A stretch of DNA of 64,000 bases from Notolepis coatsorum (taxonomy: Eukaryota; Chordata; Actinopteri; Aulopiformes; Paralepididae), in assembly GCA_963971535.1 (NCBI GenBank), contig OZ020593.1:40827766-40891765 (forward strand), read 5' to 3'. A program made the translations under genes and the position numbers. Within the stretch, counting starts at the first letter, position 1. Every line of letters starts with the position of its first letter. The notes beneath the pieces were generated by a model that did not search any database, had not been told where the DNA came from, and worked only from the letters and a program-made list of their open reading frames with translations. Of this stretch, positions 1-64,000 are shown piece after piece.

Positions 1-257
1 AATATGCGTTGGGGCCTATAACTTGCATTCTAGGAATTACTGCTCTACACTCTAAAAACATACTTATATTCACGACGGTATTAACACGACAATGTATGAA
101 TGGAAAAATATAACGTTCCCACATCCGGAACCATAGATACGTGATGTTGAATGGGCCATAGTAATGTCGATATAGCTATAATATTTTAAAAGTTATAGCC
201 CTGCAAAGAAGGTGAGCGACTCCATAGGCTTACAGCACTGGCAGAGAGTGGTATAAG
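1..257 (-). mobile_element. TTAA-family (piggyBac-like) element, fragment, reverse orientation
   Basis: Most of this block is the reverse complement of 17735-18000: shared landmarks are the GGGCTATAAC segment, the ATTCAACATC segment and the GTGGGAACGTTATA segment. The window edge cuts it. It ends in a decayed GGCAGAGAG motif that resembles the family's inverted end. Confidence 0.55.
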
Positions 258-369
258 ATGGGCAAACTGCGTGGCAGACAATGTGTTAAGGGGTGGTAGG
301 TTAATTTGGGGAGGCGGGCCGCACCTCTAAGGCAGTGGTAGGGGAAACACTGGTAATAATGGTTGTGGG

Positions 370-883
370 TAGGGTTGTCCCCGACTAAGGATTTGTATAG
401 TCGACTTGTAGTCGCCGAAATGAGCCGATAAAAAAAAATTAAGAATAAAAAAATAAAAAGTATAATTATATATATTTTTTTATCATTCTATTTGGGCTGT
501 GGGGGTGCTTAATGTCTGAAGGAGTCGACGGAAGGCTTCTTGTTCTCTGCAAAAGCATGCAATTGGTCCACTGATGGATACATCTTGATATTTGTCTAGT
601 CTAGTGTGTTCATTAGATGGGTAAAATCCTCTTTCAGTGCCTCTGTGCCTGTTTTCTTAGGCAGTTAGCCTCTGGTATGCATGCCATTAGCGTTAGCCAC
701 ACTTCTAGGCCTCTTTGCTTTTGGAACGAATGATAAAAAAATAAAATAAAATAAAAAGTATTATAATAATAATAATAATTATAATATATATATTTTTTTG
801 CATTCGACTAAGAGGTTGGCAGTCCTCCTTTCGATCGATTAGTCGACTATTCGACTAATGGGGGATTTTGGGGGTCAGCCCTA
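370..883. mobile_element. hAT-type non-autonomous element with TAGTCGAC-rich ends
   Basis: It starts TAGGGTTGTCCCCGACTAAG and ends with the inverted TCGACTAAT...GTCAGCCCTA. Flanking 8-mers GTTGTGGG and GTTGTTAG match at six of eight positions, as in an old target duplication. The middle is AT-rich with no coding trace. Confidence 0.65.
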
Positions 884-1280
884 GTTGTTAGTAATGGTAT
901 ACAGTGAGCTGTGGGACTGAGCACTTCTGTCTTTGTATGGCTCCATGCTGGTATACCTTAAAATAAACTGTTCCTCCCAGCCCTACTTACCAGGCTTTTT
1001 TAATGAATTCCAACGTCTTCGTGGAAACACCCGGCGTAGTAATAATCTGTATGTGTACACTGCATCTGGCCTGTGGAGACCCAGTGTGCGGACCTAATGG
1101 TAGTCACATTTCCCAAGTATCTCACTAACTTATGCAGTCATGTCTTACTATCTGTCATGCAGACGAGCCGTGTTGCTGTCTCGTGGGCAACCCATCCAGT
1201 TCTGTCCGGTCCCCAGAGAGCGGGGGGATGTTAGCCTAAGAGAAGTCAGAAGAACCAGGTGGAACTGGAATGCGTGGAAT

Positions 1281-1413
1281 ATGTTAGCCTAGCTTAGCAC
1301 AATGAATGGAAGCAGACAGTACCGGTTAGCCTAGGCATTGTCCAACTAACACCTCTCCCGAAGGCTAACCGGCACTGTCCGCTTCCATTCATTGTGCTAA
1401 GCTAGGCTAACAT
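1281..1413. repeat. Near-perfect 52-bp inverted repeat (hairpin)
   Basis: Arms 1281-1332 and 1362-1413 are reverse complements with about two mismatches, around a 29-base loop. The arms begin ATGTTAGCCTAGCTTAGCAC. Probably a fold-back MITE; no target duplication was recognised. Confidence 0.75.
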
Positions 1414-1558
1414 GCAGCCAGATAACATTCCACTGAACACACAGAGAGGAAACTGGTATTTATCTTCTTGTCTCTCTCTGGAGAAGACGGTAAGCTAATT
1501 TCCCCAAAATGTTGGTATGTTCCTTTTAAGGTTTTAAGGAATATCACATGTACTGTTA

Positions 1559-1700
1559 TTAACTCTTTCTCTGCCAGCTATTATCCTCATCCTGTAGTAA
1601 ATGCGCCACGTTTTAAAATATAGGCATTTTCACTGTGAGTTGCGGTGTTTGCAGGGCTATATCTATATTCTATATTATAGTTATAAGCTTTGTATGTGCC
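1559..1700 (+). mobile_element. TTAA-family element, truncated left end
   Basis: It begins TTAACTCTTTCTCTGCCA, almost the same as the left end at 37229, and carries the family's GGGCTATATC...CTATATTATAG segment. No right end was found. Confidence 0.5.
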
Positions 1701-2211
1701 TCCCTGTATTGTAAGTAGTTCATATGTGTGTTGTCACTACTGTATTTAAATAAGTAATTGTAATTGTAAATAAGTGAATGTATGTGTTGTAAATAAAATA
1801 TTTATTTACATAATTTATGTGCAATCGTTTAATTTCAGCTCAGTGTAGAGAAATGCACCGATACTAACAACCGCCTTACTGCGCACACGTCTATTGACGA
1901 CACTGTAGTGTTGACACCAGGTATCCGTGACACGCGCGCCCCGCAACAACACTAGCCACCCCCCCCTGAAAAAGATCTTAGGGGAAACACTGCTCATGTA
2001 TCTTGTATCTCATGTCCTAGATGTGTTATTCCTCTTACAGGCATCTAGGCAGCTGTGCCTCTTGTTTGTCACGGTTAGAGCTGTATCTTTGCTTGTTATG
2101 TATATGAATTAGTCTTTCAAATATGGTGGTGGTAGGGCTGTCCGCAGAACCCCAAAAAAGGCACTGTATAAATGTCCATTTATCATTTACCAAGAAATAC
2201 TTAAGTCGACT

Positions 2212-3481
2212 TAGGGCTGGGCGATATGGCCTCTAAATGATATCGCGATATTTTTTGGCCATATCGCGATACACGATATATATCGCGATATTTTGACATT
2301 TCCTCTAAATCACTTAAAAATGCTTGATTTAACCCTTTGATGCATACAGTCATGCCAATATGATGATTATAATAAGTCCCTGCAACATATGTTTGCATTA
2401 TTTTACTTTAAATTATTTTATAATTTAATGAAAATGTACTAAGAGTAGTCTACTGACACACTAATAAAAAATTATTTACATCTAAGACAATTTATATAAA
2501 AACTCTTGGGTGCCTAAGACTTTTACACAGTACTGTGTTTTCTATCCACTTTAGCCAAACACACACACACATATATATATGTATATATATACACACCCTA
2601 CTGTGAGAAAATAATAATCACACACAAAGGTATAATGGCTTATAGCAGACTTAATGATTTTAGAATATTTCAGATAATGAAATTAAATGTTTATATCATC
2701 AACTATCCAGTTAGTATTTATACTGTCTGTAACGTTTGGCTACTTCAAATCATTGAATGTAGAGAGAGAGCGAGAGAGAGAGAGAGAGAGAGAGGGGGCG
2801 AGAATGAACAAGAGAGCCAGCCCCCCCCCCCCTCGGGTTTTGTTCTAGGTTCGCGTTTTGATCGTCTAAGCTGCCGTAGGTGATGACGTCACACTCGAAT
2901 GTAAACAGGAAGAGATGGAGATGGAGACACACGGAGATGGAAATTGAATGATATACACTGTATATTATACAGAAACGAATAACCAATAAATATGAAGTTA
3001 TGTTTAAACTGCTGTTGTCAAGCGTTGTCAATATAACCCACCCCCTTTCCTCACGAATGGAACTAGTCTTGTGGAGTCCGCTTTGACCGTTTTCCAAGTT
3101 AGCTTAGCATAATCCTAATGGATACCTTGGTTAGCAGCTACCGTTAGCTCTTTGCTCGTGTCAATTAAATTACATGTTATTAAAGGTCCGCGCTGGTCTG
3201 TCTAATGAAATTACAACCGCAACATTATATCGCACTGTACAGCCCTGACTACACTAACGTTAGCCTATAGCTCCGCCGTCCCTGCTACACTCGGGACCAA
3301 TACACTAACGTTAGTCTATAGCTCCGCCGTCCCTTCTCGAGGAAAACACTGCGAGTGTCTCTCGGCCGCGGGCCGCGCCATATAAACTAAATACTCGATG
3401 TTCGCGATATAGTACAGTACTACATCTCGGGTAGAACAATCCGCGATACATCGAGTATACTCGATATATCGCCCACCCCTA
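2212..3481. mobile_element. hAT-type element, GGGCGATAT ends
   Basis: Left end TAGGGCTGGGCGATATGGCC and right end ATATCGCCCACCCCTA are inverted repeats. The 8-mers outside are AGTCGACT and AGACTAAT, which agree only in part. Sub-terminal CGATAT motifs repeat on both sides, typical of hAT MITEs. No intact transposase. Confidence 0.7.
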
Positions 3482-3575
3482 AGACTAATAATAGTCATGG
3501 ATTTTACAGATTTAATTGATTAGCTGATGTTATTGACAAATCTGTAAAATTGTGTTTCCCACATGCGATCATGCA

Positions 3576-4874
3576 GAGAGATGTGCTCCTTCATGTTCAT
3601 CATAGTGCTGAGTAGAGATGTGCTCCTTCATGTTCATCATAGTGCCGAGTAGAGATGTGCTCCTTCATGTTGTCCATAGTGCTGAGTAGAGATGTGCTCC
3701 TTCATGTTCATCATAGTGCTGAGTAGAGATGTGCTCCTTCATGTTCATCATAGTGCTGAGTAGAGATGTGCTCCTTCATGTTGTTCATAGTGCTGAGTAG
3801 AGATGTGCTCCTTCATGTTCATCATAGTGCTGAGTAGAGATGTGCTCCTTCATGTTCATCATAGTGCTGAGTAGAGATGTGCTCCTTCATGTTCATCATA
3901 GTGCTGAGTAGAGATGTGCTCCTTCATGTTGTTCATAGTGCTGAGTAGAGATGTGCTCCTTCATGTTCATCATAGTGCTGAGTAGAGATGTGCTCCTTCA
4001 TGTTGTTCATAGTGCTGAGTAGAGATGTGCTCCTTCATGTTCATCATAGTGCCGAGTAGAGATGTGCTCCTTCATGTTGTTCATAGTGCTGAGTAGAGAT
4101 GTGCTCCTTCATGTTCATCATAGTGCTGAGTAGAGATGTGCTCCTTCATGTTCATCATAGTGCTGAGTAGAGATGTGCTCCTTCATGTTCATCATAGTGC
4201 TGAGTAGAGATGTGCTCCTTCATGTTCATCATAGTGCTGAGTAGAGATGTGCTCCTTCATGTTCATCATAGTGCTGAGTAGAGATGTGCTCCTTCATGTT
4301 CATCATAGTGCTGAGTAGAGATGTGCTCCTTCATGTTCATAGTGCTGAGTTGAGATGTGCTCCTTCATGTTGTTCATAGTGCTGAGTAGAGATGTGCTCC
4401 TTCATGTTCATCATAGTGCTGAGTAGAGATGTGCTCCTTCATGTTGTTCATAGTGCTGAGTAGAGATGTGCTCCTTCATGTTCATCATAGTGCTGAGTAG
4501 AGATGTGCTCCTTCATGTTCATCATAGTGCTGAGTAGAGATGTGCTCCTTCATGTTCATCATAGTGCTGAGTAGAGATGTGCTCCTTCATGTTCATCATA
4601 GTGCTGAGTAGAGATGTGCTCCTTCATGTTCATCATAGTGCTGAGTAGAGATGTGCTCCTTCATGTTCATCATAGTGCTGAGTAGAGATGTGCTCCTTCA
4701 TGTTCATCATAGTGCTGAGTAGAGATGTGCTCCTTCATGTTCATCATAGTGCTGAGTAGAGATGTGCTCCTTCATGTTCATCATAGTGCTGAGTAGAGAT
4801 GTGCTCCTTCATGTTCATCATAGTGCTGACTGCTGAGTAGAGATGTGCTCCTTCATGTTGTTCATAGTGCTGAG
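3576..4874. repeat. 37-bp minisatellite, first block (about 35 copies)
   Basis: Units read GTGCTGAGTAGAGATGTGCT, CCTTCATGTT, then either CATCATA or GTTCATA. The two 7-base variants alternate in runs, so higher-order structure is visible. It continues at 5879 after a transposon insertion. Confidence 0.95.
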
Positions 4875-5878
4875 TAGGGGTGGACGGTATAAACGGTATA
4901 CGGTATAAACGGTATTAATTTGCTCTACGGTATGGATTTTGACTATACCGTGTAACCGGTAGAGCAGCTCTAAAATAGCAATGACGTCATGTAACCACAG
5001 CGCGACTATTTCAATCGCATTTGCCCCTAAAAATAGATAGAATTAGTCATAGATAATAGATATGTGCAAACTGGAAAAAGTTATTTAGGAGGCTTCGCGC
5101 AGTGGGCGTGTCAACACGCAATTGTCATTTCATAATAAACACATATCACCGCGGCGCACAGCAAGTTTCAATTTCAGTTCCTGGCATTTTTAACCAGTGG
5201 AGAAAGGTAAGAGATTTCCCTATCGTTTTTCTTATATGAATTATTCTACGTTAATAAAACATACCTGGTGATCAACTACAGTTTGCTGTAAACATTATGA
5301 TATGTGTGTAGTGTTATGATAACGACGGCTGCAGCGGGAGGAAGGCTGCAGCAGTGGATTTGCGAATAGCATGCAGCTGCAGAGCCGCAGAGCCAGGGGC
5401 GCTTTCAGGTCTGGTCACAGGCCCGCTCAACAGCACCCCCCCACCCAACGGCTGAATTGCCAATGGCACTGTGCAATACTCCAATTCAGCCATTGGCAAT
5501 TCAGCCGTTGGGTGGGGGGGCGCTGTTGAGCGGGCCTGTGACCAGACCTGAAAGCGCCCCTGGCTCTGCGGCTTTGCAGCTACATATGCTTCTAGCAAAA
5601 TCCAGCATCCAGCCCCGCTGTTTGCAATGGGAGCAGCACGGAGTCTCGACTCAGGACTTATTTTATTTGGAATATAATGACTTTATACACAAAAGTAGCC
5701 TAGTTTTAAGTTAAAATATTATAAATCTACATGCCTTGAGGATGTCATTCTTTATATAGCCTGCCTATCAGGCAAAAAAAATTATTCTAACAGAAACACT
5801 GATACCGTTATATACCGTTACCGTCTATGCTTCAAATTATACCGTGATATACATTTTAGACCATACCGTCCACCCCTA
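4875..5878. mobile_element. hAT-type element inserted in the 37-bp minisatellite
   Basis: Ends TAGGGGTGGACGGTATAAAC and ATACCGTCCACCCCTA are inverted. The 8-bp duplication GTGCTGAG flanks it on both sides (4867-4874 and 5879-5886) and is exactly the first 8 bases of the minisatellite unit. Inside is a strong palindrome around 5385-5590 built on the segment GGCTGAATTGCCAATGG. The core matches, in reverse orientation, part of the element at 59479-60539. Confidence 0.9.
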
Positions 5879-6367
5879 GTGCTGAGTAGAGATGTGCTCC
5901 TTCATGTTGTTCATAGTGCTGAGTAGAGATGTGCTCCTTCATGTTGTTCATAGTGCTGACTCTGAGTAGAGATGTGCTCCTTCATGTTGTTCATAGTGCT
6001 GAGTAGAGATGTGCTCCTTCATGTTGTTCATAGTGCTGACTCTGAGTAGAGATGTGCTCCTTCATGTTGTTCATAGTGCTGAGTAGAGATGTGCTCCTTC
6101 ATGTTGTTCATAGTGCTGAGTAGAGATGTGCTCCTTCATGTTGTTCATAGTGCTGAGTAGAGATGTGCTCCTTCATGTTCATCATAGTGCTGAGTAGAGA
6201 TGTGCTCCTTCATGTTGTTCATAGTGCTGAGTAGAGATGTGCTCCTTCATGTTGTTCATAGTGCTGAGTAGAGATGTGCTCCTTCATGTTGTTCATAGTG
6301 CTGAGTATAGATGTGCTCCTTCATGTTCATCATAGTGCTGAGTAGAGATGTGCTCCTTCATGTTGTT
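5879..6367. repeat. 37-bp minisatellite, second block (about 13 copies)
   Basis: Same unit as 3576-4874, mostly the GTTCATA variant. A few units carry an extra CTGACT. An A-rich run follows at 6384-6402. Confidence 0.95.
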
Positions 6368-7450
6368 GTCCATCCCTTTTTAGAAAAAAAAAAAAAAAAA
6401 AAGATAGATGAAAACATGAAAATGGGCTAATCGACTAACAAATTCATGGTTGACTTAAGACCAAACAACCGATTAATGGACTATGAGGGAGTGGTCCTAG
6501 TCTGTGGGCATGGCCGCTCAAATGCTGGTGAGGAATCGGCCAAGTCAAGAAGAGTTCATTCTATTCTAGCTCACACGCACGCACGCACACGCGCACACAC
6601 ACACACACACACACACACAACCCTTTGCCGTACAAACACACACACACACACACACAACCCTTTTCCGTACAATAGATTTATATTTTCGACCACGCCTCAG
6701 AGTATTTTTCCCACTGAATTGTCTCCAGTTGGCCCAAGAAGCATTCCTAACAATGTGTTACTGGTGCTGATAGTGTCTTGCTGGAACTGATTGGACTCAA
6801 CATTTTTAGTGAGTCACATAATGGAGCCACCAGAAGGGGTTCTATTCTACTACTGCGTCTTTTAATGTCTGAACGAGAGAGAGAAAAGATTCCCATCCTT
6901 TTTGTATTGAACTGGATGATAACGGCAGTCAACCCGGCCCCCATACAGATTATCCAAGACGCCAAATGTTTCTCCAGAAGATGTGCTAACCTCGAGAAAT
7001 AATTGGGAGTGTTGTAACATTGGCCGTGTTGGATGGCGGCTTGCCTTGTTTTGAATATCATCGGGCTGCTTATTACCGCTGCCGAGGCTGTAAAACATAG
7101 CGGCTGAGAAGCTGATTGCTTCGCTCTGGGCTGCGGTACAGATTATACCAGTGGTAATTGAGTCGCCGTCGACAGCCGGGGCAGCTCCGATATGGTTTAT
7201 AGTTTTGATGCAAGGCGTGAAATATGTCGCTCTGGCCATTCCTTATGACTGATTTATTATGTGTGTGTGTGTGTGTGTCTTTGTCACAGCGAGCCACTCT
7301 CTGTGGACCTGGCCAAGTCTCTTATTCTTTGTGTTAAAGATGCTTTCTGTCAGTCTGTCTGTCTGTCGGTCTCTCTGTTCCTACAGGACCCAAGCAAACA
7401 GTGACAGCCAGTCAGAGAGATAGACTGTGAGAGAGACAGACTCAGTGACT

Positions 7451-7451
<1 letters not shown>

Positions 7452-7541
<90 letters not shown>
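7452..7541. repeat. (CAGA)n microsatellite
   Basis: About 22 uninterrupted tetranucleotide units. Confidence 0.98.
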
Positions 7542-7732
7542 GGTGAGTATAGCAACGACTGTACTGCTGTATTTTTTATGCCAATGCTCCTCTGATCTAA
7601 ATTTCATGAGACTATTAAAAACGAGGAGGAGGGGAAATTGCGCTCTCTCTCTCGTCGTGCCACTGCGCCGATTTCCTCCTCACTCCCTTTTCATAAGGAG
7701 GAGGGGAAGAGGGGCAAGAGCGCGGCTGCGGC

Positions 7733-8046
7733 CATGCCTGTCTGCCTGTCCCTCCATGCCTGTCTGCCTGTCCCTCCATGCCTGTCTGCCTGTCCCTCCA
7801 TGCCTGTCTGCCTGTCCCTCCATGCCTGTCTGCCTGTCCCTCCATGCCTGTCTGCCTGTCCCTCCATGCCTGTCTGCCTGGTCCCTCCATGCCTGTCTGC
7901 CTGGTCCCTCCATGCGTCTGCCTGTCCCTCCATGCGTCTGCCTGTCCCTCCATGCCTGTCTGCCTTGTCCCTCCATGCCTGTCCCTCCATGCCTGTCTGC
8001 CTGTCCCTCCATGCCTGTCCCTCCATGCTTGTCTGCCTGTCCCTCC
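7733..8046. repeat. 22-bp minisatellite (about 14 copies)
   Basis: Unit ATGCCTGTCTGCCTGTCCCT plus CC, with shortened units near 7910-7945. It is open in several frames on both strands only because it is repetitive; no gene is called. Confidence 0.95.
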
Positions 8047-8290
8047 AATACAATGGGGGGCTTGTGGGGTTTGAGGAGGGAAATTAACAGCAGTGGTAAT
8101 GAGTTGGGGTGTCCACCACGATCTCCAGCCTCCCAACAGCGGTGAAAGATACAAGAGAAACGCTTAAACGTTTATTTATTTTTCCTGGAGACCTTGTTTT
8201 TCTTCTGAGCCGTAGCCAGTTTCTGAGACGCACCATAACTGCGATAATGTGCTGCCTCGCCACCTGAGAGCCAGCAAGAGATGAGGGGGC

Positions 8291-8315
8291 GGGGGGGGGG
8301 GGGGGGGGGGGGGGG
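8291..8315. repeat. Poly-G run
   Basis: Twenty-five consecutive G. Such runs are prone to length change and assembly error. Confidence 0.95.
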
Positions 8316-8402
8316 TTGAAGACTGAGATTGTGTGGTATGCGATGTCGGTGGATGGGGTGTGGTTGGATAATAAGGTGTTTGGGGCGGGTTCCTCTTTAT
8401 TG

Positions 8403-8416
8403 GTTGCCATAGCAAC
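8403..8416. promoter_or_regulatory. RFX X-box-like motif
   Basis: GTTGCCATAGCAAC is a 14-base imperfect palindrome that fits the RFX-family X-box consensus (GTTNCC, short spacer, GGNAAC-like half). Binding is inferred from the motif only. Similar motifs lie at 10964 and 14910. Confidence 0.35.
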
Positions 8417-9121
8417 CCAGCCACCCCCCACCTCCCTCATCCACCATCTCCTCTTGCATCACATTTACTCATTTATTTATTTATTAATTTATTTGAGAAA
8501 GTCGCAACGGTGGAAGGCAATTGGAGGGTCAGGTTTGGTTTTAAAGCCATTCCATTCTATAAATGTATGAATGTCTGTACATGCCGCCACTGCCTTGTGG
8601 CTTTGCATGATTGCTAGCGCTGTAAGCCCCTGTTTAATGTGTTACAATGCTCGAATAATGGCTTTTACAACCGTAAACGCTTGTCGTTGCGGATAGTTCT
8701 CCTGTCATTGCATTTGGTAGCAGCCTGAAGCGGTACATATCCACGGATTCTACAGTCACACCAGAGGATGGTGAATGACACTCCCAGGCAACCCCTCCCC
8801 CCCCAACAACAGCAAGGCGTTTCCAGGTGTAGTGGAGTTGTGGTGTAGCGCTGAGTGGGTTTTTGTTTGTTCCTTCCCTTCTGATCAACACACGGTTGTT
8901 GTCACGCAGCTCAGTGCTGGAATGTTGTCTCCATCTACCAGTGCTCTTTGTTTGTCCTTGACGAGTGGTGCGGCGGGTTTGTCCGAGGACACTCCACGAC
9001 GCAGCACTGTTCATTTGGTATCACATGGATGTAAAAAAAATAATAATAAAAATACTCAATTGATTGGGTCTAAACATGTGTGTCCTGGTGTTCATTAATG
9101 TGTGTGTGTCTTCTGTTCCAG

Positions 9122-9508
9122 ATGGAAGATGGCCAAACGCTGTTCGACTACAACGTGGGCCTCAACGACATCGTCCAGCTGCTGATTCGCTCCCAGACTG
9201 ACCCTCCCGACAGCCCCGCCTCCAAGGACAACAGGGGCGTGATTTGTTCACCTTCCGTTCCTGCCAGCAAGAACTGCGCGGCGCCGGTCGCATCCGCGAC
9301 CAGTTCAAACGATATGACCGCCGTCAACAGCAAGAGCAACAGTAGCATCATCACCAGCACCAGTAACGCAGCTAAGCCAGATCCCAACAACAGCACTAAC
9401 TCCACCAGGTCCAACAACGGCTCCAAGTCCCCCAGCCCGGCACGGGACATCCAGCCATCCACGTCCAGCCGCGCCGCGCTGGTGGACCCGGGCATCGGGG
9501 TCTACAAG
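9122..9508 (+). CDS. uhrf2: UHRF2 exon (probable exon 2): end of ubiquitin-like domain and Ser/Asn linker
   Basis: The exon follows an acceptor ending TTCTGTTCCAG and ends before GTGAGA; both borders are phase 0 (129 codons). The first 22 or so residues, MEDGQTLFDYNVGLNDIVQL, are the last strands of the ubiquitin-like domain. In UHRF proteins this exon follows a first exon ending in RLFYRGKQ, so the leading Met is internal, not a start. The next 80 or so residues are low-complexity Ser/Asn/Thr/Pro, visibly longer than the mammalian linker. The exon closes with PSTSSRAALVDPGIGVYK, the conserved lead into the tandem Tudor domain and characteristic of UHRF2. Codons are GC-rich compared with the AT-rich introns around it. 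Extension of the reading frame upstream of 9122 is intronic. Confidence 0.93.
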
Positions 9509-10005
9509 GTGAGATGTGGCTTGAGAATGACTCCAACACTGTTACACTGGGTTAGGGTTTTAGATTCCCACTGCGGACAGCCTGCGGACAAACATGTCTG
9601 CACTGAACGGTACGGTGTCCACCGGATGGTATATGTTACAGCTTCGGTGGGTTTTGCTGATTGGCTCAGAGTACAGCCTGTTTACAAACAGGAAACCCCT
9701 GTTTGAACAAGATATTTTATTCATAGTTGTATTTTCGATTAAAAGAGAATCTTAAATGATGACCGTGACCAATCAGAGGGGCTTCTTTCCTGCTCAGTTG
9801 TACAACCCCCAGCCTCCAGTGGCCAAAGCAATCCTGTCTCACCCCAGCTCTTCATCCAATCACATACTCTTGTCCTGTATTAAACGTGTCTGAGATAAAT
9901 ATATATATTTTAAAACTTGACAAGATGGACAGAGTGACGTATATATGCTTGGTCGAAGATAAGACGTTTGCTTAATGCAGAGATGTAAAACGGGGTCGTC
10001 CAAAG

Positions 10006-10760
10006 TAGGGATGTCCCGATCCGATCACGTGATCGGGATCGGGGCCAATCACGTGATTTTCCGAAGATCGGGATTGACAAAAAAATAATAAATAAAAATC
10101 AGCAATTTTTTTTTATTATTATTTTTTTTACTTTTTTTTTATTCAACAAACATGACCATGTTCACGTCTTAAACTCATACTGAGGCCTTAGTTTTGGTTT
10201 TAAATTACATATCATCATTCATTTATTTAGTGTCACACAGAGCAGAAGAATTTTGCCAAAACAAACCAATAGTATCCAGCTGCAGAACGGCAGACCAGCC
10301 ACACTCTCAGACCCAAATACAATTTTTTATTTGATTTTTTTTTATCCCAATTTCTCACATTACATTCACCCTGAATGTTGACGTTATCCAGGTGAAAAGT
10401 TAACTTCATAAATCATTTGATGTATAATTAAATCAAAGGAAATGCGTTTGGGTCTGAGAGTGTGGCTGGTCTGCCGTTCTGCAGCTGGATACGATTGGTT
10501 TGTTTTGGCAAAATTCTTCTGCTCTGTGTGACAATAAATAAATGAATGATGTGCAATTTAAAACCAAAACTAAGGCCTCAGTCAGTATGAGTTTAAGACG
10601 TGAACATGGTCATGTTTGTTGAATAAAAAAAATAAAGTTAAAAAAAAATAAAATAAAAAAAAAATTTGATCGGATCTGGAAATATCGGTATTGGTAGATA
10701 CTCAAAATCACATGATCGGGATCGGATCGGGAGCAAAAAAACGTGATCGGGACATCCCTA
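10006..10760. mobile_element. hAT-type element, GGGATGTCCCGATC ends, copy 1
   Basis: Ends TAGGGATGTCCCGATCCGAT and CGGGACATCCCTA. A perfect 8-bp duplication GTCCAAAG flanks it (9998-10005, 10761-10768). Two internal arms of about 180-190 bases (about 10140-10325 and 10440-10625) are reverse complements, so it is a fold-back type. A second copy is at 52263. Confidence 0.93.
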
Positions 10761-10963
10761 GTCCAAAGGTCTAAAACTGGCCCAATATGGTCAGTAGCAT
10801 CATGGCATGTGTTCACAGCAATATAATCTGTGATACAGCTATTTTCACCAGTGGGTTTCCATAGTGAAAGGCATACCAGCGGCTCAGTGGGTTAGGTCCT
10901 CATGCCTGCAGTGGTTTTTGACTTAGCAGCCCCCCGCCCCTCCCCTCCCCTCTCCTGGCTTCT

Positions 10964-10977
10964 ATTGCCATAGCAAC
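10964..10977. promoter_or_regulatory. RFX X-box-like motif
   Basis: ATTGCCATAGCAAC, one base from the site at 8403. Motif match only. Confidence 0.25.
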
Positions 10978-11197
10978 CCCATGACACAGCGGCACAAAGT
11001 GTTTAGCTACTGTAGTGAAGCCAAAGTGACATCCAAGGCTCAGTGTGTATGTGTGTGTGTGTTTGATATAGTTTTGACAGTCTGTCGAGTGTCCATAACC
11101 CAGACTCTCCTTGTGAAAAGGTCACTTTCTGCCTTTTAGAGCATAACTTAATGTCACCTTTTGCCTTTTAGAGCATAAATTACAAGGAGCAACCTGT

Positions 11198-11200
<3 letters not shown>

Positions 11201-11275
<75 letters not shown>
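11201..11275. repeat. (AC)n microsatellite
   Basis: About 37 AC units; a second tract follows at 11361. Confidence 0.98.
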
Positions 11276-11278
<3 letters not shown>

Positions 11279-11358
11279 TTTGTGATACTCATGATTGGCT
11301 GTCAGGCCAGCCAGGCTGCAGGGGGTCTGGCGTTATTGAAGACCACCTGCCACACATT

Positions 11359-11360
<2 letters not shown>

Positions 11361-11426
<66 letters not shown>
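11361..11426. repeat. (AC)n microsatellite
   Basis: About 33 AC units. Confidence 0.98.
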
Positions 11427-11430
<4 letters not shown>

Positions 11431-11674
11431 AGTCAGGGCCAGTGTGTGTGCCCTACTGTGTGTTGCTGGCTGGCTAAGTAAAGCGTCTGGGAGTGATATG
11501 TGTTGGGAGGGGAGCTTGTAGTGGTGCCAGGCAGACTAGAGACGGGCAGGATAAACAGATGACTGGGGAGTAGGCAGGATCACATGCCTGGGGCATTACT
11601 AACCAGGTCCCACAGGTATTGTCATACATTTGGGATTGGGAAAGGTATGGACCTTGTACTGTAGTCAACTGATT

Positions 11675-12147
11675 AAAAAAAAATGTATCTACTTTTTCTC
11701 CTATTTTTCTTGTATTTTCCTCCCATCCCAATTTAGTCATTATGCCAATTCCCCCTTCCCCTTCCTGGTCGTTGCACACATTTGCCCCCTACTTGCCGGT
11801 CTAGGGAGCCCTGAATTCTATCGCATGCTTCCTCCGATACATGGGAGACAGCCAGCAGCCTCTTTTCACCTGGCAGCGAGGACTCTCATTGGGTGAGTGT
11901 AACACGTGGGAGGGCACACTACCTCACCCAGATCCCTTCTTCGCTGTGCAGGCGCCCTGACCGACCTGTAGGAGTCGCTGTTTACAACGACCAGAATGCC
12001 ACCCATCGGCTTCCCTCCCGCTGACACTGCCAATTGTGTCAGTATGACGACCGGCCAAGCCGGAGGCACCGCTGACAGCTGGATTCGATACCAGTGTCTC
12101 TGCGGTGGTGGACGCACGCTTAGTCCGCTGCGCTACCCGGCCGCCCT
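11675..12147 (-). mobile_element. tRNA-derived SINE, type 1, reverse orientation
   Basis: On the - strand it begins with a tRNA-like head: A-box-like TAGCGCAGCGG and B-box-like GGTATCGAATCC. A long conserved body follows (GACCGACCTGTAGGAGTCGC on the + strand), then a tail with ATTGGGATGGGAGG-like sequence. The flanks CTGATT/CTGATTT hint at a target duplication. It may belong to the V-SINE-like vertebrate families; I cannot confirm that here. Confidence 0.75.
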
Positions 12148-12453
12148 GATTTAATTGTTTTGATTGTTTATTCACATCCTCTCTAGTTGTTTCCAAGGCT
12201 ACAGCTACTTAATGAACTTTAATGCTGATTTCAGAGAGAGAATGAATGAGTAAATTAATCAACAGATACCTCATTGATCTCCTAGTGGAGCTCTCCTAGA
12301 TCGGCCTGTAGTATCAGATACCTCATTGATCTCCCCGAGGAGCTAGCCTTGATTAGCCTCCTTTTTATAGTATCGTGACATGGCAGCAGCCACCATTTGA
12401 CATAAGAGTCAGTGCTGTAGTGTGTCTGACGGTCTCTGCTGTCTCTCCCTCAG

Positions 12454-12788
12454 GTCAACGAGCTCGTAGACTGCAGGGACGTGACCATCGGCGCCTGGTT
12501 CGAGGCCTGCATTGACGCAGTGACGCGCCCCCCCAAAGAACAGACACCCCCGACCAAGGGCAAGGTGGGCCGGCCCAGCAAAAGGACTAATGGCAAGCTG
12601 GAGGCCGAGCCGGGCCAGACGACCACGGACAGTAACGGGAATAACATTGTGTTGAACTTGGACAGTGGTGGAGCCTCCACCTCCCAAACAGACTCTACAA
12701 CAGACTCAGCCAAAGGCTCCACGCCTCCAGCCACAGTGGAGGCCAAGGAGAGGGAGGAGGACGTCATTTACCACATTAAATATGATGA
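12454..12788 (+). CDS. uhrf2: UHRF2 exon (probable exon 3): first Tudor subdomain
   Basis: Acceptor CTCCCTCAG precedes GTC; the donor is GTAAGT at 12789, leaving two bases (GA) of a split Asp codon. The protein begins VNELVDCRDVTIGAWFEA, the first Tudor barrel; the Phe in AWFEA is one expected aromatic-cage residue for H3K9me3. A long loop of about 75 residues follows, rich in Pro, Lys, Ser and Thr, with the basic motif KVGRPSKRTNGK, which has a GRP core like an AT-hook. Human UHRF2 also has KRTNG here, but UHRF1 has a much shorter loop. The exon ends EEDVIYHIKYD, which supplies two further cage tyrosines. AT-hook function is only inferred from the motif. Confidence 0.93.
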
Positions 12789-13230
12789 GTAAGTCACTAA
12801 GTCAGGGTCATGATGGTGTGGTGAGTGGCTGTTATGATACCAGCTGAATATGCTGCGGGGTGGAGGGGAATACTAAACACGCGTTGTTAAACGATGAAAT
12901 TCAGCGCTACTCCTTCCTTCCCCCGGAGACGTCATCATCACCGTGGTGCCTCTGGTAACTGCACGCTGTCTTAATACGCAAGCGGACATGATCTGCATTG
13001 TATCAGCATTGTGCTGTTTTGTTTTTGGTCTGCTTTGATTTGTTCTCCCACACACGCACAATTTAACCCAAATCACCCTCCACACCCTGGGTGGTGAGAC
13101 ACTCTTTAGGGTGGCAAGCTGCAAATACTTCGAATCGGAGTGGTGCGTCTGTGTGTGTATATATGTGTTTTTTTTGTGTGTGTGGAATGAGTATGTATGC
13201 ATGTGTACACCTGCATACACACTATCTATT

Positions 13231-13471
13231 TGAGGCGGCCCACCACAATGTCAATTGGTAAAGCGCTACATCTTTATGGTACAATCGCTTTATGGTTTAT
13301 TCCTCACATTCACCCATTCACTCACACATTCAGACACCGACGGCTCATCTGGGAGCAGTTAAGTGTCTTGCTCAAGGACACTTCGACACACTGCTGGGAG
13401 GAGCCAGTATCGAACCAGAAACCTTCGGATTACCAGATGACAAGCTCTACCTCCTGAGCCACTGTCGCCCC
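13231..13471 (-). mobile_element. tRNA-derived SINE, type 2, reverse orientation
   Basis: Read on the - strand it starts GGGGCGACAGTGGCTCAGGA with a B-box-like GGTTCGATACTGG. The downstream part GTGTCCTTGAGCAAGACACT is the L2-related segment found in many teleost SINEs. Two visible tRNA-promoter boxes and the body order support the call. Confidence 0.75.
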
Positions 13472-13532
13472 AATACAGGACATCAGTATTGATCGTACCA
13501 TATTGATTTATTATTACTTTCTTTTACTCTGA

Positions 13533-13768
13533 ATAGCCCCTCCCCTTGCACACACAGTCACATGCTCTGTGAATAGCCCCTCCCATTGCACAGAGTCACA
13601 TGCTCTGTGAATAGCCCCTCCCCTTGCACACACAGTCACATGCTCTGTGAATAGCCCCTCCCCTTGCACACACAGTCACATGCTCTGTGAATAGCCCCTC
13701 CCCTTGCACACACAGTCACATGCTCTGTGAATAGCCCCTCCCCTTGCACACACAGTCACATGCTCTGC
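13533..13768. repeat. 40-bp minisatellite (about 6 copies)
   Basis: Units built on GAATAGCCCCTCCCCTTGCA then CACACAGTCACATGCTCTGT. The second unit has CATTGCACAGAG in place of the longer form. Confidence 0.95.
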
Positions 13769-14270
13769 TGAATCAAGATCAGAGGAAATGAGAGGAACGC
13801 AAAATGTGAAATTAGTGAAATTAGAACTTGAGATACATATTCAATAACAGGGTACCATTTTCTGGAAGAGGAAAAGCTTGTAAGATAGAGCAGGTATATC
13901 CTATCTGGACAAACATCTCAAGCAGTGCACTATTCAACCTGATTTAACTTTTTGATTATGAGCAGAAGTCATGCTTACCATTGCTGTGTACGATTAAGTC
14001 GGAGTAGCGATGGTGATATTGATGGCAATATCTGGCCATTTTAAGTCAGGAAATACACACAGAGAGTAAGTGCAAAATGTATGAAGCCACGACTGTGCAG
14101 GAAAACCAGCTCTATTACTGTCTGAGGCCTTAACTTCCCTTGAGTAACCGCAAAAATAAATCAATGGATTGGACACACAAATGAACATACTGAAAAATGT
14201 AAGGTATACCTGTCCTAGCACACAAGTGTTTCCTCTTCCAGAAAACAGCTACTTGGCTTGTTATTAAATA

Positions 14271-14471
14271 AATTTTTTTTTTAGTTTTTAAAGATTTATT
14301 TTAGCGTTTTTACAGCTTCATTTAATTGGCCATACAAGACCGACAGAGGAGAGGGAGAACGGGAGAAGATGTGGGGAGGACATGCGACAAATCATCTCTG
14401 GGAGCGGGAGGCAAACCCGGGACGGCCGCGTAGGTGTGCGAGGCACTATGCGGTGCACCACGAGGGCGCCC
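14271..14471 (-). mobile_element. tRNA-derived SINE, type 3, reverse orientation
   Basis: On the - strand it starts GGGCGCCCTCGTGGTGCACC, with B-box-like CCCGGGTTTGCCTCCCG and a body containing TTTGTCGCATGTCCTCCCC, a phrase common in teleost SINEs. ATTAAATA flanks it on both sides (14263-14270 and 14472-14479), a likely target duplication. Confidence 0.75.
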
Positions 14472-14909
14472 ATTAAATACATATTTTAAGTTTACATTTT
14501 CAGTTTGTGAGTTAGTATTTCCAGTGGAGAACTTTATGTCCGTTCCACCATGAATAGATTTGAATGAGAAAGATCACTGTATATCTCTGCGTGTGTGCGT
14601 GCACCGTATTTTTGTGTGTACGGTGCAAGTATATGTGTGGAACGCGTATGTATGTATAGCCGTGCGGTGCGTATATATGTATCTGCGTATGCGTGTGTGT
14701 GTATGTGTGTCACCAATGGCGGGTGGGTTTGTAAAAAGAAAAAAAAAAGAAAACGCAAACCCCAGCTTTTCCTCCTCGCTTCTCAAGAGGATGAAGAGAG
14801 AGGGGGGGGGGGGGGTTGGTGCACAGTCTACACTGCAGCCAGTGCTACAATTTGGACTCACTCCCCCTCCCCCCCTCGCCTCCTCTAGCAAATTCATTCA
14901 GAAGCGGGC

Positions 14910-14923
14910 GTTTCCATGGTAAC
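14910..14923. promoter_or_regulatory. RFX X-box-like motif in a GC-richer block
   Basis: GTTTCCATGGTAAC is an almost perfect palindromic X-box. The surrounding 14880-15080 is richer in CG and CT than the rest of the intron. It might be an intronic enhancer or alternative start region; this is inference from motif and base content only. Confidence 0.3.
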
Positions 14924-15901
14924 CCGTGAGTTCTAGGGAGCGTTACCGCTCTCTCCTTCCTCGCCTTCCCTTCCGCTCTCTCTAATTGCCGCGAACATGC
15001 CTGGTGAGACAGGACCAGCTCAGAGTGCGTGGGTGTGTTTGTATGCATGTGTGTGTAACGGGAAGTCGCAGCAGAGAAGCAGCATCAGCGGGCATGTTGA
15101 GCGGTGCAATATACGTGGGTTTGAAAGAGGTAAAAATACTGCACAGGATTATTATTTGGTCTTGGGTAGTTTGCAGTGGGACGGGGAAATAGGCACTGGT
15201 GGAGGACATACGACTAGGACAGCTGGGTGTTGTCCTCTTCACATGCCAGTAGAGCTGTCCCCCTCCTGGTCGGTTAGTTAATGAATAGGTCGTCATGGTT
15301 GAATTTCCTGGAAAACTATAAGCTGATTTCTGGCATCGTCACAATAATATATTCACAAACCTGCTTTGGTTCATGTTTGCACTGTATTTATAAGACGCGA
15401 CGTCCCGCTATATTGCGTTTAGTTGCAGAGGTATATAATATAGGTATTATATAGTATTGCGAGACACATAAATGTATGGATTTTAAATGTGGTTTGGGGA
15501 CAGTCCTATGAGCCACTGTGATGAGCAGCAACTAGCCGTTTGTGTTCTTGTGGGACCACAGCTGCTTACAGCTAGCTACCCAAAATAGTCTTAAAGAACC
15601 CCTCAACTCAAATAATTTGTTTCTCCTGTTGGAGGCATGACTTTGGCGATACAGATTGTTATATGTGCAGAACTTCTCACCAGAGCACCTTTTTCACATT
15701 CTTCCCCTTCTCTGTACTTCCCTGATATCGGAGTTTCATGTGTGATGTCACCAATAGGTCGAACTCGGGGATTAAAGTTCTCCGTCCTACGACGGATTTC
15801 CGTCAATTTGATTCCAAGTCGTGACGTATTTTCCGTAAATTGGTTACCTGGTATAATATGATTTGTAGAGGCATACAATCTATTTTGATGTCGGTATTAG
15901 G

Positions 15902-16855
<954 letters not shown>

Positions 16856-17721
16856 GCGCATGGCACAGACACAGAGCCCTGCGAAGCCTGCATACAGTAA
16901 ACTAACTTGATCGTTAATCTAACTGTTGTCCTTGTATCTTTACGCTTATGAAAACGTTAAATAATATTTATAGGGTATAGCCTAGCCTACCCTTGTTTGG
17001 CCAATGGCCATAATAGCCTATTCTCAAATGGCTATCCGCTGTGGGCTATCTCAGTAGCCTATATCATATCATATTCCTATGTCTCCAAGGAATCGTGGGG
17101 CTCTGGGGAAGAAAGGTTGGGAACCCCTGCCCTGCTATAGCCTATCCTTTATAATGTTATAGGCTATTTTATTTACAGTAGTCTATTCATGATTTTTGCC
17201 ATAGCCGGTCTCAGTTATGCTGTGGCTGAGACGGATCAGGATTAATGAAGCTGCTAGGAGACTGCTTCTTTTAAGGCTACGAATTAAAGCCACGATTGAA
17301 AATAATGTACTTCCTTTCTTGACAATAGCCTATAACAATAATACGAGAGAGCATACAAGAACAATGAATCTCACTGCCATGTAGCCTACGCCATGTGTAG
17401 CCTGCCTAATATCAACTTGAACTTGAATTCCATCACGTCTGTGGGAGCTCACAAATAGGCACACAAGCCAATGTTATTAGGCCTAACTATATAGCCTTAG
17501 TTTTGTTTAGTTCCTTGTTCAAGTCATAAGCTTGTTCAGTTGTCACAATGTAAATAAAAACTTGCACTGAAAAGTTACAGTATGTAGATGGTTGATTATT
17601 TGTATGACAAAGTCAGAGTTAACCCTTGCAAAAAAAATCTGTTTTATTTAATTAATTGAAAACAGCATTGATATTACGTAAAAGCTAACAATAGAAAAGA
17701 TGTTCAAAATAATCTAGTTCC

Positions 17722-18474
17722 CTAAACACATTGGGTGCCGTGCATTGTACCCATCATTGGGTCCAGTCTGCCACAGCTGAAAGCCTATGGAGATGTGTAC
17801 CTTCTTTGCAGGGCTATAACTTTTTTAATATTATAGCTATATCGATATTACTATGGCCCATTCAACATCGGGTATCTATCGTTCCGGATGTGGGAACGTT
17901 ATATTTTTTCATTCATACATTGTTGTGTTAATACCGTTGAGAATATAAAATGTTTTTAAGGTTTTCTGATGTAATTCCAAAAACGCAAGTTATAGGCCCT
18001 GAAGCATAATATGATAGATTATTGATTGGCGTTTCAACACGCTATATTAAAAAATTCAAATGTATATGATCGGTATACATTATGCTTCATCATGCGTCAA
18101 GGAAGGGGGGGGGGGGGTCGTTTATAATTCCTTGATCGTCAGTAACGGCTTTATTTAGTATGGGTTGATACATTGTTCAGATGGATTGCCGTGAAATGAA
18201 TAAACAATCGGGCTGAAAATAACGTTATATTCCTCTTACCGTTCGCCGATGAGACTGGAGGAAAAATATTCCAATTATTTGACGTCGATCTGCTAGATCC
18301 ATTTCCCATTTGTATGACGTAATAAACGCCAAAATCATATAGATTATTGCGTTTCGAAAGCGATCCCATGCACTCGAGTGTTTGTCTGGACCCACGTAAC
18401 AAGATATTACTGCCGGAGGGATTTCCTCGATGCACCAGCGCCAATTATGACGTTGTTGGCGTCCAATGTGTTAA
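17722..18474 (+). mobile_element. TTAA-family (piggyBac-like) element
   Basis: Left end CTAAACACATTGGGTGCCG (TTAA worn to CTAA) and right end TTGGCGTCCAATGTGTTAA are inverted. The inside holds the family landmarks: GGGCTATAAC, ATCTATCGTTCCGGATGTGG, a G-run at 18106-18117 and TCGTCAGTAACGGC. Confidence 0.75.
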
Positions 18475-18775
18475 AACACTAACGCTATTAAATAAAAAAT
18501 ATACAGTGGAGGTTAACATAAGAATATGACTTGGCCTGAAAAAAATCAGTCTGGAGATTTCTTTTTTGCTTTAATCCTTGTGAACTGATCATGGTCCAAT
18601 ATGTGGTAACTTGACACCTTTACCTTCAGCTACACAGGAAGTTAAGTAAATGTTGAAAGAATATAAGCTGCAGACTTGGGAGTTCTTTTTAAATATCAGC
18701 TGGAGGGGATCTTTAACCAGCTATGTTTTCAGGTGATTGCAAAATAATGATTCATATGACCCTGAGCCGAGACCT

Positions 18776-19260
18776 TTTTTTTTTTGTATCCACTTTTTCT
18801 CCCATTTTCTATATTTTCTCCCATCCCAATTTCGTATCATCCAATTCAACCCTCCCCTGTCACGAACGCTGTTTATTGCCTCCCACAAGCCGGCTGCAAT
18901 GTGGACTAAGTCATACATAGCACAAGTCCCCTCCGGTACTTGAGGTAACAGCAGTCGCATCTTTTCACCTGCGCAGCTCGATCTCTCAGTGGCGAGGAGT
19001 AACGCGTGGGAGGCTCACGCTGCCCCCGACACTTCCTGATTCTACTGCGCAGGCGCACCAACCGACCTGTAGGAGTTGCTGTCCACAACGCCCGATCCCC
19101 ACCCATCAGTTTCCCACCCCCTAATACGGCCAATGTGTATTAGTATGAACGACCAGCTAAACTGAAAGCAATGTGGAGCGCTGGGTTCGAACAGGCGAGC
19201 CCAGCGTCTCTGCATTCGTGGCGAGCGCCTTGCCCACTACGCCACGTAGCCGCCCCCCCA
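18776..19260 (-). mobile_element. tRNA-derived SINE, type 1, reverse orientation
   Basis: Same family as 11675-12147, with body phrase GACCTGTAGGAGTTGCTGTC and a tRNA-like head whose B-box reads GGTTCGAAC on the + strand as GGGTTCGAACAGG. Perfect 11-base duplication AGCCGAGACCT at 18765-18775 and AGCCGAGACCT at 19261-19271. Confidence 0.88.
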
Positions 19261-21704
19261 AGCCGAGACCTCTTTTTTATGCCTCCGCGATGGTGCAGCT
19301 GTGGCCTGCATTATGTTTTCAGGCTGTCCGTCTGTCCATCCCATTCTCTCGTGAACGTGACATCACAGGAACACCTTGAGGGAATTTCTTCAAATTTGGC
19401 ACAAACATCCACCTGGACTCGAGGATGAACTGATTACATTTTGGTGGTATTTGGTGGTAGATACTATATTTGGATATTGTCAGGTATTTAGGGAAAAGAA
19501 CTTTGAAAAGACTGATTCATAGATGGGAAACAATATTAACTAGGCTATAGCCTATTTAGGTAACCATAAACTAACACATGTTAGTACATTTTAATTACAC
19601 CCACAAGAACCAAATACTGCTACAACTTCCATTGCATTGATTGTGTATAAATTAAAAGTTTTAAAACCATTCTGAAACCCGGCAAAAAAAAAACGTGTTG
19701 AGGCGGCTGACCTCCATGCATTGATACCACCACCCCAACACATCAAAAGCCAAAAACAGAGCACTGGCTACCGGTTGGCAGAGGCATTCAACCGTGAGTT
19801 GGTATTTCTGTGTTGTTTTTTGTTGTTCTCCATCTTTTTTTTTTGCATTTCCCTCATCACTTCCCACCCCCAGGATTCTGTCGTTGTCATCTTTGCCAGA
19901 ACATGTAGAGGTTGGGTCAGAATACGGCACTCACACACACATGCATATACAAACCCCCCTCCATTTCTCTCCACAGACATACATATACAAACACCCCCCC
20001 CCCCCCCCCCCCCCCTTCTCTCCACACACACAAATGCATGTATAATCCAAGGCATAAAACCAGTCCCTTGTCATAAATGAACCCACCTGTTTAGCATGAA
20101 GCGATTCTGGATGGTTTTGCAACTGAATGTAATGAGCTTGAAACCATAGAGGGTGGGATCCTCTCCACAGCTGTGTGTGTGTGTGTGTTTGTGTGGCTGG
20201 CTGGCTGCGTAACAAGCCTCTCAGATCTTGTTTTATGGTTCAGCTCTGGGCTCAGCCTCAAACACACCCGATATTTACGTTCTCGTAACGCGGAGAATGA
20301 TACCAATATAGACGTAAAATGTTTACTTATATTGCATTTTAATGCAATGTTTAATTTGTGCATTTCTCTCATATAGCTCTGTTTACCATCGCACAGGAGA
20401 GGCACAGATGGTATTTGTCGAGTCGTTTGTGATTATGCCAAATAATGTTGTCATTCACATGTTGTCATTTACAGCATCTTAAAGCTGTGATGGTTTCATT
20501 TGCTTGGCCAGGGATGGGTCTATGGTGGCATCATCATCAAACCTCTGTGTTGAATAACTTATGTCACCTCATAAAACCCATTAAAACAACATTCTCTAAT
20601 TTCAGTAGTAAATGGGTGAGGTACTGTATTAAGTATGTCTGCCCCATAGAACTATATAAAAACTAGGAAGATGCGTATCACTTTGCTCCACCCACTCACC
20701 ACTTTCAGAATGCTTTCAGAATGCTTTCAAAATGGCAGTGAAAAGGCCATTATTGGCACTGATATTGTGGGCCCAAGTTGTCTCATAAATGTTGTTGAGG
20801 TGGAGGGCAGTGATGACTTCCATTGAGCTACACCATCAAGGGACTTTTTCAACATTGCACCATGTGTGGTGCTGCAACATTAGTCTGTTTAATATATCCT
20901 ATATACAGTACCGTGGTTCTGTCCTTCTGTCATTCTGTATGCACCAGCCATAACTTCTACTGTTCTGATATAACATTGCACATAGGCTGAAGTATTCTAT
21001 TTGAATTAATTTCCCAGCGAAATCAATAATGATGGTAAACATAAATGCAAGAGGGCACTACACAGATTCAAGATTCAAGAGGTTTATTCATCACATACAT
21101 ACACAAGACATAATAGTGAAATGAAGGTGGCCATGCCCGCTTTGATTGTGCAGAAAATACAAATAATAATAGAATAAAATAGAATAGAAATACAATAGAC
21201 ATGATAAAAGTACTAAGATAAAATACAAAAGGTAATGAGTTCTATGTACACTGCTATACAATATACAGTTACTCTTTCACTATGCTATCCTAACTATACA
21301 AAAACATCCAGTTATGTTATGCACAAAGCCTGAGCCTCACCTAGACTCCTGTAATCAGATCAGCCCATATTGGAATATTATTTTCCCAGCGAAACTATTA
21401 GTTACATCAATATTGCGCTTTCAGAACAGTTCATATTTGTAGGTTATGTAGCCTATTTATTGTTCCTTATATGGCCAATTGTCCTCTGTCATCTTGTTAT
21501 ATGCCCATGAAATCTAGTGATCTATGCACAAAATCAAAGAAATCGTATTACAACTAAATGTATTTGCGAACGTTGGGCAACGTTGTGTTTTAAAGGTGAA
21601 GTAGGCCTACTTTGAAAGTTCACTATAGATGAGATTTCTTTTAACTTTATTCACAAGTGAAATACAAACACTTGTGTGAATTTAAGAGACCATTCACTAC
21701 TCTA

Positions 21705-22034
21705 AGGCCTAACAAAATTAATAGTTGGTTTCAGGTTGCCGACCGACCCTGCCGATTTAGGTGCGACCCAATATATTTTATGAGTTTTTAGAATTTTTTT
21801 TTAATAAAGTTTCATAGAAATCTTAGTCAAACATTTAGTATTATGGATATTAAACATGTTGGCAGAGTACATGCATCCATGTTGTTGTGAACATTTTAAT
21901 TAAATAAAGAAATTCCCTATCCATAGTCGCCGTGGGAAAGAATAAAATAAAAAAATAAAATAAAATAAATTCCCTACCTACCCATGGCCAAACTGACAAC
22001 CAACCTGAAACCAACTATTAATTTTGTTAGGCCT
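21705..22034. mobile_element. 330-bp MITE with 34-bp perfect inverted ends
   Basis: It begins AGGCCTAACAAAATTAATAG and ends with the exact inverse CTATTAATTTTGTTAGGCCT; the arms continue through GTTGGTTTCAGGTTG. The interior is AT-rich. Superfamily not determined. Confidence 0.85.
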
Positions 22035-22541
22035 AAGTAGAATGTGGTGCATTATCACCTGCACCGCTGTGGTTCATAAACGGAGACATTCCAGTGGTGA
22101 CCAGTGATCTTTGGGAAACGATCCGGTTGTTTTGAACGGCTCTCTGGTGGGAACGAAGGGAACTGAATCTCTGGGAGAAAAGCCGTTCTGGGTGTGTGAT
22201 TTGGGATGGATGACATTGTAGTGGAAACAAGACTGAATGGTTCAGACTTCTTGCTTGATTAGACTCATGTTTTAACTTCCAGACCTGTCCTGTGTAACCG
22301 TAAATAGTATACCAATTAAATATTAATTAAATGTAATTCATATTAGATTAGTATAAATGTGTATGTGTTGCTATTTGTGTTGTGTTAATTGATTCAATAG
22401 CCCACAAAGCCTGCCGCTAGCTCTGTTCTGCTTTCTGCACTGATAAACCAAGTAAAAAAAGAAAAAGGGTCAAATGAAGTCGTTCATCAGCGGCTCTTGG
22501 AAAGGAATGGAGCTACATGATCCGGCTCCCTTAGGAGAACC

Positions 22542-23554
22542 TTAGGCCATGTCCAGACTAAAAGGATTTTGGTCGTTTTAGGCAAAGTATTTGATCGTTT
22601 GCATCGTTCTGCCACACGGAACTGCATTTTGGCAGCCTGATGTTGTGGGACTTGTACAGCACTTTGTTCAACTTTGTCAGTGCTGTAAAGTTTAAACCTT
22701 TTTAAATCTTAGACAAACTAAACACTTTGCTTCCATGAAATATTGTAAGCCGTCATTTGAGGCTTTATAAAAGCAGCACAATGAACACAAATCTGTCAGT
22801 GCCGAGTCCGACCTCATCTTAAATAACAAACAGCATTGCTTGTTGTAATTAACAAAGAGAGGCAGAGTTGATTTGGCAAAAAATAAATAAAATCATATAT
22901 ATATATATATATTTTCATAATCGAATTTTATTTTCATATTTGAATCCCATGCCCATCGAACGAAGCTTCGAAGTATTTAAGACAGCCCTATATTGTTCCA
23001 TAGCATACGCCGCCCTTCAGTTGATCATGACAAATCCTCTCTTACCTTGACGATTAAAAAGCCTCCATAATTTAGTAAATAAAGGCTTTATTTATTAAAG
23101 CTGTAGCCAGCCAGCTAGCATTGATGCTATTCAAAATGCTATCCACATTAGCTAAATAGCTAACCAACTAAATACAATAGACAGTGGTATTCCTGAGGTA
23201 ACGTTTGCTAGTCGAAATGACTGGACACACACAGGGACAAGTTAAACATCAATCAATTAATTTATTCCAACAGGTAGTTTGAGCTGCATGTGAGCCGTGG
23301 TCTTTCTCTCCTCTCCTTTGGAAAACGAGTAGCTCGAAAAGCACAGAACCGGCCGACACAAGTTAAGCTGCTAGCAACAGACACTATAACACTTCCGGTC
23401 GGGGGTTTTCAAAATAAAAGAAACAGGAAAGACATTTATTTTGTAAATTTGTGGCATGCACTTATTATCTTGAGACGTTTTCATTTTTACGGAAACCTTA
23501 AAACGAAACGAAAACTAAACAAATCAAAATCGTTTTAGGCTGGACACAGCCTTA
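22542..23554. mobile_element. Probable DNA transposon, GTCCAG ends, with a nested fragment
   Basis: Left TTAGGCCATGTCCAGACTAA and right CTGGACACAGCCTTAA are inverted with some mismatches, as are the flanking GATTTTGG/CAAAATCG parts. Inside, about 22640-22990 is the right part of the element family seen whole at 31147-31483. Confidence 0.5.
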
Positions 23555-23965
23555 ATCACCATCACTAGCAGTAACCAGATGGGTAGGCATCTCTCTGAGT
23601 GTCCTTCTAGTATTCTTGATTCAGTTCTATACCCTAGGCCTGGGCTATAGCTTACCGTCAGTGTTTAAACGTTTTCTTTCAGTTGTAAGTTATGCATTTC
23701 ACCTCCCAATAACTGCAAGCTATAGATATTGCAGACATCCAGGGATCAATTAGCTTGATACTATCTTCCTCTGCCATGTTCCAATCATAGGCTGCTTACC
23801 TTTCAATTGCAAATGTTTCAAGGACAGAAACAGCCAGGCTCCCCAAGAGATACATTATGCACATTACGACAGGACTGAGCCATTAACTCCACAATTGTTT
23901 CAATTGCAAATCGATCTCGGTCGAGGGGGAGTGAAATCTGTCATAAACAACTTGCGAGGTGTTTG

Positions 23966-24863
23966 TTAAAGGTCCCATGCATTATAAATGGCCTTTTCCA
24001 GTGTTTAGCATTGTTTCCTAGCAATGGGGGATTATATCAATGTGGTCTGTGTCGTTCATTATCATATTGACTCATCAGTCTAGTCTCGAGTTCACGAGAT
24101 CTTCCCTCACTCAACTAAGCCGTTCTGATTTGACGGTATTGCTGACGTGAATAAGGTACTGATTTGCAGTAACGCCCCCGCTATGGTTGTAGCGCATAGT
24201 GTAACCCGACACTTCCTCAAACGGGTTTTGACAGAGAGGCAGAGAACGAGAGAGGGAGGGAGAGAGAGAGAGAGGGACAGCGCGGTCCCCTCGCGCAGGA
24301 GTGTGTGTAAATGTATGTGCGTGCGCCGCGCGGATGGGTCTTCTCTCACACACACGGAGCATTTACACAGGTTGTGTGTAAATGCTCTGTGTGTCCCTCT
24401 CTATCTCTCTTTCTCCCTCTCTATCTCTCTCTCTCTCCCTCGCAGTCGGGAGCACTAGCTTATCACTGTCAAAATATCTTTGCGCATGCTCCCACGCGCA
24501 CGCCCGTATTCCGATCCATGCAATAATAATCACAAGGGTATATTGTCATTTGAAACAAGTTACCAATGCATTGTCCCGTGGGATTATGCCCCCCCGCGGC
24601 AAAATAAATTAGTCTCTCCCTCAATCTCTCTCTATCTCTCTCTGTGCCAGTCGCAGACTGTGTGGGTGGCTGTCACTTAAAGCGCCATCCAATAACAGCC
24701 TGAATTCCAAAGGGAGAAAAATTATGCTTTTGAGTACTTGATTAGAAATATAAAACAATGAATTTTTTTGAAAAAAAAACTTTCAGATGTGTTCCATAGA
24801 TTCACAGGAATTGTGTAAACTTGCCCAAATAGTGCAAGGAATAGCAATGCATGTCCCCTTTAA
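23966..24863. mobile_element. TTAA-flanked element, AGGGGACATGC ends, copy 1
   Basis: Left TTAAAGGTCCCATGCATTAT, right TGCATGTCCCCTTTAA: inverted ends with TTAA at both edges, as in piggyBac-like MITEs. It is colinear with 57505-58842 except for an AG/CT-rich middle and lacks the SINE found there. Confidence 0.82.
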
Positions 24864-25835
24864 TGTTGGTTAAAAAGGAAAAATATTTGGACTTGGTGGA
24901 GAGAAATTTGTCTGAGTTGCACAAAACATATTTAGCGTTGTGTATGAAGGATATTAGATTCACACTCTAAAATGGCAGCACAATTGTCACACAGAGTCTG
25001 ATTCAATCCATGTGTTGCATCAAACTTTAATACATCATCCTCTACTTTTACTGGTTACTTAAGTAGACTCCTTGTGTTCTTCATGATCTCCAATATGCAA
25101 GGAATGTCCATATGTCATTTCTGTACCACTGTTCTTAGTTTGACCCACTCAATAAGAGTTAAAAAAAAAAGATGTGGTATTAGGTATTAGTAGGGTTGAA
25201 GACAAGTGCTCCGTCATCCCTCCCCCTTGCTAATGCTCGTGCATGAATGGGCCCAAAATCCACTCCGCCTTTTGGCCTCACTTTGAAGCTCTTGACTGGG
25301 GCCTTGGGCTGCCCCTAGTAATGATGTCACCCACTCCTCCTAATCTGCCCCATAATGCAAAGCAACCAAAACTTTTTTTGCTGCATTAGCTAGCATTATA
25401 TACCAGAAAAGTTTGCTAATGTCAGCTACCAAAATGTTGCAGCTAAGGCTAGCTACTGTTAATCAAAGACCAACTTTAATGCACACTAACTAGCATTAGC
25501 TGTAACATTTTGTTGCGGACAGAGCAGCTACAAAATAATATGTTCAACTGTAATATAGACAGGTTTCTCGTCCACGTCAGACTCTGTGTGCTCGTTGTAA
25601 CAACTTTTAGTCAGGGGAGTGCTATGGTTTCTCCATAGATCTCTATTATAATTTTAGTCAGGGGGGTTCCATGGTTTCTCCATAGAGCCCTGTTTTTTTT
25701 TTAGTGCAGCAGCTTGTGCGGGTAAGGGGCAATTATGTCACGTGATTCAACATGTTTTCAAAGTCAGCTTTATTGTCGCTTCTCATAATGTGCAAGACAT
25801 ACAGAGAAGTGAAATTTAGTTTTCCCCTTCCCACG

Positions 25836-25838
<3 letters not shown>

Positions 25839-25911
<73 letters not shown>
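25839..25911. repeat. (TA)n microsatellite
   Basis: About 36 TA units, preceded by a repeat tail with CAGCTTTATTGTCGCTTCTC typical of fish retrotransposon 3' ends. Confidence 0.97.
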
Positions 25912-25914
<3 letters not shown>

Positions 25915-25940
25915 AAAAAAGAAAAGGATCTAATATAAAC

Positions 25941-26376
25941 CTTTTTTTTATCCACTTTTTCTCCCATCCCAATTTCGTATTTCCAATTCTTCCCTCCCCT
26001 GTCTTGAACGTTGCTAGACTATGCCTCCCACTGGTCGGCTGTAGTGAGGATAGAAGCCTAGCGTCACGTGTCCCCTCCGGTACATGAGGAGGCAGCCTGT
26101 CGCATCTTTTCACCGCAGCAGCTCGAACTCTCAGTGGCGAGGAGTAACGCGTGGGAGGCTCACGCTGCCCCCGATACTTCCTGTTTCTGCCGCACCGGCA
26201 TCACCCAACCGACCTGTAGGAGTCGCTGTCCACAACGTCCAATCCCCACCCACCGGCTTTCCCACCCTCTAACACTGCCAATTGTGTTAGTATGACGGCC
26301 GGCCAAGCCGGTAGCAACGGCAGCATCTCCTGCGTTTGTGGCGAGTGCCTTGCCCACTGCGCCACTCAGCCGCCAA
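25941..26376 (-). mobile_element. tRNA-derived SINE, type 1, reverse orientation
   Basis: Body phrase GACCTGTAGGAGTCGCTGTC and the terminal GCCACTCAGCCGCC head match the family. A perfect 13-base duplication ATCTAATATAAAC flanks it (25928-25940, 26377-26389). A G/C-rich tRNA head is at the right, the T-rich tail at the left. Confidence 0.92.
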
Positions 26377-27179
26377 ATCTAATATAAACATAAAGTAACA
26401 TATAGGACACTATAAACATAAGTAACATAATGGGACACAATGTAAATACACTATACAGGACTACAGTATAAACAGTGGCTAAATTATTTTTATGTATGAT
26501 TGAAATAAATATAGGAGGTAAAAGAGAACTTAGTGCAAATCTTTTTAGCAGCAGTGGTACATAGTAAGTATAACTGAATAATGGCAGTAGAATACAATAG
26601 TGGCAGTAAAGTGGCAGTGAGATGATGGATATGATATGGCAGTAAACTAAAAGAAATAATGGCAGGGTTTTGCTGATTAGCTCAAACGCGGTATGTTTAT
26701 AAACCCATCTATATCCCGCCTCCAGTACATATCTTTGTCACAACTCTTTGATAACCAGATTAGCCAATATATATAATATATTGATCGCCATCTGCCCCCA
26801 AAAATCCAATATGTATTTTTTTTTGCTACCTGATTATGGCAAAAGACATGATTATGGCTAAACTTAACTTAAATAATATTATTAATCATTATTACATGGC
26901 GTTTTCACATTCGCCGAAATGCTTGCTTGTGATTGGTCAATAGCGCGCGTCAGAGGTCCGTTATCACACAATAATGACCGCTGTGGAACAATAATGGCCG
27001 CTGTGCGCAGCTGTTCGCAATCAAGCCCACTGACATCAGTGCAATCAGACACTGCCGGTGTTCTGCTGCCGGGGAAGCTGCCGGCGATGACAGGGGGCGG
27101 AGCGACGAGCGGAGCCAGAACCAGTGTTGCGAGTCGATGTAAAATGAATTAGGTATATTGTTAGTAAGTTAGCCATGTA

Positions 27180-27920
27180 ATAAGCGGGATAATGTATAGC
27201 TATACTCGATCATTGTCGCAAAATAATTGACCTTCACTGACCTTTAAAACAGTGGTTCCCAAAGTCGGGGTCGCGACCCAAAAGTGGGCCGCGAGCAGCC
27301 ACGGGAGGGCCGCGAGATGATTAAAAGAAATTAAAAATAATAATTTTATTTTTTATTTTTTATTTTTTTGTCAGGCCACTGAACTTAGAAGCAGGCCAGG
27401 ACAGTGTTTCTAGTTGTATTCTAAAATTCTATTCTATTGTATTCTAAAATGTGACTATATGGTTTTATATTAACTTAATAAATAAACAAAAACGAAAAAT
27501 CTACTTATTTCAACGAACATTTCAAACTAAATAACAGATTATGCACATAAAACGCTGAAAACAACCGAAGCAACAATAGTATTTTAATGAGGCTATTATT
27601 ATTATCATTATTATTTTGCAACAAGTTAGCCCTATCATAAATAGCACATATAAATGAATAACTAACTTGAACTAACTTAATAGGATTGAAGTGATATTTG
27701 GCTTAAAAAATCGGTCGCCTGGCAAAAAAAAAAGAAAGAAAAGCCTGACGATGTGCATTGGGCCACGGCTCTCTGACGCCTTATTTTCTGGGCCCCGGCC
27801 TGAAAAGTTTGGGAACCCCTGGTTTAAAACACCTCGCCGAGGCGGCTCGGTATTTTAAACTCTGTCGGTCAATTATTTTGCGACAATGACCTTGTAGCTA
27901 TACATTATCCCTTACCTATT
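27180..27920. repeat. Palindromic repeat split by a hAT insertion
   Basis: GGGATAATGTATAGCTATAC and CGCAAAATAATTGACC at about 27188-27233 recur as reverse complements at about 27869-27911. The loop between them now contains the hAT element 27250-27821. Confidence 0.75.
27250..27821. mobile_element. hAT-Charlie-like element
   Basis: Ends CAGTGGTTCCCAAAGTCGGG and AGTTTGGGAACCCCTG are the Charlie-type inverted ends. Flanks CTTTAAAA and GTTTAAAA (27242-27249, 27822-27829) agree at seven of eight bases. Confidence 0.88.
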
Positions 27921-29910
27921 ATGGGCCCATAAAACATTTATTCAGCACTTTTGAATGCATACATTAATTCCAGACTGACTGCTGAAAGATTGTACAATTT
28001 AAACATTTTCTCTTTGCATACAACAAAATGTGCATTAAAGTCAAGTGCATTTTCTTTTCTCTGTAGGATAACTACAACAAAGTGCATTCAGAACAAAGCC
28101 AAGGTGCTTTAAAACTGCATAACGATCTGCATAAAGACACACACACAGGACTGTTGCATTTACTACATCTCCCATGACTCTTAGCGGGGGATGACGAGAG
28201 ACTGGTCAAAGAGGAATGGAAGCGTTAGCTAACTTAACGCTAACGTTTAACCGCGACGGGCATATAGTAATGGCGAGGATATAAAGCATGTTAAAGACGC
28301 ATTTATTGGATGCGTTGCTCGCAGAGTTTATAGAAACAGCGCAACTCCCAAGAGGAGTTAGTTATCACAGGCTGCAGAATGCAGAATGAAGAGCTGCCAA
28401 ACAGTTCACGGTACACGTTGCGCGTTTTGATTACGTCATCACAACAACACTTTAGGTTATGAACGTTACGTAACCCTGTTCTTTAACATTCGGTGATATA
28501 TTTTCGGTGCTAAAAACCCTTTCGGCCGAAAGCCGAAAGAGCCTTTTTGACCATTTTCGGCCGATAATTATCGGCGGCAGAATATTCGATGCATCCCTAA
28601 TTTATTCATATTCATAACATAATTGGCCATAAATGTGTTGATGCACGACTTACCCTTTAGACTTTCAGAACACCTTGATTAATGTTTAACAAACGGACTT
28701 ATGACAGTTGCATCGTGACATCAGGGAATATTAAATTGAGTGAAATCATCTTGATAGAATCTCAAGGCACCAAAACACCTGCAGAACATGAACATGTGCT
28801 TCAGTGTTTCCCCCTCCATTGCCTTAGGGGGGGGGGGTCCACCTGCTTCACCTGCTTCACTTACTGCCCCCTCCCTAACTGATACGCCTTCCAGCTGGTA
28901 TTGCACTCCATTGGGAATGGTGTAGTTTATTTTCTGGGACGATCCGAGCCGTGCGGGCGGGGTTTAAATAATATTTAAAGGATATGATTCGGGAAGCTTT
29001 TGTTTTGTTACTGCAACTGTAACAGTGTAACAACCTTGCCTACCTGTCACCATTTTAGCTAGTCCAGCGCCCAAGGACCAACTGCAGTTCTAATGCCAGT
29101 GCCTTGGTCAAAGGCAATGAAAGGAGTGTGGATTTAGCATGCATGTCATCAATATGTGATTATAAGAATTTAAACGGTCTTGTGTCACGTAGCACCTGAG
29201 TGTGAAGTAATATCTTCAGCTTTATAGCTGCCTCATATCACCACATCTGTCTTAAACACCAAGCACTGCACATCCTAATCTCTGCTATTCTTTTAAGGTT
29301 AAAGCCGATTTAGATGGACACATTGAAAACGCTGCCGTTTCCCATCAAGCCCTCAATCGCACATTAAGTAGAGGTTAAGAAAGACTGCAATCTTTTTGCC
29401 TCTCTGCTCTGGAGTAGCCTAATTATATTCCCAGTAAAACGACTGTTTTACTAACCATGTTCCTTATCAGCCACCTCGTTTCTGCCCTTCTCCCGACTCT
29501 ATATACAAGGGGCTCCTGCTCGACATACAAAACACTTATGATGATTTTAGAACACGGCAGAGAATAAGAGTCATAATAATCATAATGTTGTTTTCATCTC
29601 ATAACAGTTAGGAATGCAAAAAGAGATGTATCCTTGTATTTCCAGGGCTATATGTTGTAGCACAGGCCAAAACCGTGCAGCACAAGTATAAAATGTCTCT
29701 ACAATCTCTAAAAACAAACACAAGTAGTGCAGTTCATTCATTCATTTTATTTTGTTTCGTTCATGGGGGTACAGACAGTTCATCTTTGCACAATATCGCC
29801 AACATCTTTTTTTTTTATCATCACTTAAACAGGCATGTGACTGGCAGAGCCTAGCTCAGGAGATCGATGACAATGGACTGTCATGTTTCCATTAAAATAA
29901 TGTGTGATAT

Positions 29911-30286
29911 TGGGCCGTCTGGGTAGTGTAGAGGTAAAAGCACTCGCATACCCGGGTTCAATCCCCATTAGCAGTACTTCCGGCTTCGTCAGTCGTCCCT
30001 ATGATTGGCCCCACAATTGGCAGTGTTATCTGCCTGTTTAGCAGGGAGGGGTTCAGGGGGAGATAGCATGAACCTCTGCATGTGTTATGCTCTCCCAGTG
30101 AAACGCCTCGCTGTCCGGTGAAAAGAAACGGCTGGCGACTCCACATGTATCGGGGGAGACATATGGTAGTCTACACCATCCCCAGACCGACAGCAGGGCA
30201 GTGCAACAACCAGGACTGTGACACACGTGTGGAATTGGCACAACGACTAAATTGGGGAGAAAATGGGAGTAAAATAAAGAAAAAAT
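29911..30286 (+). mobile_element. tRNA-derived SINE, type 1 relative, forward orientation
   Basis: tRNA-like head GGGCCGTCTGGGTAGTGTAG with A-box-like TAGTGTAGAGG and B-box GGGTTCAATCC. It has the long body shared with the reverse copies (GGCTGGCGACTCC, GAAAAGAAACGG) and the tail AAATTGGGGAGAAAATGGG. The flanks AATAATGTGTGATAT and AATAATGTGTAATAT (29896-29910, 30287-30301) are a 15-base duplication with one mismatch. Confidence 0.92.
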
Positions 30287-30410
30287 AATAATGTGTAATA
30301 TACCATTCATTGCATGGTTCTGTAGCCAGTGCCACTAACTAAAAACTTTGCATGCTTTTTTACAACGACTGTAACTGGATCTACCTGGGACGAGAGCAGG
30401 CCCTGTGTAC

Positions 30411-30447
<37 letters not shown>

Positions 30448-31146
30448 CAGAGAGCTTGTGTGGTCTTAAGCGAAGGTACCTCAGCTCCCCTTATGTCGCC
30501 CCTGTGTTCCTCTTCCGTTCATGCTGGGTCCCATTGTGTTCTACGGTTGGTACTCCTCTCCTCAGGCCTTGTGTGTGTGTGTCATGGAACTCTTTGGTAT
30601 GTGTGTGTATATGTGTGTGTATATGTGTGTGTGTTGCATGTTGCTTCTGTTCCCCCCTCCAGAGCCTCCGTAATCCCTTGGGCCTAAAAAAGGAAATCCC
30701 TGCCCGGCGCTCTGGCCCCCTCTTCTTCCTGGGAATACACTACTTGTGTCCTGTAGTCTGAAAGTCCTCGCAGGCAAACTCTGTACACAACCACGTTTCT
30801 CACTTGTAAAACATACCTGATCTGATACAGTGATATATTTATTTTGGTTGATATGTTTTTCAGAACTGTTATTCTCCCCTCTGTCTTTTTTTTTATATAT
30901 GTTTTGCCCGAGCCCAACAGTGCCTTTAGAGATTTTAAGAAGAGGCCTCGTGGGTTTGGTTCAGCTAGAGTTCAACAATGTCACATAAACAAAAGATCAT
31001 ATTGCGGTTATTGTATCAGATACTGTGATTGCGATATAACTTGCAATGTTTTCATGTCTTCAGTTTAGAATCTTCATTTCTAGTCGTTTAAAATAGTTTC
31101 TGTTGTACAGTATATTGTAGGAATACTTACCAATGTCATTAGTGGT

Positions 31147-31483
31147 TAGGGCTGACCTTCGGGGAAAGAAAATTGGAATTCGAAGCTTCGGGCCGAGATT
31201 CTATTTAAATTCGAAGCTTCGAGATAAAAAAAAAAGAAAATGTATACATTTATTTTGTATAATTTATTAATTGTTGTTGTGGGACTTGTACAGCACTTTG
31301 TTCAACTTTGTCAGTGCTGTAAAGTCTAACCCTTTTTAAATCTTAGACAAACAAAACGCTTTGCTTTTATGAAATATTGTAAGCCGTCATTTGAGGCTTT
31401 ATAAAAGCAGCACAATGAACACAAATCTGTAGTCCGCCCATCGAACAACGCTTCAAAGCTTCGAAGTATTTAAGACAGCCCTA
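31147..31483. mobile_element. hAT-type MITE with TTCGAAGCTTCG sub-ends
   Basis: Ends TAGGGCTGACCTTCGGGG and AAGACAGCCCTA; flanks TTAGTGGT and TTAGTAGT match at seven of eight. The interior (GTTGTGGGACTTGTACAGCA) also occurs at 22640-22990. Confidence 0.85.
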
Positions 31484-31513
31484 TTAGTAGTACATCATCT
31501 TCTATTGGATTTT

Positions 31514-32566
31514 CCAGTTTGATTGATTGATTGAAAACTTTATTAACATTGCAGAATGGGTACAGTACAGCTCAATACATACAATTGTTAAGGGGATGCA
31601 GACCAGAGAAAGACTTTCGTCTTGTTTACATCAGGGTCCCCCATTTTCAATTCATCATAACATATATGACTTACACGACATACAGATAGACAGTACTGCT
31701 ACATTTATACATTTATGACATACCAGATTTGCAAATACAGTACTGTACAAAAAGAGTCTAGAAAAGAGAGTATATACATTTGACGTAGAAACTGTACATT
31801 GGAGGAGGTAGGTGGGGTGGGGGGGGTGGTTGGGTGGGGCGGGGGGTACTGTACATTGGAGGTGGTTGGGTGGGTGGGGGGGGGTTGGGTAGGAGGGGTG
31901 GGTGGGGGACACTGTACAAGAAAAACTGTACATTGGAATATTGACAACCATACTTGGTCATTTACTGTACATTTACAGGGGCCAGTTTCGAATTGCATAA
32001 TTGAAAAACGTGTTTAGTCCCTTGTTTGAGCCGAATCTGGGTTTAACATGATTTGTGGAGCTCCCTCTGGTGTTGTGATCGTGGTATTCACTGACCTTTG
32101 GGAAGTATTTTGACATATACATGGGTACCTTGGTCGTGTAGTGTATCTTGTAGACCAGGCCCATTGAAAGTTGCTGTACTCTGTCATCTACTCTAAGCCA
32201 TCCTAGGTTGTCAAAGTGGGCAGGGGTGAGGTGGATTCTAGGAGTAAGGTCAAGCAGTAGTCTGACCAGTTTGTTTTGAGATGTTTGTAATTTAGTTTTT
32301 AGCGCCTTTGAGGTGCTTTGGTACCATGAGGTGCAAGTCGTAGTACCCTTGAATGAGTGCTCCTGCCAGAGTCTTCAGGGTATTCTTGTTTACCAGAGAG
32401 GAGATCCGGTACAAGAATCTAGTTCGTTGGTTGACTTTTTTTATTACCTTGGATGCCATTTTGTCACAGGATAGATTTGCCTCTAGGATGGAACCTAGGT
32501 ATGTAATTTTTCATCTTTCCTTGTGACAATATTGTCACCCACAGTGATTACCATTGACCAATCTCC
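31514..32566 (-). mobile_element. LINE 3' fragment (reverse transcriptase C-terminal part and 3' UTR)
   Basis: On the - strand, from about 32490 to 31975, a decayed frame reads YLGSILEANLSCDKMASKVI, KKVNQRTRFLYRISSLVNKN, then after frame breaks HFDNLGWLRVDDRVQQLSMG and LVYKIHYTTKVPMYMSKYFP, KVSEYHDHNTRGSS. This is the C-terminal region that follows the reverse-transcriptase fingers in many non-LTR elements. At least two frameshifts or stops are present, so it is dead and 5'-truncated. The 3' end (left) is ATTGATTGATTG-like. A G-rich tract at 31799-31925 lies in the 3' UTR. Confidence 0.82.
31799..31925 (+). repeat. G-rich minisatellite inside the LINE 3' UTR
   Basis: Long runs of G separated by GT, GGT or A, repeated around ACTGTACATTGGAGG. 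Many runs of three or more G lie close together on the + strand. Confidence 0.85.
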
Positions 32567-32569
32567 TTG

Positions 32570-32905
32570 TATTATATGGGCCTGGTATTTATATAATATA
32601 TGGACCTGGTATTTATATAATATATTATATGGACCTGGTATTTATATAATGTATTATATAGACCTGGTATTTATATAATGCATTATATGGACCTGGTATT
32701 TACTATTTATATAGGCTAATGTTTTATACGGACCTGGTATTTATATAATACATTGTATAGACTTGATATTTATATAATACATTATATGTACCTGGTATTT
32801 ATATAATGTATTATATGAACCTGGTATTTATATAATTCATTATATATACCTGGTATTTATATAATACATTATGTAATTCCAATATTTATATAATGTATTA
32901 TTTGA
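32570..32905. repeat. AT-rich minisatellite (about 11 copies)
   Basis: Units of about 29-33 bases built on GGACCTGGTATTTATATAAT and ACATTATAT, with increasing decay toward the right. Confidence 0.9.
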
Positions 32906-34775
32906 ACCTGATATTTCTGAAGCACATCTGTCGTAATAATTACTGCATGTAAATTTTTTCACATGCCCATATTGTGTTCTTTCATATTGTGTTGTGATAT
33001 CATTACAAATTCAACACATTATTCAGCCCTAGCTTGAAAACAAGATCACATTTAGCACTAATGCACTGCTGCTCTTTCTCTCTCTCGTTCTCTCTCTCTC
33101 TCCCATAGAATACTATTTTTTTCCCCTCCTCCTTCCTCTGTAAGAGTGGCCCTGGCTGTGGTAGCTTCTCTAATGCTATCCTACAATTATCCCTTCTGCG
33201 TTCCTCAACACATTGCTCCAACAGTACACATGCTGTGGCATTGGCAAGCAAGCCATCAATTAATTCTTCATGTGTATACCCACTGTTCAACGATGATTGA
33301 CAGGCAGGGAAAGCTGGTGCCCTGCAGTAAGCCTCAACATATTAACTCTCAAGTATAAAGCACTGCTAATTCTAGAAAGGTACTAGGCTACAAGTGGAAC
33401 ACGACACTTACCCGACCATTTTCTGATTGCTCCAATTAAAAATGTGTGCGTTTGCTGTAGGCTATAATGCGATTGAGGGGACTCATTTGAACTGCCGGAA
33501 ACCTTTAAAGATGTATATTAAAGTCCGCTGTTCATCGGGCCTATTTCATTCATGAAGAGCAATGTGTAATGGTGTGGAAAAACCTCAATCTGTTATTTCA
33601 AGGAGAGGTCCTGATTTTATTTGAGCCTGGTAAATCCACATTCAGAGCTGTGATGGCAGTAATTCATATCAGGCAACACGATATAGTGCATCCGTGTTCT
33701 TTAAACAAACAATAATCACATCTGTCTAATATACTCTACAGGGTTTACTATATAACTATGAGGCTTTTATTATACGTGGCACATTTAATTTGTCGTCGAT
33801 TGCGGCGGTAAGACATTTTCAGTCCTTTTTCATCAACGAGTCTCCTCTCCTTTCTTCACCCTACTGACTACCGCACTGCACTGCACTGCACTCTGCTGCA
33901 TTCATTCAGCACACGGCTGTGCACAACAGCGCCTGGCAAATGGGTTGTTAGCGGATTAGACCCAGAATATTTGAGCGGTGATTCGGGACAGGCTTGACTT
34001 TCGCTGCCTGTTGAGAAATGTGCAGTCGTTGCTCTGGACAGACTTGAGTTGGACGGACCCGTGATGTTATTGCTGGTAATGGAGGACGAGGAAGTAGGGC
34101 TCTGTGATTCACTGGGTGATTCATATCACAGTAATTGTGAGGTATCTTTTTAATAAATTTTTTTGGTATTGATATATATCACGGTATGCAGAATCACATT
34201 CAATAATCCATGTTCATCTCGTTGGAATTTGCATGATGGTAAATCTAGAGTGAATTATAATCTGAATTGTGTGATGTCAAACCAGAACTATTTTTTTTTC
34301 AAATGATAATCCATCCCTGACATATTTCAGATCTCAGTTTGTGAGAAATGTACGTATTATTTATTATAAATGTTTTGCTTCTTATGATTTAGACAACAGA
34401 ATTGTGTGCCACGTTAATCATGATTTCATTGCGATGATCCCAATGAAAGATGATTTACCTAATGAGAACTACCGCGCCCAGCCCTGCCATGAAGGCCGGT
34501 CCCCTGCGTTCTACCTTGCTACCAAGAACAGTGGTTCTTAAAATGCGGTTCCATGGACACCACAGTGGTCCTTAGCGGGAACCTAGGTTGCTTGTTTGAA
34601 TCCCCAACCAGCACATAAAATGTGGGCAGGGGACGTGAAGGAGAAAATGATCTCCCAGTCTCTTACACAAGCCACTCAAAAACCCCAACTGCACCCAGTG
34701 GAGCCGCTGTGTGGTCAACAGTACATAGACTGCGGTTGTACTGGCTGGGCCGCTCGTGTGTGTGTGTGTGTGCGT

Positions 34776-34812
<37 letters not shown>

Positions 34813-35170
34813 GACAACACAGTACATATTTACATGTTACAAGGACAACAGGACAAAAGGATGGTACAAGCCATGTGTTGTATAGCAGACTAGACCGCAG
34901 TATATCTATACACAACACTATGTATATGAGTGAGTTCCACAGCACAGAGGCATACAGTATGTTTGCAGAAGCAGATTGGGTGTCTGGTCCAACGTACCAG
35001 AGGCAGCAATACTGGATAGATGACATGCATAAAATAAATATTAAACAGGACGTAGAGTGCATTTCCTGAGGCTGAAAAGTGACATGATGTATGACTGTAA
35101 CCCTCCCTCCCCCTGGAACCACACTCCCCTGAGCTGTAAATAAGAGTGTGTTCATAGTCACCTTGCCTGG

Positions 35171-35612
35171 TTAAAGCTGCAGTACGTAGTTTTAAAAGGC
35201 AAATGTGAACCTCAGAGGAGTAGAAAACAATATGGTATATGTTCACAACTGAGTCAACAAGCGGGGTCTCTGTTAGGAAAACCTGAACACTGTTTGAAGC
35301 TAGAAAATTACCTTAACTCAATCTGCGCCAACAACGTTTGTATACGTGTTTGCTCGACAACCGTTGAACGCCAACCACGTATATATACGTTATTTGGTCC
35401 GAATTGTATCCATAGCTATAATATAGAATATAGATATAGCTCTACAAACAAGGTGACGCACCCCTATCTTTAAAGCGTGGCCTAGCTAGAACAGGATGAG
35501 GAAAATCCCTGGCGCTGAATGAGTTAAGAGTTACTGTTTCCCTGTGTTTATATTTATTATTGTACATATGTACTGTACAAATAATCGTTGCGTTTGGTTC
35601 ACACTATTTAAA
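35171..35612. mobile_element. TTAA-flanked outer repeat, left part (copy 1)
   Basis: It begins TTAAAGCTGCAGTACGTAGT. Its sequence GAAGCTAGAAAATTACC then, after a nested element, GAGTTACTGTTTCCCTGTG matches both sides of the nested pair at 37229-39116. No right end was seen; a SINE follows at once. Confidence 0.6.
35313..35527 (-). mobile_element. Short TTAA-family element (215 bp) nested in the outer repeat
   Basis: Left TTAACTCAATCTGCGCCAAC, right CCTGGCGCTGAATGAGTTAA. Inside is CACGTATATATACG and, in reverse orientation, the family segment ending CTACAAACAAGGTGA. Confidence 0.8.
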
Positions 35613-36080
35613 AAAAAAATGTATCTACTTTTTCTCCCATTTTCTATTTTTCTCCCATCCCAATTTCGTATCGTCCAATTCTACCCTCCCCTGTCTTGAA
35701 CGTTGTTAGGCCATGCCTCCCACAAGCCGGCTGCAATGTGGACTAAGCCTTACATCACGTGTCCCCGCCGGTACTCGAGGAAGCAGCAGTCGCATCTTTT
35801 CACCTGCACAGCGCAATCTCTCAGCGTCGGGGGTCTGCGTTTGGAGGGCACGCCGCCCCCGTCGCTTCCTGATTCTGCTGCGCAGGCGCACCAACCGACC
35901 TGTAGGAGTCGCTGTCCACAACGTCCGATCCTCACCCATCAGCTTCCCACCCCCTAATACTGCCAAATGTATTAGTATGAACGACCAGCCAAGCTGATAG
36001 CAATGCGGAGAGCTGGGCTCGAACCCAGCGTCTCCTGCATTGGTGGTGAGCGCCTTGCCCACTGCACCACCTAGCCACCC
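35613..36080 (-). mobile_element. tRNA-derived SINE, type 1, reverse orientation
   Basis: Body phrase GACCTGTAGGAGTCGCTGTC; head at the right with GGGCTCGAACCCAGCG. TTTAAA occurs at both edges, a possible short duplication. It sits about 170 bases before the exon at 36248. Confidence 0.85.
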
Positions 36081-36247
36081 TTTAAACTTTATTTTTAAAG
36101 GTTTTGCTTTGATTTATGATGACACTGAATAGAAATAATCCAAATATTTTTCTGAGTGAGTCATTTCTCCCGGGTAAAATGACAGAATTATGATTAATAT
36201 GATGAAGATCACATCTAAACTCTGTCTCTCTCTCTCTCTCTCTCTAG

Positions 36248-36466
36248 CTACCCGGAGAATGGCGTGGTGGAGATGCGGCCGGTGGACGTGCGGCCCCGGG
36301 CCAGGACCTTGCTGCGGTGGGACCAGCTGAGCGTGGGGCTGCCCGTCATGGTCAACTACAACATGGAGACGCCCGAGGAGAGGGGATTCTGGTTCCACGC
36401 CGAGGTCCAGGCGCTCAACCAGGCGTCCCGCACCAACAAGGAGCTCCGCGTCAAGATCCTGCTGGG
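36248..36466 (+). CDS. uhrf2: UHRF2 exon (probable exon 4): second Tudor subdomain
   Basis: The exon starts with the last base of the split Asp codon, then YPENGVVEMRPVDVRPRART. It continues LLRWDQLSVGLPVMVNYNME, TPEERGFWFHAEVQALNQ and ends RVKILLG before donor GTAAAG. This is the end of Tudor 1 and most of Tudor 2; the order and the PENGVV, RARTLL and RGFW motifs are typical of UHRF tandem Tudor domains. The acceptor tract is a pure (CT)n run of about 25 bases (36223-36245), so the polypyrimidine tract is itself a microsatellite and is likely to vary in length. The preceding intron is 23.5 kb, the longest seen here. Confidence 0.94.
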
Positions 36467-37228
36467 GTAAAGATGACTCGGCTTGTTGCCTTGGAACACT
36501 AGCAGGTTTAAAGAATGTAAGAAGTGAGGACTGTCTGTCTCTGGGTGGTCCCTGCAGTCTTCACTCGGTGTGTCTGCCTGGTCATGTGATGCCAGGAGAT
36601 GCAGTGCACTGTCCCTCGTTTGGCCTTACTTCTCTCCTCCTTCTCTTCTATTCAATTTCCTTCCTTCTATCTCTAATTCTGTCGCTCCTTTTTTCCCTAC
36701 AGTACATCTTCTGTCCACTTCCTCTTCCATTTCCTTTTCTTTGTCCCCTGTTCCTCTAGCCTTCCTCTATGTCCATCTCCCCCCTCTCTAGAAATTATCT
36801 GATTGGCTGTGGTGCACCTACCCTCTCACAACCTTTACCATACAAAGAAGCATCCTATAAGAGCAATGTTGGCTCACTTTGTTAAAAAAGAAAATATATA
36901 TATATATATTTCTTTTTATTTATTTTACCAGGTAGTCACTTGAGATCAATGATCTCTTTTTCGAGCGAGACCTGGCCAAAATGGCAGCAAAATAAACATA
37001 CAATACACAAACACAGACAGAGACATAAAAGGCAAAGTGGGGCAGGGGGATACATTTGAGCTGCAGCAAACAAGATTGAATGGGATTGGGGGGAGATTGG
37101 AGGGTAGGGTAAAAAATGTAGAAAGAGGAGGGAAGGTGAGGCTTTGCAGGAGGTTGCTGGGGAGAGAAGGTCAAGTTAATAAATATAAAATATAACACCA
37201 CATTATGCATTGAAGCTATAAAGATACC

Positions 37229-38159
37229 TTAACTCTTTCTCTGCCACGCTGGGAACGGGATATGGCTATGTGCTGCCACGCATTAAACCAATGGGGTCGG
37301 TCACCTTGTTTTCAGGGCTATAATATTTTCTATATTAGCCCATTTGGCATCGAGTATCTATCGTTCAAGATGTGAAAAATAAATAATCTTTCCATCCATA
37401 CATTCCCGTTTTATACCGTGGTGAATATAAGTATGGTTTTAGAGCGGTTTAGGGTCATTCCTGGGAGGCTAGTAATAGCCCGCAACGTATATTATACTTA
37501 ATCCATTGTCATTTCGTCCCTATACACGCTACAATAAATTTTTTTAAATGCATATGATCGGTATATAATGTTCCATCATGAATGCATGAAAGGGGGGGGG
37601 GGTCGTTTCTGATTATGTGATTGTCAATAACGGCATTTGTTAGTACAACAACGTACGCTGATCAGGGCGATGGCTATGAAAACGAGGCACAATCAAGCTG
37701 AAATTGACGCAAAATTGCTCTTACCTGTGGCCAGTGTGATTCCAAAAGGAATTTTCCAATTATTTGATTGTCATCTGGTAGATCGTATGTCCATTTGGCC
37801 CACGACATAACCCACCCAGCATAATGAATCGGGCGTCCCGAAAGCGATTCAATGCGATCGGGTGAAGCCCCTGGTCCAGGTTACTAGAAAAGTCCGCCCG
37901 GAGGCATTTCATCAACGCACAGCCCCATACACAGAGTCTCAAAGGAAGTGCAACATCGGCCGCACACCACCAGGCGGCGGTATTAGACTTTTGCGATCTC
38001 AGACTAATTCCCTATGGTAACACAGCTTTCCTGGATGGATTATGAATGGAAATAGCGAATAAAATAAATAACGATCAAATAACGAGTATACTCGTTGTTG
38101 GCGTCCAACGATTGGCGGCCAATAACAAGTATACTTGTCGTTGGCAGTGAATGAGTTAA
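37229..38159 (+). mobile_element. TTAA-family (piggyBac-like) element A
   Basis: Left TTAACTCTTTCTCTGCCACG, right TTGGCAGTGAATGAGTTAA. Landmarks: GGGCTATAATATT, ATACCGTGGTGAATATAAGT, GCATGAAAGGGGGGGGGG with GTCGTTTCTGATTA after it. Its right TTAA (38156-38159) is also the left TTAA of element B. Confidence 0.88.
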
Positions 38160-39116
38160 CACTTTGGCGACCATACTCTTGCGGCGATTTATGCCTCAGA
38201 GGACAGAGGTTTGTTTACAAACCGATGTACTTTCTAAGAGCTATATATATAATTTATAATATTGCTATCTGTCCATTCTCATTGTCACTTGAGTGCATAA
38301 ACCGTGCCTTCATAATGGCTTAAAGAAAATAAAAATCCATCGGTTGGTTGTCATTTTATAGCGTCGTGAATATAAGGTTTATCGCGCTTTTCGTCTCGTC
38401 TTTTTTCCAGGAAGCTAGATAATAGGCTAAACGTTGGCGCCGTTATATCAAACGCCATTTCTGCTGTATATATACACGAATGAAATAAAACAAACTGCGT
38501 AGCATCCAGACTATTACAGAGCATCTATGGATGAAATGGGGGCGGCGGGGAACGCCGATTAGTATTATTGATTAGCAATAGAGTGTGCGTTCAGGTAGCC
38601 AATGTCAGTGATCTATCACGTTAGGTTTTAAAACGATGTCCAATCCAGCTGTAATTTGGGGGAATAGTATCCTACCGTCAGGCCATGTGATCGCCGGCAG
38701 CATTTATTCATTAGTCATCGGATTCTGGTAGATCGATATGTCCATTGGCTAATCATAAATCCCATTATTCCAGGCTGAAATATGCGTTCGGTAACGTGAT
38801 CAAAGATGGAGGGTCTTCGTTTGGAATCGAGGCTCATATGATCCGACAACAGACTGTAAAGGATTTTTTTTTTTTTTTTTAATCCCCTCAATGATACTGC
38901 AGTGGAGCGATGGCGCCCCTAAGCGGATCTGGCCGGTATTGCATGTTTCGAAAATCAAATATGTGGGTAGGTCATGCATCTCGATCGCGGACGTTAATAG
39001 CGCTATAAATATGGAATAAAACAATAACAACTTGCCACGGCTATATACGTGGCTCTGGTCCACAACGCATGGAATCGAAACACGTATATATACGTGGACG
39101 GTCCTTAAAGTGTTAA
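38156..39116 (+). mobile_element. TTAA-family (piggyBac-like) element B
   Basis: Left TTAACACTTTGGCGACCATA, right GGTCCTTAAAGTGTTAA, with CACGTATATATACGTGG close to the right end. Family order is kept but the G-run region is altered (GGGGGCGGCGGGG at about 38539). Confidence 0.82.
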
Positions 39117-39265
39117 GAGTTACTTTTCCCTGTGTTGTTTATATTTATTATTGTACATATTATGCATTATATAAATTTGTGTTGGGAATATAAACAATAT
39201 TCAAGCAGTAACTAGTTATTGTAGAGGTAATTTCTTCTTCTCAAAACTACACGGCACAGCTTTAA
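39113..39265. mobile_element. TTAA-flanked outer repeat, right part (copy 2)
   Basis: It starts GAGTTACTTTTCCCTGTG, matching 35528 onward, and ends AAAACTACACGGCACAGCTTTAA, the inverse of the left end at 35171. Confidence 0.6.
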
Positions 39266-39430
39266 GGACATTTTTATTTGATGATTTTTTTGACTAGCTG
39301 AATAGTCCATTTAATTGAAATTTTTGTAAAATTGTGTAATGGACCGGAGGTGGCTGCCTTAGCTTACATACTGTATAATAACACTGTATACTTTATAAAA
39401 TATATAATCTATGTGTCTGTGTCCCTCCAG

Positions 39431-39540
39431 GGGTCTCGGGGATGGGATAGGGGATTGTAAGGTACACTTTCTGGATGAGGTCTATCAGGCGGAGAAACCA
39501 GGAGCCCGCCCCCTGTCTGCTGCTGACGGACAGTTTAAAC
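39431..39540 (+). CDS. uhrf2: UHRF2 exon (probable exon 5): end of tandem Tudor and linker to PHD
   Basis: The exon completes a split Gly codon and reads GLGDGIGDCKVHFLDEVYQA then EKPGARPLSAADGQFKR, closing with one base of the Arg codon. It corresponds to mammalian UHRF2 residues containing LNDCKI, VDEIF, ERPGAHPLSFADGKF. This segment ends the second Tudor barrel and begins the basic linker before the PHD finger; in UHRF1 that linker packs against the Tudor groove and sets the combined histone readout. The donor GTACGT is followed within about 12 bases by a (CA)n tract of roughly 44 bases. The frame would meet a stop if read through the donor. Confidence 0.92.
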
Positions 39541-39551
39541 GTACGTCTCAG

Positions 39552-39595
<44 letters not shown>
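39552..39595. repeat. (CA)n microsatellite just after a splice donor
   Basis: About 22 CA units starting some 12 bases after the donor of the exon ending 39540. Confidence 0.97.
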
Positions 39596-39598
<3 letters not shown>

Positions 39599-39949
39599 CC
39601 TCTCACAATACACACGAATAAACACAATGATAAGTGAAACGTTCATTGCCTTAGTATGTAGTTAAGCTGCTAAATAAATTGATTAACAAACTTTTAGTTG
39701 TTGAAGGATAGAAACCTCAGATCTCTAAACAAGCAACTTCCTTGGGGGAATTAGGAAAAACATATTCAGATTGATGCCCATCAATTTTCAAACAAGGAAT
39801 GTGTTTTTAATAGGGCCAACATTCAATGCAAATAAGAAGATGGAGGGGCTAATTTGGAGTTACAAGGTTTTTTGCCACCAGCAGTTGTTTTGTTATTGTT
39901 TTATTCAGGCATTCTCCAACTCAGAGATGAGCTGCTTCTGTTTCCGCCT

Positions 39950-40085
39950 CCTGAACTCAGTCTCTGTTGAAGTGTAATGTTCTCCTGAGCTCAGTCTCTG
40001 TTGAAGTGTAATGTTCTCCTGAGCTCAGTCTCTGTTGAAGTGTAATGTTCTCCTGAGCTCAGCCTTTGTTGAAGTGTAATGTTCT
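39950..40085. repeat. 34-bp minisatellite (4 copies)
   Basis: Units GTTCTCCTGAGCTCAGTCTC then TGTTGAAGTGTAAT. Confidence 0.93.
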
Positions 40086-42916
40086 GTGGGGTATTGAATT
40101 TGAAAATATACAGTATATATTTATAAATATATTTTCTAATGTACAAACACTATCAATGTGAACAACGTGTACTCAAAATGTAATTGTATTGGACAGTTTT
40201 CTGGTGACTCATAATAAGGTACTTTTTCCAGGGAGAGAAAACAACAGATTCCTTTTAGACGAAAATAAAAGGGATTTTATTTTGGCCACATAGTGATAAA
40301 TTAAAACTAGGTGCAGAAGGAAAATTGAAGAAATCAATTCATGGGATCTTAAAATGTTAGTCCTTGTCTTGAGAGGACTGCTGATCAGTTTCGGAAATCA
40401 TAACATGTCCTCAAGCCCATGTTTTTAACTTTGGGGCTGGGGCTACCCCTTTTTCTGTATTTGGCTTAGTGATTATGCCTTTAAACTCAGTCAGATGTTT
40501 CTGGGCTGCCTAGGTCAGAAAATATGTGATTCCACAAGACATTCAGACTTGCCTCTCTGTCATACGTCAATCAGGGATCATAGACAAAGCACAGTCCGTG
40601 ACTCTTTGTGCATGTGAAGAACACACGTACAAAATGGCAGCTTACTGGGAACTTTCTCTGTTTCCACCAAACTATCTACAGGCCTGTACACTGCGATGAT
40701 CTCGTCGCAAATTGCCCCTTAATTTGGCCGTTGCGAGTTGGAAATATTATTTGGGAGCAACGTTGCGAGTTGTGATTTCAACCCTTCATTCGCATTTCAC
40801 TCCTAAATTAATCCATACAAATTGGATACATTTAAAAAAAAACATTAGCCTACAACCAAGGCTGTACAGTGCACAGTGTATGTCGTGGTGCTATGAAAGA
40901 ATCTTGTCGGCAATGAATGAACTTACTGCGATCACCGATAGCCTGAGTGAAAAAAAAAGATTTGCGTGTGGAATGAATCTGGGTCACGCTATATACTTGG
41001 TACTTGTAGTCTATCGTGCGATTAAAGACCATGTCCCTATCTGCGTAGTCTATACATCCAACACCAAATCCCATAATTCCTAGCAAAACGAAACTGAATG
41101 TGGCCTCTTCCTTTCAATATGGACTATTGCATCGCCAAAGAAGCACCTAATTTCAATACATTTAAGACGCAAATTTTGCTCTGCAAGAACAACGGAGTGG
41201 ATATCAGTCCATCTTATGACAACCACGTCCGATGTGGAGAGATGATAAGATGATGATGATTGACGTGATGATGTTATGATTGATTGACGGGGAGTCGGAC
41301 ACGGACACTTCTAACGTTCAGGTTCAGCCATCGATTTGGTGAGTAGTAGTAGCCCACTATTAGGACGTGAAATACTGTCTACTTAAATTTATAAAATATC
41401 AACCTATCTATCCATCTAATAATGAGACAATATGCAAATAAGATAATACTAATAATTGTCACGGTGTCCCCGTATATGAAATGAAAGTGGCTTGCAACTT
41501 TACTGCTGGTAAAATCACTGTTTATTTCTCGTTTAGCATAGTATTACATTCCACTTCTATAAACAATCAAAGTCCTACCGTAAGAGCCTCATCCGGGTCA
41601 ATTAAACCTTTTTGATTAGTCTTTCCTTCGAGCTAAGTTGGACTGAACATTTCACTGTCAAAAGCGCAAATGTAAATAAGGTTGCGTCGCAACACGGTTT
41701 TCAAAATAAAGGTCACATATACAAATACCTCTCAATTCTTACTAAAAAAAGTCCCGGATATACATAAACATTAATTGGCATAGATCTCTATAAACGGCCC
41801 AACACATTGATCACTTTAGGCACACACTGAAACCAGTAACATCACAAATATGAAGCAGGTAATTACCCATACAACTAATAAACCTTTCATGGGGTTATTT
41901 ACAATAATAATTCATTTGATTTCTAAAGCACTTTTCATTGTGAAACAAATGTATGCAGAGTTTCTTGTCCTCCTGATTAATGCAATGGTGTGTGTGTTGT
42001 GGTGATCTCATTCAAGGAGCACTACACAAGCGCGCACACACACACACACAGTTTGTTGTTTTTGTTCTATTAGTGATTTACACACTTTCTCGGTTGGTTC
42101 ATTATAAAAGATACAAACCTGAAAACAAACACACTTAAATGTTAAATAAAAGGACCACAGTAATGAGGCAGGAACATATTTTTTTAATAATGGTAAAATT
42201 GTTATTTAAAAATTTGCCCCTAAAAAATATTTTTTGCCCATAAATTTCTCATTTAGGGGCAAGTGTGCCCCTAGTGAAAAAGCTTAGCGTACAGCCCTGA
42301 TCTAAAAGTAAAGCATGCAATTGCTGTATCTTTACCTCATATTTGCCCTAGTTTGACAGTTTTATCGGAATTTTGTGAGCCAGGCATGTGAGGCATGTAG
42401 TTCCGGAGCACGGCACATGGTTTTTGAGCGGGAGCAGGTCATTTGGATTTAATGCTACAGAAACAGAACATGACTGAAATGGAGGGGTATAGAGGCTAGA
42501 ATGCATAACCCAAGTGATATTTTTAGCAAAAAACTTCAAAGACATGTTTTGGGGACCTCAGAGGCCTATATTAACTTGTTGAAAAGGAGTAAAATATGTG
42601 ACCTTTAAGCTAAGCTGAAAGTAATTACCTTTACTTATCAGGTGAGCAGTTCCCGCTCACTTCTCAATGTACTAAGCAAACTCACAATCTGTTGAGCGCC
42701 GTCAGCAGAATGGTGTCTCTCACTTCTCAATGTCCTAAACGAACTCACAATCTGTTGAGCGCCGTCAGCAGAATGGTGTCTCGCTCTCCAGACATCAGTG
42801 GAATATTTTCAAATACCTTCTAGACATTATGGACATCTTTTTGTTGTTTTCTACATCGGTGTTGCCACAGTTCTCTCCATAACCTCAGTTGTCAAAGTAA
42901 AGACTTAATTATACAC

Positions 42917-43010
42917 ACTCACTCACTCACTCACTCACTCACTCACTCACTCACTCACTCACTCACTCACTCACTCACTCACTCACTCACTCACTCACTC
43001 ACTCACTCAC
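42917..43010. repeat. (ACTC)n microsatellite
   Basis: About 23 tetranucleotide units. Confidence 0.97.
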
Positions 43011-43150
43011 ATGTGCACACCACACATCTGCACAAGTGCGCATACAACACAGTAGCATACTTGCTGCAATGATATGAACACCTAAAAATATGTGATTTAC
43101 AACAGCCTATCTATCAGCACTACATATACGTATATATTACAGCAGTACTG

Positions 43151-45226
43151 TTGGGGGGGGAATAAAACATATACTGTTTATATACCGTCATACCGTGTTT
43201 CTAAAACATGCAGAGTGTTTTTTCCAACTGTTGAACAAATTGATAAATACAGATGTTAGCAGCTAAATGAGCATCTCGCATTAGAGATAACTATTAGATG
43301 ATTATATAATATACAAATGGGGAGGCGGACTAGTCCATGGAGCTCTGTTGTGTTGAAATTATTTTGTTTAAATCTATCGATTTGTTTTCACCACTGCATA
43401 GAATATTCTCTCTTGCATTTGACGATTATATTTGTTAACCCCTGCATAGAATATTCTCTCTTGCATCTTATCATTAGATTTGTTCACCTCTGCACATTTC
43501 CTTTAATGACTGCAGTTGCAACGAGTTGACCGATTAATACTTTGACTCTGAGACTATAATAAGCCTGTTCTGAAGCTAATATTGAACATTTTATGAACTG
43601 CTGAAAAGAAGATTTGTTCTCCATGCTGTTCAGTCCAGGAATGTTTCCCTACCCAACATTAGAACCAATAATGAGGTCTACCTTACTGAAGATGCCCATG
43701 TTATGAAATTCACTGTATATTCAGCTGGTTGGCTAATTGAGAAAAATGCTTGTTTTCTTCCAACAATTGTACTGACGCACTGAATGAGAACTCATTGAAA
43801 GGGGAAATAGCAAGCTCTGTGTCACACGTCTAGAGAAATAAAACAGTTTTCCCATTTGAATTGCCTGGATTACTTGTTAGCCACACCATTTCCCTCTAAT
43901 CTATAGCCTACTCAAATACAACCATGGCATGTGTATTTCTTTTACCACAGGAGTGCAGAGCACTGCTTGTTAGGGATGCGTGAGCTGTTAGACCCACGGT
44001 ACACTGGTTTATTCAAATGTATGAATTGTCTAAATTGAAAATCCGTTTACAAGGCACTTCCTTATCCACTGGGAGAGGGCTAGTCGCAATGCTTATGAAG
44101 AGAGAGAGAGAGCGAGAGAGTGCATGAGAGATGACTATTAGATGACTATATAATACACAAATGGAGAGGCAGACTAGTCCATGGATCTCTGATGTGTTGA
44201 AATTAGTTTAAATCAATAAAAGAAAATCACCCCTGCATAGAATATTCTCTCTTGCATTTTATCAATAGATTTTTTCACTCCTGCATAGAATATTCTCTCT
44301 TGTATTCTATCAATAGATTTGTTCACCCCTGCATAGAGTATTCTCTCTTGTATTTTATCAATAGATTTTTTCACTCCTGCATAGAATATTCTCTCTTGTA
44401 TTCTATCAATAGATTTGTTCACCCCTGCATAGAATATTCTCTCTTGTATTCTATCAATAGATTTGTTCACCCCTGCATAGAGTATACTCTCTTGTATTTT
44501 ATAAATATATTTGTTCACCCCTGCATAGAATATTCTCTCAAGTTGTATTCCATCAATAGATTTGTTCACCCCTGCATAGAGTATACTCTCTTGTATTTTA
44601 TAAATATATTTGTTCACCCCTGCATAGAATATTCTCTCTTGTATTCCATCAATAGATTTGTTCACCCCTGCATAGAGTATACTCTCTTGTATTTTATAAA
44701 TATATTTGTTCACCCCTGCATAGAATATTCTCTCTTGTATTCCATCAATAGATTTGTTCACCCCTGCATAGAGTATACTCTCTTGTATTTTATAAATATA
44801 TTTGTTCACCCCTGCATAGAATATTCTCTCTTGTATTCCATCAATAGATTTGTTCACCCCTGCATAGAGTATACTCTCTTGTATTTTATAAATATATTTG
44901 TTCACCCCTGCATATAATATTCTCTCTTGTATTCCATCAATAGATTTGTTCACCCCTGCAAATAGGCATCTCATGTTTGTTTTTGTGCAGGTCGGTCTCT
45001 GCCGGCAAGGCATTTCTTGTGTGTTCGGTGCTCCAACCTGACGTGCATGGCCACACAGCTTAGAAGGCACATTGCATGCACATACAAACTAATAAATAAA
45101 AATAATAATTTAGCTGCTAACATCTGTATTTATCTATTTGTTGAACAGTTGGAAAAAAGGTTCTCTGCATGTTTTAGAAACACGGTATGTCAGTATATAA
45201 ACGGTATATGTTTTATTCCCCCCCAA
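43151..45226. mobile_element. Unclassified 2.1-kb element with 117-bp inverted ends
   Basis: Left end 43151-43267 begins TTGGGGGGGGAATAAAACAT and closes GATGTTAGCAGCTAAA; the right end 45110-45226 is its near-identical reverse complement. Between them, a block containing GACTAGTCCATGGA occurs twice (about 43285-43500 and 44130-44960), each followed by copies of a 48-bp unit: about two and a half in the first and about fifteen in the second. No transposase was recognised and the target duplication is not clear. Confidence 0.75.
44229..44959. repeat. 48-bp minisatellite (about 15 copies), open on both strands
   Basis: Units CCCCTGCATAGAATATTCTC, TCTTGTATTCTATCAATAGA, TTTGTTCA. Since 48 is a multiple of three and the unit lacks stops in suitable frames, a 16-residue repeat frame runs on the - strand (GVNKSIDGIQERIFYA) and another on the + strand. 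I do not call a gene. Confidence 0.93.
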
Positions 45227-45772
45227 CATAAGGTCCTTCAGTTGGTTTGTTTTAGGGGACCGAAGACAAATGGTTAGGCCCTCCTCTAATTGCATTGCAA
45301 TGACATGAGAAACACACATTTGGAGTATTGTTGGTTATAGTGCATCTCTCTGAAAACAATGCAGAGCAGCCTGTGTCACTATATTTATTTATTTATAAAA
45401 AAAAATAGGGACAATACATATTAAAGAAAAATGTCATATAAATATGCCATATTAGAGCCAGAGGCTAATTTCCATCTGTATCCCCTTTGTAGGTTGATGG
45501 TAACAGAGCAGATAATTAAAATTACATGTACAAGTTGTCTAAATTACATACACTTCACCATATAAAATAGACGATATATTTTTGTATATCACTGCTATTA
45601 TGTGTTTCAATATTTTTCTAACTTCTTACTGTCATCAATCCGTGTGTGTGTTTGTCCTGGTGTGTTTTTATATGAATCGATATGTGTTATTGTTTGGTCG
45701 CCAAATGTGTGTTTGGTGTGTGTGTGTTTTGTGTATTGTGTGTGCATTTGTTTGTTTGTTTGTTTGTGTGTG

Positions 45773-45806
<34 letters not shown>
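45773..45806. repeat. (GT)n microsatellite just before a splice acceptor
   Basis: About 16 GT units ending 8 bases before the AG of the PHD exon acceptor; the wider 45710-45806 is also GT/TTTG-rich. Confidence 0.95.
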
Positions 45807-45808
<2 letters not shown>

Positions 45809-45814
45809 TTCTAG

Positions 45815-46001
45815 GGAAGAGCGGGGTGGAGTGTAAGCACTGCAAGGCGGACCTGGAGGCAGAGTGTCGTTTCTGCTCGTGCTGCGTGTGTGGAGGCAAG
45901 CAGGACGCACACATGCAGCTGCTGTGTGATGAGTGTAACATGGCCTTCCATATCTACTGTCTCAACCCTCCCCTGGCAACCATCCCTGACGACGAGGACT
46001 G
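45815..46001 (+). CDS. uhrf2: UHRF2 exon (probable exon 6): PHD finger, main part
   Basis: The exon reads RKSGVECKHCKADLEAECRF, then CSCCVCGGKQDAHMQLLCDE, then CNMAFHIYCLNPPLATIPDD and EDW. It holds the pre-PHD zinc knuckle and most of the Cys4-His-Cys3 PHD zinc ligands. The acidic LLCDEC segment is the part that contacts the H3 N-terminus in the family. Asn in CDECN instead of Asp is the UHRF2 state. The acceptor is TTTCTAG directly after a (GT)n run, with hardly any polypyrimidine tract. The donor GTGAGA is followed after a few bases by (CA)n. The split Trp codon continues in the next exon. Confidence 0.95.
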
Positions 46002-47320
46002 GTGAGACACACACACACGCACGCACACACACACACACACGCACGCACGCACGCACGCAATGGACAAATTCACACAGAAACAGCCTTTTTTAAACAAAGA
46101 ATTGTTACTATTAGAGATACTATAACTGTTTGCTTTTATAGTAAATGTATATGTTCTTAAACATTCAAACTGTAAAAAAAAAACACATTTGTTTTGATCT
46201 GACGCGCAATGCCGTCGGCCGAATAGTGGGTGATACTGCTGTGCGCGGTCACAATTATTATTATTATTATTAAATATAAAAAATAATTTGGTTATACTTA
46301 CCGGTAGTTCCACCTAGGCTTGCTGCGGTAGTCAGTGATACCAGTGTCATTCTGTGTTCAAGCATCCACTGAGTAAATTAATTGCCTACCGCCCCCACCA
46401 GCGTAAGCTTTTTAAGTTTAACTTCTAGAGTAGATTTAACTTCATGTTAGAGAAATTAGAATAGAGAAATAGAGAAAGAAGACTCTAGAGAAGAGCTGAC
46501 ATGTTACACAACAATGGCAGAGGATCAATATTTTGGATTTAAACACCGCAGCAGCTCGACTGTAGAGGAGCTCAGATGATCAGTCCGGGAAAAGTATGTA
46601 GTGCGTTAGTCTTTTCTTTCATTATTTCTTATTTCTTATTTTATTTCTTATTTATAAAATAAAAAATAAAAAAAAATGAATCCGATATTATTATTATTTT
46701 TACCGATACCCGATCCAGCTATTTTACTGATATCGGCGGCTGATACCGATACCAATATCGGATCGGTGCATCCCTAGTTGTAGCCAATGAGTATGGCTTT
46801 CCAATGATACCCCATGTGGGGATCTGCGAATCAGGGATCTAGGTGAAAAGTCACAAGCAAAAACAGGAAGAGAAAAAAACGCAGAATGAATTGAAGTGAA
46901 TGAGGAAATGGTTTACTGGAGAGCTTTTTTTTTCACAGTTTACCATAAACGCTCCTAATCACTCATTTCTGAACGGATCTTTATGAAATTCGGACATGTA
47001 CTACATAAGTCTTCAGGCTATGGACCAGCTCATAAATATTTTTTGGGAAATACTATATTTGGATATTGCAACTACTACATGTTTTTCTACAACTCAAGTT
47101 CAGACCTATGTTACTCTATTTCATTAGCACTAAAAGTGATCTTTCTTTATTGTATCAGAAACTTCAGAAACTTCAGAATGTTATCTTTCAAAAGAGACCA
47201 GGCTTATGCATTTTCTATAAGTATAAAGATATGCTTTTCAAAAAAACTATGCAGTCCTCAAGTTCAAGTTAAAAGAATTACCACTTTTCTGGGCACCAGT
47301 TAAGAGGTTAATATTCAACG

Positions 47321-48686
47321 TTAACTCATTGACTGCCACGCTGTTTTCCCATCTTTACTCCCTGGTGCCAGCGTTATTGACCATTTTCAAGATGTTTGCG
47401 GACCCATCGTATATATTCTATATTATAGCTATGGAGACAATACTATGGCTCATTTGACAGGCACTATTTATAGTCCAACATTGACAAACCAGTTCATTTC
47501 TACATACTTTCGTTTGTGTGCTATTCCATGCTAAACATCGCCCTGTTTCAAAATAATCTAGTCTCGTTTTATAGATAGAGATATGACGTGTTATATGCAT
47601 ATGCGCAAATCGTTCGGGTTGCTCGCCTGAAACCTATATTATTTCCAAATCAAAGGTATATACCATATTAAAGATTTGTTTTTTGGCGTGTTATCGCTTT
47701 ATTGCTACTGGGCAGTCCAGTAGAGAGAGACAGAGGAGGAATGGGAGACAGAGTGGGGGGAAGACATTCGGCAAATAACGACGGGTTCGGGAGTCGAACC
47801 CGTGTCGCGGCTGAGCGCGCTATGTGGTTCGCCACTGGGGCGCCCCGGTATATACCATATTAGATGTTTCTTCACAAAATCATCAAGGGGGGGGGGGGGG
47901 GGGGTCATTTTACGAAGCTGCGATCGTTACCAAAAGCATGTTTTAGGTTCGGTAAAATACGACGCTGTGATCAATAGAAAAGCATGTTTTAGGTTCGGTA
48001 AAATAGATCTAAAATAGACCTTACCTTTGTAAGAAGGTACCCCAAAATGAATAATCCCAGTAGTTCCATCGCGATCATCATTACCGGTGTGCATTGGGCC
48101 TGGCTAGAATACAGAAAACAATAGGTTTCAGGTGAGCAAATCCGCGACAGATGGCTGTGTACTGCTTTAGTGGTCTGCAAGGGCCCTGAAATGAAGCCTG
48201 TGCCCTGCCCGAGCCCGTGAACTTCAGGCCCTGCCCGAAAATAAGCCCGACTGTAAATAATATTTTAAGCCCTAGCCCGCGTGAAAACCAGAAAAAAAAT
48301 TATTATTATTATTATTAAAATATATATATTTTTTGCATTTGTTTTAAATATTCGAAACACGGTTTTATATGAACTTAATAAATAAACAAAAACGAAAATG
48401 TCCAATAGGTCTAACTAAATAACACATATGCTGAAAACTAACAACCATTCTATAGCCTGATTCGCTCTTATTAGAATATTAAATTATTTTTTTGTTTTAA
48501 ATATTCTAAACACTTTATATATTAACTTAATAAATAAACAAACGAAAATGTCCAATAGGTCTGCCTAAATAACGCATATCGGCTGAAAACTAAGAAGCAT
48601 TTACATGCTTCGCTCTTATTAGAATGCTGTCCCAGTGCTCACACTGCAGCCTCGTAAAACGTATTGAAGGCTATAGAATCTTCTTT

Positions 48687-48731
<45 letters not shown>

Positions 48732-49435
48732 CACAATAGCCTACTCAGTCACTATACAAACAAACAGAAAACAGAAATCAGATTTCGAGCAGAGCAACAT
48801 AATGAAAAGCACAACAAAACAGGGCAGCGCAGCGACCCAGCAAATAATAAACATCACTCACCACTTTGCTGTTGACGTCAGCAACGCGTTGAACAACGTT
48901 AACAAAACTTCGCCAACCGGCTAGTCGGCTACATACATCCAAGAACAAATTAAAACGTTCGCCAACTGGCTATATTCCAACACAACCAATCGAGTTGTCC
49001 CCTGAGTTCTCCCTGCGTGCTGCGGTAATTACATCCAAATGTTTCTCTGATGACAGCTTGCGCTAAAGAGAAAACGAAACTTAAGGAAAACGAAGGTTAT
49101 CCTATAACCCTAGTTATATGAGAAAAAAAAAAAACTGCGGTGCCCGGGCAAGGTTGCAGTGCACTATACTGCTTCACTTTGAGGGGGAGGGGATTCCTGC
49201 AGCCAGAGGCACTGAGAGACACCTTAGAGACCCAGTTCAAAAGGTATGCGATACTGCCACCTGTCGGGATTTGATCGTCATTGCAATTTTAACGTAGGCA
49301 GCGGTGCCAGGGAGACACAGGCAGGTCCACGCGAGTGTTTAGAATGGGAAAATCGAAAAAAAGAAAAAAGGGTTTGGCGCTCAACGATTGGATTCTAAAC
49401 ACGAGAAATCTCGGGTTTGTCGCAGAATGAGTTAA
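47321..49435 (+). mobile_element. TTAA-family (piggyBac-like) element with internal insertions
   Basis: Left TTAACTCATTGACTGCCACG, right TTGTCGCAGAATGAGTTAA. Family landmarks CTATATTATAGCTATGG and the G-run at 47887-47904 are present. It is 2.1 kb long because other repeats lie inside: a SINE at 47671-47846, an uncertain repeat beginning GGGCCCTGAAATGAAGCC at 48180, and (CA)n at 48692-48729. Confidence 0.78.
47671..47846 (-). mobile_element. tRNA-derived SINE, type 3, nested in a TTAA element
   Basis: On the - strand the head is GGGCGCCCCAGTGGCGAACC with B-box-like GGGTTCGACTCCCG. A perfect 16-base duplication GGTATATACCATATTA flanks it (47655-47670, 47847-47862). Confidence 0.93.
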
Positions 49436-49645
49436 AGATCAAAGTAAGCCAGTGTAAAGTCAAGTAAATTATTGAGCATAAATTTGTAAAATGTGCAACC
49501 CTAGTTTCACCTATAGTGTTGTATGAGACGTATTCGTCGTATGGCTGGATGTACCGAACCGTGACGTCCGTACCGTGAAGTTGCGGGACGAATACACGTA
49601 CCGTTACACCCCTAGTCAGCAGTGAGTGTGTGTGTTCTCCACCAG

Positions 49646-49769
49646 GTACTGTCCCACCTGTAAGAACGACACCAGCGAGGTGGTGAAGGCAGGAGAGAAA
49701 CTCAAAGCCAGCAAGAAGAAGTCCAAGATGCCCTCAGCTACCACCGAGAGTCAGAGAGACTGGGGCAAG
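49646..49769 (+). CDS. uhrf2: UHRF2 exon (probable exon 7): end of PHD finger and linker to SRA
   Basis: The exon completes the Trp codon and reads [41 protein letters not shown]. The CPTC pair gives the last zinc ligands of the PHD finger; WYCP is a typical PHD end. The Lys-rich stretch KASKKKSKM and the ESQRDWGK that follows are the conserved linker into the SRA domain in both UHRF paralogues. The acceptor is a short (GT)n followed by TCTCCACCAG; the donor GTGAGA runs into a long (CA)n tract at 49781-49843. Both borders agree in phase with their neighbours. Confidence 0.95.
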
Positions 49770-49776
49770 GTGAGAG

Positions 49777-49780
<4 letters not shown>

Positions 49781-49840
<60 letters not shown>

Positions 49841-49843
49841 ACA
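49781..49843. repeat. (CA)n microsatellite just after a splice donor
   Basis: About 29 CA units starting 11 bases after the donor of the exon ending 49769, followed by further CA/TA steps. Confidence 0.97.
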
Positions 49844-49977
49844 CTTATACACACATAAGTGCGCTAGGATTTTAAACTGCCGGCCAGAATGTCCGGAATG
49901 ATTACAGTTTGTCGGACAAATGATAAAAAAAAAACTGCCATATCTATTTTCAATGCATGAGCGACAGGCAGGTGCAT

Positions 49978-51125
49978 TTAACTCATTCCCTGCCAACAAC
50001 AATTATACTCGTTATTGGCCGCCAATCGTTGAACGTTATATTCACCACGGTGAGAGAAAACGGGTGTTTTGGGGTGTTTTTCAATGTATGTGATGTATAG
50101 ATTGGGGGGAGATGACCGCCTCTAAAAGGGGCCAGGTCAGAGAGGTCAGAAATGTGCTTGCCTTAGCAGACGGTGATAGAAGAGGCGGTTTCAGAGCGAG
50201 CAGGGTGTGATTGTGAGCACCACACTGAGCAGGGCCGAATGTTGACATTCCGATCTGGAACACATTGATAACAGCATGCACAGGGCACAGACAGTAGAGC
50301 GGAGAGAGGTTAGATCATTAATGGAACAGTAATGAAACGTTTTAATGGTGTGAAAGGTTATTAGCAGTTGTCATGACAGCGCGTCGCATGACAACCAGAA
50401 GGGGGGCGGGCCGTCGTTGCTATGACGAAGATCTATAAATCGAAACAGTGGTTCCGGGTAGGGGCAGACTACAATCTGACTGAGACTAAGAGGGAAGAAA
50501 CCATCAGAGACTCTCATCCCTCTCACCCTCGCCGGTGGGGGGGGGGGGGGGAATGACACATCATCATTAGCTTCGGCTAACAGGAGAAGGGTTCTGGCTA
50601 GACAAGGCCTGAGCCACCATTGGACTGAATAACAGCAGAGACGATAGCAATGAAAATACAATATGATAACATCTGGGCTGAGGCTTCTGTTTATATCAAT
50701 AAACAACGCTCTTTCAAGAAAGGTATGCTGTCAAGGTGTCGAATTCTTACGGAGGTGGTGAAACATTATGGTGGCGGTTTGCACTAACGGGGAGAGATAA
50801 GGATTGTACAGCCAGTATATGAGACGTCGGGATCATTAAAAGTACACAACGCAGAGGGACCATGGAGAGGTGATAACACAAGAAGACGTAATACTGGCCG
50901 ATTGATCAGAATCTAACAACGGTATAACGGGAACGTATGGATGGAAAAATTATCTCTTTTTTGCATCTTGACCGGAAGAAACTCAATGTCAAATGACTAT
51001 AGTATTGTATCCATGGCTATAGAATATAGATTTAGCTCTACAAACAAGGTGACTAACTCCCATCGTTTACAGCATGGCAGTAGCTACCACAGGATAAGGC
51101 TAATAGCTGGCAGCCAATGAGTTAA
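49978..51125 (-). mobile_element. TTAA-family (piggyBac-like) element
   Basis: Left TTAACTCATTCCCTGCCAAC, right TAGCTGGCAGCCAATGAGTTAA (last 16 bases are the inverse of the left end). The family body is in reverse orientation (GGGAACGTATGGATGGAAAA, CTCTACAAACAAGGTGAC near the right end). Confidence 0.82.
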
Positions 51126-52262
51126 TGATGTAGCCTAACAATAACAACATATGTTACAGCGTAGTATTATATTTTGGACTGAAAACTATTTGTAAATAAG
51201 GGAATAATATAAAGATTTAATGAGCCTATTAGCCTACAGCTTCGCCTTGCACAAGCGGATGGATTGGGTTCCCCAACCTTTTTTGCACCACGTACCGGTT
51301 TAATGTTGGCATTATTTTCACGGACCGGCCTTCAAGGTGTGGCAGCTCTGTAATAAACTATCGATTTATATGGAATTCAGCGTGTTATAGTTAAATGAAA
51401 TATACAACTCACCATAATGCAGAATCAGTGGGAGCCCTGGGCTCCTTTCTCTGCAACGAGATGGTCCCATCTATTGGTCCCGTTCTTTGCTCAATGTTTC
51501 TTTCTTTAAAAAAACTCCAATCTTTTAATCCAGGGTGCTTGGTCTCAATGTGCCGAAGCAGTTTTGAAGGAGTCAAATAACAATCAGAAATGAATCCAAC
51601 ACAGAGGGTACTTAGTAACGTGACTTTACTTCGTTGGTAGTCAAATCATAACTACCACAGGTGCGCAATCGCGACGTGCCAACTCGAGGTGAGTATGGCA
51701 ATAGCACTGGGACAAACCTAACCCAATACATAACAGTTTGCTAGCTTGTTGCAGCGATTTATGTAGAGGAGACTTGGCGCGAGTCACCTGTTGAAGAGGC
51801 ATGGGCGAGAGATGTTACGTTACATTGGAGAAAATTCGGTCGTTTTTCAAAATAACGTTGTTTTTTTTACCGCCCCGAATGTCCGGAGGGAATTACATTT
51901 TCCAGTTTTGACCATAAAAAACGGTCAAAACCGGCAATTACCGGCCTAACACGACCCCTGATACACACACACACACATGTACATACACACACATACATGC
52001 ACACGTTTTTTTCTATTCTTTTCCTGCTTTGAGTACCACAATCTGAGTGCCATTCAGCTCTTTTGTATGGTAGTGACAGCAGATATCTCTCCAAAACTAG
52101 GCAAATCACACCAAATCAATCTGGATGGATAGATAGGATTCTGGGTAAGAGGAGAAATGACTGACAAGCACCCAGAGCCTAAGGAGTGTGTATCTACAGT
52201 AGCTTCCCAGTGGCTTTCCTCCTGAAGCCCAGGAGATGATCCTGATCAATAATGACCAGAGG

Positions 52263-52754
52263 TAGGGATGTTCCGATCACGTTTTTTTGCTCCCGATCCG
52301 ATCCCGATCATGTGATTTTGAGTATCTACCGATACCGATATTTCCCGATCCAATACATTTTTTTTTTTTTTTTTTTTTTTTATTCAACAAACACGTCTTA
52401 AACTCATACTGAGGCCTTAGTTTTGGTTTTAAATTGCATATCATCATTCATTTATTTATTGTCACACAGAGCAGAAGAATTTTGCCAAAACAAACCAATA
52501 GTATTCAGCTGCAGAACGGCAGAACAGCCACACTCTCAGACCCAAACGCATTTCCTTTGATTTAATTATACATCAAATGATTTATGAAGTTAACTTTTCA
52601 CCTGGATAACGTCAACATTCAGGGTGGATGTAATGTGAGAAATTGGGATTCAAAAATAAATAAATAAATAAAAATATTTTAATTTGGGTCTGAGAGTGTG
52701 GCTGGTCAGCCGTTCTGCAGCTGGAAATCACGTGATCGGATCGGGACATCCCTA
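52263..52754. mobile_element. hAT-type element, GGGATGTTCCGATC ends, copy 2
   Basis: Same family as 10006-10760: ends TAGGGATGTTCCGATCACG and GATCGGGACATCCCTA, perfect 8-bp duplication ACCAGAGG (52255-52262, 52755-52762). The internal fold-back arms are partly deleted. Confidence 0.93.
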
Positions 52755-53048
52755 ACCAGAGGGGTCTTCATCCTTCTTAAATCTAGAAGGTCCGGGAGGA
52801 TGGAAATCCTGACTGGCCCCCATACTGTAGTGGGCCAGCCCCCATGACATGAAGTCCAAACCTCTGAGTTCCTCATTTAAAAGTTGTGTTTTCCAGACCT
52901 GGAAAAGTTACAGGCAAATGATACATAATGGAAATGTCATCAGCTGGTCAAGTTTTACTGTCACGTTCGGCTGCCAGTATCTTTGTTTGGAACTGGGACA
53001 TTGAAGTCAGCTGTTCAGAAATACTGTGTCTGTTACTATTATTATTAT

Positions 53049-53638
53049 TAGGTCTGTCAGTTTATCGCGTTAATTAGATTAATTAATTACACAGTAAATT
53101 ATCGCGTTATGAAAATTAACTCATTTTTTTTTACAATTTTTTTTATTTTATATTTTTTTTAATTATTTTTTTATCATTCATTCTATAAGAACATAGAATA
53201 CACATTTACAGACTTTTTTTTAATATGGTCCATTTGCATGTTCTTGGTATCTAATTCTAGGGACATCTATGGATCTCAGGGAATGTATTCCCAGTGTCAG
53301 AAATGCTGTGTCTGTTACTAGGCTTGAGTAAATTGTAATGAACCAAATGAGAATATCAATAAAAAATCTGTTATCTTTGACTGTGAATAACACCATGCAC
53401 AAATTGACCAGACCTGAAAAATCTAAGCAAATTAATAGATGGACGATGATTAAACGGAAGGTTTTGTAGATACAGTACTGAATTCTGCCATCCGGACACA
53501 TGCTATTTGAAATATGATTATAGAATATAAAATATCAGGCCTAAAATGGTTATGTGATTAAAATGCGATTAATTAGATTAATTAATTACAAATCCTGTAA
53601 TTAATTAGATAAAAAAATGTAATCGCCTGACAGCACTA
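53049..53638. mobile_element. hAT-type element in an (ATT)n tract
   Basis: Left TAGGTCTGTCAGTTTATCGC, right AATCGCCTGACAGCACTA, with AATTAGATTAATTAATTAC motifs at both ends. ATTATTAT flanks both sides, but this lies in a microsatellite so the duplication is not independent proof. Confidence 0.78.
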
Positions 53639-53725
<87 letters not shown>

Positions 53726-54745
53726 TTGTATCTTTGACGGTGACCATGCTAACATTGACCAGACATGAAACATTTATTTTTCATTCAGCACCTTCTTGAG
53801 ATCAAGTGTACAAAAGATCTAAGCAAATGAATAAAGGGCAGATGATTTACAGGTTTTTTTGTAGATACAGTACTGAATTTTGCCATCCGGACACATGCAA
53901 TTTTAAATATGAATATAGAATATCGGGCCTATAAATTACCTTATTGTGGCCAAGTCATACATCTATGGATCGGGCCAAATCTAATTCATGAAAATATACA
54001 CTTTGACTGCTGTTTTGATAGGGTTAGAGTCTTTACTCTTTTGGGGGGGAAACGCGACATTAATTAAAACGGACTATTCTTAACCTGTTAAGCCAATTGG
54101 GGGACCCTGCTGTTTTTTTTAAATCATAAATCGATCAATACAGACCGTATTTATTAATGTTGTGTTTCTTTTTCAAATGTAGCCAAGAGTAAAGACCTTA
54201 ACCCTATCAAAACAGCAGTGTGTACATTTTCAGCACTGTTTGTTTACAGATGTTTTTATGATTGACCGAAAATAAGAATTTATCGTAAAAATGCTAATTC
54301 TATATCTCTTTTATCGTAAAACCGTGAGGAAATTACTAAATCCAGATTTGTCACTGCCATTGGAAATAGGAGCTTTTTCCCTATCCATAATAAGGTCAAG
54401 TTCAAGGTCAAATATGAATTTATAATTCAAATGGATTATAATTTATTACTGTATCTACAAATCCTTCTGTTTAATCATCTTCCCTTTATTCATTTGCTTA
54501 GATTTTTACACTTTATCTCAAGAAGGTGGTGAATGAGCTCAGTGAGCGAGCTCCGTGGTTGCACAATTGTAACATGGTGTTATTCACCGGCAAAGATGCA
54601 AAAGAAATCATCATTTATATTCTCCTTTTTTTCATCACAATTTACTCAAGCCTAGTAACAGACACAATATTTCTGACACTGGAGATACATACCCCCAGGT
54701 CCCTCGATGTTCCTACATACCAAGAACATGCTAATTGACCTTGTA
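53225..54745. repeat. Large nested inverted repeats
   Basis: About 53225-53510 (AACATGCAAATGGACC in inverse at its left) is the reverse complement of about 54480-54745, and about 53775-54030 is the reverse complement of about 54205-54540 (TTCTTGAGAT...AAGCAAATGAATAAAGGG against its inverse). Two MITE-like units of one family in opposite orientation would explain this. Confidence 0.7.
53639..53724. repeat. (ATT)n microsatellite
   Basis: About 28 ATT units; a short remnant of the same run lies left of the hAT at 53036-53048. Confidence 0.97.
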
Positions 54746-54832
54746 GAAGTGGAGCAATCTTTCATTTACTTAAGCATGTACCTTTAGGTGGAATTTCTGA
54801 AAATAGGGCTACAGCTTAACAGTTAACACTTT

Positions 54833-55720
54833 CAGCGCCAGGGGTCGCTATGGACGTTGGGCTGTTGTGTGCCAGCGCTCTGTTCAATGGGGATATATTC
54901 CGGTATTTGCAGTGCTAAAACTAAAATATTATAGCTATGGATCTAATAACATTGTCGATTGTCAGTGAGTTTCTTCCAGTCAACATGCAAAAAACAGACC
55001 ATACATTTCCGTTTTATACCGTGGTGAATATGAGTATAGAGTGATTATGTGTAATCCCGGGAAACGACACAAAACAGCGTTTACTGCATTTCATTATAAA
55101 TCGTGCCATTTCTTGCCTGGATCAATAATCAATCTGAAATCAACGCTAGATTATCGGTATTATGTTTCATCATGCATGCACGAAAGGTGGGGAGGAGGTC
55201 ATTTTTCTATGCTTCGATTGCCACCAACGGCATACATTACACAGTACATTACAGACACACGCTGCGATCGCGGGGGGGGAATTATCGGATCAACGCAAGA
55301 TTGATAACATATACCGGTAGTCCTTATCTTGTCTATGATGTACTGCAAAAAGAATAATCCAATTATCTGATTGCCATTCCAAATAATGATCACGATCGTG
55401 TGTCCAACGTTATCCAGCATTGCACATGAACGGGGGGGCAGGGACCCTCGTCGATGCCATCCCTACAAGCGCTTGTCTTGCCGGAGTATTTAGACCCCGC
55501 CCGCCTGCACCAGCTCGGCCCAGAAAACAAACCACATAATTTCAAATGGAGTGCAATAGCGGTCGCAAGGCATTAGGCGGCGGTATTGGCCGTTTGCGAT
55601 CTCGGAGCCATTCCCAATGATAACATCAGGCTGGATGGATGAATTATGAATGGATATAGCGAATAAAAGAAATAAAGATTAAAACCCGACTTATCTCAGG
55701 TCTGGCGTCCATTGTGTTAA
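54833..55720 (+). mobile_element. TTAA-family (piggyBac-like) element W
   Basis: Left TTAACACTTTCAGCGCCAGG, right TCTGGCGTCCATTGTGTTAA. Landmarks: TATACCGTGGTGAATATGAG, GCATGCACGAAAGG then a G-rich stretch, and GATCTCGGAGCCATTCCC near the right. Confidence 0.86.
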
Positions 55721-56484
55721 TGGCGTGAAATAAATCTCGGCCCGGTACAGGGCCCATCGGGCTTAACACTTTCAGTGCCAGCCATTAGACGAAGCAGTCT
55801 GTAGCGCCGCCACCACCTCTATCGTTCAATATGTGAAAAAGAATAAAATTTTCCATCCATACGTTCCCGTGTTATACCGTGGTGAATATAAGTATGGTTT
55901 TAGAGCGGTCTAGGGTAATTCATGAAATGCTGAGTTAAAGCCCTATACGTCAATTCCACTATAGACGTTGCCATTTCTTGCCTGTATACGCTATTATCCC
56001 AAAATCAAATCTATATCATAGGTATTATGTTCCATCATGAATGCATGAAAGGGGGGGGGGGGGGGTCGTTTCTGATTATTTGATTGTCAGTAACGGCATT
56101 CGCATTGAACACTAAAAATCGGCCCGATCGGTGTAAAAGCATTGCAGGATCAAGCTAAAATTGACATCAGATCATTCTTACCTGTGATCAGGAGTATTCC
56201 AAAAATAATATTCCAATTGATTGATCGCCATCTTGTACATCCAATGTCCATTTGGCCCACGGCATAATCCACCACAACATATGGATCAGGGTTATTTGAC
56301 GCGCTTCGATGGAACTGGCAGAACGGCTGCCCTCGCCCGACAAGGAAACATGAAACCGGAGACGTTTGGCCGTCCCACAGAGAAAGATACAAGGGTACAA
56401 AGGGTGCTCAATACAGCCGTCTAGCGGGATGCGGCCGGTATTGCACCTTGGGGACCTCGGACTCATTCCATATGGTAATAACAG

Positions 56485-56780
56485 AAGAGGAGCCACACAG
56501 AGTGATGATGAAGAGGAGCCACACAGAGTGATGATGAAGAGGAGCCACACAGAGTGATGATGAAGAGGAGCCACACAGAGTGATGAAGAGGAGGAGCCAC
56601 ACAGAGTGATGATGAAGAGGAGCCACACAGAGTGATGATGAAGAGGAGCCACACAGAGTGATGAAGAGGAGGAGCCACACAGAGTGATGAAGAAGAGGAG
56701 CCACACAGAGTGATGATGAAGAGGAGCCACACAGAGTGATGATGAAGAGGAGCCACACAGAGTGATGATGAAGAGGAGCG
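56485..56780. repeat. 26-bp minisatellite (about 11 copies)
   Basis: Units GAGGAGCCACACAGAGTGAT then GATGAA, with GAAGAG variants. Open in several frames by repetition only. Confidence 0.95.
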
Positions 56781-56838
56781 CCCTCCCTGGGCCTGGGTGG
56801 ATAATGACTAAAAATATCGACTTAGGCCCAGAAACGAC

Positions 56839-57508
56839 TTAACACATTCATGGCCAACCACGTATATATACGTGATTCGGCGCCATGCTTAAAGGGCCAA
56901 CCACGTATATATACGTGATAAGCTTGTTTTTGCTTTTATTGCATTTTAATAACTTACTCAATGTCACGGAGCGGCACTGCAGATATACCCTACTCTTGGG
57001 ATTCGGAAAAGTGCATTACCGGCCAGATCCTGGTAGTGGCGCTGTCTCGAGAATAGAGTACTCCTTGTTTTCAGACCGGATGTTATTTGTTTTTCATTCT
57101 GGCCTACTTTTTCTGTTAGCCTGAAGCCTCCCCCTTTCATGCATTCATGGTGGAACATGATATCGATCATATGCATTTAGATTTTTATCTCTAGCTTGTG
57201 TATGGCCGAAACGTTATTAGCTTAGCGCCCTGTAACTCGTTTTGCAGGAATTAGCCTAGACCAATCCGATATAACGTTCATATTCACAACGCTATAAAAT
57301 GGGAACGTATTGATGAAAAAATTATTTCTTTATGGCATATTGAAGGGAAGGTTTATAGTGTCAATTGACAAAGACAATAGACACATAGCAATAATTTAAA
57401 ATATAGATTTAGCTCTACAAACAACCTCACGCATAGTTAAACCTTGTTATGAGAAGCTGGCCTTATAGAGTGGGGCCTGTCTAATCCCAGTGGCCGTCAA
57501 TGTATTAA
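56839..57508 (-). mobile_element. TTAA-family element Y
   Basis: Left TTAACACATTCATGGCCAAC, right AGTGGCCGTCAATGTATTAA. CACGTATATATACGTG occurs twice near the left. The body is in reverse orientation (ACGCTATAAAATGGGAACGT, TTAGCTCTACAAACAACC). Confidence 0.78.
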
Positions 57509-58842
57509 AGGGGACATGCGTTATAAATGGCTTTTTTCTGTGTTTAGCATGGTTTTATAGTAATAGGGGTTAGTATCAATGGGTCTGTGTCTCTAATTAC
57601 CATATTGACTCATCAGTCTAGTCTCAAGTTCACAAGATTTTCCCTCACTCAACTAAGCTGTTCTGATTTGACAGTTTTGCTGACGTAAATATAGCGCTGA
57701 TTTGCATAATTAACGCCCCCTCTATGGTTGACAGCAACAGCAGAGCGAGTGGAAATATCTTCACTTCCTCAAACAGAGCGAGGCAGAGAGCGCATAGTGT
57801 AATCCGACACTTCCTCAAACGGGTTTTGACTGCGAGCAGGGAGCGGACGAGAGAGGGAGATGGAGAGAGAGAGAGAGAGAGAGGGACCGTTTACACAGTG
57901 CTCAGTGTGTCCCTCTCCCTGTCTCTCTCTCTCCCTCTCTATCTCTCTCTCTCCCTCGCAGTCGAGCGACCCACACGCACGCCTGTATTCCGATCCGTAC
58001 AATAATAATCACAGGGGTATATATTGTCATTTGAAACAAGTTATCAATGCATTGTCCCGTGGGATTATGCCCCCCCCGCGGCGAAATTAATTAGTATCCC
58101 CCTCAGTCTCTCTCTATCTCTCTGTGCCAGTCGCAGGCTGTGTGGATGACTGTCACTCAAAGTGCTTATGGGCGGAGCCAGGCCAACACAGCCTGAAATC
58201 CAAAGGGATAAAAATGTGGCATTTTTTTATCTTTTCCCCCCTCCTTTTTCCTCCGATTTTCTCCCATCCCAATGTTAGTCGTTATGCCAATTCCCAATCC
58301 CCTTTCTGGTTGCTGCGCACTTACCCCCCACAGTCGGTCTGGGAGAGTGGAGGCTATCACGTGCTTCCTCCGACACACGTCTAGCCAATCAACCGCTTCT
58401 TTTCACCTGGCAGCGCGGACTCTCACTGAGAGCGTGTAACGTGTGGAAGGATCACACTACCGCCCTTAGATCCTATCCGCGCTTAGCAGGCGCCCCGACC
58501 GAACTGTAGGAGTCGCTGTTTACAACGACCCGGACCCACCCCGCCAGCTTCTCCCACCCTCTAATACTGCCAATTGTATTAGTGTGAACGGCCAGCCAAG
58601 CTGGTGACAACCCCGGAGCTGTGAGCTGGATTCGAACAGGCAAATCCAGCGTCTCCGGGGTTGGTGACGAACGCAATCTCCGCTACGCCACCTGACCGCC
58701 TTGTGGCTTTTGAGTACTTGATTAGAAATATAAAACAATGATTATTTTTTAATAAAAGCTTACAGATGTGTTCAATAGACTCGCAGGAATTGTGTAAAGT
58801 TGCCCAAATATTGCTAGGAATAGCAATGCATGTCCCCTTTAA
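57505..58842. mobile_element. TTAA-flanked element Z, AGGGGACATGC ends, copy 2
   Basis: Left TTAAAGGGGACATGCGTTAT, right TGCATGTCCCCTTTAA. Colinear with 23966-24863; longer here because a SINE has entered at 58221. Confidence 0.88.
58221..58701 (-). mobile_element. tRNA-derived SINE, type 1, nested in element Z
   Basis: Body phrase GAACTGTAGGAGTCGCTGTT, head with GGATTCGAACAGGC on the + strand. TGTGGC plus T-run flanks it (58215-58220, 58702-58707). The sister element at 23966-24863 has no SINE at the matching position (about 24718). Confidence 0.9.
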
Positions 58843-59478
58843 CTCGTTTTTGGCACCCAAAGTGTTAAGTGGTTAAAAGGGCACTTAACCCTATCGTTCT
58901 GTTGTTAGGAGCGTCCAGTGAGTCAGACTACACAGACTAACCTGGGAAAACAAGCTTCATGTGAGTCATACTATACAGTATACAGAGACTAACCTGGGAA
59001 AACAAGGTTCCTGGTAGTAGTAGTTGTTTGCTAGTTGGCACGCGCCCTAGACTATTGTGATTGGTTTGAAAAACCAGAAAATCTCCCCCAAAACCTTTCT
59101 CCTGTAGTGTGGAGATAGGTGTGGCAATGCAAGACTAGGTTATGTGTCTTATCAGAATCCTCTGGTTTTCCACATCCACTTGTATTGGATTTGGTGGTGA
59201 ATATTAAATTAAATAAATAAATATTTCATACCTGTTCAATTTAGCATTTATTTTTAGTTATCACTGTATCTGTCTATATATTGAATGTGTCCTCTAAAAT
59301 TCACGATATGGCTACTGGAGCAACTCCCAAACAACTTTTAATAATTTCTAGGGGCACAAGCCAGAACACAGAATATAACTTTTTAGGCTTTTTTTGCATA
59401 GTATTAGCATATCAGTCACTACATAAGATATATCCTGTTTTTGTTTCCATGGTTAAGACTGAAAGTGAGTGTACAGAC

Positions 59479-60539
59479 CAGGGTTTCCGTTAGAATTTTG
59501 TTTTTGCAGGTCTGAGTGTCCAGTAGATTTCAATCTACCGGACAAATGGGATAAATTCCGGTCAGAGTTTATTGAGCTTAAAAACAATTGATAGGCCTAT
59601 ATAAAGAATGACATCATCAAGGCATTTATAATATTTTAACTTAAAACTAGGCTACTTTTGCGTATACAGTCATTAATATATTCCAAATAAAATAAGTCCC
59701 TCGAGACTTCGTGCTGCTGCCGACTTGAGGTGTCGGTGGGCAGTCTGCCCGACATTAATAAACTGCAGTCTGTTATAATCACATTTTTATGAGCTAACGA
59801 ATTCCGTTATATTGGACATTTGTATTAATTATATCAAGCGAAGAACTGAGAAATTTGGCAGAAAGAGACGGCAACATTATCGTGGGTTTGCGTGATGACT
59901 CCACCTCCCAACCACTTGGTGCTGGTCATAATGTCCTGTGAAAATAATTCCCTCTAAGCACAATTTGATTATTTGAATTGTATTAAAATAGGCTAAAATT
60001 AAATAGCCTATTCGATGAACGAAACAATCATTACATTTGTTTCATCGTTGCTTCACCAAGCAGCCGGTCTAATAATGACATCGCTGTTGTCAGCACGAGC
60101 TGGCTGCTGTTAGATTTACGTGAAGCATGGAGCTGCAGACCAACAGAGCAGCTGTGTTTTTAGGTCCGGTCCGGTCTGGGCTCAGCAGCGCCCCCCACCC
60201 AACAGCTGAATTGCCAATGGCTGAATTGGAGTACTGCATTCTGTGGGTCTGCAGATGGATGCTTCTCACAAATCTAGCAGCAGCCAGCTCGCGCTGACAA
60301 CAGCGATGTCATTATTAGACCGGCTGCTTGGTGAAGCAACGATGAAACAAATGTAATGATTGTTTCGTTCATCGCATAGGCTATTTAATTTTAGTCTATT
60401 TTAATACAATTCAAATAATCTAATTGTGCTTAGAGGGAATTATTTTCACCGGACATTATGACCGGAGAGATTAAATATGTCGGACTTCAACAGATTTTGC
60501 CGGTCAAATACCGGTAATTACCGGCTAACGGAAACGCTG
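59479..60539. mobile_element. hAT-type element, CAGGGTTTCCGTTAG ends
   Basis: Ends CAGGGTTTCCGTTAGAATTT and CTAACGGAAACGCTG; perfect 8-bp duplication GTACAGAC (59471-59478, 60540-60547). Long fold-back arms (about 59945-60100 and 60290-60445) flank a middle with GCTGAATTGCCAATGGCTGA. Left interior 59593-59720 is the reverse complement of 5632-5755 in another hAT. Confidence 0.93.
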
Positions 60540-60591
60540 GTACAGACTGGTAGACAAGCTCCGCTGGACTGCCTGGACTGCCTTTTGAAAT

Positions 60592-60772
60592 GGTTTCCCT
60601 GAACAGAATCCTACCTGGACTGCCTTCTGAAACAGTTTCCTTGAACAGAATCCTGTCTGGACTGCGTTCTGAAACAGTTTCCTTGAACAGAATCCTATCT
60701 GGACTGCGTTCTGATGCAGTTTCCTTGAACAGAATCCTATCTGGACGTCCTTCTGATGCAGTTTCCTTGAAC
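60592..60772. repeat. 42-bp minisatellite (about 4 copies)
   Basis: Units TTTCCTTGAACAGAATCCTA, TCTGGACTGCGTTCTGAAAC, AG. A 14-residue repeat frame (VSLNRILSGLRSET) is open only because the unit is a multiple of three. Confidence 0.9.
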
Positions 60773-61575
60773 CGCTTTAGAAGGCAGGCATGCTATCGTC
60801 CTCTCACACAGCAACACTGCTCTATCACTCTACTGTACGGTGGTGTGTTGTGGACAATGCCATTTAGCATGACTCAGCCATTTTCCTGGAACCCACTAGA
60901 CTAGAGGAAAATAACTCATTTTTTTTTTTTTTACCAGAATGCTCGTTCTCTGCATGCTAATTGGAAACAGCCTGGCCTGTGTGTAAGGGCACATTTTAAC
61001 GTGCGTTATGAGTCACAAGGCAATTATCTGAGAAGGTTCTCACTACGGCAATACATTCAGATTGCTGCTTGAGGAGTTGGCTTAGTCTTTGGTTGATAAT
61101 CCTTGTATCTTGGTAATGTAGTGTTGGGGGGAGGGGGGGTTCAAAAAGCAGTCAGATAATGTGTCTTTAGTCTTATTCATAATGAGAAATCGTTGGTTGC
61201 TATGGCCACAAGACATCCATGAAAATCAATATGTTTACTTGAATTTCACAAATGAAAAAAACATCAAGAATTACATTTCTTTTGTATTTTTCACGGCTAT
61301 CTGTCGTGTTTCTTAAAATACGGTATGTCAGCGCCCCCCAGGCCTTTTATCTATTTATCCTCATCGTGAACTTGAGGCAAAACGGATTTTAGATCAGTGT
61401 TCCTACTCTGAGATGAGATGTAGATAGGTGATCTATATGATGTTGAGATGTGATGTGTTGTTTTATGTATGTATGAGAATAATTCCATCCACATGACATT
61501 CATATGTTATTCCTATGCCAACATACAATACAGCTCTTTCTTTTGATTCTTGATCTTCTGTACGTGTTGTTGCAG

Positions 61576-61683
61576 GGCATGGCCTGTGTGGGGCGCACTA
61601 AGGAATGCACCATCGTCCCTTCAAACCATTACGGGCCCATCCCTGGTGTTCCCGTCGGAACGACCTGGAAATTCCGAGTTCAG
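61576..61683 (+). CDS. uhrf2: UHRF2 exon (probable exon 8): start of SRA domain
   Basis: Thirty-six whole codons reading [36 protein letters not shown]. This is the first part of the SET- and RING-associated (SRA) domain, which embraces DNA and flips a modified cytosine out of the helix. The wording is nearly the same in both UHRF paralogues; Glu after TK (TKECT) agrees with mammalian UHRF2 (TRECT) rather than zebrafish Uhrf1 (TKQCT). Acceptor TTGTTGCAG and donor GTGAGC are canonical. The intron before it is 11.8 kb and very repeat-rich. Confidence 0.95.
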
Positions 61684-61978
61684 GTGAGCTGCTGTTGCAT
61701 CCCTCATAAATCTGAAATTCCGACATGCAGTAAATGCACAATAATCATAATTACACTTCTGATAAATGCTGTTAAATTCACTTAAAGATCGCAAGCTCTT
61801 TCTTTCTCCTCCATCCCTCTTATCACCATTATATGGGATTATGTTGGGTATTAAAATTATTATTTTAGACTACCTGCATATTATCTTTTAATCTCTCCCT
61901 CGCTAATCCTTCTCTCCCACCTTCCACACACCATCCTTGGCTTTCCCGTTTGTCTCGCTTAACCCTGTGTCCCTCAAG

Positions 61979-62083
61979 GTGAGTGAGGCGGGGGTGCACA
62001 GACCCCACGTGGGCGGTATCCACGGGCGCAGTAATGACGGCTCCTATTCGCTGGTGCTGGCCGGGGGCTTTGAGGACGAAGTG
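61979..62083 (+). CDS. uhrf2: UHRF2 exon (probable exon 9): SRA core
   Basis: Thirty-five whole codons reading [20 protein letters not shown] and [15 protein letters not shown]. This is the SRA core strand-loop region with the HGRSNDG motif that shapes the modified-cytosine pocket. GGIHG and GGFEDEV match the UHRF2 form (UHRF1 has AGIHG and GGYEDDV). The acceptor is CCCTCAAG and the exon begins GTGAGT, which itself looks like a donor; the codon alignment with the family shows that GTG is the coding Val-Ser start and not an intron edge. The true donor is GTGGGT at 62084. Confidence 0.95.
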
Positions 62084-62225
62084 GTGGGTTTCTTTTTTTC
62101 CCTTTTTAAGTCCAGTATCTCTCTTATATGGTAATCTGACAAGCAGTTGTTTTAAGTACACTTGTTGAGCCATCTAGGCAGTGAGAGATAAGAGGCGAGG
62201 GAATTCTGTTCTTTTATTCAGCCGT

Positions 62226-62227
<2 letters not shown>

Positions 62228-62297
<70 letters not shown>
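62228..62297. repeat. (CT)n microsatellite
   Basis: About 35 CT units in the 396-bp intron between probable exons 9 and 10. Confidence 0.97.
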
Positions 62298-62299
<2 letters not shown>

Positions 62300-62479
62300 A
62301 GGATATATGATATACAGGGTAGCTTTGGAGAGAGAGAGCGCATTAAAGCCAGCAGTTTGAATGTTTACTTTATCTGTGTTGCTGTTTGAATTGTTCAAAC
62401 CGATATCAAAGCAGCTCGGATGACATTTCAGACGGTTTCTGACGTGTGTGTGTGTTGTGTGTGTGCGCACCCCCTGCAG

Positions 62480-62586
62480 GACAGGGGAGATGAATTCACC
62501 TACACGGGGAGCGGAGGTCGTGACCTCTCTGGAAATAAGAGGATTGGAGAGCACTCCTTCGATCAGACCTTGACCCACATGAACAG
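62480..62586 (+). CDS. uhrf2: UHRF2 exon (probable exon 10): SRA NKR-finger segment
   Basis: The exon reads [20 protein letters not shown] then [15 protein letters not shown] and two bases of an Arg codon. The GNKR tip is the SRA 'NKR finger', known in UHRF1 to insert into the DNA groove and read the opposite strand. DRGDEF and NKRIG are UHRF2-like. Acceptor CCCCTGCAG lies close behind a (GT)n tract; the donor is GTAACG. The preceding intron is only 396 bp and contains a 70-base (CT)n run. Confidence 0.95.
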
Positions 62587-63449
62587 GTAACGCACGCCAG
62601 GTTGTACCTGCACTCTTCTCCAACACCAGGCTATAGGGCAGGATGTAACCCCCTCTTGTCCTGCTCCAACGGCGACGGCAGAAGGCGACGCAGTAGAAGT
62701 TGAGATATTCCAACTTTTTTGTTTTCAAACCAGATGTTGAGCCTGTGAAAATGTAAAATTTTTTTTTATTAAAATTAAATCTGAGATACCGTTTGCAGGG
62801 ATCGTTTTATTGTAACAACTTTGTGTTAAAGGCTGCAAATTCCCCATCTTTTACATTAAAAACATACATCTAAGATAGACTGAACAGAATATGCTGATCG
62901 TCACTATCTGAATACAGCATAACTGTGTCATTTGTACTGAGTTGTACTGAGCAGCTCTTGTGTGTGTGGGGGGGGGGGGTGGTGGTGGTGATGGGGTGGG
63001 GGCTTTCTCCATTTCTCTGTTGGGTGATTTGTCGTCTTTGTTTCGAGCTACACACAAAATATTTCCAATTTCTACGCCTGCCTTCGACAAACAAAACAGC
63101 CCTTGTTTTATTGATTAGTTGTTTCACACATAACCATTCACATCTATTTAAGCCCCGTACATTCAGGACCGTTCTAGTCTAGAACCATAACCCGAACAAA
63201 CCTATGTTTGTCAAACTCGCACACATCCACTGGACTAGGTACAGTATACTGTATGAACAGCTGAAGAGATGAATATGAATCTCTTACAAAATGAACCTGT
63301 CCCCCGTGAGTGTGTACTGAGTCAACGTTTGACGGAATACAGTGAACTTGTTAATCTACCAAATCACCTTTTGGAGACTTCACAAAGCGTTTATTTATTT
63401 TTTATGCCTCTTTTGCTCTTAGTCCCGTGACCTTTGACCTCTTCCGCAG
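62587..63449 (+). other. UHRF2 intron between probable exons 10 and 11: contents
   Basis: Mostly unique-looking AT-rich sequence; a G/GGT-rich tract at 62966-63001. No known repeat was recognised. Confidence 0.6.
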
Positions 63450-63612
63450 GGCACTGGCCTCGAACTGTGACGCACCGCTGAACGACAAGGACGGCGCAGA
63501 GTCCAGGAACTGGCGCGCGGGGAAGCCAGTGAGGGTGGTGCGCAGCTCCAAGGGCCGACGCATCAGCAAGTACGCTCCCGAGGAGGGGAACCGCTACGAC
63601 GGGATTTACAAG
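63450..63612 (+). CDS. uhrf2: UHRF2 exon (probable exon 11): SRA C-terminal half
   Basis: The exon completes the split Arg codon, then reads [54 protein letters not shown]. This is the C-terminal SRA half; the family continues with VVKYWPE in the next exon, which is outside the window. [26 protein letters not shown] match mammalian UHRF2 almost word for word. The acceptor is TCTTCCGCAG; the donor AAG|GTAACC merges directly into a tandem array of a very similar sequence. Confidence 0.95.
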
Positions 63613-64000
63613 GTAACCCTTTCACTACCACCCTACCAAACCCTTTCACTGCACAATACAGAAGGTTAACCCTTGTAACAAATTGTAAAGCACTTTGGAT
63701 AAAAGCGCTATATAAAAAAGCAGCCATTTACCTTTCACTGCCACACGCCAAAGGGTTAACCCTTTCACTACCACACTACAGAAGGTTAACCGTACAGAGA
63801 CACGGAGAGCCCCTCACTGTTTAACCAGCCTGCTTAACCCTTTCACTACCACCCTACCAAATGGTTAACCCTTTCACTGCGACAATACAGAAGGTTAACC
63901 CTTTCACTGCCACACGACAAAGGGTTAACCCTTTCACTACCACACTACAGAATGTTAACTGTCTGTAGTGTGGTAGTGAAAGGTTAACCTTCTGTAGTGT
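63613..64000. repeat. About 30-bp tandem array starting at the splice donor
   Basis: Units read GGTTAACCCTTTCACTACCA then CACTACAGAA, repeated about ten times with an L2-like tail (TTGTAAAGCACTTTGGATAA) inside at about 63683-63733. From about 63970 the unit appears in reverse complement. The first unit is fused to the exon: AAG|GTAACCCTTTCACTACC. The array runs off the window. Confidence 0.88.

Follow-up and report, generated by a model that had tools for sequence, protein, structure and literature searches.

Introns bridged by complementary AC and GT repeats have been described in fishes, and the abstract by Lin and colleagues is said to give their frequency as 10% of genes (not of introns). 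According to a passage of PMC6093180, about 10% of zebrafish introns carry a (GT)n repeat before the acceptor that pairs with an (AC)n repeat after the donor, obviating U2AF. These are the introns of Lin et al. 2016 (Genome Research, doi 10.1101/gr.181008.114), which are also described in parts of PMC9198270 and PMC7404189. A second relevant class comes from human introns, where passages of PMC1431707 report AG-free zones of at least 100 nt in 838 of 67,334 introns and of at least 150 nt in 165. Between one-fifth and one-half of the 838 are ascribed by the authors to distant branch points, and human exons with zones of at least 100 nt are alternatively spliced more often (same passages of PMC1431707).

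Here we describe an intron of the UHRF2 gene in a window of 64,000 nucleotides (the whole stretch of DNA that was analysed). Like the AC/GT-bridged introns, intron 5 has AC after its donor and GT before its acceptor, and it occurs in a fish. The original prediction had pointed to paired AC/GT introns in fishes, and the available passages of the reports bear this out in substance (PMC6093180, PMC9198270, PMC7404189). Intron 5 is a clear candidate example of the published kind of intron, with statistics firmer than those first offered for it, and two qualifications go beyond the original prediction: the tracts have competing partners, and the acceptor has a candidate distant branch point. The searched portions of open papers, for which UHRF2 was not among the search terms, held no description of UHRF2 intron 5, nor of such tracts competing for partners across an exon.

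Gene model and placement of intron 5

Ten exons on the forward strand join into a single open frame of 615 residues that corresponds to fish UHRF2 (Table 1). The product carries the Pfam TTD, PHD and SRA domains and matches UHRF2 of Polymixia, Centroberyx and Myripristis at 83-85%. Counting the exon of the ubiquitin-like start as the first, the window covers exons 2 to 11; exon 1 was not found, as a tblastn search of the window with residues 1-50 of these three proteins (E 1e-3) gave no match. The first match, to UHRF1 PHD structures, had suggested the name UHRF1, which was dropped because most named relatives are UHRF2. Among the best 120 of 1574 relatives, those with names are mostly UHRF2, one (P0095) is UHRF1, and the others are labelled UHRF, hypothetical or nothing at all; every organism name noticed among these 120 is that of a fish. 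In a protein tree the product groups with Polymixia, Lampris, Centroberyx and Myripristis, in a grouping that is not firm. Known RNA families gave no match at gathering score within the window, and no relative of the PHD exon was confirmed in a single scan of viral contigs or in a single scan of prokaryote contigs.

The end of exon 4 was fixed from the reading frame. For intron 5, the exon 5/donor sequence is ...GGACAGTTTAAAC/gtacgt and the acceptor/exon 6 sequence is atttctag/GGAAGAGC..., which gives the junction DGQFK-R-KSGVECKHC, collinear with the three relatives (P0001-P0003). The splice sites of intron 5 are thus fixed by the frame and by this collinearity, and the intron had been correctly placed before the PHD exon, as had the one that follows it (46002-49645).

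Table 1. Positions of UHRF2 exons, repeat tracts and splicing features in the window
Feature	Position	Strand	Basis
11-nt GT run before intron 1 acceptor	9099-9109	+	
UHRF2 exon 2	9122-9508	+	
UHRF2 exon 3	12454-12788	+	
UHRF2 exon 4	36248-36466	+	
UHRF2 exon 5, end of tandem tudor region	39431-39540	+	tblastn 81-86% vs three relatives, in frame
Intron 5, 6274 nt	39541-45814	+	exon boundaries and phase
AC5, (CA)21, 42 nt, after 13 bases of intron 5	39554-39595	+	
244-nt zone whose sole AG is the splice-site AG at its end	45571-45814	+	
Candidate distant branch points TTCTAAC (A at -194, 45621) and TTCTTAC (A at -187)	45616-45629	+	consensus match only
GT-rich stretch upstream of GT5, alternative AC5 partner (pairs 45642 to 45726)	45642-45773	+	
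GT5, 33-nt tract with (GT)16, 8 nt before exon 6	45774-45806	+	
UHRF2 exon 6, PHD finger, 187 nt	45815-46001	+	
AC6, imperfect CA/CG tract directly after exon 6 donor, complementary to GT5 across exon 6	46007-46059	+	
(GT)5, 10 nt, ending 10 nt before intron 6 acceptor	49626-49635	+	
UHRF2 exon 7, 124 nt	49646-49769	+	
CA tract directly after intron 7 donor	49780-49855	+	
UHRF2 exon 8	61576-61683	+	
UHRF2 exon 9	61979-62083	+	
GT tract before intron 9 acceptor, runs up to 12 nt	62444-62465	+	
UHRF2 exon 10	62480-62586	+	
UHRF2 exon 11	63450-63612	+	

Dinucleotide tracts at the splice sites

The AC tract reported after the donor of intron 5 is present, with a size of (CA)21 after 13 bases instead of the predicted (CA)22 after 12, and the (GT)16 tract ending 8 nt before the acceptor lies exactly where it had been placed. 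We refer to these tracts as AC5 and GT5, and to the imperfect CA/CG tract at the next donor as AC6. At 3 of the 10 donors (introns 5, 6 and 7) there is an AC run of at least 16 nt no more than 60 nt away; with a cut-off of at least 10 nt the count near donors is likewise 3/10, against a window background of 1.5%. At the acceptors, GT runs of at least 10 nt occur within 60 nt in 4/10 cases (introns 1, 5, 6 and 9, with lengths of 11, 33, 10 and 12), against a background of 1.45%. The reverse arrangement is absent at this cut-off of at least 10 nt (GT at 0/10 donors, AC at 0/10 acceptors); each of the seven tracts is either an AC run beside a donor or a GT run beside an acceptor.

When all twenty splice sites were moved jointly along the window, no position gathered more than 3 tracts, compared with the 7 observed (0/63,800 shifts), at a main cut-off of runs of at least 10 nt no more than 60 nt from a splice site that was chosen after the tracts had been seen. 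Stricter lengths gave 5 observed against a maximum of 3 (12 nt) and 4 against a maximum of 2 (16 nt), again in 0/63,800 shifts each. Together with the counts at donors and acceptors, the shift test links the tracts both to splice sites and to the sense strand, a stronger statement than the original prediction made. The orientation bias by itself could stem from avoidance of extra GTs at donors and of U-poor tracts at acceptors.

Tracts at both ends of one intron are a separate matter. Nine introns lie entirely in the window; they include three AC donors, three GT acceptors and two introns with both, and chance gives two or more such introns with P 0.23. The joint presence of AC and GT in introns 5 and 6 is thus not above chance in this gene, and we rejected the view that it proves pairing to be under selection.

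This last figure bears on an alternative in which each tract serves as a single protein site and no helix is involved. The protein hnRNP L binds CA repeats near donors, and CELF-type proteins bind UG repeats. In UHRF2, CA tracts stand directly after three donors, a likeness in sequence, and hnRNP L on CA at donors with TDP-43 or CELF-type proteins on UG at acceptors would then tune the inclusion of exon 6. That introns 7 and 9 carry one tract only agrees with this reading, as does the chance level of co-occurrence; in the available text of PMC3823766, hnRNP L and CA repeats (11 mentions) both appear, and PMC6093180 cites a paper whose title names UG recognition by TDP-43. Unlike a lone hnRNP L site, however, a complementary GT tract exists here, and the strong complementarity of the intron 5 ends and the existence of a published bridging class favour pairing. 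We consider binding without a helix unlikely.

Other splice sites of the gene differ in their repeats. The intron 7 donor region (49770-49855) has a 76-nt CA tract that includes a 56-nt pure CA run; the acceptor of the same intron (61516-61575) is without a GT tract, and its longest pyrimidine run is 9. Intron 9 has no AC tract at its donor. The intron 3 acceptor (36220-36245) has a (CT)n tract with a 21-nt unbroken pyrimidine run, the longest of the ten acceptors.

Predicted pairing of the intron 5 ends

Folding the two ends of intron 5 together, as the original prediction proposed, gave a duplex of -95.7 kcal/mol (first 80 against last 80 nt). None of 5000 randomly paired 80-mers, drawn from non-exonic parts of the window, reached this value (mean -23.6, minimum -70.9 kcal/mol), and among the nine introns compared only intron 5 beats every random pair, which makes the predicted helix unusually stable. 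The weaker version foreseen in the next intron exists, with imperfect CA from +6, (GT)5 at the acceptor and a duplex of -46.6 kcal/mol. It is weak because 45/5000 random pairs equal or beat it; with nine introns compared, intron 6 was dropped as an independent second case. The ends of intron 2, which are without long tracts, give -40.0 kcal/mol.

The minimum-energy fold of 39431-45860 (exon 5, intron 5 and the start of exon 6) contains an AC5:GT5 helix that spans 6.2 kb. All of GT5 is paired with 39553-39585 in 33 pairs, which are followed by a one-base bulge and nine more pairs; between the donor and the main helix lie 13 nt, and between the helix and the acceptor 8 nt. The isolated duplex has three additional pairs that run to 45810-45812, adjoining the acceptor AG, and these might hinder splicing rather than help it.

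Two further repeats lie within the intron. A segment of about 2.1 kb (43149-45228) has 120-nt inverted ends, with arms 95-96% complementary, contains a 48/96-bp minisatellite (44227-44960) and looks like a transposon remnant; the stem of its inverted ends, if formed, would shorten the loop of intron 5 by about 2 kb. At 42916-43010 there is a perfect (CACT)n of 95 nt.

Acceptor and branch point of intron 5

The acceptor of intron 5 is the poorest of the ten in local pyrimidines. Its pyrimidine share from -20 to -5 is 0.56 (0.62 to 1.0 at the others), and no pyrimidine run in the final 40 nt of the intron exceeds 5, the lowest such maximum of the ten acceptors. The claim that the acceptor has almost no polypyrimidine tract is thus true near the AG, but a pyrimidine-rich stretch lies near -190. 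The donor is unremarkable: it has 6/9 consensus matches, within the range of 5 to 8 for the ten donors, and the idea of a weak donor was dropped.

These features bear on a distant-branch-point acceptor, at which U2AF2 and U2 snRNP would assemble near -190 and the first AG downstream would be used, with the repeats tolerated and pairing unneeded. The absence of any A between -9 and -68 makes a branch point at the normal place unlikely. The AG-free zone that ends at this acceptor is 244 nt long, compared with 19 to 117 at the other nine acceptors, and only one of the 3746 AG-free gaps in the window exceeds it; it is partly a by-product of the repeat, because GT repeats contain neither AG nor A. 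Under a simple score against a consensus, which measures a sequence match, the candidate TTCTAAC at -194 shares first place among the ten acceptors with a match in intron 4. The candidate branch points are followed by a pyrimidine-rich stretch (15/21 nt), so U2AF2 may bind far upstream, and the earlier view that there is little for U2AF2 to bind is qualified by this possible site near -190.

The likeness to the distant-branch-point exons in the passages of PMC1431707 lies in the 244-nt AG-free zone, the good match at -194 and the pyrimidine-rich stretch after it, and the human introns with long AG-free zones are a precedent. In contrast to those exons, the zone here is to a considerable extent GT repeat and the branch point comes from a sequence match; the class is also a human one, and the cases analysed experimentally in those passages (PMC1431707) are regulated by PTB. 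That microsatellites are simply tolerated would fit a window rich in tandem repeats, with 226 overlapping entries at a score of at least 30. The by-product nature of the zone counts against a purely distant-branch-point acceptor, however, which also leaves the AC tracts at three donors unexplained. We regard it as possible but rather unlikely.

Our preferred reading, which we hold with moderate confidence, is that intron 5 is a candidate AC/GT-bridged fish intron whose helix aids splicing. A strong predicted helix combined with a weak local polypyrimidine tract is as in the published class; intron 5 differs from that class in its candidate distant branch point, which is accompanied by a pyrimidine-rich stretch. 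The tracts, their orientation bias, the weak local tract, the energies and the AG-free zone are read directly from the DNA, and we infer that the helix forms in the cell, aids splicing and reduces the need for U2AF2. In the proposed mechanism, (AC)21 after the donor would pair with (GU)16 before the acceptor in nascent RNA once the acceptor has been transcribed, in a helix of about 33 perfect base pairs plus extensions. The helix would tether both splice sites across 6.2 kb, and this tethering may compensate for the weak local polypyrimidine tract, with branching most likely at the distant adenosine at about -194 or -187. If it works as read, intron 5 is a clear further case, located in a conserved chromatin gene and with 33 perfect pairs spanning 6.2 kb, among the fish introns in which RNA structure reportedly does part of the work of U2AF2.

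Competing partners and exon 6

The predicted pairing of the intron 5 ends over 6.2 kb is borne out in its complementarity and in the fold, but it is not exclusive, as equal or better partners exist. With 80-nt ends, GT5 and AC6 form a duplex of -104.7 kcal/mol, compared with -95.7 for GT5 and AC5; when the pure tracts alone are used, the two are about equal (-63.8 for AC6 and -64.5 for AC5). GT5 also gives -100 to -104 kcal/mol with the intron 7 donor tract and -99 and -101 kcal/mol with two tracts of intron 2, so that GT5 has four further partners in the window at -99 to -105 kcal/mol. AC5 in turn reaches -95.8 kcal/mol with a GT tract in intron 3. The pure CA tracts of intron 2 lie at 11202-11275 (74 nt) and 11362-11426 (65 nt) and are strong possible partners of GT tracts in the pre-mRNA.

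The fold itself changes once a further 240 nt, which reach into intron 6, are added to the sequence (39431-46100). GT5 switches to AC6 (46009-46041) with exon 6 as the loop, and AC5 moves to the GT-rich stretch near the acceptor (Table 1), while donor 5, acceptor 5 and donor 6 remain close to one another. The isolated GT5:AC6 duplex starts at 46004 and could therefore cover donor positions +3 to +6.

These strong competing partners, notably the one across the next exon, set intron 5 against the simple picture of an AC/GT-bridged fish intron. Because equal or better alternatives exist, dinucleotide repeats cannot select their partner by sequence. The choice would have to come from transcription order, earlier splicing or proteins, on which any gene with several such tracts, which carry no address, must rely for the right pairing. 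Here a single GT tract faces AC at 6.2 kb and at 0.2 kb, which makes the question of partner choice directly testable.

Inverted complementary repeats, of which Alu-type repeats are the example, flank exons that are skipped or that form circular RNA. Alu-type complementary repeats flanking circular or skipped exons are named in a passage of PMC9198270. GT5 and AC6 resemble them in their position on either side of the 187-nt exon 6, at distances of 8 and 5 nt, but they are simple repeats and not transposon copies. By pairing 200 nt apart, they could loop out the PHD exon, leading to skipping with a frameshift or, by back-splicing, to circular RNA. The lower energy of the 80-nt duplex with AC6, the exon 6 hairpin in the extended minimum-energy fold and the possible masking of donor 6 are in line with this outcome, as is the more frequent alternative splicing of human exons with long AG-free zones in the passages of PMC1431707. 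Since exon 6 is 187 nt long, its skipping shifts the frame, and a stop then appears in exon 7, at nt 39 of its 124 nt, which leaves about 83 nt to the following junction. By the usual rule this distance is far enough for decay, so decay of the skipped transcript would be expected. Against looping across the exon, the pure-tract energies are about equal, AC5 can pair earlier in time, and the PHD family is present in 120/120 of the best 120 of 1574 relatives, so that inclusion is the rule among those proteins; decayed transcripts would stay invisible in the relatives' protein set. Overall we think such looping improbable.

An equally long shot would combine the two helices. GT5 could be the shared arm of two mutually exclusive structures, AC5:GT5 and GT5:AC6, with the timing of transcription and splicing setting inclusion of exon 6 against its skipping or circularisation. 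If this were true, UHRF2 would contain an RNA switch built from microsatellites, whose setting drifts with repeat length, and the gene would be turned down through a frameshifted, decayed mRNA.

Upstream of exon 2, the window also holds two arrays of a related 37-bp minisatellite, at 3577-4877 (about 35 copies) and 5877-6367 (about 13 copies).
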